64,000 bases of DNA from Aestuariivivens insulae. GTDB taxonomy: Bacteria > Bacteroidota > Bacteroidia > Flavobacteriales > Flavobacteriaceae. Positions within the stretch are counted from its first letter, which is position 1. Each line of letters starts with the position of its first letter. The stretch is taken from NCBI RefSeq assembly GCF_022662195.1, contig NZ_JAKMCS010000009.1, forward strand, positions 1-64,000, read 5' to 3'. The notes under the pieces were generated by a model that did no database searches, had not been told where the DNA came from, and saw nothing but the letters and a program-made list of their open reading frames with translations. A program made the translations under genes and the position numbers. Shown here piece after piece: positions 1 through 64,000 of this stretch.

Positions 1-59
1 CTCAACTCCACTGCCTTTTGTTTAAATTCTAAAGTGTAATGTTTGGGTTTACTTCTCAT
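1..59 (-). CDS. IS3-family-like transposase OrfA, N-terminal fragment (cut by window edge)
   Basis: Reading the minus strand from the ATG at 59 gives 19 residues, MRSKPKHYTLEFKQKAVEL, before the window ends. The 'YTLEFKQKAVEL' pattern is the opening of the helix-turn-helix OrfA of IS3-type transposases, which begin with a short basic stretch followed by Y-S/T-x-E-F-K. Only the start of the gene is visible, so the DDE subunit and the far end of the element cannot be seen. The gene points away from the Nramp-like transporter. Recognition rests on a short peptide, so the family call is probable rather than certain. Confidence 0.55.
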   Translation of the reverse strand, partial: MRSKPKHYTLEFKQKAVEL

Positions 60-127
60 AATTGCTAAGTTAATAACTAGCAAGCATATTCTCTCATCTT
101 TATGTCCAGTCTAATATAGGAAGTCCA
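1..127 (-). mobile_element. Terminal segment of a putative IS3-like insertion sequence
   Basis: The 68 bases upstream of the OrfA-like start fit the left end of an IS3-type element. On the minus strand the sequence opens at 127 with TGGACTTCC, and IS3 elements characteristically begin with TG. The segment TAGACTGGACATAAAG follows about 15 bases in. A target duplication cannot be tested because the other end lies outside the window. The boundary at 127 is inferred from the TG terminus and spacing only. Confidence 0.4.
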
Positions 128-185
128 TGTAATAAAATTCTATAGTTTTATAACGAAATAATGGTGGTAAATTAAGCGTTAATAC

Positions 186-1454
186 TTACTTTATAAACTT
201 CACATAAACATAAAAAAGCGCAAAACCCGTTAAGAAAACAATACCGAGATAGCTTATAAGTTTCATGAGTTTGCCCGGTAAGAAGGCTTTATCTATATAC
301 TTACTGCTTACCAATCTAAAATTGGCGATGGCTACCAGAGGCGCTATTAAAAAGGAAATGGTCGTGGCCAAATCGATAAGGATTTTAAATTGCCCTGAAA
401 AGAAGGCATTGATAGCAAATGAGCCTACAGCTAAGATAACTAGCGACCAAATATAAACTTTACGGGAATCGATTGTTTTATCCTCTCTTTTGGCAAACAA
501 TAGGGTAGTGGTGCGTTGCAAGGTTCTGGCATATCCATCAAAAAGTCCGATACAGGTACCAAACATGATGGAAAATGCCGCTGTACCAATAATTATATAG
601 CTCCAGTTGCCCATGGTTGTGGTGTACAGCTTTATTACGCCATCGGCAAAACCGACACTTCCAGCGGGTAGGGATTGCCCTGTACCGTAAATTAAATAGG
701 CCCCAATAGTAACAAAACAAATGGACAAAAACGCAGATACCCAATATCCGAAATTAAAATCGAAAAGGGTTTCTTTTAATGTTGGGTGGTAACTCGTGGA
801 TTTTATCTTTTCAACAATCCAAAGGCTTGTCCATGTCGATAAATCCATTGCCGTTGGCATCCAACCCATTACGGCAATAATGAATAAAATACTGGTGTCA
901 TCAAAAATATTGGGTGGGATAAAGTTTGGGACATGCTCGGCAGGGCCTTTTAATAAGGTAAGCACAAACACAATAAGGGTAGAAATTAAAAGGGTAATGC
1001 CAACCACTTTTATAAAATGGTCTAAAAAAGTAAACCTTCCAGACATAAGGAGCCCTACGGTAACCAAAAAAACCAAAGCCACAGGAAATAGCTTAAACGT
1101 GCTCCAAAGTCCAGATAAGCCAAAGAGATTGTCCATAAAGCCTGCGGTAACCAAAACCACGGCGGCACTAACAAAAAACATGGAGCAAATGGTAACGATA
1201 AAATAAGTCCAAATGGCAAACTTGCCTAGCCTTTTATAGCCATCAATCAGGGATTTTCCAGTGGCACTGGCATAGCGTGCAGCAAATTCAAAAAACGGAA
1301 ACTTAAGCACATTGGCCGCTACAATAAATAGTAAAAGCGCAAAACCATAATTGGCACCAGCACGGGTGCTTTGTACCAGATGTGATACACCTATAGCCGT
1401 ACTGGCAAACAAGATTCCCGGTCCCAGTGTTTTTTTTAGTTTTTTCCAGTTCAT
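186..1454 (-). CDS. Nramp-fold (divalent metal cation transporter family) membrane protein, divergent
   Basis: A 422-residue polytopic membrane protein with about eleven hydrophobic segments, resembling the Nramp family of proton-coupled metal importers across its length. The start is placed at the ATG at 1454 (MNWKKLKK); an ATG at 1484 would add 10 residues and the open frame continues to a TTG at 1511. In place of the DPGN metal-binding motif of transmembrane helix 1 there is STAIGVSHL (about residues 18-26), and in place of the helix-6 MPH motif there is GWMPTAMDLS (about 197-206). The residues that bind manganese or iron in true Nramps are therefore missing. The fold assignment is good; the substrate is unknown. 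It is the last gene before the IS-like end. Confidence 0.75.
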   Translation of the reverse strand: MNWKKLKKTLGPGILFASTAIGVSHLVQSTRAGANYGFALLLFIVAANVLKFPFFEFAARYASATGKSLIDGYKRLGKFAIWTYFIVTICSMFFVSAAVVLVTAGFMDNLFGLSGLWSTFKLFPVALVFLVTVGLLMSGRFTFLDHFIKVVGITLLISTLIVFVLTLLKGPAEHVPNFIPPNIFDDTSILFIIAVMGWMPTAMDLSTWTSLWIVEKIKSTSYHPTLKETLFDFNFGYWVSAFLSICFVTIGAYLIYGTGQSLPAGSVGFADGVIKLYTTTMGNWSYIIIGTAAFSIMFGTCIGLFDGYARTLQRTTTLLFAKREDKTIDSRKVYIWSLVILAVGSFAINAFFSGQFKILIDLATTISFLIAPLVAIANFRLVSSKYIDKAFLPGKLMKLISYLGIVFLTGFALFYVYVKFIK

Positions 1455-1565
1455 AAAAGTATAATTGGTTGGTTTATGGTACATAAAGGTACCCTTTGTG
1501 TATTTTGACAAAATTCTGTCAACCAGCCTATCGGCAGGCGGGTTAGAATTTTAGTCTTTAAAATA

Positions 1566-1611
1566 GTTCTCGATACGTCCCGACGTTTACTGTCGGGACA
1601 CTCGAACAGAC
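1566..1611. repeat. Dispersed 46-bp palindromic repeat, copy 1
   Basis: The unit is GTTCTCGATAC, an 8-base arm GTCCCGAC, a 7-base loop GTTTACT, the perfectly complementary arm GTCGGGAC, then ACTCGAACAGAC. A second 46-bp copy lies at 59877-59922 in the opposite orientation with the same flanks and different stem bases. It sits between the Nramp-like gene and pccB, both on the minus strand. Confidence 0.8.
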
Positions 1612-1683
1612 ATATTATTACTCTTTTTATTCAAAATGCAAAACGGTTAATGATGTAAAAATAAACCGTAAACTTAAATCAAT

Positions 1684-3234
1684 TTATAAAGGAATGTTAC
1701 CATGTTTACGATTTGGTCTGATTTCTTTTTTTGTTTCAAGAACAGAAAAGGCTTTCAATAATTTGCGTCTTGTATTTTTTGGGAGTATCACTTCATCGAT
1801 AAAACCACGTTTGGCAGCTTCATAAGGGTTAGCAAATTTTTCGGCATATTCTTTTTCTTTCTCCTTTATTTTTTCTTCCGGATTTTTTGCTTGGGCTATT
1901 TCATTTTTAAAAATGATTTCACTGGCTCCTTTGGCACCCATAACGGCAATTTCGGCCCCTGGCCATGCAAAATTAAAATCGGCTCCTATGTGTTTGGAGT
2001 TCATTACATCGTAAGCACCGCCATAAGCTTTTCTAGTAATGACCGTTACCCTTGGTACGGTGGCTTCGCTTAGGGCATATAGCAGTTTGGCACCATGAAC
2101 AATAATGCCGTTCCATTCTTGGTCTGTGCCTGGTAGGAATCCCGGTACATCCACTAACACTAAAAGCGGCATATTAAAACAGTCGCAAAACCGCGTAAAG
2201 CGTGCCGCTTTTTTGGAACTCTTAACACCTAAAACACCTGCAAATGCCATGGGCTGATTGGCAATAATGCCAATACTTCTGCCTCCTAAACGTGCAAACC
2301 CCACAATAATGCTTTCGCCGTAACTTTTGTGGATTTCATAAAAAGAATCCTTATCAATAATACCCGCTATAACTTCATGCATATCGTAAGGTTTGTTGGG
2401 GCTGTCTGGAACAATGGTTGATAATTCATCTCTTATCTCATCCTGTAATTCAAAATCAATTGTTTTAGCAGTCTCGGTATTGTTTTGAGGGATATAGCTC
2501 AATAGTTTTTTGATGTCTTCGAGGCATTCCACATCATTTGCTGAAGTCACATGGGCCACACCAGATTTTGTAGCATGGGTTTCTGCTCCTCCTAGGGCTT
2601 CGCTTGTAACTTCTTCATTGGTAACTGTTTTTACCACATTGGGCCCCGTAACAAACATGTAACTGGTATTTTCAACCATAATAATAAAGTCGGTTATAGC
2701 TGGAGAGTAAACGGCACCACCGGCACAGGGGCCCATAATGGCCGAAATTTGAGGAACAACACCCGAAGCCTGTACGTTTCTGTAAAATATATCGGCATAG
2801 CCACCAAGCGACCGTACACCTTCTTGAATGCGAGCACCTCCAGAATCGTTTAAGCCAATGATGGGAGCTCCAACTTTAACAGCCATATCCATTATTTTGC
2901 AAATCTTTTCGGCATGGGTTTCTGATAACGATCCTCCAAAAACCGTAAAATCCTGTGCATAAACATAGACTAAGCGACCATTAATTGTGCCGTAGCCAGT
3001 AATGACCCCATCCCCATAATAAACTTGGTTTTCCATTCCAAAATCCGTTGTTCTATGGGTCACCAATAGGCCAATTTCTTCAAAGGAATTTTCGTCCAGC
3101 AAATAGGCTATGCGTTCCCTTGCGGTAAGCTTTTTATTGGCATGTTGTTTATCAATGCGCTTTTGTCCACCACCAAGTTTGGCTTGGGTTTCAAGCGATT
3201 TGAGTTTTGATATTTTGTCGTCTTTCGAATCCAT
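1684..3234 (-). CDS. pccB: Acyl-CoA carboxylase carboxyltransferase (beta) subunit, propionyl-CoA carboxylase type
   Basis: 516 residues, the usual length for PccB/MmdA-type carboxyltransferases. It transfers the carboxyl group from carboxybiotin to an acyl-CoA, most likely propionyl-CoA, feeding methylmalonyl-CoA and succinyl-CoA. Both crotonase-like halves are present. The N-terminal half has the oxyanion motif GGARIQEG and the [10 protein letters not shown] segment; the C-terminal half has [18 protein letters not shown] and [11 protein letters not shown]. It is the last gene of a three-gene operon, 2 bases after the biotin carboxylase stop. Acyl-CoA preference (propionyl versus other) is inferred from overall similarity and cannot be proven from sequence. 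Confidence 0.9.
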
Positions 3235-3236
3235 AA

Positions 3237-4679
3237 TTAGGTATTAGGTAAACGTAACATATTTTGGTCTTCCAGATATAGTTTAACTGCTATTAAAGCT
3301 GCAATTTTCGCTTCGTTTTCAATGCCTTGCTGTATGGCCTCTGGTGTGTAGTGCTGCTTTACAAAGTGGGTGTCGAAATTCCCTGATTTAAAAGCCTCAT
3401 GTTCGCATACAAACTTGCCAAAAGGCAGGGTGGTTGCTACACCTTCAATATGGTAATTTTCTATGGCCTTGATCATGGTATGAATGGCTTCTTCGCGGGT
3501 CTTTCCGTAGGTGATTAATTTTGAAAGCATGGGGTCGTAATAGATGGGAACATCCATACCTTGCTCAAAACCATTATCTACTCTAATATTTTTGCCTATA
3601 GGAAGTTTATAGGTTTTTAAATGGCCTACACTGGGAAGGAAATCATGTAGCGGGTCTTCGGCATAAACACGAAGTTCCAGGGCATGGCCCTTAATTTTTA
3701 AATCATCTTGTGTTATGGGGAGTTTTTCTCCTCTGGCGATCCTTATTTGTAGTTCCACCAAGTCCACCCCAGTGATAAGCTCTGTAACGGGGTGCTCTAC
3801 TTGCAGGCGCGTGTTCATTTCCAGAAAATAAAAGTTATGATCGGCATCCAGAAGGAACTCAACCGTTCCAGCTCCCAAATAATCACAGGATTTGGCCACC
3901 TTAATGGCGGCGTCTCCCATCTTTTGTCTTAGTTCAGGACTCAAAACAGATGAAGGGGCTTCCTCGACTACCTTTTGATGGCGGCGTTGAATGCTACATT
4001 CCCGTTCGAAGAAATGTAAAATGGTGCCGTGGCTGTCGGCCATAATTTGAATTTCTATATGGCGCGGTGAACCCACATATTTTTCAATAAATACAGAACC
4101 ATCACCAAAAGCCGATGTAGCTTCACTTATGGCTCGATTCATTTGGAATTCCAAATCTCTTTCCTTGTCTACAATACGCATGCCTTTGCCACCACCACCG
4201 GCCGATGCTTTAATAAGTATGGGAAAGCCAATGGGTTTGGCTATGTCTTTCGCCTTAGAGACCTCTGTGATAGCTTCATCTATACCCGGAACCATTGGGA
4301 TGTTATACTGTTTAACAGCTTCTTTAGCGGCAAGTTTACTTCCCATAATCTTTATGGCCTTGGATTTAGGGCCTATAAAAATGATATTATTGGTTTCGCA
4401 AAGCTCAGCAAAAGTGGCATTTTCACTTAAAAAACCATAACCCGGGTGTATGGCATCTACATTAAGGTTTTTGGCCACTTCAATAATCTTATCAGCTTTA
4501 AGGTAGGATTGGTTGGAAGGAGGGGCGCCTATACACACAGCTTGGTCGGCAAATTTTACGTGGGGCGCATTTCTATCTGCAGTTGAGTAAACAGCCACCG
4601 TTTTAATCCCCATTTTTTGCGCGGTTTTCATCACCCTTATGGCTATCTCACCTCTATTTGCTACTAATATTTTATTCAT
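3237..4679 (-). CDS. Biotin carboxylase subunit of acyl-CoA carboxylase
   Basis: 480 residues from the ATG at 4679 ([16 protein letters not shown]); the frame stays open to a GTG at 4694, which is less likely. It carries out ATP-dependent carboxylation of the biotin on the neighbouring carrier protein. The N-terminal carboxylase domain, the ATP-grasp loop GGGGKGMR (about residue 160), the catalytic region [14 protein letters not shown] (about 285-298) and the C-terminal domain are all present. Unlike one-chain PccA or pyruvate carboxylase, no biotinyl domain is fused; that function is the separate upstream gene. It lies in an operon with the carrier (24 bases upstream) and pccB (downstream). 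Confidence 0.92.
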
Positions 4680-4703
4680 TTTGTTGCTTTGCACTAGCGA
4701 TTA

Positions 4704-5183
4704 TTATTCGAACTCAATTAACAATTGATTCTTTTCAACAGAATCACCATTAGTGGCATTTATGGATTTTATAACACCCTCTATGGGAGAAGTAATACTA
4801 TTTTCCATTTTCATGGCTTCCAGTATCAGCAATAGGTCGCCTTCTTTTACCCGTTGTCCAACTTGAACGGCCATATCTAAAATCAATCCGGGCATGGGTG
4901 CTTTGATTTCACTTACCAGCTTTTTTGAGCCAATAGCAAAGCCCATTTCATCTATTAAGGCATCTAACTGATTTTTTATCTCAACGGTATACCTTGTATT
5001 GTTAATGGCAACGGTATAGGTTTTTGAATTGAAATCCCGTTTTATGATATCTGCAAAATAAGATTTGTTATTATGGATAATATGGTATTTGTTCGGAGAG
5101 CTATTTACGGCGTCAAGACCCATGACAGCATTTTTGGTTAATTCAAATGTAATACTGTGGTTCACTTTAACTTTATAATCCAT
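4704..5183 (-). CDS. Biotin carboxyl carrier protein subunit
   Basis: 159 residues. The C-terminal half is a biotinyl/lipoyl domain with the motif EAMKMEN; the biotin-bearing lysine is K125. The Pro-rich turn APMPGLILD precedes it, as in other biotinyl domains. The N-terminal 80 residues are a variable domain seen in stand-alone carriers of propionyl-CoA-type carboxylases. First gene of the carboxylase operon (carrier, biotin carboxylase, carboxyltransferase), all on the minus strand with short gaps. Confidence 0.9.
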   Translation of the reverse strand: MDYKVKVNHSITFELTKNAVMGLDAVNSSPNKYHIIHNNKSYFADIIKRDFNSKTYTVAINNTRYTVEIKNQLDALIDEMGFAIGSKKLVSEIKAPMPGLILDMAVQVGQRVKEGDLLLILEAMKMENSITSPIEGVIKSINATNGDSVEKNQLLIEFE

Positions 5184-5258
5184 AAGTTGTTGCTTTTATA
5201 GAGCTATAAATATAAGATTAAAAACCTAACCCTTTTAGGCTTTATGTCTTGCAAAAAT

Positions 5259-5936
5259 TTATAAGGGTTTGAAATGGCTATTGTTTTGATGGTGCCTAAT
5301 AGCCTTTCTAGATAGTACTATACCAATAACTAAAGAGGCCAAAGCACCAGACCAAATACCGGGCACAAAATCTATAAACAAGAAAAAGTCATAGGCCCCA
5401 TGAAATAGCATGGCGGCTAGTAGGCCCAAAAGATTTAAAATGGTTTTGTGCTTTGAAAATTTCGCCTTACCCATAAAGTAGCCCATTAAAATACCAAAAG
5501 TAGCATGGGCCGGTACAGCCGTAAAAGCCCTAATCAATGCAATTTGGTAGCCCCCTTCAAACACATAAAGAATATTTTCGGTCGCTGCAAATCCCATCGA
5601 TACAGTAAGTGCATACACAATGCCATCAAAAGGCTCGTTAAAGGATTTGTTATTTTGGGCGACATAACGAACGATGACATATTTACTGAATTCTTCCGTG
5701 AGTGCTACAACAAAGAACGCTTTTACAAATTGCTGAAAAACACTCATTCTATTGGCTAAAGGCAATACAATATTAAAGGCATAGTACAATATGGTAGTAA
5801 TGATAATACTGACTATGGCCCCTAAAAAGAAATTCAGTAAAATTAAGCGTTTAGGTTCCCTTTCATATCTATCCTTTCTATAGATATAAAAGATAATAAT
5901 TAATGAAGGAACAATAGCCGCTAAAAGTAAGTACAT
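5259..5936 (-). CDS. PrsW-family intramembrane metalloprotease
   Basis: 225-residue, very hydrophobic protein. The PrsW signature residues are all visible: EEFSK at 81-85, the EN pair at 120-121, HATFG starting at H144, and FHG with H179. In Bacillus, PrsW cleaves an anti-sigma factor at site 1; a substrate cannot be inferred here. Its start codon directly abuts the stop of the Nudix gene (5937), so the two are probably co-transcribed. Confidence 0.88.
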   Translation of the reverse strand: MYLLLAAIVPSLIIIFYIYRKDRYEREPKRLILLNFFLGAIVSIIITTILYYAFNIVLPLANRMSVFQQFVKAFFVVALTEEFSKYVIVRYVAQNNKSFNEPFDGIVYALTVSMGFAATENILYVFEGGYQIALIRAFTAVPAHATFGILMGYFMGKAKFSKHKTILNLLGLLAAMLFHGAYDFFLFIDFVPGIWSGALASLVIGIVLSRKAIRHHQNNSHFKPL

Positions 5937-6488
5937 TTATGTGATGTGTTGCTTAATGGCATGCAATATAATATTATAATAAGCTTTATTTGAAGGCACA
6001 AAATGATTGTTGGTGCCACTGTTAGCAAGGAGGCCTTCAAATTCTGAAAAACTGACTAATTTAAGAGCTTCCACTTCATTGGGTTGGGGAACGAGTTGAG
6101 ATAAGGATGTTTTTAATTCACAAATGAAAGTATTGTGCAACTCGTAATCCTTGATGCCGTTGGGGTAATCCTGAAAGCATTCAAAAACACCGATCTTTGA
6201 TAGTTCTTTTTCTGAAATATCCAGGCTTAACTCTTCTTTCGTTTCACGAATGGCTGCTTGTTCTATGGTTTCGCCAGCATCGACATGTCCGGCGACAGAC
6301 ACATCCCATAGTAATGGGCAAATGGTCTTTTTAGCCGATCGTTGTGCTAATAAAATGGCCCCATCTAATGTATATAACCATACATGTGCCGTATTATGAT
6401 ACAAGCCCTTTTGGTGTATAACAGACTTTAATTCCGATTCTCCAGTAGGCTTTCCCGCTTTGGTTACTATGTCTATGTATTCGTCCAT
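5937..6488 (-). CDS. Nudix hydrolase
   Basis: 183 residues. The Nudix box spans about residues 67-89, starting at GHVDAGE and ending RETKEELSLDI, with the expected G-x5-E-x7-R-E-x2-E-E spacing. The N-terminal block (AGKPTGESE, then KGLYHNTAHVWL) resembles the Idi/YfcD-like branch of Nudix proteins, which act on isopentenyl diphosphate or unknown diphosphates. Substrate is unassigned. It precedes the PrsW gene without a gap. Confidence 0.88.
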   Translation of the reverse strand: MDEYIDIVTKAGKPTGESELKSVIHQKGLYHNTAHVWLYTLDGAILLAQRSAKKTICPLLWDVSVAGHVDAGETIEQAAIRETKEELSLDISEKELSKIGVFECFQDYPNGIKDYELHNTFICELKTSLSQLVPQPNEVEALKLVSFSEFEGLLANSGTNNHFVPSNKAYYNIILHAIKQHIT

Positions 6489-6513
6489 GAAACTAAGATC
6501 ATATTAAAATGCC

Positions 6514-6580
6514 ATCCCGAGCAGACGTTGTGTTGTCACACTGAGCGCAGTCGAAGTGCTCTCAAAGCCTGATTCGGGAT
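6514..6580. repeat. Dispersed-type palindromic element between Nudix and M42 genes
   Basis: Outer arms ATCCCGA (6514-6520) and TCGGGAT (6574-6580) enclose CACACTGAGCGCAGTCGAAGTG, in which CACT and AGTG can pair. The 'CTGAGCGCAGTCGAAG' core is a widely dispersed intergenic repeat in Flavobacteriaceae genomes (general knowledge, not checked). Only one copy was noticed in this window. Confidence 0.5.
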
Positions 6581-6627
6581 ATTAGCAAGTTTATAATGAG
6601 AAGCTGAAACAAGATCAGCAAAATAAT

Positions 6628-7716
6628 CTATTTAAAGTAGCTAAACGTTTCTCCGTCTTCAATACTTAGTAATGTTTGATAAATTAAACGGATAACGTTT
6701 TCAACATCATCGCGATGTACCATTTCTACTGTGGTATGCATATAGCGTAGAGGCAATGAAATCAATGCCGATGCCACCCCACCGTTGCTATAGGCAAAGG
6801 CATCGGTATCTGTTCCGGTAGCACGCGATAGTGCCGAACGCTGGAATGGAATCTTGTTTGTTTCTGCGGTATCGGTAATTAAATCCCGTAATTTTTGTTG
6901 TACGGCAGGTGCATAGGCGACTACAGGCCCTTTACCCAGCTCTAAGTGTCCTTCTTTTTTCTTCTCTATCATAGGAGTTGTGGTGTCGTGGGTAACATCG
7001 GTCACGATAGCAACATTAGGTTTAATGGTTTGGGTGATCATTTCGGCACCACGCAAACCTATTTCCTCCTGTACGGCATTGGTTATATAAAGTCCAAAAG
7101 GCAGTTCTTTGTTGTTTTCTTTTAATAAGCGCGCTACTTCGGCAATCATAAATCCGCCCATACGATTGTCCAATGCACGACATACAAACTTGTCTTTGTT
7201 CAATATATGGAACTCGTCTGGATAGGTGATGACACAGCCTACATGAACGCCTAGTTTTTCAACCTCTTCCTTGGTGGCACAACCACAATCGATAAAAATA
7301 TTATCTGGTTTAGGCGTTTCTTCTTTGGCTCTGTCCCTTGTATGTATTGCGGGCCAGCCAAACACACCTTTTACAATCCCTTTTTTGGTATGGATGTTAA
7401 CCACCTTACTCGGGGCAATCTGGTGGTCGCTACCGCCATTTCTAATCACATAAATAAGGCCATTGTCTGAAATATAATTCACATACCAGGAAATCTCATC
7501 GGCATGTCCTTCAATAACCACTTTATATTTTGCTTTGGGGTTTATGACGCCAACAGCTGTGCCGTAGGTATCTGTAATGAATTCATCGACATAAGGTTTA
7601 AGGTAATCCATCCAAATTTTTTGTCCGGTCCACTCGTAGCCCGTAGGTGCAGCATTGTTTAAATAGTTTTCTAAAAATGCTAACGATTTTTTATTGAGAA
7701 TGCTCTTCTTTGCCAT
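6628..7716 (-). CDS. M42-family metallopeptidase (glutamyl aminopeptidase-like)
   Basis: 362 residues, the usual M42 length. Dinuclear metal aminopeptidase that trims N-terminal residues from peptides in the cytoplasm. Visible family residues are the first metal ligand in GHADE (H71, D73), the bridging aspartate in CRALDNRMGG, the catalytic and metal glutamates in QEEIGLRGA, and the aspartate in VTDVTHD. No signal peptide. Monocistronic by spacing. Confidence 0.9.
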   Translation of the reverse strand: MAKKSILNKKSLAFLENYLNNAAPTGYEWTGQKIWMDYLKPYVDEFITDTYGTAVGVINPKAKYKVVIEGHADEISWYVNYISDNGLIYVIRNGGSDHQIAPSKVVNIHTKKGIVKGVFGWPAIHTRDRAKEETPKPDNIFIDCGCATKEEVEKLGVHVGCVITYPDEFHILNKDKFVCRALDNRMGGFMIAEVARLLKENNKELPFGLYITNAVQEEIGLRGAEMITQTIKPNVAIVTDVTHDTTTPMIEKKKEGHLELGKGPVVAYAPAVQQKLRDLITDTAETNKIPFQRSALSRATGTDTDAFAYSNGGVASALISLPLRYMHTTVEMVHRDDVENVIRLIYQTLLSIEDGETFSYFK

Positions 7717-8087
7717 GTTTAAAAGTTTTGCACTAAAATAATAATATTAACGATAAACATATTGGATTTTATAAGCGAAAAAGGTTGTGTCTGAAAAAAA
7801 AATTAAAGCGTATTAATTCATCTGTAGTAATCAGTTTGTATTTCTAAGTACATGACGAAAATTACTTTTCATGCCGTAATCACTTGAGAGCCGAGACCTG
7901 CCAGGTTTTTAAAACCTGGCAGGTCTAAAAATAACCTGTTGTTGGTCAGTGCTTTAAATCTACTAAGCATTTTTATTTGTATTTAGAAAAAATAAAGGGT
8001 TACAGGACACCCAATAATCCGTTAAAAATCATGTTTGCATATTGTAAATTGTTAATTTTGCCAAGACAATTGCTCCAGATCATATTT
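7717..8087. other. Intergenic region with divergent promoters and one palindrome
   Basis: 371 bases between the M42 peptidase (minus) and the DUF4294 gene (plus). The plus-strand frame is open from a TTG at 7977, but it lacks ATG until 7,9xx-8,0xx and reads poorly before the signal peptide that starts at 8088. The only structured element is the perfect palindrome at 7894-7926. No other gene or RNA was recognised. Confidence 0.5.
7894..7926. repeat. Dispersed 33-bp palindrome (AGACCTGCCAGG type), copy 1
   Basis: A perfect inverted repeat: arms AGACCTGCCAGGTTTT and AAAACCTGGCAGGTCT around one central T. A near-identical 33-base copy with one arm substitution is at 23583-23615. Palindromes of this sequence recur in intergenic regions of many Bacteroidota (general knowledge). 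Confidence 0.8.
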
Positions 8088-8774
8088 ATGAAGGACCTCT
8101 TAAAATATATAATCTTACTTTCTCCTTTTGTAGTGTTTTCACAAATAAGTGAAAAAGAGCAGGATACTACAGCATATGAGTATTTAATTATAAAAGGCGA
8201 TTCGGTGCCTAGAACAGCTATTGATTTAGAAGAGGTGATGCTATTGCATAAACTTAAATTTGATAGCAGAAAAGACCGTATCAGGTATTTAATTTTAAGA
8301 CGAAAAACGGTAAAAGTATACCCTTATGCGAAATTAGCAGCCGATAGGTTGGATTCCTTAAACAGGCGCTTGGAAACATTAACTAAAAAACGGGATAAAA
8401 AAAGGTATACTAAAATGATCCAGAAATATATTGAAGGTGAGTTTTCAGATGAATTGAAAAAATTAACACGTACAGAGGGACAGATTTTGGTGAAATTGAT
8501 CCATAGGCAAACCGGTCGTACAACCTTCGATTTGGTTAAGGAGCTACGAAGTGGGTGGCGAGCTTTTTGGTATAATACAACAGCAAGTATGTTTGATATT
8601 TCGCTTAAAAAAGAGTTCGATCCTTATAATGATAAAGAGGACTACCTAATAGAGGATATTTTACAGCGTAATTTTCAAAGCGGCGTTTTGGAGCGACAAA
8701 AATCGACCATAAAATACGATTTTTATGAATTGACCGATAAATGGTTGCATTCTGAAGTGTCTAATAACAATTAA
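8088..8774 (+). CDS. DUF4294 domain-containing exported protein
   Basis: 228 residues from the ATG at 8088. This start gives a clean signal peptide, MKDLLKYIILLSPFVVFSQ, while the longer open frame from TTG 7977 gives no sensible leader. The mature protein is basic and alpha-helical with a conserved core (KTVKVYPYAKLAADRLDSL, then RQTGRTTFDLVKELRSGW) typical of the DUF4294 family of Bacteroidota. Function is unknown. The GNAT gene follows after 6 bases, so the two are probably co-transcribed. Confidence 0.85.
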   Translation: MKDLLKYIILLSPFVVFSQISEKEQDTTAYEYLIIKGDSVPRTAIDLEEVMLLHKLKFDSRKDRIRYLILRRKTVKVYPYAKLAADRLDSLNRRLETLTKKRDKKRYTKMIQKYIEGEFSDELKKLTRTEGQILVKLIHRQTGRTTFDLVKELRSGWRAFWYNTTASMFDISLKKEFDPYNDKEDYLIEDILQRNFQSGVLERQKSTIKYDFYELTDKWLHSEVSNNN

Positions 8775-8780
8775 GTTCCG

Positions 8781-9272
8781 ATGATTAAAATTAGTAAAGC
8801 TGAAACAGAATCAGATTATCAGGCTATTGAACAACTAGCTTATGTGATTTGGAGAGCACATTATATTTCTATTGTAGGGAAGCCTCAAATAGATTATATG
8901 CTGGATAAATTTCAATCGGCTAAGGCTATAAAAGAACAAATAGCTGATGGCTTTGAATATTTTATGTTGGCTTATAATGATAAACCTGTGGGCTATATCG
9001 CTATTATAAACGATGGTGACACATTGTTTTTAAGTAAGATATATGTGTTGAGTGCATATCGAGGTAAAAAAATAGGTAAGGCTGCGTTACAGTTTGTTGA
9101 AGAAAAAGCTAAAGCGGCTAACTTAAAAAGCATTACGCTAACGGTAAACAAAAACAATCAGAATTCTATAAAAGCTTATGAAAAACTAGGCTTTGAAAAT
9201 GTAGGGCCAACAGTAAAGGATATTGGTAATGGCTTTATTATGGATGATTATAAAATGGTTAAAGTGCTTTAA
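8781..9272 (+). CDS. GNAT-family N-acetyltransferase
   Basis: 163 residues with the GNAT acetyl-CoA-binding motif RGKKIGKAAL (R-G-x-x-I-G-x-A) following a beta strand LFLSKIYV, and the typical C-terminal NQNSIKAYEKLGF motif. Acetyl acceptor unknown. It lies 6 bases downstream of the DUF4294 gene and ends 5 bases before the convergent PIN-domain gene. Confidence 0.88.
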   Translation: MIKISKAETESDYQAIEQLAYVIWRAHYISIVGKPQIDYMLDKFQSAKAIKEQIADGFEYFMLAYNDKPVGYIAIINDGDTLFLSKIYVLSAYRGKKIGKAALQFVEEKAKAANLKSITLTVNKNNQNSIKAYEKLGFENVGPTVKDIGNGFIMDDYKMVKVL

Positions 9273-9277
9273 GTAAC

Positions 9278-9649
9278 CTAAGTTTCATAGTATAACAAGG
9301 TAAGCTCTTCTACTTTTTTAAAGTCTATATCTGCTGTAATTAGTGGTAAATCTAAATATAATGCTGTAGCGATAATAATACTGTCCGGAAGTTTTGTCTT
9401 ATATGTTTTTCTAACACGTATGGTTTCCTGTTTTATAGCATTGTTAATTGTTATTGTTTTACATTGAGATACAAACTCTTTAATGATTTTTTCTTCTTTT
9501 GCAGTAATACCTCCGTATGCCAATAATTCCAGTTCAGTAATCACAGAAATATAGAGTTGTTTCTCGTTTAATAATTCAGCTAATGTTTCATCTCCATTTA
9601 AGAGGTAAAGTATGATGTTAGTATCAATAAAAAGCTTATTCCCAATCAT
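9278..9649 (-). CDS. PIN-domain ribonuclease toxin (VapC-like)
   Basis: 123 residues. PIN-domain acidic residues are visible: D9 in FIDTN, E39 in ITELE, D89 in LPDSIIIA and D107/D109 in TADIDF. These coordinate magnesium for RNA cleavage in VapC toxins. Its start overlaps the end of the 57-residue gene upstream by 14 bases, the usual antitoxin-toxin arrangement. The target RNA cannot be predicted. Confidence 0.87.
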   Translation of the reverse strand: MIGNKLFIDTNIILYLLNGDETLAELLNEKQLYISVITELELLAYGGITAKEEKIIKEFVSQCKTITINNAIKQETIRVRKTYKTKLPDSIIIATALYLDLPLITADIDFKKVEELTLLYYET

Positions 9650-9809
9650 TTCGAAGTTCTTTCTGAATGTTAACAGCGTCCTTTTTTAGGTTGATTTTCC
9701 CAACATACTTATAAACATCAACCCCTTTAGGTTTTAGTTCCTTACCTAAATTTTTTAGTATGTCTTTAATGCTTTTTTTTGTAGCTCCCTGTTTTATTGT
9801 CATTACCAT
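9636..9809 (-). CDS. Short antitoxin candidate for the PIN toxin
   Basis: 57 residues from the ATG at 9809 (MVMTIKQGATKKSIKDILKN); an ATG at 9803 would give 55. It is small, lysine-rich and ends KELRNDWE, overlapping the toxin start by 14 bases. The N-terminal beta strand followed by basic helices suggests a DNA-binding plus toxin-wrapping architecture, as in VapB-type antitoxins, but the exact family is not recognised. A good Bacteroidota promoter lies just upstream. The gene call rests on coding-like composition, overlap and context. Confidence 0.75.
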   Translation of the reverse strand: MVMTIKQGATKKSIKDILKNLGKELKPKGVDVYKYVGKINLKKDAVNIQKELRNDWE

Positions 9810-9830
9810 AACCTGTTTGTTTATTTAATA

Positions 9831-9865
9831 CAAAGATAATTTAATGTTTTAAAGATAAACAAAAA
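9831..9865 (-). promoter_or_regulatory. Predicted promoter of the antitoxin-toxin pair
   Basis: On the minus strand, TATCTTTG (9831-9838) matches the Bacteroidota -7 consensus TAnnTTTG exactly. A TTTTTG at 9860-9865 lies 21 bases further upstream, close to the normal -33 spacing. The predicted leader is about 20 bases. Confidence 0.6.
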
Positions 9866-9915
9866 CGAGCAGCTATGCTTTTCGTAAAGCAATAGTTGTG
9901 GGTATCTAAAAAAAA

Positions 9916-10422
9916 TTAAAGAGATCTAAGCTGTTTTGTAATTTCGTATAGTGCTATATTGGTAGCCTGTACTACATTCATACTACTATTATTGCCAAAC
10001 ATATCGATATGGATAATAGCATCGGATAATTTTAAAACGTCTTCTGAAACACCAAAATTTTCATCACCCACAACCAAAGTTATTGGGGATTCATCTGAAA
10101 ACGTAATATTGTGAATGGGGGTACTGTTTTCAGTAATTTCCAAAGCAATAATTTGGTGTCCTTTGCTTTTTAATTGTTCAATGACTTCTACTGTCGAGGT
10201 TTCAATTTTATAATGGACCACCTTTTCTGTTGCCCTAGACGTTTTGGTCATTTTTCTGCCAAAAGGAATGACTTCACCACAAAGGATCAAGGTTTCAATG
10301 CCAAAGGCATCGGCGGTTCTGAACAAGCTTCCTATGTTTGGGGCGTTGGTAACGTTATCACAAACTAATGAAATAGGGAAGGTATGTCGCTTAAATTTTG
10401 TGTTGTAATGGGTTAGTTGCAT
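9916..10422 (-). CDS. SpoU/TrmH-family RNA 2'-O-methyltransferase
   Basis: 168 residues, a compact SPOUT methyltransferase without an extra RNA-binding domain. Three family motifs are visible: motif 1 NVTNAPNIGSLFRTADAFG, motif 2 ITLVVGDENFGVS, and motif 3 GNNSSMNVVQATNIALYE, which forms the S-adenosylmethionine knot. It methylates a ribose in tRNA or rRNA; the exact site is not predictable. Upstream lies a long 8-bp tandem repeat. Confidence 0.88.
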   Translation of the reverse strand: MQLTHYNTKFKRHTFPISLVCDNVTNAPNIGSLFRTADAFGIETLILCGEVIPFGRKMTKTSRATEKVVHYKIETSTVEVIEQLKSKGHQIIALEITENSTPIHNITFSDESPITLVVGDENFGVSEDVLKLSDAIIHIDMFGNNSSMNVVQATNIALYEITKQLRSL

Positions 10423-10479
10423 CTTTTTTTAGTCGGTAGTCGGTTGTTTGTAGTTGGTGGCTGTTTGTTGAGTTGTATT

Positions 10480-10655
10480 AAGTTATTAAGTTATTGAGTT
10501 ATTGAGTTAATGAGTTATTGTGTTATTAAGTTATTGGGTTAATGAGTTATTGTGTTATTGTGTTAATGAGTTATTAAGTTATTAAGTTATTGGGTTAATG
10601 TGTTATTGAGTTATTGTGTTAATGAGTTATTGTGTTAATGAGTTATTCTGTTATT
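10480..10655. repeat. Degenerate 8-bp tandem repeat, 22 units
   Basis: Twenty-two consecutive 8-base units fit the pattern (A/G)(A/T/G)GTTA(T/A)T, for example AAGTTATT, GAGTTATT, GAGTTAAT, GTGTTATT and GGGTTAAT. The array runs without a phase break between the start of the SpoU gene and the end of the DUF4159 gene. Because 8 is not a multiple of 3 it does not code for a repeat protein. Confidence 0.9.
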
Positions 10656-10684
10656 AAGTTTGGTTTAAGTTCATAACAAATAAC

Positions 10685-11329
10685 TCAATTCTCAAACGCA
10701 TATTTTACAATATTAGCTCCCATTTTAAGGGCTTTCTCCCTAACATCCTCGGGGTCGTTATGAACTTCGGGGTCTTCCCATCCATCTCCTAAATCGCTTT
10801 CATAAGTAAACAGAAGCACCAACCTGCCTTCATAAAAAATACCAAGCGCTTGTGGTCGTTTTCCATCATGTTCATGGATTTTAGGTAGGCCATCTTTGAA
10901 TAAAAAAGCATTGTTGAAAATAGGGTGGTTGGCAGGAAGTTCAATTAAATCTGTATTTGGAAATACCTTTTTTAATTCTTTGGTAATAAAAGGTTCCATG
11001 CCATAGTTGTCATCAATATGTAAAAAGCCTCCCGATACCAAATAGTTGCGTAGGTTCTCGGCATCACCATCGCTGAAAAATACATTGCCGTGCCCTGTCA
11101 TGTGTATAAAAGGGTATTGAAAAATATCAGTGCTGCCAACTTCTACCGTTTGTGGTTTTCCATCTATTTTAGTATTTATCCTTTCGTTACAGAAGGTAAT
11201 TAAATTGGATAGTGCTGTTGGGTTACTGTACCAATCGCCACCGCCTTTATACTTTAAAACTGCAATTTCTTGAGCGTTTATAGTACTAAGTACAAAGTAT
11301 AAAGTACAAAGAAGGAGCGTTTTCTTCAT
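10685..11329 (-). CDS. DUF4159 domain-containing exported protein
   Basis: 214 residues with a signal peptide (MKKTLLLCTLYFVLSTINAQ). The mature part matches DUF4159: it begins IAVLKYKGGGDWYSNPTALS and contains MTGHGNVFFSDGDAENLRNYL, GGFLHIDDNYG and ELPANHPIFN. The fold resembles glutamine-amidotransferase-like (ThuA/GATase) domains, but no catalytic triad is evident. Function unknown. It is 9 bases downstream of rsmE and probably in one transcript with it. Confidence 0.85.
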   Translation of the reverse strand: MKKTLLLCTLYFVLSTINAQEIAVLKYKGGGDWYSNPTALSNLITFCNERINTKIDGKPQTVEVGSTDIFQYPFIHMTGHGNVFFSDGDAENLRNYLVSGGFLHIDDNYGMEPFITKELKKVFPNTDLIELPANHPIFNNAFLFKDGLPKIHEHDGKRPQALGIFYEGRLVLLFTYESDLGDGWEDPEVHNDPEDVREKALKMGANIVKYAFEN

Positions 11330-11338
11330 TGGTTTTAT

Positions 11339-12043
11339 CTATTCATTTATAAAAGCAACAGCATGACAGGCTACTATCGCAGCCGTTTCTGTGCGCAATC
11401 TGGTTGCTCCCAAAGTTACAGGAATAAAATTATTTTTTAGGGCCATTTCAATTTCCTTAACACTAAAGTCGCCTTCGGGACCAATTAAAATTGTGGTAGG
11501 GGTGTTGGGGTGAAGTTCCTGTTTCAAACTTTTTCGATCGGTTTCTTCGCAATGGGCTACAAAACGATCACCTTTAAGCTCTTGTTTTATAAATTCCTTG
11601 AAGGTAATGGCAGCATTTAGTTTAGGCAAGTAACAATGAAGCGATTGCTTCATGGCCGATTGCAATATCTTTTCATAACGTTCTGGTTTAATCACTTTGC
11701 GTTCGCTACGGTCACAAATAATAGGGGTTATGGTGTCGATACCAATTTCGGTGGCCTTTTCTAAAAACCATTCGTAGCGATCGTTCATTTTTGTAGGCGC
11801 CACGGCTAAGTGTATGTTGTATGAACGTTTTTCTTGTAATGTTTTATGCGTAACTTTAGCGACACATTTCTTGATGTCGGCTATTAAAATTTCCGCTGTA
11901 AATAGCCAACCATTACCATTGGTAATATGCAATGTGTCTCCAGTGTTTTTGCGTAAGACCTTGGTGATATGCCTGCTTTCTTCTTTAGAGAAGGCAAACT
12001 CAATGGTTTGTTCGTTAATGTCTGGATTATAGAATAGTTGCAT
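11339..12043 (-). CDS. rsmE: 16S rRNA (uracil-1498-N3)-methyltransferase
   Basis: 234 residues. RsmE methylates U1498 in the decoding region of 16S rRNA using S-adenosylmethionine. Visible features are the N-terminal PUA-like domain (HITKVLRKNTGD), the substrate segment YEWFLEKATEIGI, the SPOUT knot motifs LIGPEGDFSVKE and VTLGATRLRTETAA. Full length for the family. Followed closely by the DUF4159 gene. Confidence 0.93.
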   Translation of the reverse strand: MQLFYNPDINEQTIEFAFSKEESRHITKVLRKNTGDTLHITNGNGWLFTAEILIADIKKCVAKVTHKTLQEKRSYNIHLAVAPTKMNDRYEWFLEKATEIGIDTITPIICDRSERKVIKPERYEKILQSAMKQSLHCYLPKLNAAITFKEFIKQELKGDRFVAHCEETDRKSLKQELHPNTPTTILIGPEGDFSVKEIEMALKNNFIPVTLGATRLRTETAAIVACHAVAFINE

Positions 12044-12065
12044 AAAGGTTTAGGTTGTTTTTAGC

Positions 12066-12124
12066 CACGAATTCACGAATGTTTTTTCTTGTGTTTCATT
12101 TATAAAATGATTCGTGAATTTGTG
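12066..12124. repeat. Inverted repeat downstream of tsaD, possible terminator
   Basis: Arms CACGAATTCACGAAT (12066-12080) and ATTCGTGAATTTGTG (12110-12124) pair at 14 of 15 positions around a 29-base T-rich loop. It begins 5 bases after the tsaD stop, so it can form a strong hairpin in the tsaD transcript. Repeats of this sequence are common between genes in Bacteroidota (general knowledge). Confidence 0.6.
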
Positions 12125-12128
12125 CCAA

Positions 12129-13151
12129 TCAAATTTTCAATCGTGCCGAAGCTGTAACGTCTTGTGCTGTAAAATTGCCTTCAAGATATTTTAAATAACC
12201 CACAATGGCTATCATGGCGGCATTATCTGTTGTAAATTCAAATTTAGGCACGTAAGTGGTCCATCCAAACTTTTGTTCGCCATCCTTTAGGGCCTGTCGT
12301 ATTCCTGAATTTGCAGATACGCCTCCACCAATTGCAATATGCTTTATACCGGTTTGTTTTGAAGCCAGTTTTAACTTGTCGATTAAAATACCAATAATGG
12401 TATATTGTATGGAAGCACAAATATCGTTAATGTGTTCTTCAATAAAATTGGGGTTGTTCTTGGTTTCCTTTTGAATAAAATAGAGAATGGCCGTTTTCAA
12501 ACCAGAAAAACTAAAATTTAACCCATCTACCTTAGGTTTTGTAAACTTAAAGGCTTTTGGGTTGCCTTGTTTGGCACGTTTATCAATTTCGGGACCGGCA
12601 GGATAGCCTAAACCTAAAATCTTACCACTTTTATCAAAGGCTTCACCTACGGCATCATCGATGGTTTCTCCTATCACCGTCATATTAAAATAGCTGTCAA
12701 CCCGTACAATTTGCGTATGGCCGCCAGAAATGGTCATGGCTAAAAATGGGAAGGGAGGCTTACTGTAGCCTTCTTCATCGATATAATGAGCTAAAATATG
12801 GGCCTGCATGTGGTTAACGTCAATTAGCGGGATATTTAAACCATAGGCTAAAGATTTTGCGAATGATGTTCCAACCAAAAGTGATCCCATTAAGCCTGGG
12901 CCGCGGGTAAATGCAATTGCGTTAAGTTGTTCTTTAGAAACATTGGCTTGGTTTAAGGCTTGGTCTACTACAGGAACAATGTTTTGCTGATGTGCTCTTG
13001 AAGCCAATTCTGGTACAACACCGCCATAGGCTTCGTGTATTTTTTGGTTGGCAATAACATTGCTTAAGATTTTTCCGTTATGTATAACGGAGGCAGCTGT
13101 ATCGTCGCAAGAAGACTCAATTCCTAGGATGTAAATATTTTGTTCAGCCAT
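12129..13151 (-). CDS. tsaD: tRNA N6-adenosine threonylcarbamoyltransferase
   Basis: 340 residues. TsaD transfers the threonylcarbamoyl group to A37 of ANN-decoding tRNAs (t6A). It shows the ASKHA fold: N-terminal GIESSCDDTAAS, the iron/metal histidines H114 and H118 in NHMQAH, the glycine-rich SGGHTQIV, IGETIDDAVGEAFDK, GGGVSANSG and FTTDNAAMIA. A partner synthase making threonylcarbamoyl-AMP is encoded at 38412. It diverges from the TamB-like gene. Confidence 0.95.
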   Translation of the reverse strand: MAEQNIYILGIESSCDDTAASVIHNGKILSNVIANQKIHEAYGGVVPELASRAHQQNIVPVVDQALNQANVSKEQLNAIAFTRGPGLMGSLLVGTSFAKSLAYGLNIPLIDVNHMQAHILAHYIDEEGYSKPPFPFLAMTISGGHTQIVRVDSYFNMTVIGETIDDAVGEAFDKSGKILGLGYPAGPEIDKRAKQGNPKAFKFTKPKVDGLNFSFSGLKTAILYFIQKETKNNPNFIEEHINDICASIQYTIIGILIDKLKLASKQTGIKHIAIGGGVSANSGIRQALKDGEQKFGWTTYVPKFEFTTDNAAMIAIVGYLKYLEGNFTAQDVTASARLKI

Positions 13152-13321
13152 TACTAAATTTTAGGCACAATAATTGTTAATTTTGAAATCAAATAAAGCG
13201 AGTGCTTTTATTTATAAGTCAGTACAAAACTAGTCTTTTTTATTTTTTAATAATAGATTTAGTGAGTAATATGTCCAATATAGGTTGCTATGCATCATAC
13301 GGGCTTTGTTAATTAAAATTT

Positions 13322-13329
13322 TAACTTTG
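13322..13329 (+). promoter_or_regulatory. Candidate -7 promoter element for the TamB-like gene
   Basis: TAACTTTG matches TAnnTTTG exactly. No convincing -33 element stands at the normal distance. Transcription would begin near 13336, leaving almost no leader before the coding frame opens at 13333. Confidence 0.4.
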
Positions 13330-13380
13330 TAACATATCAAGAAAGTACTTAAAATAGCATCAAAAATAGCGGTAATACTA

Positions 13381-16300
13381 TTGCTGCTCTTCATCATTTT
13401 GGTGCTCATTTTGTCTATTCCTTCCGTTCAAACCAATCTAGGGAATTATGTAACCAATAAATTAAACGAGGACTTCAAAACCAATATCAATATTGAGCGT
13501 GTGAGTTTACAGTTTAATGGCGATATTGAGCTTAAGGATATTTATATTGAAGACTACAAGAAAGATACTTTAATAAGTATTTCAGAATTAAACACCTCCA
13601 TTATAAGTATACCGAACTTAATTAAAGGTAATTTGGTTTTTGGAGACATAGACATAGAAGGCTTAATATTCAATATAAAAACCTATAAGGATGCCAAAGA
13701 TACTAATCTGGATGTTTTTGTTAAGAAGTTGGAAAGCGATAATCCACGAAAAGAAAAAGGTAACTTTTTATTGTCTTCCAGTGATGTCTCTATCTACGAT
13801 GGTGTTTTTAAACTAACCAATGAGAACAATGCCAATGAAAGAGGGCTTGATTTTAGCCACTTAAACATTAACGCCACTAATTTTTTAATAAGTGGTAGCG
13901 ACGTAAGTGCTAGAATAAATACCTTAAGCCTTAAGGATAGTAGGGGAGTTACCATAAAAAACCTAATGACTAATTTTAAGTACACTCTTACCGATATGAC
14001 CTTTGAGGCGTTGGAGGTAAAAACAGAAAATTCTGTTTTAAAGGGTGATCTAAAATTTTTGTATAACCGGGAAGATTTACAGTTTTTTACCGATAAGGTA
14101 ACTATTAACGCATCTTTTAGGAACTCTAATGTGCTATTGGATGAGCTTAATACCTTTTATAATGAATTCGGCACGAAACAACGGGCAAGGTTTGATGTTG
14201 ATCTATCTGGAACTTTAAATGATTTGAAGGCCAATAAGTTAAGACTGAACTCCAGTCGAAATACAAAAGTTTATGGCGACATAAATTTTAAAAACCTATT
14301 TAACAAAGAGTCCAATAACTTTTATATGTTAGGTAGGTTTAGCAATTTATCTTCAACTTATGCCGATTTAAAAAGCATGTTGCCCAATGTGTTGGGGGCT
14401 TCTATACCTTCATCGTTTGAACGGCTCGGGTATTTTACAATTATTGGTACTTCGGAAGTTACAGCTTCAAAAGTTAAGGCCGATATTGAAATTGATACCG
14501 ATTTAGGTATCATTAAATCAAATTTAGATATATCTAAAATAAAGAGTATCGACGACGCAACTTACAAAGGAAAAATTAGTCTTGAAGCATTTGATGTAGG
14601 GACTTTTATTGAATCACCTACAATAGGGGTAGTGTCTTTAGATTTTGATGTAGATGGTAAGGGGTTTTTAAGTGAAACGGTTAATACCCAAGTGAAAGGG
14701 GATATTTTTAATGCGGTTTATAATGGATACGATTATAAAAACACTAAAGTTGCCGGTACCATAAGGAACAAAATTTTTGATGGAAACCTCGTTACAAATG
14801 ATAGAAACTTTATTTTCAATTTTAGCGGTATTGTAGATTTTTCTGAAAATGTACGCAAATACGATTTTCAAGCCCAAGTAGATTATGCTAATTTAAAAGC
14901 ATTGAATTTTGTTAAAAAAGATAGTATTTCGCTATTTGAAAGTACGGTTAAAATGAATGTTAATGGCAGTAGTTTTGATGATGCTTATGGAAACATCGTG
15001 TTTACCAACACCACCTATAAAAATGAATATAACACGTATTATTTTAAGCGATTTGAGACCAGTTCAAGATTCGATAATGGTGTAAGGTATATTCGTGTGA
15101 ATTCTCCAGATATTATAAGTGGTAGTATGGACGGGGAGTTTCAGTTTAATGACCTAAAAAGGCTTTTTGAGAACTCATTAGGGAATATCTACACCAATTA
15201 TATACCTCATGAAGTAAAAGACAATCAGTACATCGATTTTAATTTCACCATTTACAATAAAATACTGGAAGTCTTTTTACCAGACATCCAGGTGGGAAAA
15301 AACACCTTTATAAAAGGTACTGTTGAAAGTGATGCTAAAGCGTTCAGATTATTGTTTAAATCGCCCGAAATAAAACTTGCCGAAAATCTGGTCCGGAATA
15401 TAGAACTTCAGGTAGATAACAAAAACCCATTGTTTAATACCTATGTAGAGTTAGATAGCCTAAGTACAAAATATTATAGTGTATCCGATTTTCGTTTGAT
15501 TAATGCGACTGTTAACGATACGCTGTTTATGCGTTCTGAGTTTAATGGTGGTAAGCGTAATAATGATGTTTACAACTTAAGTTTTTATCATACTATAAAT
15601 GAAGAAAACGAATCGGTTATAGGGTTTAAAAAGTCTGATGTTACTATAAAAAACAATAAATGGTTTATTAACGAAGCCAAAGACCGCTTTAATAAAGTAT
15701 CCTTTAATAAAGCGTTGACAAAATTCAATATCGATCAGTTTAAAATAAATCACAATTCTGAAGAAATAAAACTGTCCGGTTTTATAAAGGATTCTACCCA
15801 AAAAGATATCAAACTTAATTTTAAAGATGTAGACTTAGCTAAAATTACACCAGATATTGATAGTTTATCCTTAGCGGGAAACGTTAATGGTAAACTGGAT
15901 ATTTTGCAACAAAATGGGAGCTACCTGCCAAACTCCACAATTATTATAGACAACTTTAAACTCAATAATTTTTTATTGGGCTCTTTCGATGCTAATATCA
16001 AAGGAAATGAAACGTTAACCAATTACACTATAAATGCCGCTATTAAAGACGATATAACCAAATCGTTTAGTGCTAAAGGGCATATTAATGTTGTTGGAAA
16101 GCGTTCGGACATTGATTTGAACCTTAATTTTGATGCACTTAATTTACAGCCATTAAACCCATTACTGCATGGAGTATTGTCCAATATACGTGGCCAAGTT
16201 TCTGGAACAGCTAGGATTAATGGAGATCTTAAAAAACCAGGCATTAATGGTAAGCTATTGCTTAATAGAGGGGGCCTAGGTGTTCCTTACCTTAATGTAG

Positions 16301-17790
16301 ATTATGCGTTTAACGATAACGCCCAAGTTATATTAATAGATCAAAGTTTTAATTTTAAAGACTTACAGCTTACCGATACCAAATACAATTCAAAAGGAGA
16401 ATTAAGAGGTTCATTAAGCCATACAAACCTATCAGATTGGCGATTGAATTTAGATATTTCTACACCACGATTATTAGTTCTGGATACCAAAGAATCTGAA
16501 GAGTCTTTGTATTACGGGACAGGATTTATTGGTGGGTCTGCGAGTATTTATGGGCCAGCCGATCAGTTAACTATTAGCGTTACGGGAGAAACCAAAACGG
16601 GCACCGAGTTTAAAATACCTATCCGTGATACCGAATCATTTGGAGATAATACTTATATACGATTTGTAACCAGAGAAGAAAAAGCAGCAAGAAAAAAAGG
16701 AGAAGAAATAACCTTTAAGGATATAAAAGGCTTGGAGTTGGATTTTGATTTGGATGTCACAGAAGATGCCGAAGTAGAAATTATAATAGATAAAAATACA
16801 GGGCATTCGTTAAAAGGAAGCGGAGCCGGTGGCCTATTGGTAGAGATTAATACCAATGGAAAATTTAAAATGTGGGGAGATATATCGGTCTTTAAAGGGG
16901 TTTATAATTTTGCTTATGGCGGGCTCGTGCAAAAACAATTTATTGTACAGCCAGGTGGAACAATAGCATGGGAAGGCGAACCCTTAGGAGCAGTTATAGA
17001 TATGGAAGCCATATATAAAACGCAAGCGAACCCATCACCATTACTGGACAATCCCATAAACAGAAGTATTCCTGTTGAATTAAAAATCCACTTGGAAGAC
17101 GATTTAATGCAACCCAACCCCGACTTTACCTTCGATTTTCCAAATGTTAACTCAACTGTAAAGTCTGAGTTACAGTACCGATTGGAGTCCCAAGACGATA
17201 GGCAGAACCAAGCATTGTATCTGTTATCGACAGGGTCGTTTTCCAGGGGGCTTAATGAATTGGATTTTTCGGGTACTATTGCAGAACGTCTTAATGGTAT
17301 TATTAATGGCATATTTTCTAGTGGTGACGGAAAGTTTAATCTAGGTATTAATTATGAAGCAGGGCAAAATAGACCAGACTACCAAACCAATGATAGAGTT
17401 GGCGTTACCTTGCAAACACAAATAAGTGATCGGGTTTTAATTAATGGAAAAGTTGGTGTACCCATAGGGGGAGCAAGTGCAACAGAAACCGTTGTAGCAG
17501 GTGATGTGGAGATCGATTTCTTGTTAAATGAAGAAGGTACGTTAACAGCAAAAGTATTCAACAGGGAAAATAGCATTCAAAACTTTGGAGAGGCCATAGG
17601 TTATACTCAAGGGATCGGTGTTTCATATAATGTAGATTTCAATACCTTTAAAGAATTGATACAAAGTTTGTTTAAAAGGAAGAAAAAGACAGAGAAAAAA
17701 GAGACTTTGGAAAAAGTACCCAATAAAGGCAATAATTCCCCACTACCAGAATTTGTAAAACTAAAACCTGCCGAAAAGACTGAAAATTAG
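13381..17790 (+). CDS. TamB-domain translocation/assembly protein
   Basis: About 1,470 residues. It has one N-terminal membrane anchor (LLFIILVLILSIPSV), then a very long repetitive beta-rich body, and a C-terminal DUF490/TamB domain (about residues 1100-1400) with FKMWGDISVFKGVYNFAYGG. Such AsmA-like proteins bridge the envelope and are linked to outer-membrane protein or lipid transport. The start is uncertain: 13381 is TTG, and the frame is open back to a stop at 13330 with no ATG or GTG. Sequence from ATC 13336 would read IKKVLKIASKIAVILLLLF, a better-charged anchor. Confidence 0.88.
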   Translation: MLLFIILVLILSIPSVQTNLGNYVTNKLNEDFKTNINIERVSLQFNGDIELKDIYIEDYKKDTLISISELNTSIISIPNLIKGNLVFGDIDIEGLIFNIKTYKDAKDTNLDVFVKKLESDNPRKEKGNFLLSSSDVSIYDGVFKLTNENNANERGLDFSHLNINATNFLISGSDVSARINTLSLKDSRGVTIKNLMTNFKYTLTDMTFEALEVKTENSVLKGDLKFLYNREDLQFFTDKVTINASFRNSNVLLDELNTFYNEFGTKQRARFDVDLSGTLNDLKANKLRLNSSRNTKVYGDINFKNLFNKESNNFYMLGRFSNLSSTYADLKSMLPNVLGASIPSSFERLGYFTIIGTSEVTASKVKADIEIDTDLGIIKSNLDISKIKSIDDATYKGKISLEAFDVGTFIESPTIGVVSLDFDVDGKGFLSETVNTQVKGDIFNAVYNGYDYKNTKVAGTIRNKIFDGNLVTNDRNFIFNFSGIVDFSENVRKYDFQAQVDYANLKALNFVKKDSISLFESTVKMNVNGSSFDDAYGNIVFTNTTYKNEYNTYYFKRFETSSRFDNGVRYIRVNSPDIISGSMDGEFQFNDLKRLFENSLGNIYTNYIPHEVKDNQYIDFNFTIYNKILEVFLPDIQVGKNTFIKGTVESDAKAFRLLFKSPEIKLAENLVRNIELQVDNKNPLFNTYVELDSLSTKYYSVSDFRLINATVNDTLFMRSEFNGGKRNNDVYNLSFYHTINEENESVIGFKKSDVTIKNNKWFINEAKDRFNKVSFNKALTKFNIDQFKINHNSEEIKLSGFIKDSTQKDIKLNFKDVDLAKITPDIDSLSLAGNVNGKLDILQQNGSYLPNSTIIIDNFKLNNFLLGSFDANIKGNETLTNYTINAAIKDDITKSFSAKGHINVVGKRSDIDLNLNFDALNLQPLNPLLHGVLSNIRGQVSGTARINGDLKKPGINGKLLLNRGGLGVPYLNVDYAFNDNAQVILIDQSFNFKDLQLTDTKYNSKGELRGSLSHTNLSDWRLNLDISTPRLLVLDTKESEESLYYGTGFIGGSASIYGPADQLTISVTGETKTGTEFKIPIRDTESFGDNTYIRFVTREEKAARKKGEEITFKDIKGLELDFDLDVTEDAEVEIIIDKNTGHSLKGSGAGGLLVEINTNGKFKMWGDISVFKGVYNFAYGGLVQKQFIVQPGGTIAWEGEPLGAVIDMEAIYKTQANPSPLLDNPINRSIPVELKIHLEDDLMQPNPDFTFDFPNVNSTVKSELQYRLESQDDRQNQALYLLSTGSFSRGLNELDFSGTIAERLNGIINGIFSSGDGKFNLGINYEAGQNRPDYQTNDRVGVTLQTQISDRVLINGKVGVPIGGASATETVVAGDVEIDFLLNEEGTLTAKVFNRENSIQNFGEAIGYTQGIGVSYNVDFNTFKELIQSLFKRKKKTEKKETLEKVPNKGNNSPLPEFVKLKPAEKTEN

Positions 17791-17936
17791 TTTCTTTTAG
17801 GTGTGTTTAATTTCCCTGTAGAAGTACAGATTTAACTAAAACGTTATAGTTCTAAATAGTATTAAAATACTGTAAATGCTATATATATATGATATTTGTT
17901 TATTAATTTTACCTTCCAAAAATCAAGAAAAGTTTA

Positions 17937-18923
17937 ATGCCAAAGAAAATAAAAAAATTAGCTGTTTTAACTTCAGGAGGTGATTCACCAGGAATGAATG
18001 CTGCTATTCGTTCAGTAGTTAGAACTTGTGCTTACCATGACGTTGAATGCGTTGGCGTGTATAGGGGTTATGAAGGCTTGATAGAAGGAGACTTCAAATC
18101 AATGGGAGCAAGAAGCGTTAGAGGAATAATAAATAAAGGCGGAACCATATTAAAATCGGCGCGTTCTCAAACCTTTAGGACTCCAGAAGGACGAAAAATT
18201 GCATACCAAAATTTGGTTGACAATAATATTGAAGGATTGGTTGTAATTGGAGGTGATGGTTCATTTACCGGAGCGCTTGTTTTTAATCAGGAGTTCGGCT
18301 TTCCAGTGATGGGAATTCCAGGTACAATTGATAACGATATTTTTGGAACATCCCACACCTTAGGTTTTGATACAGCACTCAATACAGTGGTAGATGCCAT
18401 TGATAAGATACGAGATACTGCAAGTTCACATAATCGCTTATTTTTTATAGAGGTTATGGGGCGCGATGTAGGGCACATAGCATTAAATACAGGTATAGCC
18501 GGAGGCGCAGAAGAGATATTGATTCCAGAAGAAGACTTAGGGTTAGATAGACTAGTAGAGTCCTTAAACAGAAGTAGAAAATCAGGTAAGACTTCAAGTA
18601 TTGTAATTGTTGCAGAAGGTGATAAAATAGGTAAAAATATTTTTGAGCTTAAAGAATATGTAGACGACAATATGGAAGGCTATGATGTTCGTGTATCTGT
18701 ATTAGGACATATGCAACGTGGTGGTGCGCCATCCTGTTTCGATCGTGTTTTAGCCAGTAGAATGGGGGTTAAGGCTGTAGAGACCTTATTAGAAGGGAAA
18801 ACAAACTATATGGTAGGGCTTATAGCCAATAAAATGGAATTAACACCGTTGGATAATGCCATTAAAGGGAAAACAAAAATAAATTTAGAATTACTGCGTG
18901 TCTCAGATATAATGAGCATATAA
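17937..18923 (+). CDS. pfkA: ATP-dependent 6-phosphofructokinase
   Basis: 328 residues. Phosphorylates fructose 6-phosphate in glycolysis. The ATP site GGDSPGMNAA (about 14-23), GGDGS motif, the catalytic PGTIDND loop (about 124-130) and MGRDVGH are intact. Length and motifs match the allosteric bacterial PfkA type. The gapA gene follows after 18 bases, forming a glycolytic pair. An A-rich stretch AAGAAAAG precedes the ATG. Confidence 0.95.
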   Translation: MPKKIKKLAVLTSGGDSPGMNAAIRSVVRTCAYHDVECVGVYRGYEGLIEGDFKSMGARSVRGIINKGGTILKSARSQTFRTPEGRKIAYQNLVDNNIEGLVVIGGDGSFTGALVFNQEFGFPVMGIPGTIDNDIFGTSHTLGFDTALNTVVDAIDKIRDTASSHNRLFFIEVMGRDVGHIALNTGIAGGAEEILIPEEDLGLDRLVESLNRSRKSGKTSSIVIVAEGDKIGKNIFELKEYVDDNMEGYDVRVSVLGHMQRGGAPSCFDRVLASRMGVKAVETLLEGKTNYMVGLIANKMELTPLDNAIKGKTKINLELLRVSDIMSI

Positions 18924-19943
<1,020 letters not shown>

Positions 19944-20034
19944 TTAAAAGAATTTCCTATCGCAGTTAATTAATATTAGAAGCTAATTTATTAGCTTGCA
20001 GCGAAAAGGAAACTAAATATTTTAATATAATAAT

Positions 20035-20085
20035 AACTCCACAGAGTTATTGTGTAAACCACACAGTATTCTGTGGAGTTTTTTT
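20035..20085 (+). terminator. Intrinsic terminator after gapA
   Basis: Arms AACTCCACAGA (20035-20045) and TCTGTGGAGTT (20070-20080) form an 11-bp stem followed by a T run. The loop can fold again (TGTG with CACA). It ends 12 bases before the next start codon and would close the pfkA-gapA transcript. Confidence 0.8.
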
Positions 20086-20097
20086 AACTCTTGACTT

Positions 20098-20967
20098 ATG
20101 ATTTTAATTGTTGATAGCGGTTCTACAAAATCAGATTGGATTGCTGTAGATAAAGATGGTAACCAATTACTGGAAAAGGTGCGTACAAAAGGTTTAAATC
20201 CGGCAATCTTACCAGAAAAAAAGCTAAAAAAAATAATTAAAAAAAATGAAGATCTTAAGAATAATCGCGACAAAGTAACACATGTGTTCTTTTATGGAGC
20301 TGGTTGCGGTACTCAAAAGCCAGTAGAAACACTGCGTGGGGTATTGCAAGACTTTTTTAAGAATGCCCATGTAGAAGTTAACGAAGATACTATGGCGGCA
20401 GTATACGCATGTATCAACACGCCAGATGAAGCAGCGGTTGTATGTATTTTAGGTACAGGATCTAATTGTAGTTACTACGATGGAGAAAACCTTCATCAAG
20501 ATGTTGTTTCGTTAGGGTATACCCTTATGGATGATGCTTCCGGAAACTATTATGGCAAACAACTTATTAGAGACTACTACTTTAATAATATGCCAGAAAA
20601 TGTTAAGGTAGCTTTTGGTAGTAAATATAATATGGATGCAGATTATATAAAGTATAATTTATATAAGCAACCTAACCCTAATGCTTATTTAGCGAATTTT
20701 GCAGAGTTTATGTTTTTGCATAAAGATTCAGATTATACCATTAATTTGATAAAAGAAGGCATAAGACTTTTTGCTAAGAACATGATCTTTCAATATAAAG
20801 ACCATTTAGATAAAGTCCCAGTACATTTCGCTGGATCCATTGCTTTTTTTGCACAAAATGAAATTAAAGAAGTGGCAGAAGAAATGGGCTTTACTGTTGG
20901 GAATTTTGAACGTAGACCTATTGAAGGTTTAGTTGGTTATCATACAAAAAACTTAAAAGTAGATTAA
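20098..20967 (+). CDS. BadF/BadG-type sugar kinase-like ATPase (N-acetylglucosamine kinase family)
   Basis: 289 residues. ASKHA-fold ATPase with phosphate-1 loop DSGSTKSDW (about 6-14), a second loop in LGTGSNCSYY, and the adenosine motif region VHFAGSIAFF. It resembles the short Bacteroidota proteins annotated as N-acetylglucosamine kinases. The true substrate is unproven. It stands just downstream of the gapA terminator, so it may have its own weak promoter or read-through. Confidence 0.75.
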   Translation: MILIVDSGSTKSDWIAVDKDGNQLLEKVRTKGLNPAILPEKKLKKIIKKNEDLKNNRDKVTHVFFYGAGCGTQKPVETLRGVLQDFFKNAHVEVNEDTMAAVYACINTPDEAAVVCILGTGSNCSYYDGENLHQDVVSLGYTLMDDASGNYYGKQLIRDYYFNNMPENVKVAFGSKYNMDADYIKYNLYKQPNPNAYLANFAEFMFLHKDSDYTINLIKEGIRLFAKNMIFQYKDHLDKVPVHFAGSIAFFAQNEIKEVAEEMGFTVGNFERRPIEGLVGYHTKNLKVD

Positions 20968-20975
20968 ATAGCTTT

Positions 20976-22199
20976 TTGAACAACCACGTAGCCGTTTATA
21001 TCTCCAATAAAGATAGTAAGCAAAAGCTTATTGAACGTCTTCAGTATGAAGCTGAGTTTGTAGGTGAGCTTTCAAACTTAAAAGGCGCCCTTTTTTCAGA
21101 GATAACCATAAATAAGATTATTAAAGAAGAACGGATTCATGGTCGTTTTGATGTTGAGACCAAAACAAAGAAAGGTTTAGAATACGCTTCACAGGGCGAA
21201 CGCAAAAAAGCCTTACTTCATCATATCATAGCTAAAAATCCCGAATATATTATTGTAGATAATGTATTCGGGAATTTAGATATTAAAGCTCAAAAAGACA
21301 TAAAATCTACTTTAGCTGCTTTAAGCCGTAAAACACAAATTATACAAATATCAAAAAGGAGGGAAGATATCCTTCCTTTTATAGATAAAGTCTTCCGTTT
21401 AGAGGATAACCGCTTGGTTGAATTTAAGCCAGAACCCAATAAAAATCCCATTTCGAAGGAAATATTTCTTGGGGATTTACCAAAAGCATACTGGTCAATT
21501 TCAGAAAAAGTAAACCCTATCGTAAAGTTTACCGATGTTTCGGTAGCATATCGGGAACGTCCAATTTTAAATGCTATTAATTGGGAAATAAAAAAGGGAG
21601 AGTTTTGGCAGCTTACTGGGCCTAATGGTTCGGGTAAAAGCACCATTTTAAGTATGATTTTTGGTGATAACCCAAAAGCCTTTGGTCAGGAAATTGTCTT
21701 GTTTGGTGTTAAAAAAGGAAGTGGGGAAAGTGTTTGGGAGATCAAGCAAAAGATAGGTTATTTTTCATCAGATATGCTTCGTGGTTTTACACGGCTCGAT
21801 TCTATTGGAAATATGATTGTTTCCGGTTTTTTTGATACTATTGGCTTATACAAAACACCAACCAATGCACAGATTAAGATAGCACAACATTGGTTGCAGG
21901 TTTTAGGGCTATTTGATATTAGAAAATCCGATTTTTTATCCCTGTCCAGGGGGTATCAAAGTTTAGTGATGATTGCCCGGGCCATGATAAAACACCCGCC
22001 ATTACTTATTTTGGACGAGCCCACTAATGGTCTGGACGATACTGACGTAAAACTTTTTACAGCCTTGATTAACAAAATAGCTTTAGAAACCGAAACGGCT
22101 ATTTTGTATGTGTCGCATCGAAAAGAAAAAGGACTCGATCCGAGTTTTGTGTATCGCTTAATACCTCACGATACTGGTTCTACAGGAGTAATAGTCTAA
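20976..22199 (+). CDS. Soluble ABC ATPase with degenerate first half (ModF-like)
   Basis: 407 residues, no membrane segments. The C-terminal half is a functional ABC domain: Walker A GPNGSGKST (about 215-223), a modified signature LSRGYQSLV and Walker B LLILDEPTNGLD with following H-loop YVSHRKEKG. The N-terminal half keeps ASQGERKKALLHHII and IIVDNVFGNLD, like a signature and Walker B, but has lost the Walker A. The layout matches ModF-like tandem ATPases. The start at TTG 20976 is tentative; no ATG is nearby. Role unknown. Confidence 0.75.
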   Translation: MNNHVAVYISNKDSKQKLIERLQYEAEFVGELSNLKGALFSEITINKIIKEERIHGRFDVETKTKKGLEYASQGERKKALLHHIIAKNPEYIIVDNVFGNLDIKAQKDIKSTLAALSRKTQIIQISKRREDILPFIDKVFRLEDNRLVEFKPEPNKNPISKEIFLGDLPKAYWSISEKVNPIVKFTDVSVAYRERPILNAINWEIKKGEFWQLTGPNGSGKSTILSMIFGDNPKAFGQEIVLFGVKKGSGESVWEIKQKIGYFSSDMLRGFTRLDSIGNMIVSGFFDTIGLYKTPTNAQIKIAQHWLQVLGLFDIRKSDFLSLSRGYQSLVMIARAMIKHPPLLILDEPTNGLDDTDVKLFTALINKIALETETAILYVSHRKEKGLDPSFVYRLIPHDTGSTGVIV

Positions 22200-22213
22200 T
22201 AAGTTGTGTGGTA

Positions 22214-22275
22214 GTGTTATTGTAAGGCACGAAGCAATCTCTTGAACGCACAGGACTGTAACTAAACAGATTGTC
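22214..22275. repeat. Degenerate dispersed repeat remnant
   Basis: The stretch starting TTATTGTAAGGCACGAAGCAA resembles a common intergenic element that begins with CATTGCGAGGCACGAAGCAA (general knowledge). Short arms GCAATCT (22234-22240) and AGATTGT (22268-22274) can still pair. It is a weak, decayed copy in the 250-base gap before the DUF2911 gene; nothing else was recognised there. Confidence 0.4.
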
Positions 22276-22451
22276 TTTTACTAGTATAGAACAAACCTAG
22301 TGCTATAGAGCTCATTTCTACATGTTCTATATGATTTGCCTTTTCTTAAAGGAAAGTTAATTAACAATGTAAGCGCTAGCTTTAACATAACCATAACATC
22401 CGTTAGTGTCTTTTCTACATACTTTTAGATAAATCAAAAAACTACAGCCAA

Positions 22452-23543
22452 ATGAAAACTAACTCCATTACCAAATTACTTTTTTGTTTTGCCCTGATTT
22501 TCAATTTCAATGCTTTTGCTCAATTAAACCTTCCTCGTGGCAGTCAACTAGCTAAAGTATCACAGCGTGTAGGTATAACCGATATTACTATTGCGTACTC
22601 CAGACCCAGTGTTAAGGGCCGCGAAGTTTGGGGAAAACTTGTGCCTTATGGTATGAATAACCTCGGGTTTGGTACAGCTAAAGAATCGCCTTGGCGTGCC
22701 GGTGCCAATGAAAATACGATTATTAAATTTTCAGACGATGTAAAAATTGAAGGGCAACCTTTAAAGGCGGGTAAATATGGTTTTCATATTATTGTAAATC
22801 CAGACGATACAGCCACTCTTATTTTTTCCAAAAACCATATTGCTTGGGGTAGTTACTTTTATAAACCAGAGGAAGACGCCCTGCGTGTATCAATCAATAC
22901 TGAAACAATACCACATACCGAATTGTTAACCTATACTTTTGACAGTGTGGAGCCAAATGCAGTGGTTGCTTCCTTGAAGTGGGAGAAAAAAGCGTTCCCT
23001 TTTAAAATAGAGGTCGATGTTCCAACGGTAGTGTTAAACGATATTAGGTCTAAATTCGATGGGCAAGATGGATTTTTACGTCAAAATTGGGAGCAAGCAG
23101 CAAACTATGCTTTAAATAATGGCGGTGATTTAAAAGAAGCCCTAGGTTGGATAAACAATGCTATTTCTGGTCAATTTTATAGTCAAAAAACGTTTAACAA
23201 TTTAGCCATAAAAGGACAAATCCTAAATAAAATGGGGAATACAGACGAGTATACTGCTCTAATGGATGAGGCTTCCGCAATAGCCAATAAAAGTCAGTTA
23301 AATGCGTTAGGATATCAAATGCTTGCAGTAAAAGATTATACTAGAGCATTAAAATATTTTAAACAGAACGTAGCTAACCACCCAGATGATGCTAATGGTT
23401 ATGATAGTCTAGGGGAGTGTTACAAGACTATGGGAGATAAAAAGAATGCTATTAAATATTTAAAAAAATCATTATCAATGAATCCTCCAGCTAATGTGAA
23501 AGCCAACTCTGAAAAGTTATTGGCTGAGCTGGATGCTATATAA
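22452..23543 (+). CDS. DUF2911 domain-containing exported protein with TPR repeats
   Basis: 363 residues with a signal peptide (MKTNSITKLLFCFALIFNFNAFAQ). Residues about 25-190 match DUF2911: RGSQLAKVSQRVGITDITI, YSRPSVKGREVWGKLVPYG, WRAGANENT. The C-terminus carries tetratricopeptide units, most clearly from YTRALKYFKQNVANHPDDA onward and NAIKYLKKSLSMNP. Function unknown; TPRs suggest protein binding in the periplasm. Confidence 0.87.
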   Translation: MKTNSITKLLFCFALIFNFNAFAQLNLPRGSQLAKVSQRVGITDITIAYSRPSVKGREVWGKLVPYGMNNLGFGTAKESPWRAGANENTIIKFSDDVKIEGQPLKAGKYGFHIIVNPDDTATLIFSKNHIAWGSYFYKPEEDALRVSINTETIPHTELLTYTFDSVEPNAVVASLKWEKKAFPFKIEVDVPTVVLNDIRSKFDGQDGFLRQNWEQAANYALNNGGDLKEALGWINNAISGQFYSQKTFNNLAIKGQILNKMGNTDEYTALMDEASAIANKSQLNALGYQMLAVKDYTRALKYFKQNVANHPDDANGYDSLGECYKTMGDKKNAIKYLKKSLSMNPPANVKANSEKLLAELDAI

Positions 23544-23582
23544 GAACTGTCATCAATCAAACTACAACAGTTTTCTTTTAGC

Positions 23583-23615
23583 AGACCTGCTAGGTTTTAA
23601 AAACCTGGCAGGTCT
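23583..23615. repeat. Dispersed 33-bp palindrome (AGACCTGCCAGG type), copy 2
   Basis: Arms AGACCTGCTAGGTTTT and AAAACCTGGCAGGTCT differ from perfect complementarity at one position (a G-T wobble in RNA). Same length as the copy at 7894-7926. It lies exactly between the convergent DUF2911 gene and recG, touching the recG stop, so it may act as a two-way terminator. Confidence 0.75.
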
Positions 23616-26161
23616 TAGCTTATATAATTCCAAATATTTTTGTATTTCCCCATAGATCTATAGGTGTTCAAGATCATTGCGTGGTCTGGCTTAGAGAGTG
23701 AAGGATCGTCATTAAGAATTTTTTTGGCAAAGAAACGTGCCGCATTCAAAATATCCTTGTCTTTAACAATATCGGCTATCCTAAGGTTTAGCACACCACT
23801 TTGTTGCGTCCCCATAATATCCCCTGGCCCACGAAGTTTTAAGTCTACTTCGGCAATTTCAAATCCGTCATTGGTCTTGACCATCGTTTCTAAACGAACC
23901 TTGCTGTCGTTACTTAATTTATGGCCTGTCATGAGGATGCAGTAGCTCTGTTCTGCGCCCCGGCCTACACGGCCACGTAACTGATGTAATTGCGATAAAC
24001 CAAAACGCTCGGCACTTTCAATAATCATTACCGAAGCATTGGGAACATTAACCCCGACTTCAATAACGGTTGTAGAAACCATTATTTGGGTTTCCCCTTT
24101 AATAAACCGCTGCATTTCGTAATCCTTGTCGGCAGGCTTCATTTTACCATGAACAATGGATATTTGATAATCGGGGAGCGGAAAATCCCTGGCAATACTT
24201 TCGTAACCGTCCATCAAATCCTTATAATCCAATGCTTCGCTTTCCTGTATTAAAGGGTATACAATGTACACTTGCCTGCCTTTGGCAATTTCATCTTTAA
24301 TGAACCGAAACACATTTAGTCTATTTTTATCGTAACGATGTACCGTTTTAACAGGCTTTCTTCCAGGGGGTAATTCGTCAATAACCGAAATGTCCAAATC
24401 CCCATAAACCGACATGGCTAATGTACGTGGAATAGGAGTGGCAGACATCACTAAGATGTGGGGAGGGGTAGCCCCTCCAACCTCCCCAGAGGGGAGGCTT
24501 TCCAATTGCTTCAAAATAAAATTTATAACATTGTCAATATCACCAATAACCTGTTGGTTAGTAAAACGAATAACTTTAAATCCTATTTCGGATAGTATTT
24601 TAGTGCGTAATTCATCCGCTTCCTTTTGCTCAATAGTATTATGATAGCCTCCATCAATCTCAATGATTAAACTCTTTTCCAGGCAAACAAAGTCGGCGAT
24701 AAATTCATCAATTATATGCTGTCTTCTAAATTTATGGTCTAGCTTTTTATTTCTTAGGCATTCCCATAAAACCCGTTCAGCTTCAGTAGAATTTTTTTTG
24801 TTTTCTTTCTGTAGTTCTTTGATCAAATTATAAGTTGATGGACGAGCAGTCATATACTTTGTACGTACAGCTTGAGCTTCCTCCCTTTGGGAGGATTGAG
24901 GAGGGCTTGCTGGCCCTTTTTTCCAAAGTTTACTTCGTTGTGCCACACCAAAACGATGTTGCTCATCGATAACGGCAAGTCCTAAATTTTTAAATTTTAC
25001 TTTGTCTTCAAGCAAGGCATGAGTGCCAATTAAGATGTGCAAACCGCCATTTTCAAGTGATTCAAAAATTTCTTTTCTTTCTGAAGTATTAGTTGAACCC
25101 GTTAATAGTTTTGTATTGATATTCAGTAAATTGCAGTATTCAATCAATCCGTTATAGTGTTGAACTGACAAAATTTCAGTTGGAGCCATTAAACAGGCTT
25201 GATAACCGTTGTCAAGTGCCATGAGCATTGACATGAAGGCCACTACGGTCTTTCCAGAACCTACATCGCCTTGCAAAAGACGGTTCATTTGTGCATTGCT
25301 TCCTAAATCGGAACGGATTTCCTTTAATACACGCTTTTGTGCTTGGGTTAAATCAAAAGCCAAATGCGACTCATAAAACGTTTTAAAATAATATCCAACA
25401 TGCTCAAACGGTAAGCCTTTGATTTTGGTTTTATGGATTAAGTTCTTTAAAATAAGCTGTAGCTGGATATAGAAGAACTCTTCAAATTTTAATCGGTATT
25501 GTGCCTTTGCTAATAGCTCCTGACTTTTGGGAAAATGAATATTAAAAAGCGCTTCACTTTTGCTTATTAATTTTAGTTCGGATAACAGGTTGTTTGGTAA
25601 GGTTTCAACAAAACGTCCTTTGGTTTCAAGAAATAATTCTTGCATAATTCTATTGATCGCCTTATTTGTAATGCTCTTTGCGGCTAATTTTTCGGTAGAA
25701 GGGTAAATAGGTTGCATGGCAGAGCGCAGGTTTTTTTCGTGCTCTTCCAACGGCTCCATTTCAGGGTGAACCATATTAAATCGGCTATTAAACCAATTTG
25801 TTTTACCAAAAGCAACATAAGGTTTATTGAGCTTTAAGCTGTCTCGAATCCATTTGTGTCCTCGAAACCAGACCAGTTCCATTACACCTGTGTCATCTCG
25901 AAAGGTGGCCACTAAACGTTTGCCTCGCTTTTGCGCTACTTCTTTAAATTCTATGATCTTACCAATAACCTGTACCTCTGCCGTATTGCGCTGCAACTGG
26001 GAGATTTTGTAATACTTAGTGCGATCTAAATAACGATTAGGAAATAAGTTGATTAAATCCTGATAGGTATGAATACCCAGTTCCTTGCGAAGTAAATCGG
26101 CGCGATTAGGGCCAACGCCTTTAAGGTAATCGATAGGGGTCTGAAGATTGGTGGTATTCAT
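23615..26161 (-). CDS. recG: ATP-dependent DNA helicase RecG with inserted DUF559 nuclease-like domain
   Basis: 848 residues; usual RecG is about 700. RecG remodels stalled forks and branch-migrates recombination intermediates. The wedge domain occupies the N-terminus, Walker A QGDVGSGKT is near 297-305, motif II DEQH is 399-402, motif III SATP is 573-576, and the C-terminal motifs (ERFGLSQLHQLRGRVGRG) are intact. Between LWKKG (G416) and HILVMSATP (H568) are about 150 extra residues. They form a DUF559 domain: KFRRQHIIDEF, D490, IIEIDGGYH with E501, D503 and H507, then IGFKVIRFTNQQV. The frame is open throughout, so both parts should be translated together. Confidence 0.93.
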   Translation of the reverse strand: MNTTNLQTPIDYLKGVGPNRADLLRKELGIHTYQDLINLFPNRYLDRTKYYKISQLQRNTAEVQVIGKIIEFKEVAQKRGKRLVATFRDDTGVMELVWFRGHKWIRDSLKLNKPYVAFGKTNWFNSRFNMVHPEMEPLEEHEKNLRSAMQPIYPSTEKLAAKSITNKAINRIMQELFLETKGRFVETLPNNLLSELKLISKSEALFNIHFPKSQELLAKAQYRLKFEEFFYIQLQLILKNLIHKTKIKGLPFEHVGYYFKTFYESHLAFDLTQAQKRVLKEIRSDLGSNAQMNRLLQGDVGSGKTVVAFMSMLMALDNGYQACLMAPTEILSVQHYNGLIEYCNLLNINTKLLTGSTNTSERKEIFESLENGGLHILIGTHALLEDKVKFKNLGLAVIDEQHRFGVAQRSKLWKKGPASPPQSSQREEAQAVRTKYMTARPSTYNLIKELQKENKKNSTEAERVLWECLRNKKLDHKFRRQHIIDEFIADFVCLEKSLIIEIDGGYHNTIEQKEADELRTKILSEIGFKVIRFTNQQVIGDIDNVINFILKQLESLPSGEVGGATPPHILVMSATPIPRTLAMSVYGDLDISVIDELPPGRKPVKTVHRYDKNRLNVFRFIKDEIAKGRQVYIVYPLIQESEALDYKDLMDGYESIARDFPLPDYQISIVHGKMKPADKDYEMQRFIKGETQIMVSTTVIEVGVNVPNASVMIIESAERFGLSQLHQLRGRVGRGAEQSYCILMTGHKLSNDSKVRLETMVKTNDGFEIAEVDLKLRGPGDIMGTQQSGVLNLRIADIVKDKDILNAARFFAKKILNDDPSLSKPDHAMILNTYRSMGKYKNIWNYIS
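24461..24916 (-). mobile_element. In-frame DUF559 cassette inside recG
   Basis: The extra segment encodes residues 417-567 of the RecG product. It is bounded by GC-rich palindromes unlike the AT-rich surroundings: CCTCCCTTTGGGAGG (24880-24894) at the 5' coding end, and CCTCCCCAGAGGGGAGG (24481-24497) plus GGAGGGGTAGCCCCTCC (24462-24478) at the 3' end. An internal ATG at 24853 (M437) could start a free DUF559 protein of about 130 residues. Mobility is inferred from structure; no transposase is present. Confidence 0.65.
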
Positions 26162-26231
26162 AAAACTAAAATAATTCTTTTGAATATATTAACAAGTGGT
26201 ATTTTGGACTAAAGTTTGTTATATTCGAATT

Positions 26232-28271
26232 ATGAAGTTATTGCTCCAATACTTTTTCTTTTTTATTTCCTTGGTTTGCTTGTCGCAACAAACCGATTAT
26301 GTTGACTTTAAGACCGCTAAAGCAGATTTGGTGGTAAAGCCTAATGAAGGACAGATAGGAGGGCATATAGTTTACACTTTTGAAGTTTTAAAAGATGTGG
26401 ACTCTATATTCTTGGACGCACAAAATTTCACACATATCGAAGCTTTGTACGATGAAAAGGTATATCATGATTATAATGGCAAATATATTGTGGTAAAACA
26501 CCCTTTTAAAAAAGGAGAAAAGAACCAAATAGATATTGGATTTACAACCAATCCTAAAAAAGCCCTGTATTTTATTGGCTGGGATAGTAATGGAGGTTTC
26601 GAGAGTGCTTCAGCAAGCTCAGTACATAGCCTCAATCATCAAAATGGGCAAGTCTGGACCCAAGGTCAAGGTAAATACACCAGTAATTGGTTACCTTCCA
26701 TAGACGACATGAACGATAAGATTGAATTTGATATATCCGTAGTTTTCGATAAAGGATATGAAGTTATTGCCAATGGGAAGTTAACCAAAACGGAAGATTA
26801 TTATGGCAAAACTAAGTGGCATTACGATATGCAACAGCCTATGTCGAGCTATCTGGTGGCTTTAGCGATAGGTAAGTATGATAAAAAAGTTGAATATTCC
26901 AAAAGTGGAATTCCATTGGAAATGTACTATTATCCTGAAGATTCCTTGAAATTTGAGCCAACCTATCGATATACCAAACGTATGTTTGATTTTCTGGAAG
27001 AAGAAATTGGCGTACCTTATCCTTGGCAGAACTACAAGCAGGTGCCAGTTAAGGATTTTTTATATGCTGGAATGGAAAATACCGGTACCACCATTTTTTC
27101 TGATAGTTTTGTGATAGACTCTATTGCCTTTGTCGATAAAAACTATGTAAACGTAAATGCCCACGAATTGGCGCATCAGTGGTTTGGAGATTTGGTTACT
27201 GAGACCTCCGGTACACACCATTGGCTGCAGGAGGGGTTTGCGACCTATTATGCACTTTTGGCTGAAAAAGATATTTTTGGTGACGATTACTATTACTGGC
27301 GTTTATATGAATACGCCCAGGAACTCTTTGAGCAGGATAAAGCAGGGCAAAGTACGTCGCTTTTAGATCCTAAATCGAGTAGTGTTACCTTTTATAAAAA
27401 AGGAGCTTGGGTGTTGCATTTGTTGCGGGAACAAGTAGGCTATAAAGCTTTTAGAAAAGGCGTTAAGAAGTATCTGTTGAAGTATCAGTTTAAAAATGTA
27501 AAAACCGATGATTTTATTAAAGAAATTGAAAAATCAAGTGGGCAGGATTTGCGGAATTTTGTTGAAAAGTGGTTGAAATCTTCGGAATTGCATTATGAAG
27601 AACTAGAAAAAAGGTTTTTTCCTAATAAAGTTTTTATTCAAGATATGCATGGTCAGTTGAATCCATTAGGGTTAACTAGATACTTTCCCTTGGACTGTGA
27701 TAATCAACCAGAAGCTTGTAAAATAATTTTCCTTCAATCGGATGATTCATTTTTAAACGAAAAAATTGTCGAGCAGTTAGGTAATAATATTTCTAAAGCA
27801 ACTTTTTCAAAAGGCGATGTTAAAGTTCGACGGGCTATTGCTAAGGCAATGACTGAAATCCCAAAAGAATTAAAAGAAGATTACGAATCGCTTTTAACCG
27901 ACAAATCGTATCTCACTATAGAAGCTGCTTTGTATAATTTGTGGACTAATTTCCCTGAAGACAGAATAAGGTATCTAAACCAAATCAAGGGCATTGTAGG
28001 CTTTAATGATAAAAATATAAGAACGCTTTGGTTGGCCTTAGCGTTGGTTACTTCGGATTTTGAACCCGAAAATAAACAGCGCTATTTTGAAGAATTAAGG
28101 GGGTATACCAATCCAAAATATCATTTTGAGGTGCGGCAAAATGCATTTCAGTATCTTAATAGCATCAAGGCTTGTGATAGGGTTTGCAAAGAAAATTTAG
28201 AACAAGCGGCAAAACATCATGTATGGCAGTTTTCAAAGTTTGCCAAACAATTATTAAAGGAAATCGATTAA
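26232..28271 (+). CDS. M1-family metallopeptidase (aminopeptidase N-like), exported
   Basis: 679 residues from the ATG at 26232, which gives the signal peptide MKLLLQYFFFFISLVCLSQ; the open frame reaches back to a GTG at 26196. The exopeptidase motif GMENTGTT and zinc site HELAH (311-315) with the third ligand E334 in EGFAT are intact. It removes N-terminal amino acids from peptides in the periplasm. The C-terminal helical domain is present. The patatin gene follows after 3 bases. Confidence 0.92.
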   Translation: MKLLLQYFFFFISLVCLSQQTDYVDFKTAKADLVVKPNEGQIGGHIVYTFEVLKDVDSIFLDAQNFTHIEALYDEKVYHDYNGKYIVVKHPFKKGEKNQIDIGFTTNPKKALYFIGWDSNGGFESASASSVHSLNHQNGQVWTQGQGKYTSNWLPSIDDMNDKIEFDISVVFDKGYEVIANGKLTKTEDYYGKTKWHYDMQQPMSSYLVALAIGKYDKKVEYSKSGIPLEMYYYPEDSLKFEPTYRYTKRMFDFLEEEIGVPYPWQNYKQVPVKDFLYAGMENTGTTIFSDSFVIDSIAFVDKNYVNVNAHELAHQWFGDLVTETSGTHHWLQEGFATYYALLAEKDIFGDDYYYWRLYEYAQELFEQDKAGQSTSLLDPKSSSVTFYKKGAWVLHLLREQVGYKAFRKGVKKYLLKYQFKNVKTDDFIKEIEKSSGQDLRNFVEKWLKSSELHYEELEKRFFPNKVFIQDMHGQLNPLGLTRYFPLDCDNQPEACKIIFLQSDDSFLNEKIVEQLGNNISKATFSKGDVKVRRAIAKAMTEIPKELKEDYESLLTDKSYLTIEAALYNLWTNFPEDRIRYLNQIKGIVGFNDKNIRTLWLALALVTSDFEPENKQRYFEELRGYTNPKYHFEVRQNAFQYLNSIKACDRVCKENLEQAAKHHVWQFSKFAKQLLKEID

Positions 28272-28274
28272 AAA

Positions 28275-29186
28275 ATGAAAGCATTAGTAATATCCGGAGG
28301 TGGTAGTAAAGGAGCCTATGCTGGTGGGGTAGCGCAGTACCTTATTCAGGAAATGGGATATGATTACGATATTTTTATAGGTACGTCTACAGGTAGTTTG
28401 TTGGTACCACATTTAGCCGCGGGAAAAATTGATAAGCTATACGATATCTATACGAATGTGCAGCAACACAATATTTTTAGCGTGAACCCCTTTATTCTAC
28501 GCAAGAAGGGGAATCGCGAATTTGTATCCATAGATTTTATTAATACGCTTTGGCAATTCATTAAAATGAAACGGACCTTTGGTGAAAGTAAATCGCTGAG
28601 ACGTCATATAAAAAAACATTTCACAATTGAAGAATACAATTTTATCAAGACCACTAAAGATGATGTTGTGGTTACCGTTTCTAATTTATCTAAAAACAGG
28701 GTAGAGTATAAGTCTATTAAGGATTGTAGCTATGAAGAGTTTTGTGATTGGATTTGGATTTCGTGCAACTACATTCCGTTTATGTCCTTGGTAAAGAAAA
28801 ATGGATTTGAGTACGCCGATGGAGGCTTAGGTTGTGTGGTACCTATTCGTGAAGCGATTTTAAGAGGTGCTACCGAAGTGGATGCCATTGTGTTGGAGTC
28901 GGAGTCTATGGAGTATAATAAGGTGTTGGGTAAAAACCCATTTTCGCTTTTAATAAACTTGTTTGGGCATTTATCCGATCAAATAGAGCGCAACGACATT
29001 ACCATAGGGAAGTTGGCGGCTAAAAACAGGGATGTTCAACTTAATTTATATTATACACCTTCAAAACTAACTGAAAACGCATTGATTTTTAATAAAAAAC
29101 TAATGACATCTTGGTGGCAGCAAGGCTTTGATTATGCAAAAGAAAAATTATCGCAAGCCAAGTATAACGAATTACGGATCGATTAG
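28275..29186 (+). CDS. Patatin-like phospholipase
   Basis: 303 residues, cytoplasmic by lack of a signal peptide. The oxyanion loop GGGSKGAYAGG (8-18), nucleophile elbow GTSTG with S38, and the DGG motif (in YADGGLG, about residue 182) give the Ser-Asp dyad of patatin lipases/acylhydrolases. Substrate unknown. It is immediately behind the M1 peptidase and its last 4 bases overlap the convergent gene at 29183. Confidence 0.9.
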   Translation: MKALVISGGGSKGAYAGGVAQYLIQEMGYDYDIFIGTSTGSLLVPHLAAGKIDKLYDIYTNVQQHNIFSVNPFILRKKGNREFVSIDFINTLWQFIKMKRTFGESKSLRRHIKKHFTIEEYNFIKTTKDDVVVTVSNLSKNRVEYKSIKDCSYEEFCDWIWISCNYIPFMSLVKKNGFEYADGGLGCVVPIREAILRGATEVDAIVLESESMEYNKVLGKNPFSLLINLFGHLSDQIERNDITIGKLAAKNRDVQLNLYYTPSKLTENALIFNKKLMTSWWQQGFDYAKEKLSQAKYNELRID

Positions 29187-29704
29187 AACAGTTCGCTAAG
29201 CTCTTCTTTAATAAATGATAATGCGGCATCACTAGGTGCTCTGCGATCCATCATTTCGGTTAAAATCACCTCGCGTAGCTTTTCGGCGGTCTCAGACTTT
29301 TTTAATAAACTGGCCTTTCTAATAAGCTGTATGGTTGCGTTTTTTGCAGCAGAAATGATGTTCCAACATTTATCGCTAATATAGATTTGCTGGGATAAAT
29401 TGTGCTCTAATTCCTGTTCAATGGTTTGTATAAGTAACGATTCATAATCTTCTTTGTTTGAAGAGATTGGAGGTACTCTTATAAGTAGTTTGTTAGGAGA
29501 AATGCGTTCTAAATACAAGGCCATTCTTTCATAGGCCTGCAGGCGTAGGGGAAGCGCTGTAACTTCTAAGTCTTTTTTTAGTAAAAAGCGTCTGCGCCCA
29601 TCTTCGTTTTTAGTATGTTCCTTAAAGAAATAATAAGCTAAAATCCCAACCACAAGAGAAGGAATCATATACATGAATAGGTCAACAATACGAGTAGCGT
29701 CCAT
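29183..29704 (-). CDS. Conserved membrane-anchored protein of unknown function
   Basis: 173 residues. One N-terminal membrane segment (about 10-27, IPSLVVGILAYYFF) is followed by a soluble helical region with PLRLQAYERMALYLERISP and EQELEHNLSQQIYIS. The pattern is typical of a small family conserved in Bacteroidota (DUF7935-like, tentative). No catalytic motif seen. Its stop overlaps the patatin stop by 4 bases. The 129-base region upstream holds only an AT-rich hairpin near 29811-29827. Confidence 0.75.
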   Translation of the reverse strand: MDATRIVDLFMYMIPSLVVGILAYYFFKEHTKNEDGRRRFLLKKDLEVTALPLRLQAYERMALYLERISPNKLLIRVPPISSNKEDYESLLIQTIEQELEHNLSQQIYISDKCWNIISAAKNATIQLIRKASLLKKSETAEKLREVILTEMMDRRAPSDAALSFIKEELSELF

Positions 29705-29833
29705 AAGCTTTTAATATAAGTTAATAGGTTAATAGATTATTGGTTTATAGGTTTTTTGACCATTATCTGATTTTAGAAACCCGACTTAGCAAGTGTTAAT
29801 TACTAAATCTACGGATTATTAATCCGTGAAGGT

Positions 29834-31381
29834 TTAGTTTTTTCCTCCCAAATATACACAATCTTTTAAGCTTTGCATTCCTAAAAAAGGAACAGGAGCT
29901 TTTTCGTAAGCATAGGTTCTGTTTAATTCTTTGGAGAGATTATGGTCGTCTACATTCATTTCAATATCCGACATTTTAAATTGGCAAGGGTGTTCGTAGC
30001 CGGCGGCATGGGTTATTTCAACAAGTTCTTTTCTAAAGGTCTTAAAATATTGTGCTAATCGTACCGACTTTAAGGTAGGGTCTATGCCATTTTGCAGCCA
30101 CTTACTTTGGGTAGCTACGCCGCTAGGGCAACGATTGGTATGGCATACCTGGGCCTGTATGCAACCTATGCTCATCATAGCTTCACGGGCTACATTTATG
30201 CAATCTACTCCCATTGCAAAAGCCATAGCGGCTTTTGCAGGAAAGCCTAATTTACCACTTCCAATAAAAACAATACGCTCTGTTAGGCCTTTGCTTAAAA
30301 ACAACTTGTATAGATCGCTAAATCCATATACCCATGGTAAGGATACATGGTCTGCGAAACTTGGTGGTGCGGCACCTGTTCCGCCTTCACCACCATCAAC
30401 GGTAATAAAATCGGGGCCTTTACCCGTTTCTTTCATTATATCTGCCAGCTCTTCCCATTGATCCAATTTGCCTATGGCTGCTTTAATACCCACTGGTAAC
30501 CCAGTTTTTTTAGCAATGTCTTCTATAAAATTGACCATCTCCGGTATGTTAGAAAAAGCCTTATGGTTTGGAGGGGACAGCACGTCTTTACCAATTTCAA
30601 CACCTCGTATTCTTGCTATTTCCCTAGAGATTTTTGCTCCAGGCAATACACCGCCCTTACCAGGCTTAGCGCCCTGTGATAACTTGATTTCTATAGCGCG
30701 TATGAACGGATTGTCGTCAACGAGTTGCACAAGCTTTTCCATGGAAAATCCACCATCTTTTGAGCGACACCCGAAGTAGCCTGTCCCAAAGTGAAAAATA
30801 ACATCTCCGCCATTACTGTGATAGGGCGACAAACCGCCTTCCCCTGTATTATGGTATGCCCCAGCTATTTTTGCGCCCTTGTTAAGAGATTCAATGGCTT
30901 TAGCCGATAAAGACCCAAAACTCATGGCCGAGATATTGATAACTGAAGCTGGCCGATAAGGTCTTTTTCGCTTGTTGAACTCACCCATGACTTTGGCACT
31001 AGGCAAAAACGTTTTGTCAATACTATTTGGGTGCGAAGCATCTATAGTAAATGGAATCATTGCGTTGTTAATGAATATATGCTGGTGTGCATAAATATCC
31101 CTATCGGTGCCAAAACCTTCGTAATTGTTTTCTTTTTTTGCAGAGGCATAAATCCAACTCCGTTCAATACGGTTAAAAGGCAATTCCTCTCTATTGTTGG
31201 CAACAAGATACTGCCTTAGTTCTGGGCCAATTTTTTCCAGTAGATATCTTAAATGACCAATAACGGGGTAGTTATGGGTAATGGTGTGGTTTCTTTGTAA
31301 AAACACATCCCTAATAGCAATGACAACCAAAATAAAAAGGGCCCATTGCCACCAAGAAATATGGGATAGAAAATCTAACAT
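29834..31381 (-). CDS. FMN-binding glutamate synthase-family protein
   Basis: 515 residues. An N-terminal membrane helix (WWQWALFILVVIAI) precedes a complete glutamate-synthase FMN domain: NISAMSFGSLSAKAIESLN, NTGEGGLSPYH, EIKLSQGAKPGKGG, and VDGGEGGTGAAP. A cysteine cluster CIQAQVCHTNRCPSGVATQ could hold an Fe-S cluster as in GltB. No amidotransferase domain is present, so it is not a full glutamate synthase; the physiological reaction is unknown. It starts 10 bases after the M20 amidohydrolase. Confidence 0.88.
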   Translation of the reverse strand: MLDFLSHISWWQWALFILVVIAIRDVFLQRNHTITHNYPVIGHLRYLLEKIGPELRQYLVANNREELPFNRIERSWIYASAKKENNYEGFGTDRDIYAHQHIFINNAMIPFTIDASHPNSIDKTFLPSAKVMGEFNKRKRPYRPASVINISAMSFGSLSAKAIESLNKGAKIAGAYHNTGEGGLSPYHSNGGDVIFHFGTGYFGCRSKDGGFSMEKLVQLVDDNPFIRAIEIKLSQGAKPGKGGVLPGAKISREIARIRGVEIGKDVLSPPNHKAFSNIPEMVNFIEDIAKKTGLPVGIKAAIGKLDQWEELADIMKETGKGPDFITVDGGEGGTGAAPPSFADHVSLPWVYGFSDLYKLFLSKGLTERIVFIGSGKLGFPAKAAMAFAMGVDCINVAREAMMSIGCIQAQVCHTNRCPSGVATQSKWLQNGIDPTLKSVRLAQYFKTFRKELVEITHAAGYEHPCQFKMSDIEMNVDDHNLSKELNRTYAYEKAPVPFLGMQSLKDCVYLGGKN

Positions 31382-31391
31382 GGTAAGAGGT

Positions 31392-32663
31392 TTACTGGTT
31401 TAAATAATCAAAAGTAATTTGGGTTAAGGCTTTAACTCCTAGGAGCAATCCGCTTTCATCAATAAAAAAATCTGGTGTGTGGTGCGGAAAGGCTTCGGTT
31501 GTGCCTTTGGTCATGCCGCCCAAAAAGAAATAAAATCCGGGAACCTGTTCTTGAAAATAGGAAAAGTCCTCGCCGCCAGTAATTGCTTTGCTCAAAATAA
31601 CATGTTCCGTACCGGCAACTTTTTGTAATGAAGGCAACATTTGTTTTACCAATTCGGGATCGTTATAGGTAATGGTTGTATTTTCTTGAAACTCTATTGT
31701 AGCGCTGCCACCATAAGCTTTTGCGATGGTCTCGGTCATTTCGGTCATGCGCGTGATAATGTGTGTTCTCATTTTTGGGTCTAAAGTCCTAACGGTTCCT
31801 ATCATCTCGGCACTTTCTGGTATAATATTAAATCGTACGCCACTGGTTATTTTTCCAACGGTGATAACGGCTGGCTCAACAAGTAGATTCGATTCCCTAC
31901 TAATGATACTTTGAAACCCATCAATTATTTTAGCTGAAATATAAATGGGATCGACACCATTCCATGGAGCAGAACCATGGGTTTGCTTCCCTTTTACGTT
32001 AACTACAAAGCGCTCAACGGAAGCCATAAAACCTTCAGGTTTGTACTTAATTTGACCAACTGGAATGTTAGACCGAATATGTAACCCAAAGATGGCATCC
32101 ACTTTAGGGTTTTCCAATACTCCTTCTTTAATCATAAGGGGAGCTCCGCCTTCTTCACCTGGTGGCGGGCCTTCTTCTGCTGGTTGAAAAATAAATTTAA
32201 CCGTACCTTTAATTTTATCTTTGTTTTGGGACAGTATCTCAGCTACACCCATTAAAATAGCCGTATGGGTATCGTGCCCACAAGCATGCATCACACCGGT
32301 TTCAGTGTTTAAAAATGTGGTTTTCACTTCAGATTTAAATGGTAAATCATTGCGTTCGGTTACTGGTAGGGCATCAATATCGGCACGTAAGGCTATAACT
32401 TTTCCGGACTGTTCTCCTTGTAGTATGCCCACAACCCCGGTATGGGCTACCCCTGTTTGCACTTCCAATCCCAGAGCTTTTAAGTGCTCGGCAATGGTCT
32501 CGGCAGTATTAAATTCCCTATTGGACAGCTCTGGGTTTTGGTGAAAATGCCGCCGCCATTCAACAACCTTAGGTTCAATATCTTTAAATTGTTGGTCCAG
32601 GCTCGTTTGCCCAAAAGCAAGAACGGTTCCGAAGAAGGTAAAAAAGAGAAAAGTATATTTCAT
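31392..32663 (-). CDS. M20-family amidohydrolase, exported
   Basis: 423 residues from the ATG at 32663 (MKYTFLFFTFFGTVLAFGQ signal peptide); a TTG at 32681 would extend it by 6. Motifs match N-acyl-amino-acid/hippurate hydrolases: RADIDALPV, MHACGHDTHTA, FQPAEEG and the C-terminal ITGGEDFSYF. It hydrolyses an N-acyl amino acid or peptide bond in the periplasm. The FMN protein lies downstream at 10 bases. Confidence 0.92.
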   Translation of the reverse strand: MKYTFLFFTFFGTVLAFGQTSLDQQFKDIEPKVVEWRRHFHQNPELSNREFNTAETIAEHLKALGLEVQTGVAHTGVVGILQGEQSGKVIALRADIDALPVTERNDLPFKSEVKTTFLNTETGVMHACGHDTHTAILMGVAEILSQNKDKIKGTVKFIFQPAEEGPPPGEEGGAPLMIKEGVLENPKVDAIFGLHIRSNIPVGQIKYKPEGFMASVERFVVNVKGKQTHGSAPWNGVDPIYISAKIIDGFQSIISRESNLLVEPAVITVGKITSGVRFNIIPESAEMIGTVRTLDPKMRTHIITRMTEMTETIAKAYGGSATIEFQENTTITYNDPELVKQMLPSLQKVAGTEHVILSKAITGGEDFSYFQEQVPGFYFFLGGMTKGTTEAFPHHTPDFFIDESGLLLGVKALTQITFDYLNQ

Positions 32664-32802
32664 AACGCACTGTGTTTTCAAGTCTAAAGATATTCAAAAT
32701 TTTATAATGCACAGGGAGGGGACAATTGTTTATAATTATTAATAAAATGGCTTATTTAAAAGCATAACATTGGTTATTTTCACGGTTTAAAATGAATTTG
32801 AT

Positions 32803-35172
32803 TTGGAGAAGTATTTAAGTCAGTTAAATGAAGCACAGTTAGCTCCTACATTACAGATAGATGGCCCTATGATTGTTATAGCTGGAGCGGGGTCTGGGAA
32901 AACCCGGGTGTTAACTTATCGCATAGCCTATATGATGAGTAAGGGTATTGATGCCTTTAATATTTTGGCATTGACCTTTACCAATAAGGCGGCGCGTGAA
33001 ATGAAAGAACGTATTGCTACTATTGTAGGCGATAGCGAAGCCAAAAATTTATGGATGGGAACCTTCCACTCGGTATTTTCCAAAATATTGCGTATTGAAG
33101 CCGATAAATTGGGTTACCCGAGTAATTTTACAATTTATGATACCCAGGATTCAGATAGATTGATAGCATCTATCATCAAGGAAATGAATCTGGATAAGGA
33201 TATTTATAAGTACAAACAAATACGATCCCGTATTTCATCATATAAAAACAGTTTGATTACGGTTCGTGCGTATTTTCAAAATCAAGAACTTATTGAAGCC
33301 GATACCATGGCACGCCGCCCTAGAATGGGGGATGTTTATAAGGAATATGTGGATCGCTGTTTTAAAGCAGGGGCGATGGATTTTGATGATTTGCTTTTAA
33401 AAACCAATGAGTTGTTAACGCGTTTTCCGGAGGTTTTGGCTAAATATCAAAATCGTTTTAAATACATTTTGGTGGATGAGTATCAAGATACCAACCATTC
33501 CCAGTATTTGATTGTTAGGGCGCTTTCCGATAAGTTTCAAAACATTTGTGTTGTAGGTGATGATGCGCAGAGTATTTATGCGTTTCGTGGTGCGAATATT
33601 AATAACATCCTTAATTTCCAAAAGGACTATGACGATGTTAATCTTTACCGATTGGAACAGAACTATCGTTCCACTAAAAATATTGTCAATGCAGCGAATT
33701 CCATTATAGATAAAAACCAAACCAAGTTGGATAAAGTGGTTTGGACTGCGAATGAAGAAGGACCAAAAATAAAGGTAAACCGTTCGTTGACCGATAGTGA
33801 TGAAGGGCGTTATGTCGCCAGTACTATTTTTGAAAACAAAATGGAGCATCAACTAAAAAACAGTGATTTTGCTGTATTGTACAGAACCAATGCACAATCC
33901 CGTTCTATAGAAGATGCTTTGCGAAAGCGTGATATTAAGTATCGAATTTATGGAGGTTTGTCGTTTTATCAACGTAAAGAGATTAAGGATGTCCTGTCGT
34001 ATTTGCGATTAATTATTAACCCTGCCGATGAAGAAGCCTTAAAGCGCGTGATTAACTTTCCGCCACGTGGTATTGGCCAAACAACGGTTGATAGGTTAAT
34101 CGTTGCAGCAAATGGCTATAATAAGTCCATTTTCGATGTCATGAAAAACATTGATGCTGTTGATATTAAGATCAATAGTGGAACTAAAGCCAAGTTACAA
34201 GATTTTGTAACGCTTCTTGAAAGCTATCAGGTGATGAACCAAACGGCCGATGTGTTTGAATTGGCAGAGCATGTTACCCGAACCAGTGGATTGATTAGGG
34301 AGTTCAATAAAGATGGAACGCCAGAAGGGGTAACCCGAATGGAAAACATTGAAGAGCTTTTAAACGGTATGAAAGATTTTGTGGAAGGACAAAAAGAATT
34401 GGTAGACTCCACAGGATCGTTGGCCGAATTTTTAGAAGACGTAGCTCTGGCAACCGATTTGGATAATGATAAAGACGATCAAGACAGTGTTGCTTTAATG
34501 ACCATTCACTTGGCTAAAGGTTTGGAATTTCCGTATGTTTACATTGTTGGCTTAGAAGAAGACTTGTTTCCTAGTGCTATGAGTATGAACACGCGTAGCG
34601 AACTGGAGGAAGAACGGCGTTTGTTTTATGTAGCATTAACGCGGGCCGAAAAGCAGGCTTATCTAACTTATGCCTTGTCGAGATACCGTTGGGGGAAATT
34701 GGTCGATTCAGACCCTAGTCGTTTTATTGAAGAAATTGACGAAGCGTACTTAGATGTTGTTACACCTATTGAAGAACGTCGTTTTAACCCAATGCTGGAT
34801 GCCGATATTTTTGGTGATGCCATCCCAGAGCAAAGTCGGAGGGTAGAGCCTAATAAATTAAGATTTAAACCAGCAAAACAACCAGCCTTTAATAAAGGGG
34901 CTAAAAAAACACAACCCGAGAAGTTTCAGGTTAGCACCCCTAAAAACCTGAAGCCGGTTTCAAAAACTTCTAACAGCTCCCAAGATGAAAGTGCCAATTT
35001 ATTTGATAATAATTTGGCTGTAGGAAATATGGTAGAGCATATTCGTTTTGGAACAGGAGAAGTTTTAAAAATAGAAGGCAAAGGAGCCGATACAAAAGCC
35101 GAGATTAAGTTTAGCCATGGCGGCGTTAAAAAATTATTGCTACGATTTGCTAAATTGAAGGTTATTGGATAA
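32803..35172 (+). CDS. UvrD/PcrA-type superfamily 1 DNA helicase
   Basis: 789 residues. Full set of SF1A motifs: AGAGSGKTRVLTYR (motif I), LALTFTNKAAREMKER (Ia), VDEYQDTNHSQY (II), VGDDAQSIYAFRGA (III), LEQNYRST (IV), MTIHLAKGLEFPYV (V) and FYVALTRAE (VI). The C-terminus has a PcrA/UvrD-like tail ending in a short Tudor-like module (GTGEVLKIEGKG). It unwinds DNA in repair and replication. The start is a TTG at 32803; the ATG at 32792 is in another frame. Confidence 0.93.
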   Translation: MEKYLSQLNEAQLAPTLQIDGPMIVIAGAGSGKTRVLTYRIAYMMSKGIDAFNILALTFTNKAAREMKERIATIVGDSEAKNLWMGTFHSVFSKILRIEADKLGYPSNFTIYDTQDSDRLIASIIKEMNLDKDIYKYKQIRSRISSYKNSLITVRAYFQNQELIEADTMARRPRMGDVYKEYVDRCFKAGAMDFDDLLLKTNELLTRFPEVLAKYQNRFKYILVDEYQDTNHSQYLIVRALSDKFQNICVVGDDAQSIYAFRGANINNILNFQKDYDDVNLYRLEQNYRSTKNIVNAANSIIDKNQTKLDKVVWTANEEGPKIKVNRSLTDSDEGRYVASTIFENKMEHQLKNSDFAVLYRTNAQSRSIEDALRKRDIKYRIYGGLSFYQRKEIKDVLSYLRLIINPADEEALKRVINFPPRGIGQTTVDRLIVAANGYNKSIFDVMKNIDAVDIKINSGTKAKLQDFVTLLESYQVMNQTADVFELAEHVTRTSGLIREFNKDGTPEGVTRMENIEELLNGMKDFVEGQKELVDSTGSLAEFLEDVALATDLDNDKDDQDSVALMTIHLAKGLEFPYVYIVGLEEDLFPSAMSMNTRSELEEERRLFYVALTRAEKQAYLTYALSRYRWGKLVDSDPSRFIEEIDEAYLDVVTPIEERRFNPMLDADIFGDAIPEQSRRVEPNKLRFKPAKQPAFNKGAKKTQPEKFQVSTPKNLKPVSKTSNSSQDESANLFDNNLAVGNMVEHIRFGTGEVLKIEGKGADTKAEIKFSHGGVKKLLLRFAKLKVIG

Positions 35173-35217
35173 GCTTAAACTTGAAGCGTTAAATTTAAGT
35201 TTGTAGTTGGTTTTTCT

Positions 35218-36258
35218 TTAAAAGTATGTTTTAACTGCAAATTCAAATTGGTTAATAAAAATGTCCTTGAAATTAGATATGTTGTTTTGCTCATAAAACA
35301 ACAACATTGCCTTTTTGTAATCAATTGAGTTAACAGTTCTGAATGATAATGGACAATAGTTATAATTTATTAAAATAGCATTACTTACTATTCTTGCCGT
35401 TCTTTTGTTTCCGTCCGTGAATGGCTGAATATAGGAAATCAATACCAGAGCTAGTAATGCTTTTTCAAAAACACTTTTCTTTCCATTTATTACCTTGCAA
35501 GCTTCCCTTAGAGCTTCCATTATTTGGAACTCATTATCGAGTGGTTTATAATTTGTTCCTGAAATACCAACACGTCGTTTTCTTAAGTTTCTTTCAATAC
35601 CAAGCTCTTTGATCAAGATGTTATGAATATCCTCTATTTTTGATACTCTCAATGGATTTAAATAGTTTTTGTTTTCAATTATGAAATCAAGGGCGTCTTT
35701 ATGGTTTAAAAGCATAATAGCTTCTTCCTTTGTTTTGCCTGAAGCGGTTTGTTTTTCTTTTAACAATCGTTCGGTCTCCAATAGTGAATAGGTGTTGCCT
35801 TCAATTTGAGAAGATTTCCAGCTCAAGTCAATGGCAAGTCTATCGAGTTCTTTTTGGTAGTCGGAAGGGGTGAGCTCTATAATGTTTTTTTCGTATTCTT
35901 TTTGCAGTAAATTGAGTTTGCTTAATTCACTTTCTGTAAACACATTATTTTTATTCAGAATATCTTTGATCAACTCAAAATTGAAGGTTTCCTTTATTTG
36001 TCTTTCATCAATTTCGTTTTCATAATATTTGTCGATGTCTATTGGCTGGATAAGTTCAAAAGATGGAGATAGAAAGTATTTTGTCCCTTTACCTTGACCT
36101 TCTGAAACTACATAACCTTTAGAAATTAACTTTGTTAAGGATCGTTTAAGTGTAGCGTAACTCACAGGAATGGTTATGCCTTCAAAAATCTCTTTGGAAG
36201 AATTTCCTTTTTTCTCTCTTATAAAATTTATGATTTGTTCGTCTCGTTCACTAATCAT
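35218..36258 (-). CDS. Fic-family protein with winged-helix N-terminus and a glutamine in place of the catalytic histidine
   Basis: 346 residues. The first 70 residues form a winged helix (FIREKKGNSSKEIFEG, then YATLKRSLTKLISKGYV). The central region carries the inhibitory motif SSQIEGN (S-x3-E-G/N) and the Fic core. The normal HPFx(D/E)GN(G/K)R motif reads IQPFTDGNKR, with Q278 where the catalytic histidine of AMP-transferring Fic enzymes stands. Fic proteins normally AMPylate proteins; this variant may be inactive, regulatory or use different chemistry. It is convergent with the helicase gene. Confidence 0.88.
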   Translation of the reverse strand: MISERDEQIINFIREKKGNSSKEIFEGITIPVSYATLKRSLTKLISKGYVVSEGQGKGTKYFLSPSFELIQPIDIDKYYENEIDERQIKETFNFELIKDILNKNNVFTESELSKLNLLQKEYEKNIIELTPSDYQKELDRLAIDLSWKSSQIEGNTYSLLETERLLKEKQTASGKTKEEAIMLLNHKDALDFIIENKNYLNPLRVSKIEDIHNILIKELGIERNLRKRRVGISGTNYKPLDNEFQIMEALREACKVINGKKSVFEKALLALVLISYIQPFTDGNKRTARIVSNAILINYNYCPLSFRTVNSIDYKKAMLLFYEQNNISNFKDIFINQFEFAVKTYF

Positions 36259-36371
36259 TTCAATATTTTAAGCTCATAAATATAACCATTAAAGCTCATA
36301 TAAGTGTAATTTTGACCAATGTTTTTATTTTATATGAGCTACAACTGTATACCAGTTAAATTCATTATACA

Positions 36372-37340
36372 CTAACGAACCATATAAACAGAATTAATGT
36401 GCCCATCGCCATCATATTCCATAACGGGGTTTTCGGGGTCGACGAGCCATTCGCCATCCACAATAAATTTATAATGATGCTTCCCGCCAGAAAGGCGAAT
36501 GGTGTAATACCAGCCTTCGTCGGTTTTGATCATTTTTAAATCATTTTCAGACCAATTATTAAAAGAGCCTGCTAGTATAACCCTATGGGCATTGGCGTGA
36601 TTGGGCAGGAAGAAGGTAATGGGCTTTTTAATATCTATTACCGAATTGTACTCGCCATATTCATTTTCAATTTTATTGGGGTTGTGGGGGTCTTCCATCC
36701 ATTGCCCATCTACTATAAATCTATAGGCATATTCACCGGGGTTTATATTTAAGGTCAGTTCCCATCCGCCATTTACCTTATGCATTCTAAATAAAGATTC
36801 GTTCCATTTATTAAAACTGCCGGCAACAATGACTTTTTTGGCATGTTCATAGCCCTTGAGTTTAAAGCGGGCATTGCCATTTTTATCGGGGTAGGCCATG
36901 TACATTTTTAAGTTGTAAACACCTCTTAACCTTAAACCATATTTTGTGGCTTTGGCAATATTAGGATCATCACGAGAGGGCTCTACCCAATAGGCATTAT
37001 TAATAACGTATTTGAATTCCCATGAAAAAGCATCGGAAAAATCGGTTATATTTTTTCTAAGCTCATAGATATTGTCATTAATTTTGGCCATGCGCCATTG
37101 TTTCATGGACCAATTATTGAACTCACCAGAAACGACTACGCTTTCAATATCAAAATCCCTAAAATCGAGTTTTACGCTCGAGTTGTCTTTTGTTACTTTG
37201 TCGTAATCACGCCTATCGAACGTAAAAACCACTTCGTCACCTTCAATTCTATAACCTTTCAAAGGCAATTCTTGCGAGCTCACAATTAAAGGCACTAGAA
37301 ATAGAATGAATAGGATGCTATGTAAACCTGTAATTTTCAA
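36372..37340 (-). CDS. Exported protein with three glycogen-binding-like (CBM48/AMPK-beta) domains
   Basis: 322 residues with a signal peptide (about 1-22). Three successive Ig-like units each show the carbohydrate-binding pattern: VVSGEFNNWSMKQWRM, VIVAGSFNKWNESLFRM and VILAGSFNNWSENDLKM, each followed by a segment ending in a (Y/F)(K/R)F or FKY strand and DG/NN-x-W-x-(D/E)P. This matches AMPK-beta/CBM48 glycogen-binding domains with no catalytic domain attached. It may bind alpha-glucans or act in protein contacts. Its ATG overlaps the stop of the aspartic-protease gene by 4 bases, so the two are co-translated. Confidence 0.87.
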   Translation of the reverse strand: MKITGLHSILFILFLVPLIVSSQELPLKGYRIEGDEVVFTFDRRDYDKVTKDNSSVKLDFRDFDIESVVVSGEFNNWSMKQWRMAKINDNIYELRKNITDFSDAFSWEFKYVINNAYWVEPSRDDPNIAKATKYGLRLRGVYNLKMYMAYPDKNGNARFKLKGYEHAKKVIVAGSFNKWNESLFRMHKVNGGWELTLNINPGEYAYRFIVDGQWMEDPHNPNKIENEYGEYNSVIDIKKPITFFLPNHANAHRVILAGSFNNWSENDLKMIKTDEGWYYTIRLSGGKHHYKFIVDGEWLVDPENPVMEYDGDGHINSVYMVR

Positions 37341-38302
37341 AATCGTTGTATAGGGTAATTTATAAAATATAATTTTTCTTTCTGATAGTTTATAATGGTT
37401 CTTTTTTGCTTAAAAAATTCGTAGCCTAAAATACCGTCCAATTGCGTACCGAAGGCCTCATTCATTTGATTCAAATTGGTTAACACGGTATCCATTGGTC
37501 CAAAGTAAATAGTGTTACTCAATTTAACACGGTGCAATTTTCCTGCCAATACTTCAATCTCTTTGTTTGATGCTCCTGTAAGGACCAAGCGTTTCGTTGG
37601 AATAAAATATTTTAAGGCTTTACGTTTAACACTCTTGTTAATTTGGTTAAACTCTGCTGCTGTATCCAAGCCAAATCGCACTTTTTGGTCATTAATGCTT
37701 CCGTTTAATACAATAGTATGCTTTTTTAAAGAAAAATCAATACTATCGATTATTTTTTCCAAATATACTTTTTGTGCTAGCTTGTTTCCCAATCGGTCAA
37801 CTCGTGTTAATGTCATTTGATTTAAATACAAGTCAATAAACACCTCATAATCTTTAAGAATGCTATAACCTATAATGCCCAATAATTTTATTTTTTTTGA
37901 ATTTTCGATATGGGATAGATCAATAACATCAGAGGTCTTGTCCTGAAGTTTAAAATTATTCAAAAAGAATTCCTTAATCTGCTTTTCATATGGATTGTCT
38001 ATAGTGTTTATTACACCTGAAGTTGTGACGCCTTTATTTTGATGGTTATAAAGTTTTGGGAAATGTACTTTATTAAGAATCATATGCTCAGATCCGGTAT
38101 CGATAATAAAATTACCATTTTCACCTAAGAGCTGTCCTTCTATAACCATTAAGTGGTCTATTACTTTAAAGGGAATTCGGGTTGTATGCTCATTTACTAT
38201 TTCGGCTTTGGTAAGCAATATTGGTAAATTAACACCGTCTAGGGCAAAAGCAAAGTTACAGCCAATAAAAAATAGGAATATGCGAATTAGCCATCTAAAC
38301 AT
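37337..38302 (-). CDS. Exported retropepsin-like aspartic protease
   Basis: 321 residues with a hydrophobic N-terminus (about 1-20). Two aspartic-protease halves are visible: FIIDTGSEHMIL with D68, and GLDTAAEFNQ in the second half. In pepsin-like and retropepsin-like clan AA enzymes both aspartates act together; here the second site is D-T-A rather than D-T/S-G. It overlaps the glycogen-binding-domain gene by 4 bases. Substrate unknown. Confidence 0.83.
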   Translation of the reverse strand: MFRWLIRIFLFFIGCNFAFALDGVNLPILLTKAEIVNEHTTRIPFKVIDHLMVIEGQLLGENGNFIIDTGSEHMILNKVHFPKLYNHQNKGVTTSGVINTIDNPYEKQIKEFFLNNFKLQDKTSDVIDLSHIENSKKIKLLGIIGYSILKDYEVFIDLYLNQMTLTRVDRLGNKLAQKVYLEKIIDSIDFSLKKHTIVLNGSINDQKVRFGLDTAAEFNQINKSVKRKALKYFIPTKRLVLTGASNKEIEVLAGKLHRVKLSNTIYFGPMDTVLTNLNQMNEAFGTQLDGILGYEFFKQKRTIINYQKEKLYFINYPIQRF

Positions 38303-38359
38303 ATAATTAAGACTAAATTAAACTTGAAATGTTACAGTTTTTTTTATGATTTATGTTAA

Positions 38360-38389
38360 TTGTGAAAACTTTAAGTTGTCTTACATTTG
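38360..38389 (+). promoter_or_regulatory. Predicted promoter of the Sua5/YciO-family gene
   Basis: TTG at 38360-38362 and TACATTTG at 38382-38389 are separated by 19 bases. This is the textbook spacing for the Bacteroidota -33 and -7 (TAnnTTTG) elements. Transcription would start near 38396, about 16 bases before the ATG. Confidence 0.65.
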
Positions 38390-38411
38390 TATATGAAAGC
38401 GTTTTACTTAT

Positions 38412-39032
38412 ATGGCAGCATTTTATAGAATTTACGAAGAGAACCCAAATCCAAGGGAGATAGCTAAAGTGGTTAGCATTCTTAAATCGGGGGGCTTGAT
38501 TATTTATCCAACCGATACGGTTTACGGACTGGGCTGTGATATTACAAACTTAAGGGCCTTGGAGCGTATTGCTCGGATTAAGGGTGTGAAATTGGATAAA
38601 GCCAATTTCTCTTTTGTTTGCCACGATTTGAGTAATTTAAGCGATTATGTAAAGCAAATAAACTCTACGACATTTAAAATATTGAAGCGAGCCCTGCCAG
38701 GTCCCTATACCTTTATTCTTCCAGGAGCCAGAACATTACCAAATCCGTTTAAAAAGAAAAAGACCGTAGGTATTCGTGTGCCCAATAATGCCATAGCTTT
38801 AGATATTGTTAAACAATTGGGCAACCCTATTGTGTCGACCTCTATTCGTGATGAAGATGAAGTTTTGGAATATACCACAGACCCAGAACTTATATTGGAA
38901 AAATGGGGCAGTATTGTTGATTGTGTAATTGATGGTGGTTATGGTGACAACGAGCCTTCTACCATAATTGACCTTTCGGAGAGTGAGCCCTTGATAGTGA
39001 GGGAGGGTAAAGGAGATTTGGATATTTTATAA
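38412..39032 (+). CDS. L-threonylcarbamoyladenylate synthase (Sua5/YciO/YrdC family)
   Basis: 206 residues. Makes threonylcarbamoyl-AMP from threonine, bicarbonate and ATP for t6A tRNA modification; TsaD is encoded at 12129. The family motifs KSGGLIIYPTDTVYGLGCD, the lysine-rich KRALPGPYTFIL and the ending PSTIIDLS are visible. The branch is YciO-like, so catalytic assignment is good but not certain. A bidirectional terminator follows. Confidence 0.85.
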   Translation: MAAFYRIYEENPNPREIAKVVSILKSGGLIIYPTDTVYGLGCDITNLRALERIARIKGVKLDKANFSFVCHDLSNLSDYVKQINSTTFKILKRALPGPYTFILPGARTLPNPFKKKKTVGIRVPNNAIALDIVKQLGNPIVSTSIRDEDEVLEYTTDPELILEKWGSIVDCVIDGGYGDNEPSTIIDLSESEPLIVREGKGDLDIL

Positions 39033-39035
39033 ATT

Positions 39036-39068
39036 AAAAAAGCTCAACTTTTAAGGTTGAGCTTTTTT
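39036..39068. terminator. Bidirectional terminator between the Sua5/YciO gene and ompA-like gene
   Basis: Arms AAAAAAGCTCAAC (39036-39048) and GTTGAGCTTTTTT (39056-39068) with a short AT loop. With an A run on one side and a T run on the other it can stop transcription from both convergent genes. Confidence 0.85.
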
Positions 39069-39088
39069 AAATGTATTTGTGATCTTTA

Positions 39089-39928
39089 TTAGTTGCCTGC
39101 AGCAGCTAAGTTTTTCATTTCTTTTTCGATCATGTCATAGAACTGATCGATTTTTGGAAGGATTACAATACGTGTACGTCTGTTTTTTGATCTGTTTTCA
39201 GCAGTATCGTTATCAACTAAAGGCACATAAAAACTACGACCAGCAGCAATTAACTGACTAGATTTTACACCTAGTTCTTCTAAAACCCTAATAATAGAAG
39301 TAGAACGCTTAACACTTAAATCCCAGTTGTCCAATAATGGCTCTTTTCTGTAAGGTACATTATCTGTATGTCCTTCAACCATGCATTCGAAATCCGGTTT
39401 ACTATTTACAACTTTAGCAACTTTAGCAAGTACATTTTTTGCTTGCGAGGTTACATTGTAGCTACCGCTTTTAAATAATAATTTATCAGCGATAGAAATA
39501 AATACAACACCTTTTTCAACATTTACTTCAATGTCTGGATCATTAATACCTACTTCACGTTTTAAGCTAGTAACCAATGCCAATGTAACACTATCCTTTT
39601 TAGTGATAGCGTCTTGTAAACGGGAAATTTTTAAGTCTTTTTCTTTAATGCTTTCTAAGGTTTTTTCAACGTTACTAGCACCTTTGGCAGATAGAACTTG
39701 TAAATTATCGTTACTTTTTCTTAAATCGGCTACCTGTTCTTCTAAAGCAGTTGCTCTAGCAGTGGCAGATGCTCTATCTTCTAAACAAGCATTTAATTTT
39801 ACGGTTGCAGAATTAAGTAAATCCTGTGTTTCATTTTGTTTTTCTTGAAGTGCCATGAATTCTTTTTTAGAAACACATGAACTCAAAAAAATTACTGTTA
39901 ATAAGCTAAGTAATACAATTTTTTTCAT
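39089..39928 (-). CDS. OmpA-family lipoprotein with coiled-coil region
   Basis: 279 residues. Signal peptide with lipobox LSSC, acylated at C18. Residues about 20-110 form a long heptad-rich coiled coil (QEKQNETQDLLNSATV onward). The C-terminal third is the OmpA peptidoglycan-binding domain: FKSGSYNVTSQAKNVLAKVA, VEGHTDNVPY, DLSVKRSTSIIRVLEELG, and SKNRRTRIVI. It anchors the outer membrane to peptidoglycan. Highly conserved in Flavobacteriaceae next to the genes that follow. Confidence 0.92.
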   Translation of the reverse strand: MKKIVLLSLLTVIFLSSCVSKKEFMALQEKQNETQDLLNSATVKLNACLEDRASATARATALEEQVADLRKSNDNLQVLSAKGASNVEKTLESIKEKDLKISRLQDAITKKDSVTLALVTSLKREVGINDPDIEVNVEKGVVFISIADKLLFKSGSYNVTSQAKNVLAKVAKVVNSKPDFECMVEGHTDNVPYRKEPLLDNWDLSVKRSTSIIRVLEELGVKSSQLIAAGRSFYVPLVDNDTAENRSKNRRTRIVILPKIDQFYDMIEKEMKNLAAAGN

Positions 39929-39966
39929 AATTATCGTATCGGATTAATTTTAAAATTAAGTTTGCA

Positions 39967-39974
39967 CAAAAATA
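39967..39974 (-). promoter_or_regulatory. Candidate -7 element of the ompA-like gene
   Basis: On the minus strand TATTTTTG matches TAnnTTTG, about 39 bases upstream of the start codon. No clear -33 element was seen, so the call is tentative. Confidence 0.45.
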
Positions 39975-40024
39975 TATAAAAATCAGCCGTTTTTGGCATT
40001 TTAACATAACTTTTACGAACTATT

Positions 40025-41014
40025 TTATAGATTTTTGTAGCGTTTCTTTCTATTTACGAAATAGTCCATAACTATGGATGTTCTTTTGTAGTACTTTATT
40101 TTAGTTTTTACTGATCTTCGTTGTTTCAATAATTTGAAAATCTTTCCATAAAAAACAAAATGGGCTTTTATTATGGCAAATGTATGATTGGGTTTTAATT
40201 CCAATAAGAATTTTATTCCAGCTATACCATCTAGCACCAGTCTAGGAAAAAGTAATAAGGCAATATGCCCTTTTGCGTTTTTGGTTAGCGTAAACAGACT
40301 GTTTCTAAAATTAAGATATGTTTTTTTTGGGCTAAGGGTATTAAGGGTCGCCCCTCCAACATGGTAAACAAAAGATTCACTACAATATTTAATATTGTGA
40401 CCACCGTTTTGTGTCCGCCAACATAAATCTATTTCCTCCATATGAGCAAAAAACGATTCATCAAAACCCTCTAACGATTTAAACACAGCGCTTCTAATAA
40501 AAAAGCAGGCTCCAGAAGCCCAAAAAATGTTCGAATTATCATTGTATTGGCCTTCATCCTTTTCAATAGTATCAAAAATGCGTCCGCGACAGTAGGGGTA
40601 CCCATATTTATCAATAAAGCCACCTGCTGCTCCTGCATATTCAAAAAAATCCCTGTTATTGAAATCCAAAAGTTTAGGCTGTACAATGGCTGTGTTGGGT
40701 TCGGTATTAAAGATGTCAATAATTGGAGATAGCCAGTTTTTGGTAACTTCTACATCACTATTGAGAAGGCAAAAGACATCGGCATCAATTCGCTTTAACG
40801 CATCATTATAACCTTTGGCATAGCCACCGTTTATTTCGTTTTTAATGATCTTTACTGAAGGAAAATGAGTTGCAGTAAAGGCAACCGAATCATCTGTGGA
40901 AGCATTATCGGCCATATAAATATCGGCTTGCTTTGAATGTGTGATGACCGATGGTAAAAACTGTTCCAATAAGTTTTTCCCGTTCCAATTCAGTATAACA
41001 ACAGCTAATTTCAT
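40025..41014 (-). CDS. Glycosyltransferase family 2 protein
   Basis: 329 residues from the ATG at 41014 (MKLAVVILNWNGKNLLEQF), preferred over a longer open frame because it opens with the GT-A beta strand. Nucleotide-sugar and metal motifs visible are YMADNASTDDSV, FCLLNSDVEV (DxD-like) and AHMEEIDLCWR. Rhamnosyl/GlcNAc transferases of this type act on envelope glycans; acceptor unknown. It overlaps the upstream HsdR-N gene by 4 bases (ATGA). Confidence 0.87.
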   Translation of the reverse strand: MKLAVVILNWNGKNLLEQFLPSVITHSKQADIYMADNASTDDSVAFTATHFPSVKIIKNEINGGYAKGYNDALKRIDADVFCLLNSDVEVTKNWLSPIIDIFNTEPNTAIVQPKLLDFNNRDFFEYAGAAGGFIDKYGYPYCRGRIFDTIEKDEGQYNDNSNIFWASGACFFIRSAVFKSLEGFDESFFAHMEEIDLCWRTQNGGHNIKYCSESFVYHVGGATLNTLSPKKTYLNFRNSLFTLTKNAKGHIALLLFPRLVLDGIAGIKFLLELKPNHTFAIIKAHFVFYGKIFKLLKQRRSVKTKIKYYKRTSIVMDYFVNRKKRYKNL

Positions 41015-41481
41015 CCTTGATAATTTGGAATTTCTTTTAGGAAATGATAACGTTCTTGCTCGAAATCCATAGCACAATAATAATGATTTATTCCGTTGGT
41101 AACCATTAAATAGGTTGCATTTAAAACCAAATTATACTGAGCTATTTGATCGAATGTGTTTTGATTAATAGTAACACTGGGCGCTTTACATTCTACAATT
41201 AAATGAATGCTCCCATCGGGATTAAAAACCACCACATCGTAACGTTTCTTTAAATCGTTAATTATCAATTCTTTCTCTACATTAATTAAAGATTTAGGAT
41301 ATCCCTTTTCGTGAATTAAAAATTGAATGCAATGTTGCCGTACCCATTCTTCTGGTTGTAAAACCACAAACTTTTTGCGAATGGCATCAAATATAGAAAC
41401 TTTATTTTCGCTATTTTTGAATCGGAATGGATACTTTGGAAAGTTAAGTGCTTGCAATACTTGGATTTTATGATTTTTCAA
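41011..41481 (-). CDS. Stand-alone HsdR N-terminal (PD-(D/E)XK) domain protein
   Basis: 156 residues, only the nuclease-like N-terminal domain of type I restriction subunit R. Nuclease-fold residues are visible in KRYDVVVFNPDGSIHLIVECK (D, then E-C-K). No motor domain, no methyltransferase or specificity gene is near. It overlaps the glycosyltransferase start by 4 bases and diverges from holA. Function unknown; not a restriction system by itself. Confidence 0.85.
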   Translation of the reverse strand: MKNHKIQVLQALNFPKYPFRFKNSENKVSIFDAIRKKFVVLQPEEWVRQHCIQFLIHEKGYPKSLINVEKELIINDLKKRYDVVVFNPDGSIHLIVECKAPSVTINQNTFDQIAQYNLVLNATYLMVTNGINHYYCAMDFEQERYHFLKEIPNYQG

Positions 41482-41554
41482 AGTTACTCTACTATAACAT
41501 AAATAACAATAAGCAATACATAAATTCCTAGAGGTTACTTTTTGTAATTAGGAT

Positions 41555-42586
41555 TTGGTGTTAAAATTTGAACATTTACAAGATTTGGACGAAGTAAAAC
41601 AGCTGGTAACAGATATAAAAAATCGCAAGATAAAACCCATTTATTTTTTAATGGGCGAGGAGCCGTATTATATTGATAAGATTTCAGATTTTATTGAAGA
41701 CACTGTATTATCCGAAGAGGAGCGGGGCTTTAACCAAGTGGTACTATATGGAAGAGATATCTCTATTGAAGAGATTGTTAGTAATGCCAAGCGGTATCCT
41801 ATGATGGCAGAGTACCAGGTGGTTATTATAAAGGAAGCACAGGACTTAGCGCGCACTATTGAAAAATTGGCTTCATATGCCGAAAATCCGCAACCCACAA
41901 CCATTTTAGTTGTTAATTACAAGTATAAAAAAATTGATAAGCGTAAAGCGCTTTATAAGACTATAAAAAAGGTTGGTGTTGTTTATGAAAGTAAAAAGCT
42001 TTACGAAAATCAAGTAGCCGATTGGATTCGCAGGGTATTATCCTCTAAAGATTATACTATTACGCCTAAAGCCGCCCAAATGTTGGTTGAGTTTTTGGGA
42101 ACCGATTTGAGTAAGATTAATAATGAGTTGGAAAAGCTTCAAATTATTTTACCAAAAGGCAGTCAAATTACACCCGAGTTGATTGAAGAAAACATAGGTA
42201 TTAGTAAAGACTTTAATAATTTTGAATTACGCAAAGCCATTGGGGAATGCAATGCTGTTAAGGCATATCAAATTGTGAATTACTTTTCTGAAAACCCTAA
42301 GGATAATCCAATGGTAGTTACCGTATCCCTGCTGTTTAATTTTTTCTCCCAGTTATTGCATTTCCATGGTTTAACCGATAAGTCACCGCGTACTGTGGCA
42401 TCGGCATTAAAAATCAACCCATATTTTGTAAATGAATATATTACTGCCGCTAGAAATTATCCCATGAAAAAAGTGAGTGCTGTAGTAGCTACGCTTAGGG
42501 AGTTTGATGTTAAAAGCAAGGGCGTAGGGGCTAATGCAGTACCCCAAGGCGATTTATTAAAGGAATTACTGGCTAAAATTTTATAG
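41555..42586 (+). CDS. holA: DNA polymerase III subunit delta
   Basis: 343 residues from TTG 41555 (a GTG at 41558 is an equal candidate). HolA is part of the clamp loader. The N-terminal IKPIYFLMGEEPYYIDKI and central LVEFLGTDLSKINNELEKL segments match the family. Walker residues are not conserved, as expected for delta. A 7-bp tandem repeat follows the stop. Confidence 0.9.
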   Translation: MVLKFEHLQDLDEVKQLVTDIKNRKIKPIYFLMGEEPYYIDKISDFIEDTVLSEEERGFNQVVLYGRDISIEEIVSNAKRYPMMAEYQVVIIKEAQDLARTIEKLASYAENPQPTTILVVNYKYKKIDKRKALYKTIKKVGVVYESKKLYENQVADWIRRVLSSKDYTITPKAAQMLVEFLGTDLSKINNELEKLQIILPKGSQITPELIEENIGISKDFNNFELRKAIGECNAVKAYQIVNYFSENPKDNPMVVTVSLLFNFFSQLLHFHGLTDKSPRTVASALKINPYFVNEYITAARNYPMKKVSAVVATLREFDVKSKGVGANAVPQGDLLKELLAKIL

Positions 42587-42591
42587 TTTGG

Positions 42592-42654
42592 AGCTAGAAG
42601 CTAGAAGCTAGAAGCCAGAAGCTGGAAACTAGAGACTAGAGACTAGAGACTAAA
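42592..42654. repeat. 7-bp tandem repeat, 9 units
   Basis: Nine units of 7 bases fit (A/G)(G/A)CTAGA with small changes, starting AGCTAGA and ending GACTAAA. It begins 6 bases after the holA stop. The following 148 bases up to ung are AT-rich without a recognised feature. Confidence 0.85.
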
Positions 42655-42802
42655 ATCACACATAAACCAAAAAAGTAAGCATTAACATGGTGAAAAGTAT
42701 TTTGATAGGCAAGCAAGAAAAATAAATTTGTTTATGCTCTTTTCAAAGGTATATATTATTGCAAAATCCCATTTTTATTATGTTCTTAATTTAATTTAGA
42801 TA

Positions 42803-43471
42803 ATGAATGTAGATATACACCCCAGTTGGAAACCATATTTGGAAACGGAATTTAACAAGCCTTATTTCAATCAGTTAGCTAATTATGTAAAGCGGGAGTA
42901 TAAAAGCCATGCCTGTTTCCCTCCAGGCAATCAAATCTTTAATGCGTTTAACGCATGTAGTTTTGATGATGTAAAAGTGGTTATTATTGGTCAGGATCCA
43001 TACCATGGGATGGGGCAAGCCAATGGGCTGTGCTTTTCGGTTAACGATGGCATAGCACATCCACCATCTTTGATGAATATTTTTAAGGAAATAGAAGCCG
43101 ATATGGGAATTCCTTACCCTAAAAGTGGTAATCTGTTACGTTGGGCCAATCAAGGCGTGTTGCTGTTAAATGCAACATTAACAGTTAGGGCAAACCAAGC
43201 GGGGAGCCATCAAAATAAAGGCTGGGAAACTTTTACCGATGCTGTTATAAAATTAATAAGCGATAAAAAAGAAAGTAATATTGTGTTTTTACTATGGGGT
43301 GGTTATGCTAAGAAAAAATCCAAGCTCATAAATAATACAAATCACCATGTGCTAACATCTGGGCATCCATCGCCATTGAGTGCTAATAGAGGGTATTGGT
43401 TTGGTAACAAACATTTTAGTAAGACTAACTCCCTGTTGGAGCAAGCGGCTCTTCCTCCAATACTTTGGTAA
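42803..43471 (+). CDS. ung: Uracil-DNA glycosylase
   Basis: 222 residues. Removes uracil from DNA. The catalytic water-activating motif GQDPYHG (D65) and the DNA-intercalation loop HPSPLSANRG are intact, as is the VFLLWG strand. Full family length. Its 3' end is overlapped on the opposite strand by a small membrane-protein gene. Confidence 0.95.
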   Translation: MNVDIHPSWKPYLETEFNKPYFNQLANYVKREYKSHACFPPGNQIFNAFNACSFDDVKVVIIGQDPYHGMGQANGLCFSVNDGIAHPPSLMNIFKEIEADMGIPYPKSGNLLRWANQGVLLLNATLTVRANQAGSHQNKGWETFTDAVIKLISDKKESNIVFLLWGGYAKKKSKLINNTNHHVLTSGHPSPLSANRGYWFGNKHFSKTNSLLEQAALPPILW

Positions 43472-43604
43472 GCGTAGGTCTCATAACAACTGGTCTCTCG
43501 GCAGGAGACTTTTGCTTTTTGAGGGTTTTTGAACAGCTAAAAAATAATAGTAGAAAATTAATTGCAACTAAAGCTAGAATACAAAGCGTAATTGTTAATA
43601 GCAT
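43425..43604 (-). CDS. Small single-span membrane protein (59 aa) overlapping ung
   Basis: From the ATG at 43604 the frame gives 59 residues: a hydrophobic helix (about 3-24, ending LLLFFSCSK), a basic linker and a C-terminal ...EEEPLAPTGS. Short Flavobacteriaceae proteins with one membrane helix and a '(Q/P)LAPTGS' tail are familiar, which supports it as real. It overlaps the last 47 bases of ung antiparallel and has no known function. Confidence 0.6.
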   Translation of the reverse strand: MLLTITLCILALVAINFLLLFFSCSKTLKKQKSPAERPVVMRPTLTKVLEEEPLAPTGS

Positions 43605-43760
43605 AGACTAGGGGTTTTTAAGATTAAGACAAAATACATATATATCCGATTATATACAAGTAATTGACTGTTTATCTATAAATTTTTTACAAAAGTAATA
43701 AATAATTATTACTTAATGTTATGTAATTGAAAGAAAAATATTAAAATTATATTAAGATAA

Positions 43761-44885
43761 CTAATCGGTTATAGTAAGGGCCTTATTCTGTAGTTCTGAA
43801 GGCAAAATATCTTTATGTACCATAATAGATATTGTTTTTAACATAAAATAGGCTTCACTCATATAAATATACCCCCCGTTTGATACACGACTCGAATTAG
43901 ATCCCCATGAATTTTTCACCTTATAATATGTATTTCCTTTTTGGTCTTTAACAATTCCTGTTATGTGCATTAAATGATCGTCTGTGGTATTAAAATTTTC
44001 AAACTCTTCTTGCCTGTAACTTGCATTAATTTCTTTTTCAGGTAGAATTTCTGTTAGTATTTTAGTATTATCATCTTTATTTTGCGGAATTACAGCAATA
44101 CCATGCTTAGCAGAGAAGGTTTTCTCACTAACATCACAATCCAATTCAATGGTATATCCTTTTTTTAGAGCATTATTGGTAATGCTCACCAAGTCGTCTA
44201 GTGGTACATTCAAAAAGGTTCCATTGGAGAAATTATCAGGGATATTCAATACAAAATTAGCGTAGTAGGGTACATGTGTAAAAGAAGTTATGGTAATATA
44301 GTCGTTCGGGTTGATTTTGGTATACTCCAAAAAACTCAAAGGCGTATAGGTTTTACCTTCAAACTCAAAATTCGAGATGGTAGCTCCTAAATACGAATCT
44401 AATACATTATTCAGGTTTAGTTTCCAATCTCCTTTATAATCTTTAGGGCTTTTAAGGTATTGATCCAGTATGGTTTTCAAACTATCTGCCAATTTAGAGT
44501 GATCATGACGCTGTTTGCCATTGGGTAAGCCAGAATAGATGCTATTGGGAACTAGACCAAATTCAGAAATACTATTAATGACGTCATGAGCCAAGCCGCC
44601 TTCACTAAATTGAGCTTTACCCTGTCTCATTACATAACTCCAGGCCTTTTTTGGATAGGTGTGTCTAACATTATATATTTCTGAAATATCTATGCTTTGT
44701 CCTGTAAGTCTAATAATTTCACTTTCTAGAAAGGATGACGTTGAAAAACTCCAACAGGTTCCTGTTTTGCCCTGACTAATCACAGCTGTTGCTTCGATGT
44801 CTGTTACGGTTTCAAATTGATAGGATTGAGAAAAAGATAATAGTGAACAAAGTCCAAAAACAAGTCTTAAAAAATTATTTTTCAT
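43761..44885 (-). CDS. C1-family cysteine peptidase (bleomycin hydrolase/aminopeptidase C-like), exported
   Basis: 374 residues from the ATG at 44885, giving the signal peptide MKNNFLRLVFGLCSLLSFSQ; a longer frame runs past it. Catalytic cysteine C44 in GKTGTCWSFSTS, histidine in DDHLMHITGI and asparagine in VKNSWGSNS are in papain-like order. The domain layout follows C1B aminopeptidases but it is exported. Its upstream region faces menB. Confidence 0.9.
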   Translation of the reverse strand: MKNNFLRLVFGLCSLLSFSQSYQFETVTDIEATAVISQGKTGTCWSFSTSSFLESEIIRLTGQSIDISEIYNVRHTYPKKAWSYVMRQGKAQFSEGGLAHDVINSISEFGLVPNSIYSGLPNGKQRHDHSKLADSLKTILDQYLKSPKDYKGDWKLNLNNVLDSYLGATISNFEFEGKTYTPLSFLEYTKINPNDYITITSFTHVPYYANFVLNIPDNFSNGTFLNVPLDDLVSITNNALKKGYTIELDCDVSEKTFSAKHGIAVIPQNKDDNTKILTEILPEKEINASYRQEEFENFNTTDDHLMHITGIVKDQKGNTYYKVKNSWGSNSSRVSNGGYIYMSEAYFMLKTISIMVHKDILPSELQNKALTITD

Positions 44886-44917
44886 GGCAGAATCAAAGGT
44901 ATTTATGAAATAAAATC

Positions 44918-44925
44918 TATTTTTG
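44918..44925 (+). promoter_or_regulatory. Candidate -7 promoter element of menB (shared TATTTTTGGCT motif)
   Basis: TATTTTTG matches TAnnTTTG and is followed by GCT; the ATG is 10 bases after its last G. The same 11-base string stands 9 bases before the menC start at 48439. The transcript would have almost no leader. No -33 element was seen. Confidence 0.45.
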
Positions 44926-44934
44926 GCTAAAATA

Positions 44935-45780
44935 ATGAATATGGAGCAAGCGAATTGGGTAATAGCCAAAGAATATGAAGATATTACCTATAAAAAAAGT
45001 GGAGGTGTTGCTAGAATAGCATTTAACCGACCCAATGTACGCAATGCCTTTAGGCCTAAAACCACAAGCGAATTATATGATGCCTTTTATGATGCTAACG
45101 AAGATGTAAATATTGGTGTAGTATTACTATCTGCCGAAGGCCCATCAACTAAAGATGGTGTGTATTCATTTTGTAGTGGTGGCGATCAAAAGGCTAGGGG
45201 ACACCAGGGTTATGTGGGTGAAGATGGTTATCACCGTCTAAACATATTGGAAGTTCAGCGTTTAATTCGTTTTATGCCAAAAGCGGTCATTGCTGTTGTG
45301 CCTGGTTGGGCTGTTGGTGGCGGCCATAGTTTACATGTAGTATGCGATTTAACCCTAGCTAGTAAGGAGCACGCTATTTTTAAACAAACCGATGCAGATG
45401 TTACTAGCTTTGATGGTGGATATGGTTCGGCTTATTTGGCTAAAATGGTTGGACAAAAAAAGGCACGTGAAATTTTTTTTCTAGGGCGTAATTATTCTGC
45501 CCAAGAGGCTTTTGAAATGGGCATGGTAAATGCAGTAATTCCCCATGATGAATTAGAGAATACTGCATATCAATGGGCTCAAGAGATATTAGCTAAGTCC
45601 CCTACATCTATTAAAATGCTGAAATTTGCCATGAATTTAACAGACGATGGCATGGTAGGACAACAAGTATTTGCCGGTGAGGCAACACGTTTAGCTTACA
45701 TGACCGATGAAGCTGTTGAGGGTAGAAATGCCTTTTTGGAAAAGCGAAAGCCTAATTTTGAAAAAAAATGGATTCCCTAA
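44935..45780 (+). CDS. menB: 1,4-dihydroxy-2-naphthoyl-CoA synthase
   Basis: 281 residues from the ATG at 44935 (another at 44941); an in-frame TTG at 44923 lies within the promoter element. Crotonase-fold enzyme closing the second ring of the menaquinone precursor. MenB signatures are FNRPNVRNAFRP, SGGDQKARG, VVPGWAVGGGHSL, and FDGGYGSAYLAKMVGQKKA. menA begins 1 base after the stop. menC and menE are further on, split by other genes. Confidence 0.95.
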   Translation: MNMEQANWVIAKEYEDITYKKSGGVARIAFNRPNVRNAFRPKTTSELYDAFYDANEDVNIGVVLLSAEGPSTKDGVYSFCSGGDQKARGHQGYVGEDGYHRLNILEVQRLIRFMPKAVIAVVPGWAVGGGHSLHVVCDLTLASKEHAIFKQTDADVTSFDGGYGSAYLAKMVGQKKAREIFFLGRNYSAQEAFEMGMVNAVIPHDELENTAYQWAQEILAKSPTSIKMLKFAMNLTDDGMVGQQVFAGEATRLAYMTDEAVEGRNAFLEKRKPNFEKKWIP

Positions 45781-45781
45781 T

Positions 45782-46684
45782 ATGAGTAGATTAGTATTAT
45801 GGGTATCCACCATGCGGTTAAGAACCCTGCCGCTTTCTGTTTCTGGTATCATTTTAGCATCGGCCATGGCATCTTATAATGGTTATTTTAAGTGGAATAT
45901 TTTTATTCTAGCCATTTTAACCACGTTAAGCTTTCAAATTTTATCCAATTTGGCTAACGATTATGGCGATGGTGTAAAAGGAACAGATAATGATGAACGG
46001 GTAGGGCCACAACGCGCTATACAAAGTGGCAAGATTTCTCCAGACGAAATGTTCAATGCCATTAGAATTAACATACTAATATGTATTGGGCTTTCCTTTT
46101 TTCTCATTTTTTCATCCTTTGGGGTTAAACACTTCTTGCTAACACTCTTGTTCTTTATATTAGGAATAGCATCTATTGTTGCTGCCTTAAAATATACTAT
46201 TGGCGAGAGAGCCTATGGATACAGAGCTTTGGGCGATCTTTTTGTGTTTGTTTTTTTTGGATTGTTAAGTGTTATAGGTTGTTATGTCTTATATGCCAAA
46301 ACCTTAGATCATGTGGTGTTTTTACCGGCTTGTGCTATAGGTCTTCTAAGTGTATCCGTTTTAAATTTGAACAATATGCGGGATTTGGTATCCGATAAAC
46401 AGTCTGGTAAAATAACCATGGCTGTCAAGCTTGGCGCAAATCGAGTAAAGAAATACCATTATTTTTTAGTTGGCTCAGCAATTGTATTGTCGGCATTATT
46501 CGGAATTTTATACTACACAAGTATTTTAAATTTAATATTTGTTGTGGCTTATATTCCGTTGATAATACATCTTATTAAAGTTAAAAAAACAAACGACTTA
46601 AAATTATTGGACCCAGAACTTAAAAAGCTGGCACTCACTACATTTTTTCTAGCTGTATTAATGGCATTGGGGCATTTGTTATAA
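45782..46684 (+). CDS. menA: 1,4-dihydroxy-2-naphthoate polyprenyltransferase
   Basis: 300 residues from the ATG at 45782, one base after menB; longer frames overlap menB and are ignored. An integral membrane UbiA-type prenyltransferase that attaches the polyprenyl tail in menaquinone synthesis. First Asp-rich motif NDYGDGVKGTDND and second NNMRDLVSDKQSGK are present, with about eight or nine membrane helices. Confidence 0.93.
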   Translation: MSRLVLWVSTMRLRTLPLSVSGIILASAMASYNGYFKWNIFILAILTTLSFQILSNLANDYGDGVKGTDNDERVGPQRAIQSGKISPDEMFNAIRINILICIGLSFFLIFSSFGVKHFLLTLLFFILGIASIVAALKYTIGERAYGYRALGDLFVFVFFGLLSVIGCYVLYAKTLDHVVFLPACAIGLLSVSVLNLNNMRDLVSDKQSGKITMAVKLGANRVKKYHYFLVGSAIVLSALFGILYYTSILNLIFVVAYIPLIIHLIKVKKTNDLKLLDPELKKLALTTFFLAVLMALGHLL

Positions 46685-46767
46685 ATGCTTACATAAAATA
46701 TTCTTGGGGAAACAATTTTTAATTCTTGAGTAAAATCAGTATTTTTCTTGTATAAAACCGTATCATC

Positions 46768-47445
46768 ATGAAGATTACATATTATGGTCATGCCAGTTTA
46801 GGAATTGAAGTGAATAACGTTACTATTTTGGTAGATCCATTCATAACGGGAAACCCCAAAGCATCACATATCGATATAGACGCACTGGAGGCAGATTATA
46901 TTTTAATTACCCATGCACATCAAGATCATATTCTAGATGTTGAAGCCATTGCCAAACGTACCGATGCTGTACTTGTTTCAAACTTTGAAATCATTTCACA
47001 TTTCGAAAAATTAGGATTGGAAGGGCATCCTATGAATCATGGAGGACAATGGGATTTTGAGTTTGGTACTGTAAAATACGTAAATGCCATTCATACCTCC
47101 TCCTTTCCAGATGGTAGTTATGGTGGGCAACCAGGAGGTTTTGTGATTGAAGGGGAGCATAAGAATATTTATATCGCTGGTGATACAGCACTTACTTTTG
47201 ATATGAAGCTTATTCCCTTGCGAACCAAATTAGATTTAGCCATATTACCCATTGGTGATAATTTTACTATGGGAATAGACGATGCTATCATTGCAAGTGA
47301 TTTTGTTGATTGTGATAAAGTTTTAGGTTATCATTTTGATACCTTTGGATATATTGAAATAGACCATGAAGAGGCCAAGCGAAAGTTTTTTGATAAAGAC
47401 AAGGATTTGATGTTATTGGATATTGGAGCAAGTATAGAGTTATAG
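46768..47445 (+). CDS. UPF0173-type metallo-beta-lactamase-fold hydrolase
   Basis: 225 residues. Metal motif THAHQDHILD (HxHxDH), further ligands in the IHTSSFPDG and IAGDTAL segments, and a final GYHFDTF histidine. Substrate unknown. In Flavobacteriaceae this hydrolase usually sits between menA and menC, as here, which suggests co-transcription with the men genes rather than a proven role in the pathway. Confidence 0.88.
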   Translation: MKITYYGHASLGIEVNNVTILVDPFITGNPKASHIDIDALEADYILITHAHQDHILDVEAIAKRTDAVLVSNFEIISHFEKLGLEGHPMNHGGQWDFEFGTVKYVNAIHTSSFPDGSYGGQPGGFVIEGEHKNIYIAGDTALTFDMKLIPLRTKLDLAILPIGDNFTMGIDDAIIASDFVDCDKVLGYHFDTFGYIEIDHEEAKRKFFDKDKDLMLLDIGASIEL

Positions 47446-47446
47446 C

Positions 47447-48343
47447 TTATTTTTTTTTAAGCCATTCTTTACGTAAATCGTCACTAATTTGTCCGGAGCC
47501 ATCATGCTTCCATCCAGGTGGCTTCATGAGGTATAGCCATCTATCCTTTAGTGTTTTGCGTCCAAAAAAAGCGTCTTTAAATAGATGTAGCCACTCTATA
47601 AAAGCAATCTTGACTGGGTTATAGGTGTTTATATTTTTCACTAAACCATAAACTACTTTTTCGTTCTTTAGTTCAGGTTGAAATGTACCAAATAGCTTAT
47701 CCCAAATAATCAAAATACCAGCATGGTTTCTATCTAAATATAATGGATTGCTCCCATGATGAACTCTATGGTGTGATGGGGTATTCATAACAGCTTCAAA
47801 CCATTTAGGCATTTTATCTATAGTTTCGGTGTGTATCCAAAATTGATATAATAAGCTTACCGACATTTGAAAAACAATCATACCGGGGTGAAAGCCTAAC
47901 AGTGGTAGCCATAGCCAAAACACAAAAGAATAAAACCCACCCGACCAGGTTTGGCGCAAGGCTGTGCTTAAATTATAATGCTGGGAGGAATGGTGCACCA
48001 CATGAGAAGCCCAAAATAAACGACATTCGTGCGAAATTCTATGAAACCAATAGTAACTAAAGTCATCAGCAAAAAATATAAGTATAAAACTCCACCAAGC
48101 AACAGGAATGGTAAAAACCCTAAAATTATCATATACAAGGAAGAAACATAAAAACACAAGGGCTTTACTAAAGTAACCTAAAAACACATTGCCCAATCCC
48201 ATTGCAATAGATGCTAAGGCATCTTTAGTTTCATAACCTTTTACTGCTTTTAGGCCCTCTTTTAAGGTCAGGGACAGTTCCAAAAGCATGGCAACAATAA
48301 AAAAGGGAATAGCGTATATTATAATATCTGGAAACGTTGGCAT
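47447..48343 (-). CDS. Sterol desaturase/fatty acid hydroxylase family protein
   Basis: 298 residues, four to five membrane helices. The histidine-box iron ligands are visible: HRISHECRLFWASHVVHHSS and HHRVHHGSN. It oxidises a lipid C-H bond with O2; the substrate is not predictable. It is on the minus strand between the hydrolase and menC, interrupting the plus-strand men genes. Confidence 0.88.
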   Translation of the reverse strand: MPTFPDIIIYAIPFFIVAMLLELSLTLKEGLKAVKGYETKDALASIAMGLGNVFLGYFSKALVFLCFFLVYDNFRVFTIPVAWWSFILIFFADDFSYYWFHRISHECRLFWASHVVHHSSQHYNLSTALRQTWSGGFYSFVFWLWLPLLGFHPGMIVFQMSVSLLYQFWIHTETIDKMPKWFEAVMNTPSHHRVHHGSNPLYLDRNHAGILIIWDKLFGTFQPELKNEKVVYGLVKNINTYNPVKIAFIEWLHLFKDAFFGRKTLKDRWLYLMKPPGWKHDGSGQISDDLRKEWLKKK

Positions 48344-48438
48344 GTGATTCTATAGTGAAATGATTCTCCGTATTTTACTTTTTATGTTTCTTTACGGATA
48401 TTCAAAATTAATGATTCTAAAATACAAAAATAAATGAG

Positions 48439-48446
48439 TATTTTTG
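48439..48446 (+). promoter_or_regulatory. Candidate -7 promoter element of menC (shared TATTTTTGGCT motif)
   Basis: TATTTTTG followed by GCT, identical to the element before menB. The preferred ATG is at 48455, 9 bases beyond. This supports 48455 over the in-frame ATG at 48434, which would sit upstream of the element. No -33 match seen. Confidence 0.42.
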
Positions 48447-48454
48447 GCTGCGTT

Positions 48455-49495
48455 ATGACGGCCAGATATGAGAAATATACTCTAGAATTTAAGCAGCCCA
48501 GCGGAACCTCGCGAGGTATATTAAGGACTAAGGACACCTATTTTCTTATGCTTAATGAAGGAAATAAGTTTGGAGTAGGCGAGTGTGGACTCTTTAGAGG
48601 GCTTTCTGCCGATGATAGACCAGATTATGAAGAAAAATTACGCTGGGCGTGTAATAATATTGGCTTAGGTTTAGAAAATTTGCTCACAGAACTTGTCGGA
48701 CTGCCAAGTATTCAATTCGGATTGGAAACAGCCTTTAAATCACTTGAAGCCAACAGTCCCTTTAATCTATTTCCTTCTGGTTTTACAAGAGGAACCGATG
48801 CCATTCCAATTAATGGATTGATATGGATGGGGAGTGAAGCCTTTATGAAACAGCAGATTAAGGAAAAAATAGAAGCAGGTTTTACTTGTATAAAAATGAA
48901 GATTGGCGCCATCGATTTTCAAACGGAAATCAACCTTATAAAATCCATACGAAAAACATTTACTTCAAAAAATATTGAATTACGTGTAGATGCCAACGGC
49001 GCATTTTCACCAGGAGAGGCTTTAGAGAAATTAAAACGCTTATCCGATTACGATTTACATTCCATAGAGCAGCCCATAAAACAAGGACAATGGCAGGAGA
49101 TGGTCAAACTATGTGAAGAAACACCCTTACCAATTGCTTTAGATGAAGAATTAATAGGCATATTTGCTGTAACAAAGCGAAAAGCATTGCTACAAACCAT
49201 AAATCCACAATACATTATACTAAAACCCAGTTTGGTTGGTGGTTTTGGCGGAAGTGATTTGTGGATTGAACTGGCAGAACAACAAGACATAGGCTGGTGG
49301 ATAACTAGTGCCTTAGAAAGTAATGTAGGCCTAAACGCTATTGCACAGTACACCTATACAAAAAATAGTAAACTGCCACAAGGATTAGGAACAGGAGGGT
49401 TGTTTACCAATAATTTTAAGAGCCCTTTAGAGGTTGAAAAAGGAACATTGAAATATAATAAAGACTTGAATTGGAACTTTAAATTTAATAATTGA
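48455..49495 (+). CDS. menC: o-succinylbenzoate synthase
   Basis: 346 residues from the ATG at 48455 (MTARYEKYTLEFKQPSGTSR), which matches the usual MenC opening; a 7-residue longer start exists at 48434. Enolase-superfamily dehydratase in menaquinone synthesis. Catalytic lysine in KMKIG, metal ligands in RVDANGAFS, SIEQP and LDEEL, and the second lysine in LKPSLVGG are present. CPBP protease gene follows. Confidence 0.93.
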   Translation: MTARYEKYTLEFKQPSGTSRGILRTKDTYFLMLNEGNKFGVGECGLFRGLSADDRPDYEEKLRWACNNIGLGLENLLTELVGLPSIQFGLETAFKSLEANSPFNLFPSGFTRGTDAIPINGLIWMGSEAFMKQQIKEKIEAGFTCIKMKIGAIDFQTEINLIKSIRKTFTSKNIELRVDANGAFSPGEALEKLKRLSDYDLHSIEQPIKQGQWQEMVKLCEETPLPIALDEELIGIFAVTKRKALLQTINPQYIILKPSLVGGFGGSDLWIELAEQQDIGWWITSALESNVGLNAIAQYTYTKNSKLPQGLGTGGLFTNNFKSPLEVEKGTLKYNKDLNWNFKFNN

Positions 49496-49562
49496 TGGGA
49501 TTGAAGGTTAGCGGGGAGAAACTCTAATTCTAACTTAAAATTTTGAACTTAAAACTTAATAT

Positions 49563-50519
49563 ATGTATATAGCACAAGCATTTAATGTATTACACGATTG
49601 GTGGCGCTATTTGGTTGGGGTAGCAATCATAATTTTTGCAGTTATTATAGGTCAATTGCCTTTTACTTTTGCCGTTTTATATAAATCATTTACAAATGGT
49701 GATGGTTTAAGTGGGCTGGATGAGACCAAAATGATGCAATTGTTAGAACCCAACCTTAATCTTTTTTTAATGCTTTTGTCGTTTGCAGTGGGTTTGGTTG
49801 CGGTGATTCTGGTTAGTAAATATTTGCACAAACAATCCTTGACCCATTTAACGACTAGCCGACCTAAAATCGATTGGAGTCGGTTTTGGTTCGTATTTAT
49901 TTTGTGGGGAGTGATTTCCAGTGGTATGGTACTTATAGATTACATTATTGCCCCAGAAAATTATCTGCTTAATTTTAAATTGGTACCCTTTATCATACTA
50001 TGTGTCATTGCCATTGTGCTTGTACCTTTACAAACAAGTTTTGAAGAGTATTTGTTTAGGGGCTATTTAATGCAGGGGATAGGTGTTATTGTAAAGAACA
50101 AATGGGTGCCTTTAATTATAACGTCTGCCGTTTTTGGCTTACTGCATATTGCCAATCCAGAAGTAGACAAATTGGGATATATTATAATGGTGTATTATAT
50201 AGGAACAGGATTGTTTTTGGGCATTATGACACTAATGGACGAAGGTATGGAGTTGGCTTTGGGCTTTCATGCTGCCAATAATTTGTTTACGGCGTTATTG
50301 GTTACTGCCGATTGGACCGCTTTTCAAACGCATTCCATTTTAAAAGATATGAGTGACCCGGAAACCATGGGACTAGGAGAAATTTTTGTACCGGTTTTTG
50401 TGATATTTCCTGTGCTGTTATTCATTCTATCCAAAAAATATAAATGGACCAATTGGAAGGACAGGCTTTTGGGAGAAGTAATTGAACCCCAAAGTGAAGA
50501 TGATAAGGTTTTGGAATAA
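49563..50519 (+). CDS. CPBP-family intramembrane glutamic endopeptidase
   Basis: 318 residues with about seven or eight membrane helices. The CPBP (Abi) motifs FEEYLFRG (EExxxR), LLHIANPE (first histidine) and GFHAANNLF (second histidine and asparagine) are present. These CaaX-protease relatives cleave within membranes. In Flavobacteriaceae the gene usually follows menC, as here. The small membrane-protein gene comes 12 bases later. Confidence 0.9.
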   Translation: MYIAQAFNVLHDWWRYLVGVAIIIFAVIIGQLPFTFAVLYKSFTNGDGLSGLDETKMMQLLEPNLNLFLMLLSFAVGLVAVILVSKYLHKQSLTHLTTSRPKIDWSRFWFVFILWGVISSGMVLIDYIIAPENYLLNFKLVPFIILCVIAIVLVPLQTSFEEYLFRGYLMQGIGVIVKNKWVPLIITSAVFGLLHIANPEVDKLGYIIMVYYIGTGLFLGIMTLMDEGMELALGFHAANNLFTALLVTADWTAFQTHSILKDMSDPETMGLGEIFVPVFVIFPVLLFILSKKYKWTNWKDRLLGEVIEPQSEDDKVLE

Positions 50520-50531
50520 CACTAGTGAACT

Positions 50532-50777
50532 ATGAATTATTATGAACTTATTGGTTGGGTTGGGGCTGCATCTTATTTACTTTCCTATTTTTTGTTGAGT
50601 GCTAATAAACTAAAACACAATAGTGTAACATATCAGTTAATGAATGTACTAGGGGGGCTCTTTTTAGTGATCTGTGCCTATGATTCTAAAGACAAACCTA
50701 ATTTGTTTACCAATTTTGTTTGGATGTGTATTGGAGTAGTAGCGTTGATATCAATTATTAAAAGACGTAGACGATAG
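50532..50777 (+). CDS. Small four-helix-like membrane protein (CBU_0592-type, tentative)
   Basis: 81 residues, mostly hydrophobic: GWVGAASYLLSYFLLSANKL, then NVLGGLFLVICAYDSK and a final FVWMCIGVVALISIIKRRRR with a basic tail. The pattern resembles the CBU_0592-like family of small membrane proteins. Function unknown. Its 3' end overlaps the TetR stop by 27 bases on the opposite strand. Confidence 0.7.
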   Translation: MNYYELIGWVGAASYLLSYFLLSANKLKHNSVTYQLMNVLGGLFLVICAYDSKDKPNLFTNFVWMCIGVVALISIIKRRRR

Positions 50778-51374
50778 CTTATGTTTAAAGTTCAACATGT
50801 TTAAAGCCGCTTGTTTGTAACGTTCAGTGTTTTCTAAATAAGCTTTATCATCCGTATCAAATAAAGATAAATAGTAATAAGCACCTTCCACCAACACGAA
50901 AATAAGTTCAGCGGTTTCCTTGGGATCTTTAACCTCTATAATACCATCTTTTTTAGCATCTTCAATAACTTCTGCTAAAAACTCCCTTAAAGAGTCATGC
51001 AAATCCTTAAACGCAGATTTTATATTGTCGTTTCTAAAAATAAGGGTGTAACAGCTGTAAAAAACACCGTCGTCTATTAGATTATTCCAATCTCGGGAAA
51101 ATAAATTATCTACTGTTTTTATTAATCTAACATCACTGCTCTCCTCATTATTTATGGTATAAAGAGACTTATAATTTTCCAATATATAATTTATTAACCC
51201 AAATAATAAGGCCTCTTTTGTTTTGAAATAATGTAATATTAAACTGGTGTTTATTCCCATCACTTTAGCAACTTTGGCTATTGAGGTATTCTCTAATCCC
51301 TCTTGTTTAGCGACATTATAGAAGGCTTCTATAATTTCCCTTTGTCTTACTTTTTTTAAACTTTTTCTACCCAT
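50751..51374 (-). CDS. TetR/AcrR-family transcriptional regulator
   Basis: 207 residues. N-terminal TetR helix-turn-helix (TSIAKVAKVMGINTSLILHY, about residues 26-45) followed by an all-helical ligand-binding domain of unknown specificity. It is divergent from the susC-like gene across 127 bases that contain a good palindrome, so it is the likely local repressor of the island. Confidence 0.9.
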   Translation of the reverse strand: MGRKSLKKVRQREIIEAFYNVAKQEGLENTSIAKVAKVMGINTSLILHYFKTKEALLFGLINYILENYKSLYTINNEESSDVRLIKTVDNLFSRDWNNLIDDGVFYSCYTLIFRNDNIKSAFKDLHDSLREFLAEVIEDAKKDGIIEVKDPKETAELIFVLVEGAYYYLSLFDTDDKAYLENTERYKQAALNMLNFKHKLSSTSFNN

Positions 51375-51426
51375 ACTGCAAACATAGTTAATAATTATTT
51401 AACAAAAATAATATAATAATTTTAAA

Positions 51427-51446
51427 TTGACTGACTGTTCAATCAA
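51427..51446. promoter_or_regulatory. Imperfect 20-bp palindrome, likely TetR operator
   Basis: Half-sites TTGACTGAC and TTCAATCAA (reverse complement TTGATTGAA) match at 7 of 9 positions. It lies 52 bases from the TetR start and 55 bases before the susC start, directly upstream of a TATATTAG sequence that could be the susC -7 element. The position fits control of both divergent genes. Confidence 0.55.
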
Positions 51447-51501
51447 AAAATAATTTTATATATTAGCACCCAACAATAATTTAATCAAAATAAACAACCG
51501 A

Positions 51502-54500
51502 ATGAAAACAGTAAACTTTTTGATTCTTGTAAGCAACAGAACAAAAGGTATTATCTTAAACAAATCTGGCTTTAATAAAAGCTTGTTGGCTTTGCTGATG
51601 ATGTTTATGATAAACCAAAGCGTATTTGCTCAAGAAAAGATTGTAACAGGGACTATTATTGATGGTGAAACACAGCAGCCACTTCCCGGAGCAACAGTAT
51701 TAATTAAAGGAACATCAAATGGGACGTCTACCGATTTTGATGGTAATTTTTCCTTAAAAGTAACTTCTAAAGATGCTATTATAACGGTGTCGTATGTGGG
51801 GTATGAAACCAAAGAAGTTTTAGTAGGTTCCCAAACCGAAATCACAATTACTCTGGCAGTAGATTCCAATGCCTTGGATGAAGTGGTGGTGGTAGGTTTT
51901 GGAACACAGAAGCGTGAAAACATATCGGGAGCTGTAGTGCCTGTAGATATGAAGAAGCTTGAAGACAGACCAACAGCTAATGTTTCACAAAGTTTACAGG
52001 GAACGGTTGCGAACTTAAATGTGACCTTTGCCAATGGAGCACCGGGAGGCTCGGCTTCCATTAATATTAGAGGGGCAGGTTCCATAGGGGGATATGGAAG
52101 TAGTGCACCTTTGATTGTTATAGATGGAGTTCCTTCTAGTTCAGGAGATTTAACGCGGTTAAACCCTGACGATGTGGAGTCCATGTCGGTTCTTAAGGAT
52201 GCGTCTTCTGCAGCTATATATGGTGCTAGGGCGGCTTATGGTGTATTATTGGTGACTACTAAAAAAGGAAAGAAAAATAAAGTGACTTACTCAAACTCTT
52301 TTATTTGGGGAAAGCCAACCGTAACGCCTAAACCTATTACAGATCCCTATATTTACTCACGGCTGTTGGATATTTCAACCAGTAACACGCCTTGGAATTA
52401 TGTAAGTTTTGATGAAGATACTTATGCCTGGGCAAGAGCGCGGTCTGATGATCCAACAGTGCCCAATGTAAGACTGGATCCTAATAGCCCAACACAATGG
52501 CAATATATGGGAGACAATAATTGGAATGACTATTTCTTTGATAAAGTAGCCTATTCCGAAAATCACAATGTGTCTATAAGTGGTACAAAGGATATCATTA
52601 GCTATTATGTCTCTGCCAATCATACCAAAGAGAATGGCTTGAACCGTTTAACAACAGATGATTGGACACGAGATGCATTGCGATCTAAAATTAACGTAGA
52701 ACCTTATTCCTGGATGGATTTTGAGAACAATACATTCTTATCTTTAACAGAGCGAAGAACTCCAACCTATGGTTTAACCAATGTATATAATTTAAGGCCA
52801 ACTGATGTGGCAAAAAATCCTGATGGTACCTGGGCTAACACGGCAGCGGGACATGCTGCAGCCAGAATGATTGATGGAGGAAAAACAATTGTTGATTATA
52901 CGACGGTACAAACAACAAATAAGTTAAACTTATATTTTTTCAACAAGGATCTAAAACTAACCGGGGAATACACTTTTAAAAAGGAGTATAATAAAGACCA
53001 TTGGGATGGAACCAAATACCAAATTGGTTATGGTCCCGACGATATAAGGGAAAATGAAAACTCTGATTATGCTTACGAACGTATGCGAGTTAATAAATAC
53101 TCGGTACTTAACGTTTATGCCACATACGATAAAACCTTTAACAAGCATAAATTCAATGCAGTTGTTGGGTATAACAAAGAAGTTAACGAATATGAAAGTT
53201 TTTGGGCGCAACGCACGGGGTTATTAACTTCTATTCCAAACATTGCTTTGGCTTCGGGCGAGGATACAGTAGGGTATGATTTTTCGGACTGGGCGGTACA
53301 GGGCATATTTGGACGCCTTAATTATATTTATGATGAGCAATTGGTATTCGAATTCAATGGACGTTATGATGGGTCTTCAAGATTTCCAAAAGAGGGACGT
53401 TATGGATTCTTTCCTTCGGTGTCTGCCGCTTGGATTGCCAGCAAGAACTTTAGTGAATCACTAAAGAATACTATAAACCATTTTAAGATTAAAGGTTCTT
53501 GGGGAGCTCTAGGAAATCAAAATGCTTTTTTATATGCTTACTATAACCCATTACCTAAACCCAGAGAGTCTTCCTATTTAATTGGTGGTGATTATCCAAC
53601 AAGAGTAAGTGCTCCAGGTTTGGCAATTGATCCCACTAATTATTCTTGGGAACGTGTAGTGACAACTAATTTAGGTGTTGAATTGGGGTTTTTCGATAAC
53701 ATGTTGAGTATGGACTTATCTACCTATTATAGAAATGTATATGATATGTTACAGCCTGGAGTAGAGTTGCCGGCTGTATTAGGGACAAATCCTCCTTTTC
53801 AAAATTCAGCAGATCAGCAAACCATAGGTTGGGAAGCGACTATTAATTATACAGATAGTTTTACAGTTGGTGGAAGCCCATTAGATATTAGTGCCTCTAT
53901 AGTACTTTCAGATAATCAAACAACTATCACACGATTTAAAAATGATAGTAAATTATTTTCTGGATGGAGAGAAGGTCAAAAAAGAGGAGAGATTTGGGGA
54001 TTGGAAAGTGATGGTTTCTTTCAAAGCCAAGAAGAAATAGACAATTTAGATGAGACGGCTATTATCCCTTGGGGGGCTCTTACTATTGTGCCTGGTTGGC
54101 CTAAATTTGTTGATCAGGATGGTGATGGTAAGATTTTACGAGGAAGCTCAGAATTAGACCCTAAAGATTTAAAAGTTATAGGAAATAGATCACCTCGTTA
54201 CAACTATGGATTTAATTTTAATGTATCATGGAAAGGATTTGATGTTAGTGGCTTTTTACAAGGCGTAGGGAAAAGAGATTATTATCCAACACATTATTTG
54301 TTCTGGGGACCATATCAACAACCTTATGCCAATGTATATCCACATTTGCTGAATTTTTACAGAGCAGCAGATGATAGTCCAGCTTTAATGGCACAACATT
54401 CACAGTCGTATATAGACGCAGGCTTGGCCAATGCCAATACAACTAATGTAGAATATCCGGTATTACAAAGTTGGTTGGCCGATAGAAATTATGGTTCTGG

Positions 54501-54756
54501 TTTGGCAATTCCTAATACGAAGTACTTATTAAGTGCAGCTTATTTAAGGTTAAAGAACGTAACCGTAGGATATTCTGTTCCAGATAAATTGTTAGATAAA
54601 CTACACATTTCAAAATTAAGATTCTTTGTTACAGGAGAGAATATTTTTGAGTGGTCAGATATTAAAGGGTTTGTTGATCCTGAGGCTACGGGAGCAGAAG
54701 GTTATGCTTATCCGTTTCAACGTAAACTTTCCATGGGCTTGAATGTTACATTTTAA
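51502..54756 (+). CDS. SusC/RagA-family TonB-dependent outer membrane transporter
   Basis: 1,084 residues. N-terminal signal (long, positively charged, ending near NQSVFAQ), a carboxypeptidase-D-regulatory-like domain (about 45-120, VTGTIIDGETQQPLPGATV), a plug domain with DEVVVVGFGTQKRENISGA and SIGGYGSSAPLIVIDGV, then a 22-strand-type barrel. SusC proteins import ligands too large for porins with the aid of TonB. The following genes encode SusD and phosphoesterases, suggesting a phosphorylated ligand. No sigma/anti-sigma pair is nearby. Confidence 0.93.
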   Translation: MKTVNFLILVSNRTKGIILNKSGFNKSLLALLMMFMINQSVFAQEKIVTGTIIDGETQQPLPGATVLIKGTSNGTSTDFDGNFSLKVTSKDAIITVSYVGYETKEVLVGSQTEITITLAVDSNALDEVVVVGFGTQKRENISGAVVPVDMKKLEDRPTANVSQSLQGTVANLNVTFANGAPGGSASINIRGAGSIGGYGSSAPLIVIDGVPSSSGDLTRLNPDDVESMSVLKDASSAAIYGARAAYGVLLVTTKKGKKNKVTYSNSFIWGKPTVTPKPITDPYIYSRLLDISTSNTPWNYVSFDEDTYAWARARSDDPTVPNVRLDPNSPTQWQYMGDNNWNDYFFDKVAYSENHNVSISGTKDIISYYVSANHTKENGLNRLTTDDWTRDALRSKINVEPYSWMDFENNTFLSLTERRTPTYGLTNVYNLRPTDVAKNPDGTWANTAAGHAAARMIDGGKTIVDYTTVQTTNKLNLYFFNKDLKLTGEYTFKKEYNKDHWDGTKYQIGYGPDDIRENENSDYAYERMRVNKYSVLNVYATYDKTFNKHKFNAVVGYNKEVNEYESFWAQRTGLLTSIPNIALASGEDTVGYDFSDWAVQGIFGRLNYIYDEQLVFEFNGRYDGSSRFPKEGRYGFFPSVSAAWIASKNFSESLKNTINHFKIKGSWGALGNQNAFLYAYYNPLPKPRESSYLIGGDYPTRVSAPGLAIDPTNYSWERVVTTNLGVELGFFDNMLSMDLSTYYRNVYDMLQPGVELPAVLGTNPPFQNSADQQTIGWEATINYTDSFTVGGSPLDISASIVLSDNQTTITRFKNDSKLFSGWREGQKRGEIWGLESDGFFQSQEEIDNLDETAIIPWGALTIVPGWPKFVDQDGDGKILRGSSELDPKDLKVIGNRSPRYNYGFNFNVSWKGFDVSGFLQGVGKRDYYPTHYLFWGPYQQPYANVYPHLLNFYRAADDSPALMAQHSQSYIDAGLANANTTNVEYPVLQSWLADRNYGSGLAIPNTKYLLSAAYLRLKNVTVGYSVPDKLLDKLHISKLRFFVTGENIFEWSDIKGFVDPEATGAEGYAYPFQRKLSMGLNVTF

Positions 54757-54767
54757 ATGAGAAAATA

Positions 54768-56549
54768 ATGAAGATTATGAAAAATATACATTTATTAATA
54801 TTAATTGTTACGGTAGCTTTTATAAGCTGTAATGATGACTTTTTAGACACACCGCCTCAGACGCAAATTGTAAAAGAGAATTATTTTACTTCTGAAGAAC
54901 ATTTACAACTGTACTTAAACGGGTTGCATTCGCTACCTGGTTATGGCATGTTTTTGAGTGATCAAGGAACCGATGATATAGCTACTACGGGAGCTGTTGA
55001 AATCAAAAACATAATGATAGGCACACCAACTGCAGAAAACATAGGAGGGGGATGGAGTTGGAGTTATTTAAGGGATATTAATTTCTTTTTAGAGAACTTT
55101 GATAAGGCCGAGGTTAATGAAGACGCTAAAAAGCATTACGAAGGTGTCGCCAGATATTATAGAGCCCAATTTTACTTTAGCAAGGTAAAGCGCTTTTCGG
55201 ATGTACCTTGGTATGGTAAGACTTTATCAACTAGTGATGAAGATCTCTATAAACCAAGAGACCCTCGTGCTCTTGTGGTAGATAGTATTATAAGTGATAT
55301 TCAGTTCGCCTCTAATCATATTAAAGAAGATGTTGCTCTAGGAAATATACACAAATGGGCAGCGGTTATGTTACAGGCCAGAATAGCATTGTATGAAGGA
55401 ACTTTCAGGAAATACCATCCAGAATTAAGTTTAGAAGGTACAGCTAACCGTTTCTTACAGATAGCTAGAGATGCCGCTAAAGAGTTAATGGATTCAGGGG
55501 AATTTTCTTTACATAATACGGGTAATCCTGAAACAGATTATATGGACATGTTCCAATCGGAGGTTTTAGCCGATAATCCTGAAGCAATTTTAGTGAATGT
55601 TTATGATACGGAAAAAGATAAGTTTAGTGGGAGTTATACTGTATTTGGTGACTATGAACAAAGTCCTTCCAAATCTTTGATGAACAGCTATCTAATGGCT
55701 GATGGTACACGTTTTACAGATCAGTCTGGAGCAGACACAATGACTTTTGTAGAAGAATTTCAGGATAGAGATCCTAGAATGTCTCAAACCTTTGTGTATC
55801 CAGGGTGGGTTTGGGCAGGAGACACAAATCCTTATGTTACCGAGTTTAACAGAAATTTTACTGGATATCACCAGCTTAAAGGGTATAATAATTCAACTGA
55901 AGGAGCAGGTGTTGACGTCGCGGTTTATCGCTATGCCGAAGCATTGTTAGTTTATGCTGAAGCAAAAGCTGAGTTAGGAGAACTGTCTCAGGGCGATTTG
56001 GACTCATCGATCAATCTTTTAAGAGCGAGGGCTGGCCTTCCTGATTTAAATATAGTAGCGGCAAATGGTGATGTGGATCCGGTTATGGCTGCAAGATTTC
56101 CAAATGTATCAGGAACCAATCAAGGTGTTATATATGAAATAAGACGAGAAAGACGTGTTGAGTATGCAGCCGAAGGTTTTAGGTTTGATGATATGATGCG
56201 TTGGGCAGCTGGAAAAGAGTTTGAGATTTTACCAATTGGCATGTATATTCCTGGGTTAGGTAAATACGACATGACGGGGGATGGTATTGAGGATATCGCT
56301 ATTATTGCCAGTGGAGAGGACATTCCTTCTCCTAAAGAACAAAATTCTCTTGGAGAGGATTTAATATATTATAAGGCAGGGCCTTTTGGTGATTCGGGAG
56401 CTTCTATTTATCTATCCAATGGGACATCTGGAAATATGGTAACAGAAAATGCTGTTAGAACATTTGTAGAGCCTAAATATTATTACAGACCTATTCCTCA
56501 ACAACAAGTTGATTTAAATCCAAATCTAACACAGATTATGGGGTGGTAA
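54768..56549 (+). CDS. SusD/RagB-family outer membrane lipoprotein
   Basis: 593 residues from ATG 54768 (or 54777). Lipobox FISC places the lipid at Cys 22. Family segments are TPPQTQIVKENYFTSEEHL, LRDINFFLENFDKA, RAQFYFSKVKRFSDVPW, and the C-terminal RRERRVEYAAEGFRFDDM. SusD caps the SusC barrel and binds the ligand. It follows the transporter after 11 bases and is in the same transcript. Confidence 0.94.
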   Translation: MKIMKNIHLLILIVTVAFISCNDDFLDTPPQTQIVKENYFTSEEHLQLYLNGLHSLPGYGMFLSDQGTDDIATTGAVEIKNIMIGTPTAENIGGGWSWSYLRDINFFLENFDKAEVNEDAKKHYEGVARYYRAQFYFSKVKRFSDVPWYGKTLSTSDEDLYKPRDPRALVVDSIISDIQFASNHIKEDVALGNIHKWAAVMLQARIALYEGTFRKYHPELSLEGTANRFLQIARDAAKELMDSGEFSLHNTGNPETDYMDMFQSEVLADNPEAILVNVYDTEKDKFSGSYTVFGDYEQSPSKSLMNSYLMADGTRFTDQSGADTMTFVEEFQDRDPRMSQTFVYPGWVWAGDTNPYVTEFNRNFTGYHQLKGYNNSTEGAGVDVAVYRYAEALLVYAEAKAELGELSQGDLDSSINLLRARAGLPDLNIVAANGDVDPVMAARFPNVSGTNQGVIYEIRRERRVEYAAEGFRFDDMMRWAAGKEFEILPIGMYIPGLGKYDMTGDGIEDIAIIASGEDIPSPKEQNSLGEDLIYYKAGPFGDSGASIYLSNGTSGNMVTENAVRTFVEPKYYYRPIPQQQVDLNPNLTQIMGW

Positions 56550-56582
56550 CCTTATTGACATACTAATTTTAAAAAGTATATA

Positions 56583-57413
56583 ATGAAAAAATTAAAATAT
56601 TTATTTATCCTAGTATTGGCCCTGTCCTTTTTAGGGTGTGAAGAAACGCCAGAGCTTTATGATTTTGAACGGTATAAGTTTGTTTCCTTTATTAGTGAAG
56701 AGGAATCGGTAATGGAAAATGCAGGAGATCATGACATCTTTTTAAGATATGATGGCAGTACATTAGAGGAGGATTTTACAGTAACTCTAAGTGTTGGGGG
56801 AACCGCTCAAGAGGGGACAGATTATAATGTAGAATCTAAAACGGTAGTGTTTAAGGCTGGAGAAATTAAATCGGAGCCATTTACAATTGATGTCATCGAT
56901 AATTTACTAGACGGAACAGAAGACTTAACTATGGAAATAACTATAGAAAGTGTTAGTAACCCGAATATCGATATTGGGTTAGGTATCGTAAATCAGTCTA
57001 ATAAAATAGAAGTTGTAACTATATTAGACAATGAGTGTAGTGAAGATATCGATATTTTTGCCACAGATTTAAATTGTGCAACGCCTTGGACGCCGCATAC
57101 CGTAACAGGAACTATTGACGGAAGTGTTTTAACCCTAAGTGGAAATCTGGTTGATTATTCTCCCCTTTCAGTTGCAAACCTAGAAGTGAATCTAACCCCT
57201 GTGGAAGCAGGTGCTAAAATTGGATCAGCATCGTTTAACGACTATTATGTAGGATTGGTAAGCGATGGATATGTTTATCAATTTAGACAGGCAGGAGAAG
57301 GGACTTACGATGTTTGTAACAAAACAATCACTATATCAATTGAAGTGTATTGGGAATCAGGAGGAAGCTGGGCCTATTGGTATACTTCAGACAATATAAT
57401 TACTATACCATAA
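56583..57413 (+). CDS. Calx-beta-like surface lipoprotein of the SusCD locus
   Basis: 276 residues. Lipobox FLGC at the N-terminus (about C19). Residues about 40-150 resemble a Calx-beta domain (VTLSVGGTAQEGTDYNVESK). The C-terminal half is a beta-rich region of unknown family with paired cysteines. Proteins in this position act as surface ligand-binding partners of SusD. A terminator (57457-57479) follows. Confidence 0.78.
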   Translation: MKKLKYLFILVLALSFLGCEETPELYDFERYKFVSFISEEESVMENAGDHDIFLRYDGSTLEEDFTVTLSVGGTAQEGTDYNVESKTVVFKAGEIKSEPFTIDVIDNLLDGTEDLTMEITIESVSNPNIDIGLGIVNQSNKIEVVTILDNECSEDIDIFATDLNCATPWTPHTVTGTIDGSVLTLSGNLVDYSPLSVANLEVNLTPVEAGAKIGSASFNDYYVGLVSDGYVYQFRQAGEGTYDVCNKTITISIEVYWESGGSWAYWYTSDNIITIP

Positions 57414-57456
57414 ACCAGTATTGAAAATTAGTATTTTGAGTTAGTTTAGTTATTAG

Positions 57457-57479
57457 AAAAGGGAGGTAGCCTCCCTTTT
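57457..57479 (+). terminator. Intrinsic terminator/attenuator after the lipoprotein
   Basis: Stem AAAAGGGAGG (57457-57466), 3-base loop, and CCTCCCTTTT (57470-57479), followed by CTTT. It stands between the SusCD-lipoprotein genes and the first phosphoesterase, so it could partly uncouple their expression. Confidence 0.7.
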
Positions 57480-57495
57480 CTTTAAATCCAAAACA

Positions 57496-58593
57496 ATGTT
57501 AAATAAAAAGACTGCCCTAAAATTTATCTTTGCTGCATTTGTGTTTGTAACAAGTTGTAAATGCAGTAATGAGGACAATGAAAAAAAACAACCTGATGAA
57601 AACACAACCCCCGAAGCTATGGTAGATTTTAACGGGGAATTAAAGGTACTCGCATTAAACATGTGGCATGAAGGTACAGCGGTTAATGGTGGGTTTGATG
57701 CCATAGCCGACATAATACTTCAAACGGAAGCAGATATCGTAATGTTATGTGAAACGGCTAATTATAACGAAACCATTTTTAGCAATAGAATAAAAGATAA
57801 AATGAAAGCGTTGGGAGTGGCGTATTATACCTTTCATTCAGCAAAGTCGTCAACAATCTTATCTAAATATCCAATCGTTTCAAAACCAGCAATAGGAACA
57901 ACTTCACTAACAAAATGTATTGTTAAATTAGACGAATCCAAACAATTGGCTGTCTATGGAGCCCATTTAGATTATACACATTACGCCTGTTACTTACCTA
58001 GAGGATATGATGGTATTACCTGGAAAAAATTACCAGAGCCAATAACCAATATCAACGAAATTTTACAGCAAAATCTAGACTCAGGCCGCGATGAAGCCAT
58101 TGAAATTTTTGTAAATGACGCAGCAGAAGAACAAAAAAAAGGAAATATGGTGCTTTTGGCAGGGGATTTTAATGAGCCTTCCCACTTAGATTGGACAGAA
58201 ACCACAAAGGATTTGTACGATCATAATGGTACGGTAGTTCCTTGGCATAATAGTGTTACCTTACAGGAAAGCGGTTATTTAGATGCCTATCGCGTAAAAT
58301 ATCCCGATCCAGTAACCCATCCAGGGTTTACATGGGCCGCTTTTAATACAGATGTCCAACTATCTAAGTTGGTTTGGACTCCAGAAGCCGATGATAGAGA
58401 TCGAATAGACTTTATCTATTTTAATCAAGATGCGCGTTTAACTTTAAACGATGTTATTATCGTTGGTCCATCTGGATGTATTGTAAATGGTCAAGGAAAA
58501 GAGGATACTTCTTTACAGGATAAATTTTTGTTGCCACAGGGCAAATGGCCCACAGACCACAAAGGCGTATTGGCAACCTTTAAAATAGAATAA
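57496..58593 (+). CDS. Endonuclease/exonuclease/phosphatase-family lipoprotein, first copy
   Basis: 365 residues with lipobox VTSC. Catalytic EEP motifs are in order: LALNMWHEG, VMLCETANYN (Glu ligand), GAHLDY, LAGDFNEPSHLDW (D and N), DRDRIDFIYF and the final PTDHKGVLATF (D-H). These enzymes cleave phosphodiester or phosphomonoester bonds with magnesium. Related to the second copy at 61852 (both have SHLDW and the VPW stretch). Substrate unknown. Confidence 0.9.
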   Translation: MLNKKTALKFIFAAFVFVTSCKCSNEDNEKKQPDENTTPEAMVDFNGELKVLALNMWHEGTAVNGGFDAIADIILQTEADIVMLCETANYNETIFSNRIKDKMKALGVAYYTFHSAKSSTILSKYPIVSKPAIGTTSLTKCIVKLDESKQLAVYGAHLDYTHYACYLPRGYDGITWKKLPEPITNINEILQQNLDSGRDEAIEIFVNDAAEEQKKGNMVLLAGDFNEPSHLDWTETTKDLYDHNGTVVPWHNSVTLQESGYLDAYRVKYPDPVTHPGFTWAAFNTDVQLSKLVWTPEADDRDRIDFIYFNQDARLTLNDVIIVGPSGCIVNGQGKEDTSLQDKFLLPQGKWPTDHKGVLATFKIE

Positions 58594-58603
58594 GACAAAC
58601 ACA

Positions 58604-59833
58604 ATGAAGAAACTATTCAACCTTATATTCATTTTAGCAGTCTGTTTTGGACATGCCCAAAAAAAAGACACCAAAGTACTTTTTGTAATAGTTGACGGTA
58701 TTCCTGGCGATGTGATTGAAAAGGTACCAACACCAAACTTAGACAAAATAGCGGCTATAGGAGGATATACGCGAGCTTATGTAGGCGGGGGAAGAGATAG
58801 CTATTCACAAACACCAACCATATCGGCGGTAGGCTATAATAGTTTGCTTACAGGCACTTGGGTAAACAAACATAATGTTTGGGGAAATAGCATTAAGAAG
58901 CCCAACTATAACTATTGGACCGTTTTTAGAATGGCTAAGGAGTATAGACCAGAATTAAAAACCGCTGTGTTCTCTACTTGGTTGGACAACAGAACAAAAT
59001 TAATAGGAGAAGGACTTCCAGAAACAGGTCATGTAAAAATGAATTATCATTTTGATGGTTATGAGCATGACACCATTGCTTTTCCTCATGGCACAAGTAG
59101 CCATTATATTCAAAACATAGACAAACATGTAGTGTCTAAGGCTTTTGATTGCATTAAGGATAATGCTCCCGACCTCTCTTGGCTATACTTAGAGTATACC
59201 GATCATATGGGACATGAGCACGGAGATGGAGACCTGTTTTACAATGCTATTAAGGAGGCAGATAAACAGATAGGAAAAGTATGGGAAGCCATCACATATA
59301 GACAAAAACAATTTAATGAACACTGGGAAATATACATCACTACAGACCATGGACGAACAAAGGAAGATGGAAAACATCATGGTGGACAAAGCGATAGGGA
59401 ACGCCTAACTTGGATAGTGACTAATACCCAAAACTTAAACAGTTATTTTAAAACACATCAACCAGGCATTGTTGATATCTTGCCAACCATGTTACAATCC
59501 TTAAACATCAAACCCAAAAAAGAGTTGCTTTGGGAAATAGACGGTGTGCCTTTAACAGGAGAGGTTTCATTAGTAAATGCTAAAGCGGTTAAAAATGACA
59601 ACACACTACATGTAACTTGGGACGTTATAAACACCAAAGGAAAAGTAAAAATCTGGGTGGCTACAACCAATGAGTTTAATACCGGAGGAACCGATAGTTA
59701 TAAATTATTAGATCAAGTAGCCATCAAGAAAGGAGAAGCCTCAATTGATATTTCACAATTGCCTTCAAAAATATATAAGATTGTTTTAGAAACAAAGTAT
59801 AATACAGCAAACACTTGGGTGGTAGAGAAATAA
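58604..59833 (+). CDS. Exported nucleotide pyrophosphatase/phosphodiesterase-like alkaline phosphatase-superfamily enzyme
   Basis: 409 residues with a signal peptide (MKKLFNLIFILAVCFGHAQ). The NPP-type zinc site residues are visible: the first aspartate in VIVDGIPGD, nucleophile threonine in TPTISAVGYNSLLTG, D and H in EYTDHMGHEHGDGD, and TTDHG plus HHGGQ. NPP enzymes hydrolyse pyrophosphates or phosphodiesters such as nucleotide sugars, dinucleotides or glycerophosphodiesters. A C-terminal beta domain of about 100 residues follows. Next gene is a calcineurin-like esterase. Confidence 0.88.
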   Translation: MKKLFNLIFILAVCFGHAQKKDTKVLFVIVDGIPGDVIEKVPTPNLDKIAAIGGYTRAYVGGGRDSYSQTPTISAVGYNSLLTGTWVNKHNVWGNSIKKPNYNYWTVFRMAKEYRPELKTAVFSTWLDNRTKLIGEGLPETGHVKMNYHFDGYEHDTIAFPHGTSSHYIQNIDKHVVSKAFDCIKDNAPDLSWLYLEYTDHMGHEHGDGDLFYNAIKEADKQIGKVWEAITYRQKQFNEHWEIYITTDHGRTKEDGKHHGGQSDRERLTWIVTNTQNLNSYFKTHQPGIVDILPTMLQSLNIKPKKELLWEIDGVPLTGEVSLVNAKAVKNDNTLHVTWDVINTKGKVKIWVATTNEFNTGGTDSYKLLDQVAIKKGEASIDISQLPSKIYKIVLETKYNTANTWVVEK

Positions 59834-59876
59834 TGATGATTTGTTGTTCGTTTTAAACTATTCGGTTTAAATAAAT

Positions 59877-59922
59877 GTCAGTTCGAGTATGCCGACATTT
59901 ACTGTCGGTATGTATCGAGAAC
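59877..59922. repeat. Dispersed 46-bp palindromic repeat, copy 2
   Basis: Read on the minus strand it has the same plan as 1566-1611: GTTCTCGATAC, ATACCGAC, a 7-base loop, GTCGGCAT, then ACTCGAACTGAC. Flanks are conserved while the stem differs at paired positions, so hairpin structure is conserved. It sits in the 170-base gap upstream of the metallophosphoesterase. Confidence 0.78.
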
Positions 59923-60005
59923 AGTTTTCCGATAGGTTTGGATACAAGTACTTATCAAATCGAACAATAGATTATATAAAAGATTTAATATTCAAAAAGA
60001 AGAAA

Positions 60006-60929
60006 GTGGAAAAGAAATTTAACGAAAAACGGAGATCGGCTTTAAAAAAAATAGGGGCATCTATGGGGATGCTAGCTATGTCTCCCATTGTGCTGTCACA
60101 AGAAAGTTCCATTAACAAAAAACGTAAAAAGCTTTTAAAAGTAGCACATATTACAGATATCCATATTTCTACTGATAATAATGCTCCTGAGCGTTTTAAA
60201 AAATGCCTGGAAGACATAAAAAAGCATCAAGTTGATTTTTTTCTGAATGGGGGCGATACCATTATGGCTGCCGATTATGGGCATATTACAAGAGAGCAAG
60301 TGATCAAGCAATGGGATGTTTGGAAGGAACTTAGAAAAGAATTTGACACATACCATATGTACAGTTGCTTGGGTAACCATGATATGTGGTGGGCAGCACC
60401 AGATAAGAGCGACGCTATGTATGGCAAAGACTATGTTGTAAAGAACCTGGAAATCCCCAAAAGATACTATAGCTTCAAGAAAAACGATTGGCATTTTATT
60501 GTTTTGGATAGCAATAATAAAAATGCAGGGGCGTTGGATGATGAACAACGCGATTGGCTGGAACAGGAACTGCAAGCTTTACCACATAAAGCCTTTGTAT
60601 TGGTTATGACACATTACCCTATTTTGGGAGTGAGTACCATTCCATATGGCGGTAGCCATACCGATAGTAAGTATATTACCAAATTATTCTATAAGCACAG
60701 AGACAAAAGCATACACTGCATTAGTGGCCACATGCACCTATTGGATAAAGCAGTCTATAACGATGTGAGTTATTATTGTAATGGTTCCATGAGCGGTTTC
60801 TGGTGGGGTGTAGGCGATGAAGAATCGGCAGGAAAATGTTGGTATCATGAAACACCTCCAGGATATACTATCATCGAGTTATTTGACGATGGAAGCCTTA
60901 CAAACACTTATTATCCACATGCTTATTAA
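60006..60929 (+). CDS. Exported calcineurin-like metallophosphoesterase
   Basis: 307 residues from a GTG at 60006 (VEKKFNEKRRSALKK). The longer open frame from ATG 59889 reads through a dispersed repeat and is unlikely. Twin-arginine-like RRSALKK precedes a hydrophobic core (GASMGMLAMSPIVL). Metallophosphoesterase motifs HITDIHIS (D-x-H), NGGDT (G-D), CLGNHDMWW (GNHD/E), MTHYPI and SGHMHL are intact. Phosphomonoesterase or phosphodiesterase. It belongs to the island operon. Confidence 0.87.
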   Translation: MEKKFNEKRRSALKKIGASMGMLAMSPIVLSQESSINKKRKKLLKVAHITDIHISTDNNAPERFKKCLEDIKKHQVDFFLNGGDTIMAADYGHITREQVIKQWDVWKELRKEFDTYHMYSCLGNHDMWWAAPDKSDAMYGKDYVVKNLEIPKRYYSFKKNDWHFIVLDSNNKNAGALDDEQRDWLEQELQALPHKAFVLVMTHYPILGVSTIPYGGSHTDSKYITKLFYKHRDKSIHCISGHMHLLDKAVYNDVSYYCNGSMSGFWWGVGDEESAGKCWYHETPPGYTIIELFDDGSLTNTYYPHAY

Positions 60930-60962
60930 GCATGCAAATATTTATTCCAAAGAACTATAGAC

Positions 60963-61781
60963 ATGTTAAGACAATCCAAACCAATTTACTTATATATATA
61001 CATTTTTTTGATAAGTTTAACATCATGTAAAGTACAGCAAAGTACCGTAAGTACAGCACAAGATGCTCCAATGGTATTAAAAGGGCCAGCCTGGGCGGCG
61101 GCATGGCAACAAAAGGCAGGAGAATATAAAGCCTTATGCCATCAAGCCTATAACTTGGCACATATGAGATTGGACGATTTAATACAGCAGCCCTTCGATA
61201 AACCATTGGCAATAGTCACAGATATAGACGAAACAGTATTGGATAACAGTCCATATCAAGTGCATCAAGCCATACATAATGCAGAGTATAGTGATCCTTC
61301 ATGGGTAGAGTGGACCGCAAGGGTAGATTGCGATACCGTTCCAGGTGCATTATCGTTTTTTCAATATGCAAAAAGCAAAGGCGTAGCTGTTTTTTATATC
61401 ACCAACCGTCTCGAAGAAGAAAGAGGAGCCACATTAAAGGATTTACAGCGATGGGGGTTCCCTGATGCGACAGATGATCATCTGACCATGAAAACTACTA
61501 CGTCCAGTAAAAAACTCAGAAGAGAAAAAGTATCTAATAACTATGAAATCCTTTTATTGCTAGGGGATAACCTTAGTGACTTTAGTGCTGTTTTCGATAA
61601 AAAGCCGTTGGAAGAACGCAATGATAAGGTACGGGAAAATGCATCTAAGTTTGGGAATCGATTTATTGTATTTCCAAATGCCATGTATGGCGATTGGGAT
61701 GGTGCTATCTATAAACACCAATATAGTTTGCCTCCACAAGAAAAAGAAAGCATCATTATGCAAGCACTTAAAAAATACTAG
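60963..61781 (+). CDS. e(P4)-type acid phosphatase (5'-nucleotidase) lipoprotein
   Basis: 272 residues with lipobox LTSC (about C21). HAD-family class C acid phosphatase: DIDETVLDNSPY with nucleophile and acid aspartates, FYITNRLEEERG, and LGDNLSDFS. Family members dephosphorylate nucleoside monophosphates and nicotinamide nucleotides on the cell surface. This could be the last dephosphorylation step in the locus. Confidence 0.92.
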   Translation: MLRQSKPIYLYIYIFLISLTSCKVQQSTVSTAQDAPMVLKGPAWAAAWQQKAGEYKALCHQAYNLAHMRLDDLIQQPFDKPLAIVTDIDETVLDNSPYQVHQAIHNAEYSDPSWVEWTARVDCDTVPGALSFFQYAKSKGVAVFYITNRLEEERGATLKDLQRWGFPDATDDHLTMKTTTSSKKLRREKVSNNYEILLLLGDNLSDFSAVFDKKPLEERNDKVRENASKFGNRFIVFPNAMYGDWDGAIYKHQYSLPPQEKESIIMQALKKY

Positions 61782-61851
61782 AGTGATTCTATATAAAAAC
61801 CAATATTTTCAATAAATAAGTTATATTGACATTAACAATAAAGCCATAAAG

Positions 61852-62775
61852 ATGAAAAAAATTACGTATTGCCTTTTAGTTTTAACCTTGTTTCTAGTAA
61901 GTTGCAAAACACAAGAGAAGCCTTATAATTTTAAGATTATGGCATGGAACATACTACATGGCGGAAATGATATACCTAACGGAAGCGATCATGTTATTGA
62001 AATAATAAGTCAAGTAGATCCCGATATCATTCTGATGGTCGAAACCTATGGATCGGGCAAAAAAATAGCCGATTCACTCGGGTATCATTTTCATTTAATT
62101 GCACCAGAAGGAACTGCACTCGACAATAAAAATGTTAATTTGTCTATCTTTTCCAAATTTCCTTTTGGTAAACGTATAGATACAGAGCATCCTTTTTATT
62201 TGGGAGGAAGAGAGGTCGTTATTAAAGACCAAACCATTAGACTTTTTTCAAATTGGTTTCATTATTTACCTTGGGATGATGCACCAGAAACCATGGGTAA
62301 GACCTCAGAGGAATTGCTGGCTTGGGAACAGACAGGGCCTAAGTATGATATGATTCAAAAAGTACTGCCATATCTCAAAGAATATGCATCACAAACAGAT
62401 AGCATTCCAATGATCTTTGGAGGAGATATGAACACACCATCGCATTTAGATTGGAAAGAAAGTACCATGGCTATACACAATAATTTAGTAGTGCCTTGGT
62501 ATGCTACCAAAGTATTGGAAGACATGGGGCTGATAGATACTTATAGAACCCTAAACCCTGATGTGATGTCACATCCCGGAATAACTTGGGATACTAAAGG
62601 CAAAAAAGATGAACATAGAATTGACTATATCTACTACAAAGGACCAAAATTGAAAGCTGTTAAGTCGGAATCCTATAAAGCACACTTAGGAGACCCTCTT
62701 AAAATTAACGGTGTGGAAATTCCATATCCGTCAGACCATGGCTTTGTAGTGACCACATTCCAGTTTGTAGAGTAA
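61852..62775 (+). CDS. Endonuclease/exonuclease/phosphatase-family lipoprotein, second copy
   Basis: 307 residues with lipobox VSC (LFLVSC). EEP motifs IMAWNILHGG, IILMVETYG, FGGDMNTPSHLDW, HRIDYIYY and PSDHGFVVTTF are in order. It parallels the first copy at 57496 but lacks that protein's longer N-terminal spacer. Last gene of the island before menE. Activity is phosphoester cleavage by family; substrate unknown. Confidence 0.9.
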   Translation: MKKITYCLLVLTLFLVSCKTQEKPYNFKIMAWNILHGGNDIPNGSDHVIEIISQVDPDIILMVETYGSGKKIADSLGYHFHLIAPEGTALDNKNVNLSIFSKFPFGKRIDTEHPFYLGGREVVIKDQTIRLFSNWFHYLPWDDAPETMGKTSEELLAWEQTGPKYDMIQKVLPYLKEYASQTDSIPMIFGGDMNTPSHLDWKESTMAIHNNLVVPWYATKVLEDMGLIDTYRTLNPDVMSHPGITWDTKGKKDEHRIDYIYYKGPKLKAVKSESYKAHLGDPLKINGVEIPYPSDHGFVVTTFQFVE

Positions 62776-62933
62776 TGCATTTGTTTATCTATTATAACTA
62801 AACTAAAGTCCGTAATTAGGTATACATTATAATAAATTCATTAATTTCGAAACACGATACGGTTCTATTTCTAAAAACCTTAGAATTATTGTTTAAGAGC
62901 CTAAACCAAACCGTGTTAAAGTTATTGAGTTTT

Positions 62934-64000
62934 ATGTATCCAACATTTAAAAACGTACACCTAAAATTTGAGTTAAACGGCAAATATTATTCTTATGAAG
63001 ATCTTAATGATGTTGCCTATAGTTTTATTAAAGAAGGGGAGCCATATCAGCAAGCATTAGGTGTTTTTTTACTCGATTGGTTAGACGGCAAAGATTATAT
63101 TGTTGTTCAAACTTCAGGCTCAACAGGAGCGCCAAAACCAATTAAGATAAAAAAGCAAGCTATGGTGAATTCGGCCATAGCTACAGGAGATTTTTTTAAT
63201 TTAAGACCAGGAGATACGGCCTTGCATTGTTTGCCCTCAAATTTTATAGCGGGCAAAATGATGCTTATACGAGCCATTATTTTAGGACTTAAATTAGATG
63301 TGGTTTCACCCAGTTCTAAACCACTTATAGATATAGGCAAGACGTATCAATTTTCGGCAATGACACCGTTTCAAGTTGAAAACTCCTTAGATGATATGGA
63401 TCTATTGAAAACTCTAATCATAGGCGGAGGACAGGTTAGTCAGTTTTTAAAAGAAAGGTTGAAACATAAACAAGTTCACGCTTTTGAAACCTATGGAATG
63501 ACTGAAACCGTAACCCATATCGCTATTAAAAAGTTGAATAATTTTTCAGCAGAAAAACAAGGCAAAACAGCTTTTTTTGAAACCCTGCCTCATGTTACCG
63601 TATCCCAAGATAAACGAAATTGCTTGGTTATAGATGCACCCAAACTTTCTGATAATAAAATAGTGACTAATGATGTTGTTGAATTGCATTCCAAAACGAC
63701 GTTTGAATGGCTTGGGCGTTACGATAACGTTATTAATTCAGGAGGGGTCAAACTGTTTCCAGAGCTCATAGAACAAAAACTTTCCGAAGTTATTAAGCAA
63801 CGTTTTTTTGTGACTTCCCTTCCAGACGATCAATTAGGGGAGCAGGTTATACTGGTCATTGAGCATGATGGTTTAGATACTGTTGAAGTTTCAAGTGCTA
63901 TCAAGAAACTTAAATCGCTTCATAAGTACGAAATACCAAAGCAAATTTTTACGCTTCCTAAATTTATAGAAACTAAAACGGGGAAAATTCAGCGTTCAAA
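62934..64000 (+). CDS. menE: o-succinylbenzoate-CoA ligase (partial, 3' end beyond window)
   Basis: 355 residues visible from the ATG at 62934 (MYPTFKNVHLKFELNG); the stop is past 64000. AMP-forming ligase that activates o-succinylbenzoate for MenB. Core motifs VVQTSGSTGAPKPIKIKK (P-loop), ETYGMTETVTHIAI (A5), WLGRYDNVINSGG (A7/A8) and the last TKTGKIQRSK (A10) are seen. Compact size is typical of Bacteroidota MenE. The gene has been separated from menC by the island. Confidence 0.88.
   Translation, partial: MYPTFKNVHLKFELNGKYYSYEDLNDVAYSFIKEGEPYQQALGVFLLDWLDGKDYIVVQTSGSTGAPKPIKIKKQAMVNSAIATGDFFNLRPGDTALHCLPSNFIAGKMMLIRAIILGLKLDVVSPSSKPLIDIGKTYQFSAMTPFQVENSLDDMDLLKTLIIGGGQVSQFLKERLKHKQVHAFETYGMTETVTHIAIKKLNNFSAEKQGKTAFFETLPHVTVSQDKRNCLVIDAPKLSDNKIVTNDVVELHSKTTFEWLGRYDNVINSGGVKLFPELIEQKLSEVIKQRFFVTSLPDDQLGEQVILVIEHDGLDTVEVSSAIKKLKSLHKYEIPKQIFTLPKFIETKTGKIQRS

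Follow-up and report, generated by a model that had tools for sequence, protein, structure and literature searches.

Clusters that respond to phosphate starvation and carry SusCD are described in Flavobacterium as PUS (PusCD) clusters, and their PUSI phosphodiesterases include calcineurin-like PF00149 enzymes (PMC8115612). None of the clusters described in that paper involves betBA, choline or a BetI-like regulator, and the word choline does not occur in it. In betC-type clusters, a BetI-controlled esterase frees choline from an ester (PMC12442346). Among mammalian ENPPs, a Ser nucleophile and a Tyr at position +4 mark choline specificity in ENPP6 and are both needed for choline diester hydrolysis, and the enzyme has an aromatic choline pocket of Tyr72, Tyr75, Tyr157 and Tyr188 (PMC4757880). 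We found no description in the literature of SusCD with choline or phosphocholine. Here, we consider it fairly likely that a SusCD locus of the marine-type flavobacterium Aestuariivivens insulae is a choline-phosphoester utilisation system, in which a BetI-like choline switch controls SusCD import and phosphoester hydrolysis.

The window (the whole stretch of 64,000 nucleotides that was analysed) carries on its forward strand a SusC/RagA-type TonB-dependent transporter (51502-54756; TIGR04056, 786 bits), a SusD/RagB lipoprotein related to solved SusD homologues (54768-56549; PF07980, 175 bits), a Calx-beta surface lipoprotein (56583-57413; PF03160) and five predicted phosphoesterases. All eight open reading frames lie where the original prediction had placed them and on the same strand, with clear family matches. 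The intergenic gaps in the block are short (11, 33, 82, 10, 33 and 70 bp) except that between the third and fourth enzyme genes named below (NPP and MPE), and terminators were fewer than chance within the block, which is uninformative. The Calx-beta gene occupies the usual position of a gene for a glycan-binding lipoprotein. Among the 397 genomes of Flavobacteriaceae used for family-wide counts, this lipoprotein has 8 good matches (E < 1e-50), every one at such a locus. The start of the unit had been set at susC; the unit in fact starts with a TetR gene on the reverse strand (50751-51374), divergent from susC, and an intergenic palindrome, both previously missed.

The first enzyme, EEP1, is an endonuclease/exonuclease/phosphatase-fold lipoprotein (57496-58593; PF03372) whose active-site residues are invariant across 15 homologues. 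The second, NPP, is an alkaline-phosphatase-superfamily phosphodiesterase with a signal peptide and a C-terminal beta domain (58604-59833; PF01663/PF01676); Ser74, at the nucleophile position, and Tyr78, at +4, are invariant in 15 sequences. A model of NPP made from six sequences had a pLDDT of 62 and was not good enough for a structure search or for the rest of the pocket. The third, MPE, is a calcineurin-like metallophosphoesterase (60006-60929; PF00149) with invariant metal residues. Its start had been placed at the ATG at 59889; the GTG at 60006, where orthologues start, is probably right, and a REP-like palindrome fills the apparently false extension and gives rise to the upstream start. 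This palindrome (59889-59912, core 59891-59909; GCCGACA..TGTCGGT with flanking arms) lies between NPP and MPE, has a second copy on another contig of the same genome (C29) and stands outside the proposed mechanism. The remaining two enzymes are an e(P4)-family acid phosphatase lipoprotein (60963-61781; TIGR01533, 299 bits against a cut-off of 216) and EEP2, a second EEP-fold lipoprotein with invariant residues (61852-62775; PF03372). As had been proposed, all five appear to be exported: inspection by eye suggests that EEP1, EEP2 and e(P4) have lipoboxes, NPP an SPI-like signal and MPE a twin-arginine signal (RRSALKK).

A gene-neighbourhood search, which had been suggested as a check, found the same genes together with the TetR gene in other genera. 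NPP is present at 16 of 17 TetR loci (G209 has a weak relative only), and five genomes carry NPP outside the TetR context. The eight distant loci are all minimal, with SusCD behind an NPP gene that diverges from TetR, and have no glycosidase. In the EEP, NPP and MPE alignments, metal and catalytic residues are invariant. Hence, the gene set is not due to chance, since it recurs with TetR in other genera and its active-site residues are invariant.

The window locus combines SusCD and phosphoesterases with no CAZyme, a combination that published work treats as the hallmark of Flavobacterium PUS clusters; no glycosidase, lyase or sulfatase lies in the block or among the genes identified as far as ~67.5 kb into the contig. 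The EEP fold is common to many phosphoesterases and resembles that of nucleases, and e(P4) enzymes include 5'-nucleotidases. These features agree with a general phosphate-scavenging locus of the PUS/PusCD type, induced by phosphate starvation, that would import and dephosphorylate a mixture of organophosphates, among them the nucleotides and nucleic-acid fragments of the original prediction. We regard this reading as rather unlikely, since the BetI-like regulator, the operator and the betBA-symporter linkage described below have no role in phosphate starvation, glycosidases and HexNAc kinases in relatives point to a defined conjugate, and no nucleoside uptake gene was seen among the identified genes of the loci. 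Capture and stepwise hydrolysis of an organophosphate fit the anatomy of the block, but we found no support for nucleotides, nucleic acids or nucleotide sugars as substrates. Nucleotide or nucleic-acid scavenging was rejected: the EEP1 model (pLDDT 77) has ExoIII and TDP2 as its nearest folds, with TM-scores of ~0.45 on the query and a fold that is widely shared, and the neighbourhoods give no support for DNA. PDB sequence searches with EEP1, EEP2 and MPE revealed no specific relative. Degradation of GPI anchors (MPE resembling PGAP5 and EEP resembling PGAP2IP) was also rejected, as the PGAP2IP match holds only for a neighbouring EEP in another genome (G006) and not for EEP1 or EEP2.

The proposed lack of glycan enzymes is true of three genomes (the window's own, G353 and G398) but does not extend to the locus family. 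Seven richer relatives (Snuella, Zhouia, Tamlana, Allomuricauda, G021, G225 and G209) carry GH2, GH109, GH95, GH110 or GH20, so that a purely GH-free system was rejected; the combination of SusCD with CAZymes that defines a PUL is absent from the window copy and present in these seven. Some of them also have uptake genes for choline or HexNAc, and genes for HexNAc kinase and deaminase occur in relatives. EEP2 alone remains at the same site in two genomes of the same genus and occurs elsewhere without TetR beside HexNAc and sulfatase genes; in G006, it adjoins GH20, GH123 and HexNAc genes. Because EEP2 occurs in such places without TetR, some of the enzymes may act on other phosphoesters. These glycosidase and HexNAc genes, and the lack of betA in the window's genome, would suit a phosphorylated-glycan locus for a phosphoester other than choline (phosphoethanolamine, sugar-1-phosphate or a teichoic-acid-like diester) whose TetR has changed its inducer. 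We think this quite unlikely, because the locus keeps betB-betA and a symporter in three genera, of which G225 has GH95, GH109 and GH110 as well, the window retains an unchanged operator and the minimal loci have no glycosidase.

The regulator supports the choline reading. The window TetR matches TetR_C_37 in Pfam (147 bits) and, weakly, TetR_C_6, the C-terminal domain of BetI type, and its top NCBIfam match is BetI at 52.6 bits, which is below the curated equivalog cut-offs of 118 or 201 bits. BetI was the top family for all six TetRs scanned, the homologues scoring 50-64 bits, under the equivalog cut-off. With E. coli BetI as the query, the window TetR was the sole match in its own genome, and the TetR of the locus was the top match in each of nine genomes; the similarity lies mostly in the DNA-binding half. 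The window TetR may be a choline-responsive repressor, with repression and choline as the inducer both being inferred.

Between TetR and susC, at 51427-51446, lies an operator-like 20-bp palindrome, TTGACTGACTGTTCAATCAA (consensus TTGATTGAACGTTCAATCAA), which conservation and a matrix scan mark as a putative BetI box in the divergent promoter region. The palindrome is kept in all of the 16 other TetR loci and is weakest in L131. A matrix built without the window site ranked it top in the window, with 26.4 bits, whereas an overlapping frame scored 10.3 and the best non-overlapping site 7.2. The same matrix recovered the E. coli betI-betT intergenic site, which equals the consensus at 17 of 20 positions. 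Built from the eight distant loci only, the matrix placed the window site first (22.7 versus 8.8 for the best non-overlapping site) and likewise ranked the betI-betT site above all others in 112 kb of E. coli (22.7 versus 12.8). In G398, susC lies 10 kb from TetR, and a separate copy of the palindrome is found 93 bp upstream of susC.

The boxes of TetR-type fatty-acid regulators are somewhat similar to this palindrome, and those of the FadR type have the outer half-site in common with it. One homologous TetR (L135) also matches FadR weakly (37.5 bits), as would be expected of a phospholipid or lysophospholipid system under an acyl-sensing TetR like the bacterial FadR-type repressors. This explanation is very improbable: BetI outscores FadR in every case, the 17 consensus positions belong to the E. 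coli betI-betT site, and the identified genes of the loci include betBA and no recognised lipase or fatty-acid gene.

Gene linkage also supports the choline reading. We found betA, the gene for true choline dehydrogenase, above the family cut-off in only three of the 397 genomes (823-831 bits; the next best scored 526), and all three copies, from three genera (G225, G398 and G080), are inside the locus in the order TetR-betB-betA-symporter. The probability that all three would fall among the nine genomes with a close TetR by chance is 8e-6, with adjacency left uncounted. In G225, a BCCT transporter gene directly follows e(P4), and the locus carries GH95, GH109 and GH110 in addition to betB-betA. 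A genome search found BetA and BCCT absent from the window's own genome, where betB and betA are not linked to the TetR and the nearest BetB-like enzyme has only 40% identity. The choline reading rests on the BetI-like regulator, its operator and the betB-betA-symporter genes of three relatives. Phospholipid head groups had been on the proposed substrate list; that list as a whole is too broad, as regulator, operator and betBA point to choline.

These results suggest that the locus harvests choline-phosphate compounds rather than nucleotides and, in relatives, perhaps choline-decorated sugar chains. In the proposed mechanism, the BetI-like TetR would sit on the 20-bp palindrome and, with choline present, release the divergent susCD operon. 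SusCD, with the Calx-beta and EEP1 lipoproteins, would then capture and import a compound that bears choline through a phosphate ester. Candidates are choline phosphodiesters, for example glycerophosphocholine, and glycans or glycolipids that carry phosphocholine; the imported substrate is probably phosphocholine on glycoconjugates. NPP, MPE and EEP2 would cut the phosphodiester, in a presumed order, and e(P4) would convert phosphocholine to phosphate and choline. In relatives, choline would be taken up by the BCCT or sodium symporter and converted to glycine betaine via BetA and BetB, and glycosidases would dismantle the attached sugar.

More tentatively, the loci may form a new SusCD class for phosphocholine-decorated (zwitterionic) glycans or glycolipids like those of molluscs, annelids and nematodes, uniting transport, phosphocholine removal, deglycosylation and choline oxidation under a BetI-type switch, with the window copy streamlined. 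If the choline reading is true, choline-phosphate esters would be a SusCD substrate class that we have not found described, tied to a named inducer. Genetics could then be used to study how phosphocholine from lipids and invertebrate glycans is recycled by marine bacteria, which would gain phosphate, nitrogen and the osmolyte glycine betaine in this way. The locus would also be a source of enzymes that strip glycans of their phosphocholine, a step for which analysts currently use hydrofluoric acid (PMC4891362).

The locus resembles PULs in its SusCD and surface lipoprotein and in the glycosidases of several relatives, whereas the window copy has no CAZyme and the regulator is TetR/BetI-like rather than SusR, HTCS or ECF. 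Like the PUS/PusCD clusters of Flavobacterium (PMC8115612), it has SusCD with phosphodiesterases or phosphatases and no CAZymes. NPP shares the Ser nucleophile and the +4 Tyr with ENPP6 but differs in its low overall similarity and in the Ala at the position of choline-pocket Tyr72. Like the betC-type choline-O-sulfate clusters of R. pomeroyi and S. meliloti (PMC12442346), the locus pairs a BetI-type regulator with an alkaline-phosphatase-superfamily esterase; the enzyme there is a sulfatase, whereas here it is a phosphodiesterase that lacks the C/S-x-P-x-R sulfatase motif and comes with SusCD. In E. coli betIBA/betT, which serves the conversion of choline to glycine betaine, the divergent partner is a choline permease, in place of the SusCD and phosphoesterases found here, and betB and betA are present, unlike in the window copy. 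Both systems have a TetR repressor divergent from an uptake gene, a palindromic box of the same sequence between them and, in three relatives of the locus, betB and betA behind the repressor.

An ORF check of the window found every gene of the original prediction on the plus strand at 51502-62775 (susC, susD, Calx-beta, the EEP-fold lipoproteins EEP1 and EEP2, the phosphodiesterase NPP, the calcineurin-like MPE and the acid phosphatase e(P4)), and family searches agreed with the families assigned to them. The block was wrongly begun at SusC: a divergent TetR-family gene (50751-51374, minus strand) sits 127 bp upstream. The start proposed for MPE was also corrected, most likely to GTG 60006, because every orthologue begins there, with a twin-arginine signal, and because the upstream stretch contains a REP-like palindrome (GCCGACATTTACTGTCGGT, arms TCGAGTAT/ATGTATCGAGAA) with a second copy on contig C29 of this genome. 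The near-identical copies lie at 59891-59909 (core) in the window, within the 5' end annotated for MPE, giving a false start, and at L062:2537-2555 on C29. In alignments, the catalytic and metal residues of EEP1, EEP2, NPP and MPE are invariant among homologues. EEP1 has acid-rich sequence downstream of its lipobox, and by eye the signals of NPP and MPE are SPI-type and Tat, respectively. Just past the window (contig C33, 64.1-66.4 kb; L037:16118-18436), one protein combines a CarboxypepD_reg domain, a TonB plug and a von Willebrand YfbK-type domain.

A 20-bp palindrome (consensus TTGATTGAACGTTCAATCAA) is common to the intergenic regions between TetR and susC (or NPP). In the window it lies at 51427-51446, and a pattern search allowing at most one mismatch found no other copy in 4.2 Mb. 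With an operator matrix built from the eight distant loci alone, the window site ranked first at 22.7 bits (overlapping frame, 10.7; next separate site, 8.8). When applied to E. coli K-12 (112 kb), this matrix placed the betI-betT intergenic site TTGATTGGACGTTCAATATA first, also at 22.7 bits, with the next site at 12.8; betI boxes as published are palindromes of the ATTGACG/CGTCAAT type. In genome G398, where TetR adjoins NPP and the susC operon begins 10 kb away, a separate copy of the palindrome lies 93 bp upstream of the susC start. Matrix scans found no strong palindrome site in the TetR-less EEP2/NPP loci L074, L076, L168, L170 and L171. Given this distribution, the SusCD-phosphoesterase operon is very probably under the control of TetR.

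E. coli BetI had a single match in the window's genome, the locus TetR, and the locus TetR was its best match in each of eight other genomes. The best NCBIfam match of every locus TetR scanned was BetI, at scores far below the BetI cut-off. We read the window TetR as a BetI-like protein that the curated cut-off places outside BetI. After TetR, genomes G225, G398 and G080 carry, in order, betaine-aldehyde dehydrogenase, choline dehydrogenase and sodium symporter genes, the same arrangement as in E. coli, which has betT divergent to betI-betB-betA. The betaine-aldehyde dehydrogenases scored 768 and 775 bits (L092 and L041 copies) relative to a cut-off of 593, and the G080 enzyme is 83% identical to the L092 copy. 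The choline dehydrogenases scored 823-831 bits (cut-off 732) and were the only ones above cut-off in 397 genomes, the next score being 526. With random placement, the chance of all three falling among the nine close-TetR genomes is 8e-6, and their direct adjacency to TetR makes it smaller. The effector of BetI is choline. From family, operator and gene partners, we infer that choline would be the TetR ligand.

For homologues of EEP1, EEP2, Calx-beta, TetR and NPP, we examined the flanking genes in as many as 397 same-family genomes, and the related loci sort into three layers. In the minimal layer (eight genomes, L132-L139), TetR is divergent to NPP-SusC-SusD with no further genes. The middle layer (the window, G353 and G398) has TetR, SusCD, Calx-beta, EEP1 and two to four more phosphoesterases, without glycosidases. 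Loci of the richest layer also carry glycosidases. Snuella, Zhouia and G021 have GH2, and Allomuricauda has GH20. Tamlana has GH109 and GH2 with a nucleotidyltransferase, NagB-PIG-L and a HexNAc-kinase-like APH protein. G225 has GH109, GH95 and GH110, and G209 has GH95, GH110 and GH2 with an FGGY kinase. The Allomuricauda locus has neither TetR nor operator, and a FecR-type gene is present instead. The closest version among named records is that of Snuella sedimenti (EEP1 identity 77%), which places the host in, or very near, the Flavobacteriaceae. SusCD of two types (PF07980 and PF12771) occurs in every layer; hence, TetR, Calx-beta, EEP1 and NPP were kept while the transporter was swapped.

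EEP2 stands by itself at the same chromosomal site in two same-genus genomes (L074:9574-10494 and L075:9641-10561), between menE and a gene we read as CPBP-protease-like, which would represent loss or a pre-insertion state. NPP is found away from the locus TetR in five genomes, and a decayed NPP homologue with three stop codons lies in G212 (L172:8285-9318). Elsewhere, EEP2 also neighbours GH20, GH123 and sulfatase genes. One such HexNAc locus (L076:1364-16604) has a nucleotidyltransferase, APH kinase, NagB-PIG-L, GH20, GH123 and sulfatase, along with another EEP that matches PGAP2IP. In another EEP-glycosidase pairing, in Snuella (L042:9806-15190), an EEP1 paralogue adjoins a GH92 mannosidase, CotH and DUF1501/PSCyt genes.

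The glycosidases of the richer loci suggest that the choline ester is carried on a glycan. Ser74 and Tyr78 of NPP, invariant in 15 sequences, correspond in position to Ser71 and Tyr75 in ENPP6. Among mammalian ENPPs, only ENPP6 combines a serine nucleophile with choline specificity (PMC4757880). However, the partner of ENPP6 Tyr72 is missing in NPP, and the NPP model is too poor for the full pocket. Phosphocholine is known on glycoconjugates of annelids, nematodes, cestodes and fungi, and in a marine snail it sits on galactose linked to core fucose (PMC4891362). Such a phosphocholine-galactose-fucose glycan would suit GH2 and GH95, which is suggestive only.

In the mechanism we propose, the BetI-like repressor would block both divergent promoters until choline in the cytoplasm releases it. 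A choline-phosphate ester would be taken up by SusCD and the surface lipoproteins (SusD, Calx-beta and EEP1), its diesters would be cut in the periplasm by NPP, MPE and EEP2 (putative locations, read by eye), and e(P4) would convert phosphocholine to choline and phosphate. In richer loci, choline would pass through a BCCT or symporter to BetAB. Since a genome search found neither BetA nor BCCT in the window's own genome, choline there may be excreted or serve as a signal only, or an unrecognised enzyme may act on it.

That genome (4.23 Mb, with the window as bases 1-64000 of the 191-kb contig C33) has 26 SusD-type matches. A second SusCD locus on C29 (about 88-108 kb; L062:4692-20000 and L063:19-4813) includes FecR and four sulfatases. 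It also has two GH2 enzymes, and their genes are homologous to the GH2 genes within Snuella's counterpart of the window locus. An EEP1-like domain also lies within a 1,600-residue protein on C29 (L055:9465-14252).

Our literature search, of incomplete coverage, found no description of a SusCD locus that has choline genes and is governed by a BetI-like switch. SusCD loci with phosphoesterases have been described as PUS clusters, which are induced by phosphate starvation, and phosphate scavenging of this kind is a rival to the choline-responsive reading. Clusters of betI with a choline-freeing esterase are known for choline-O-sulfate (PMC12442346).
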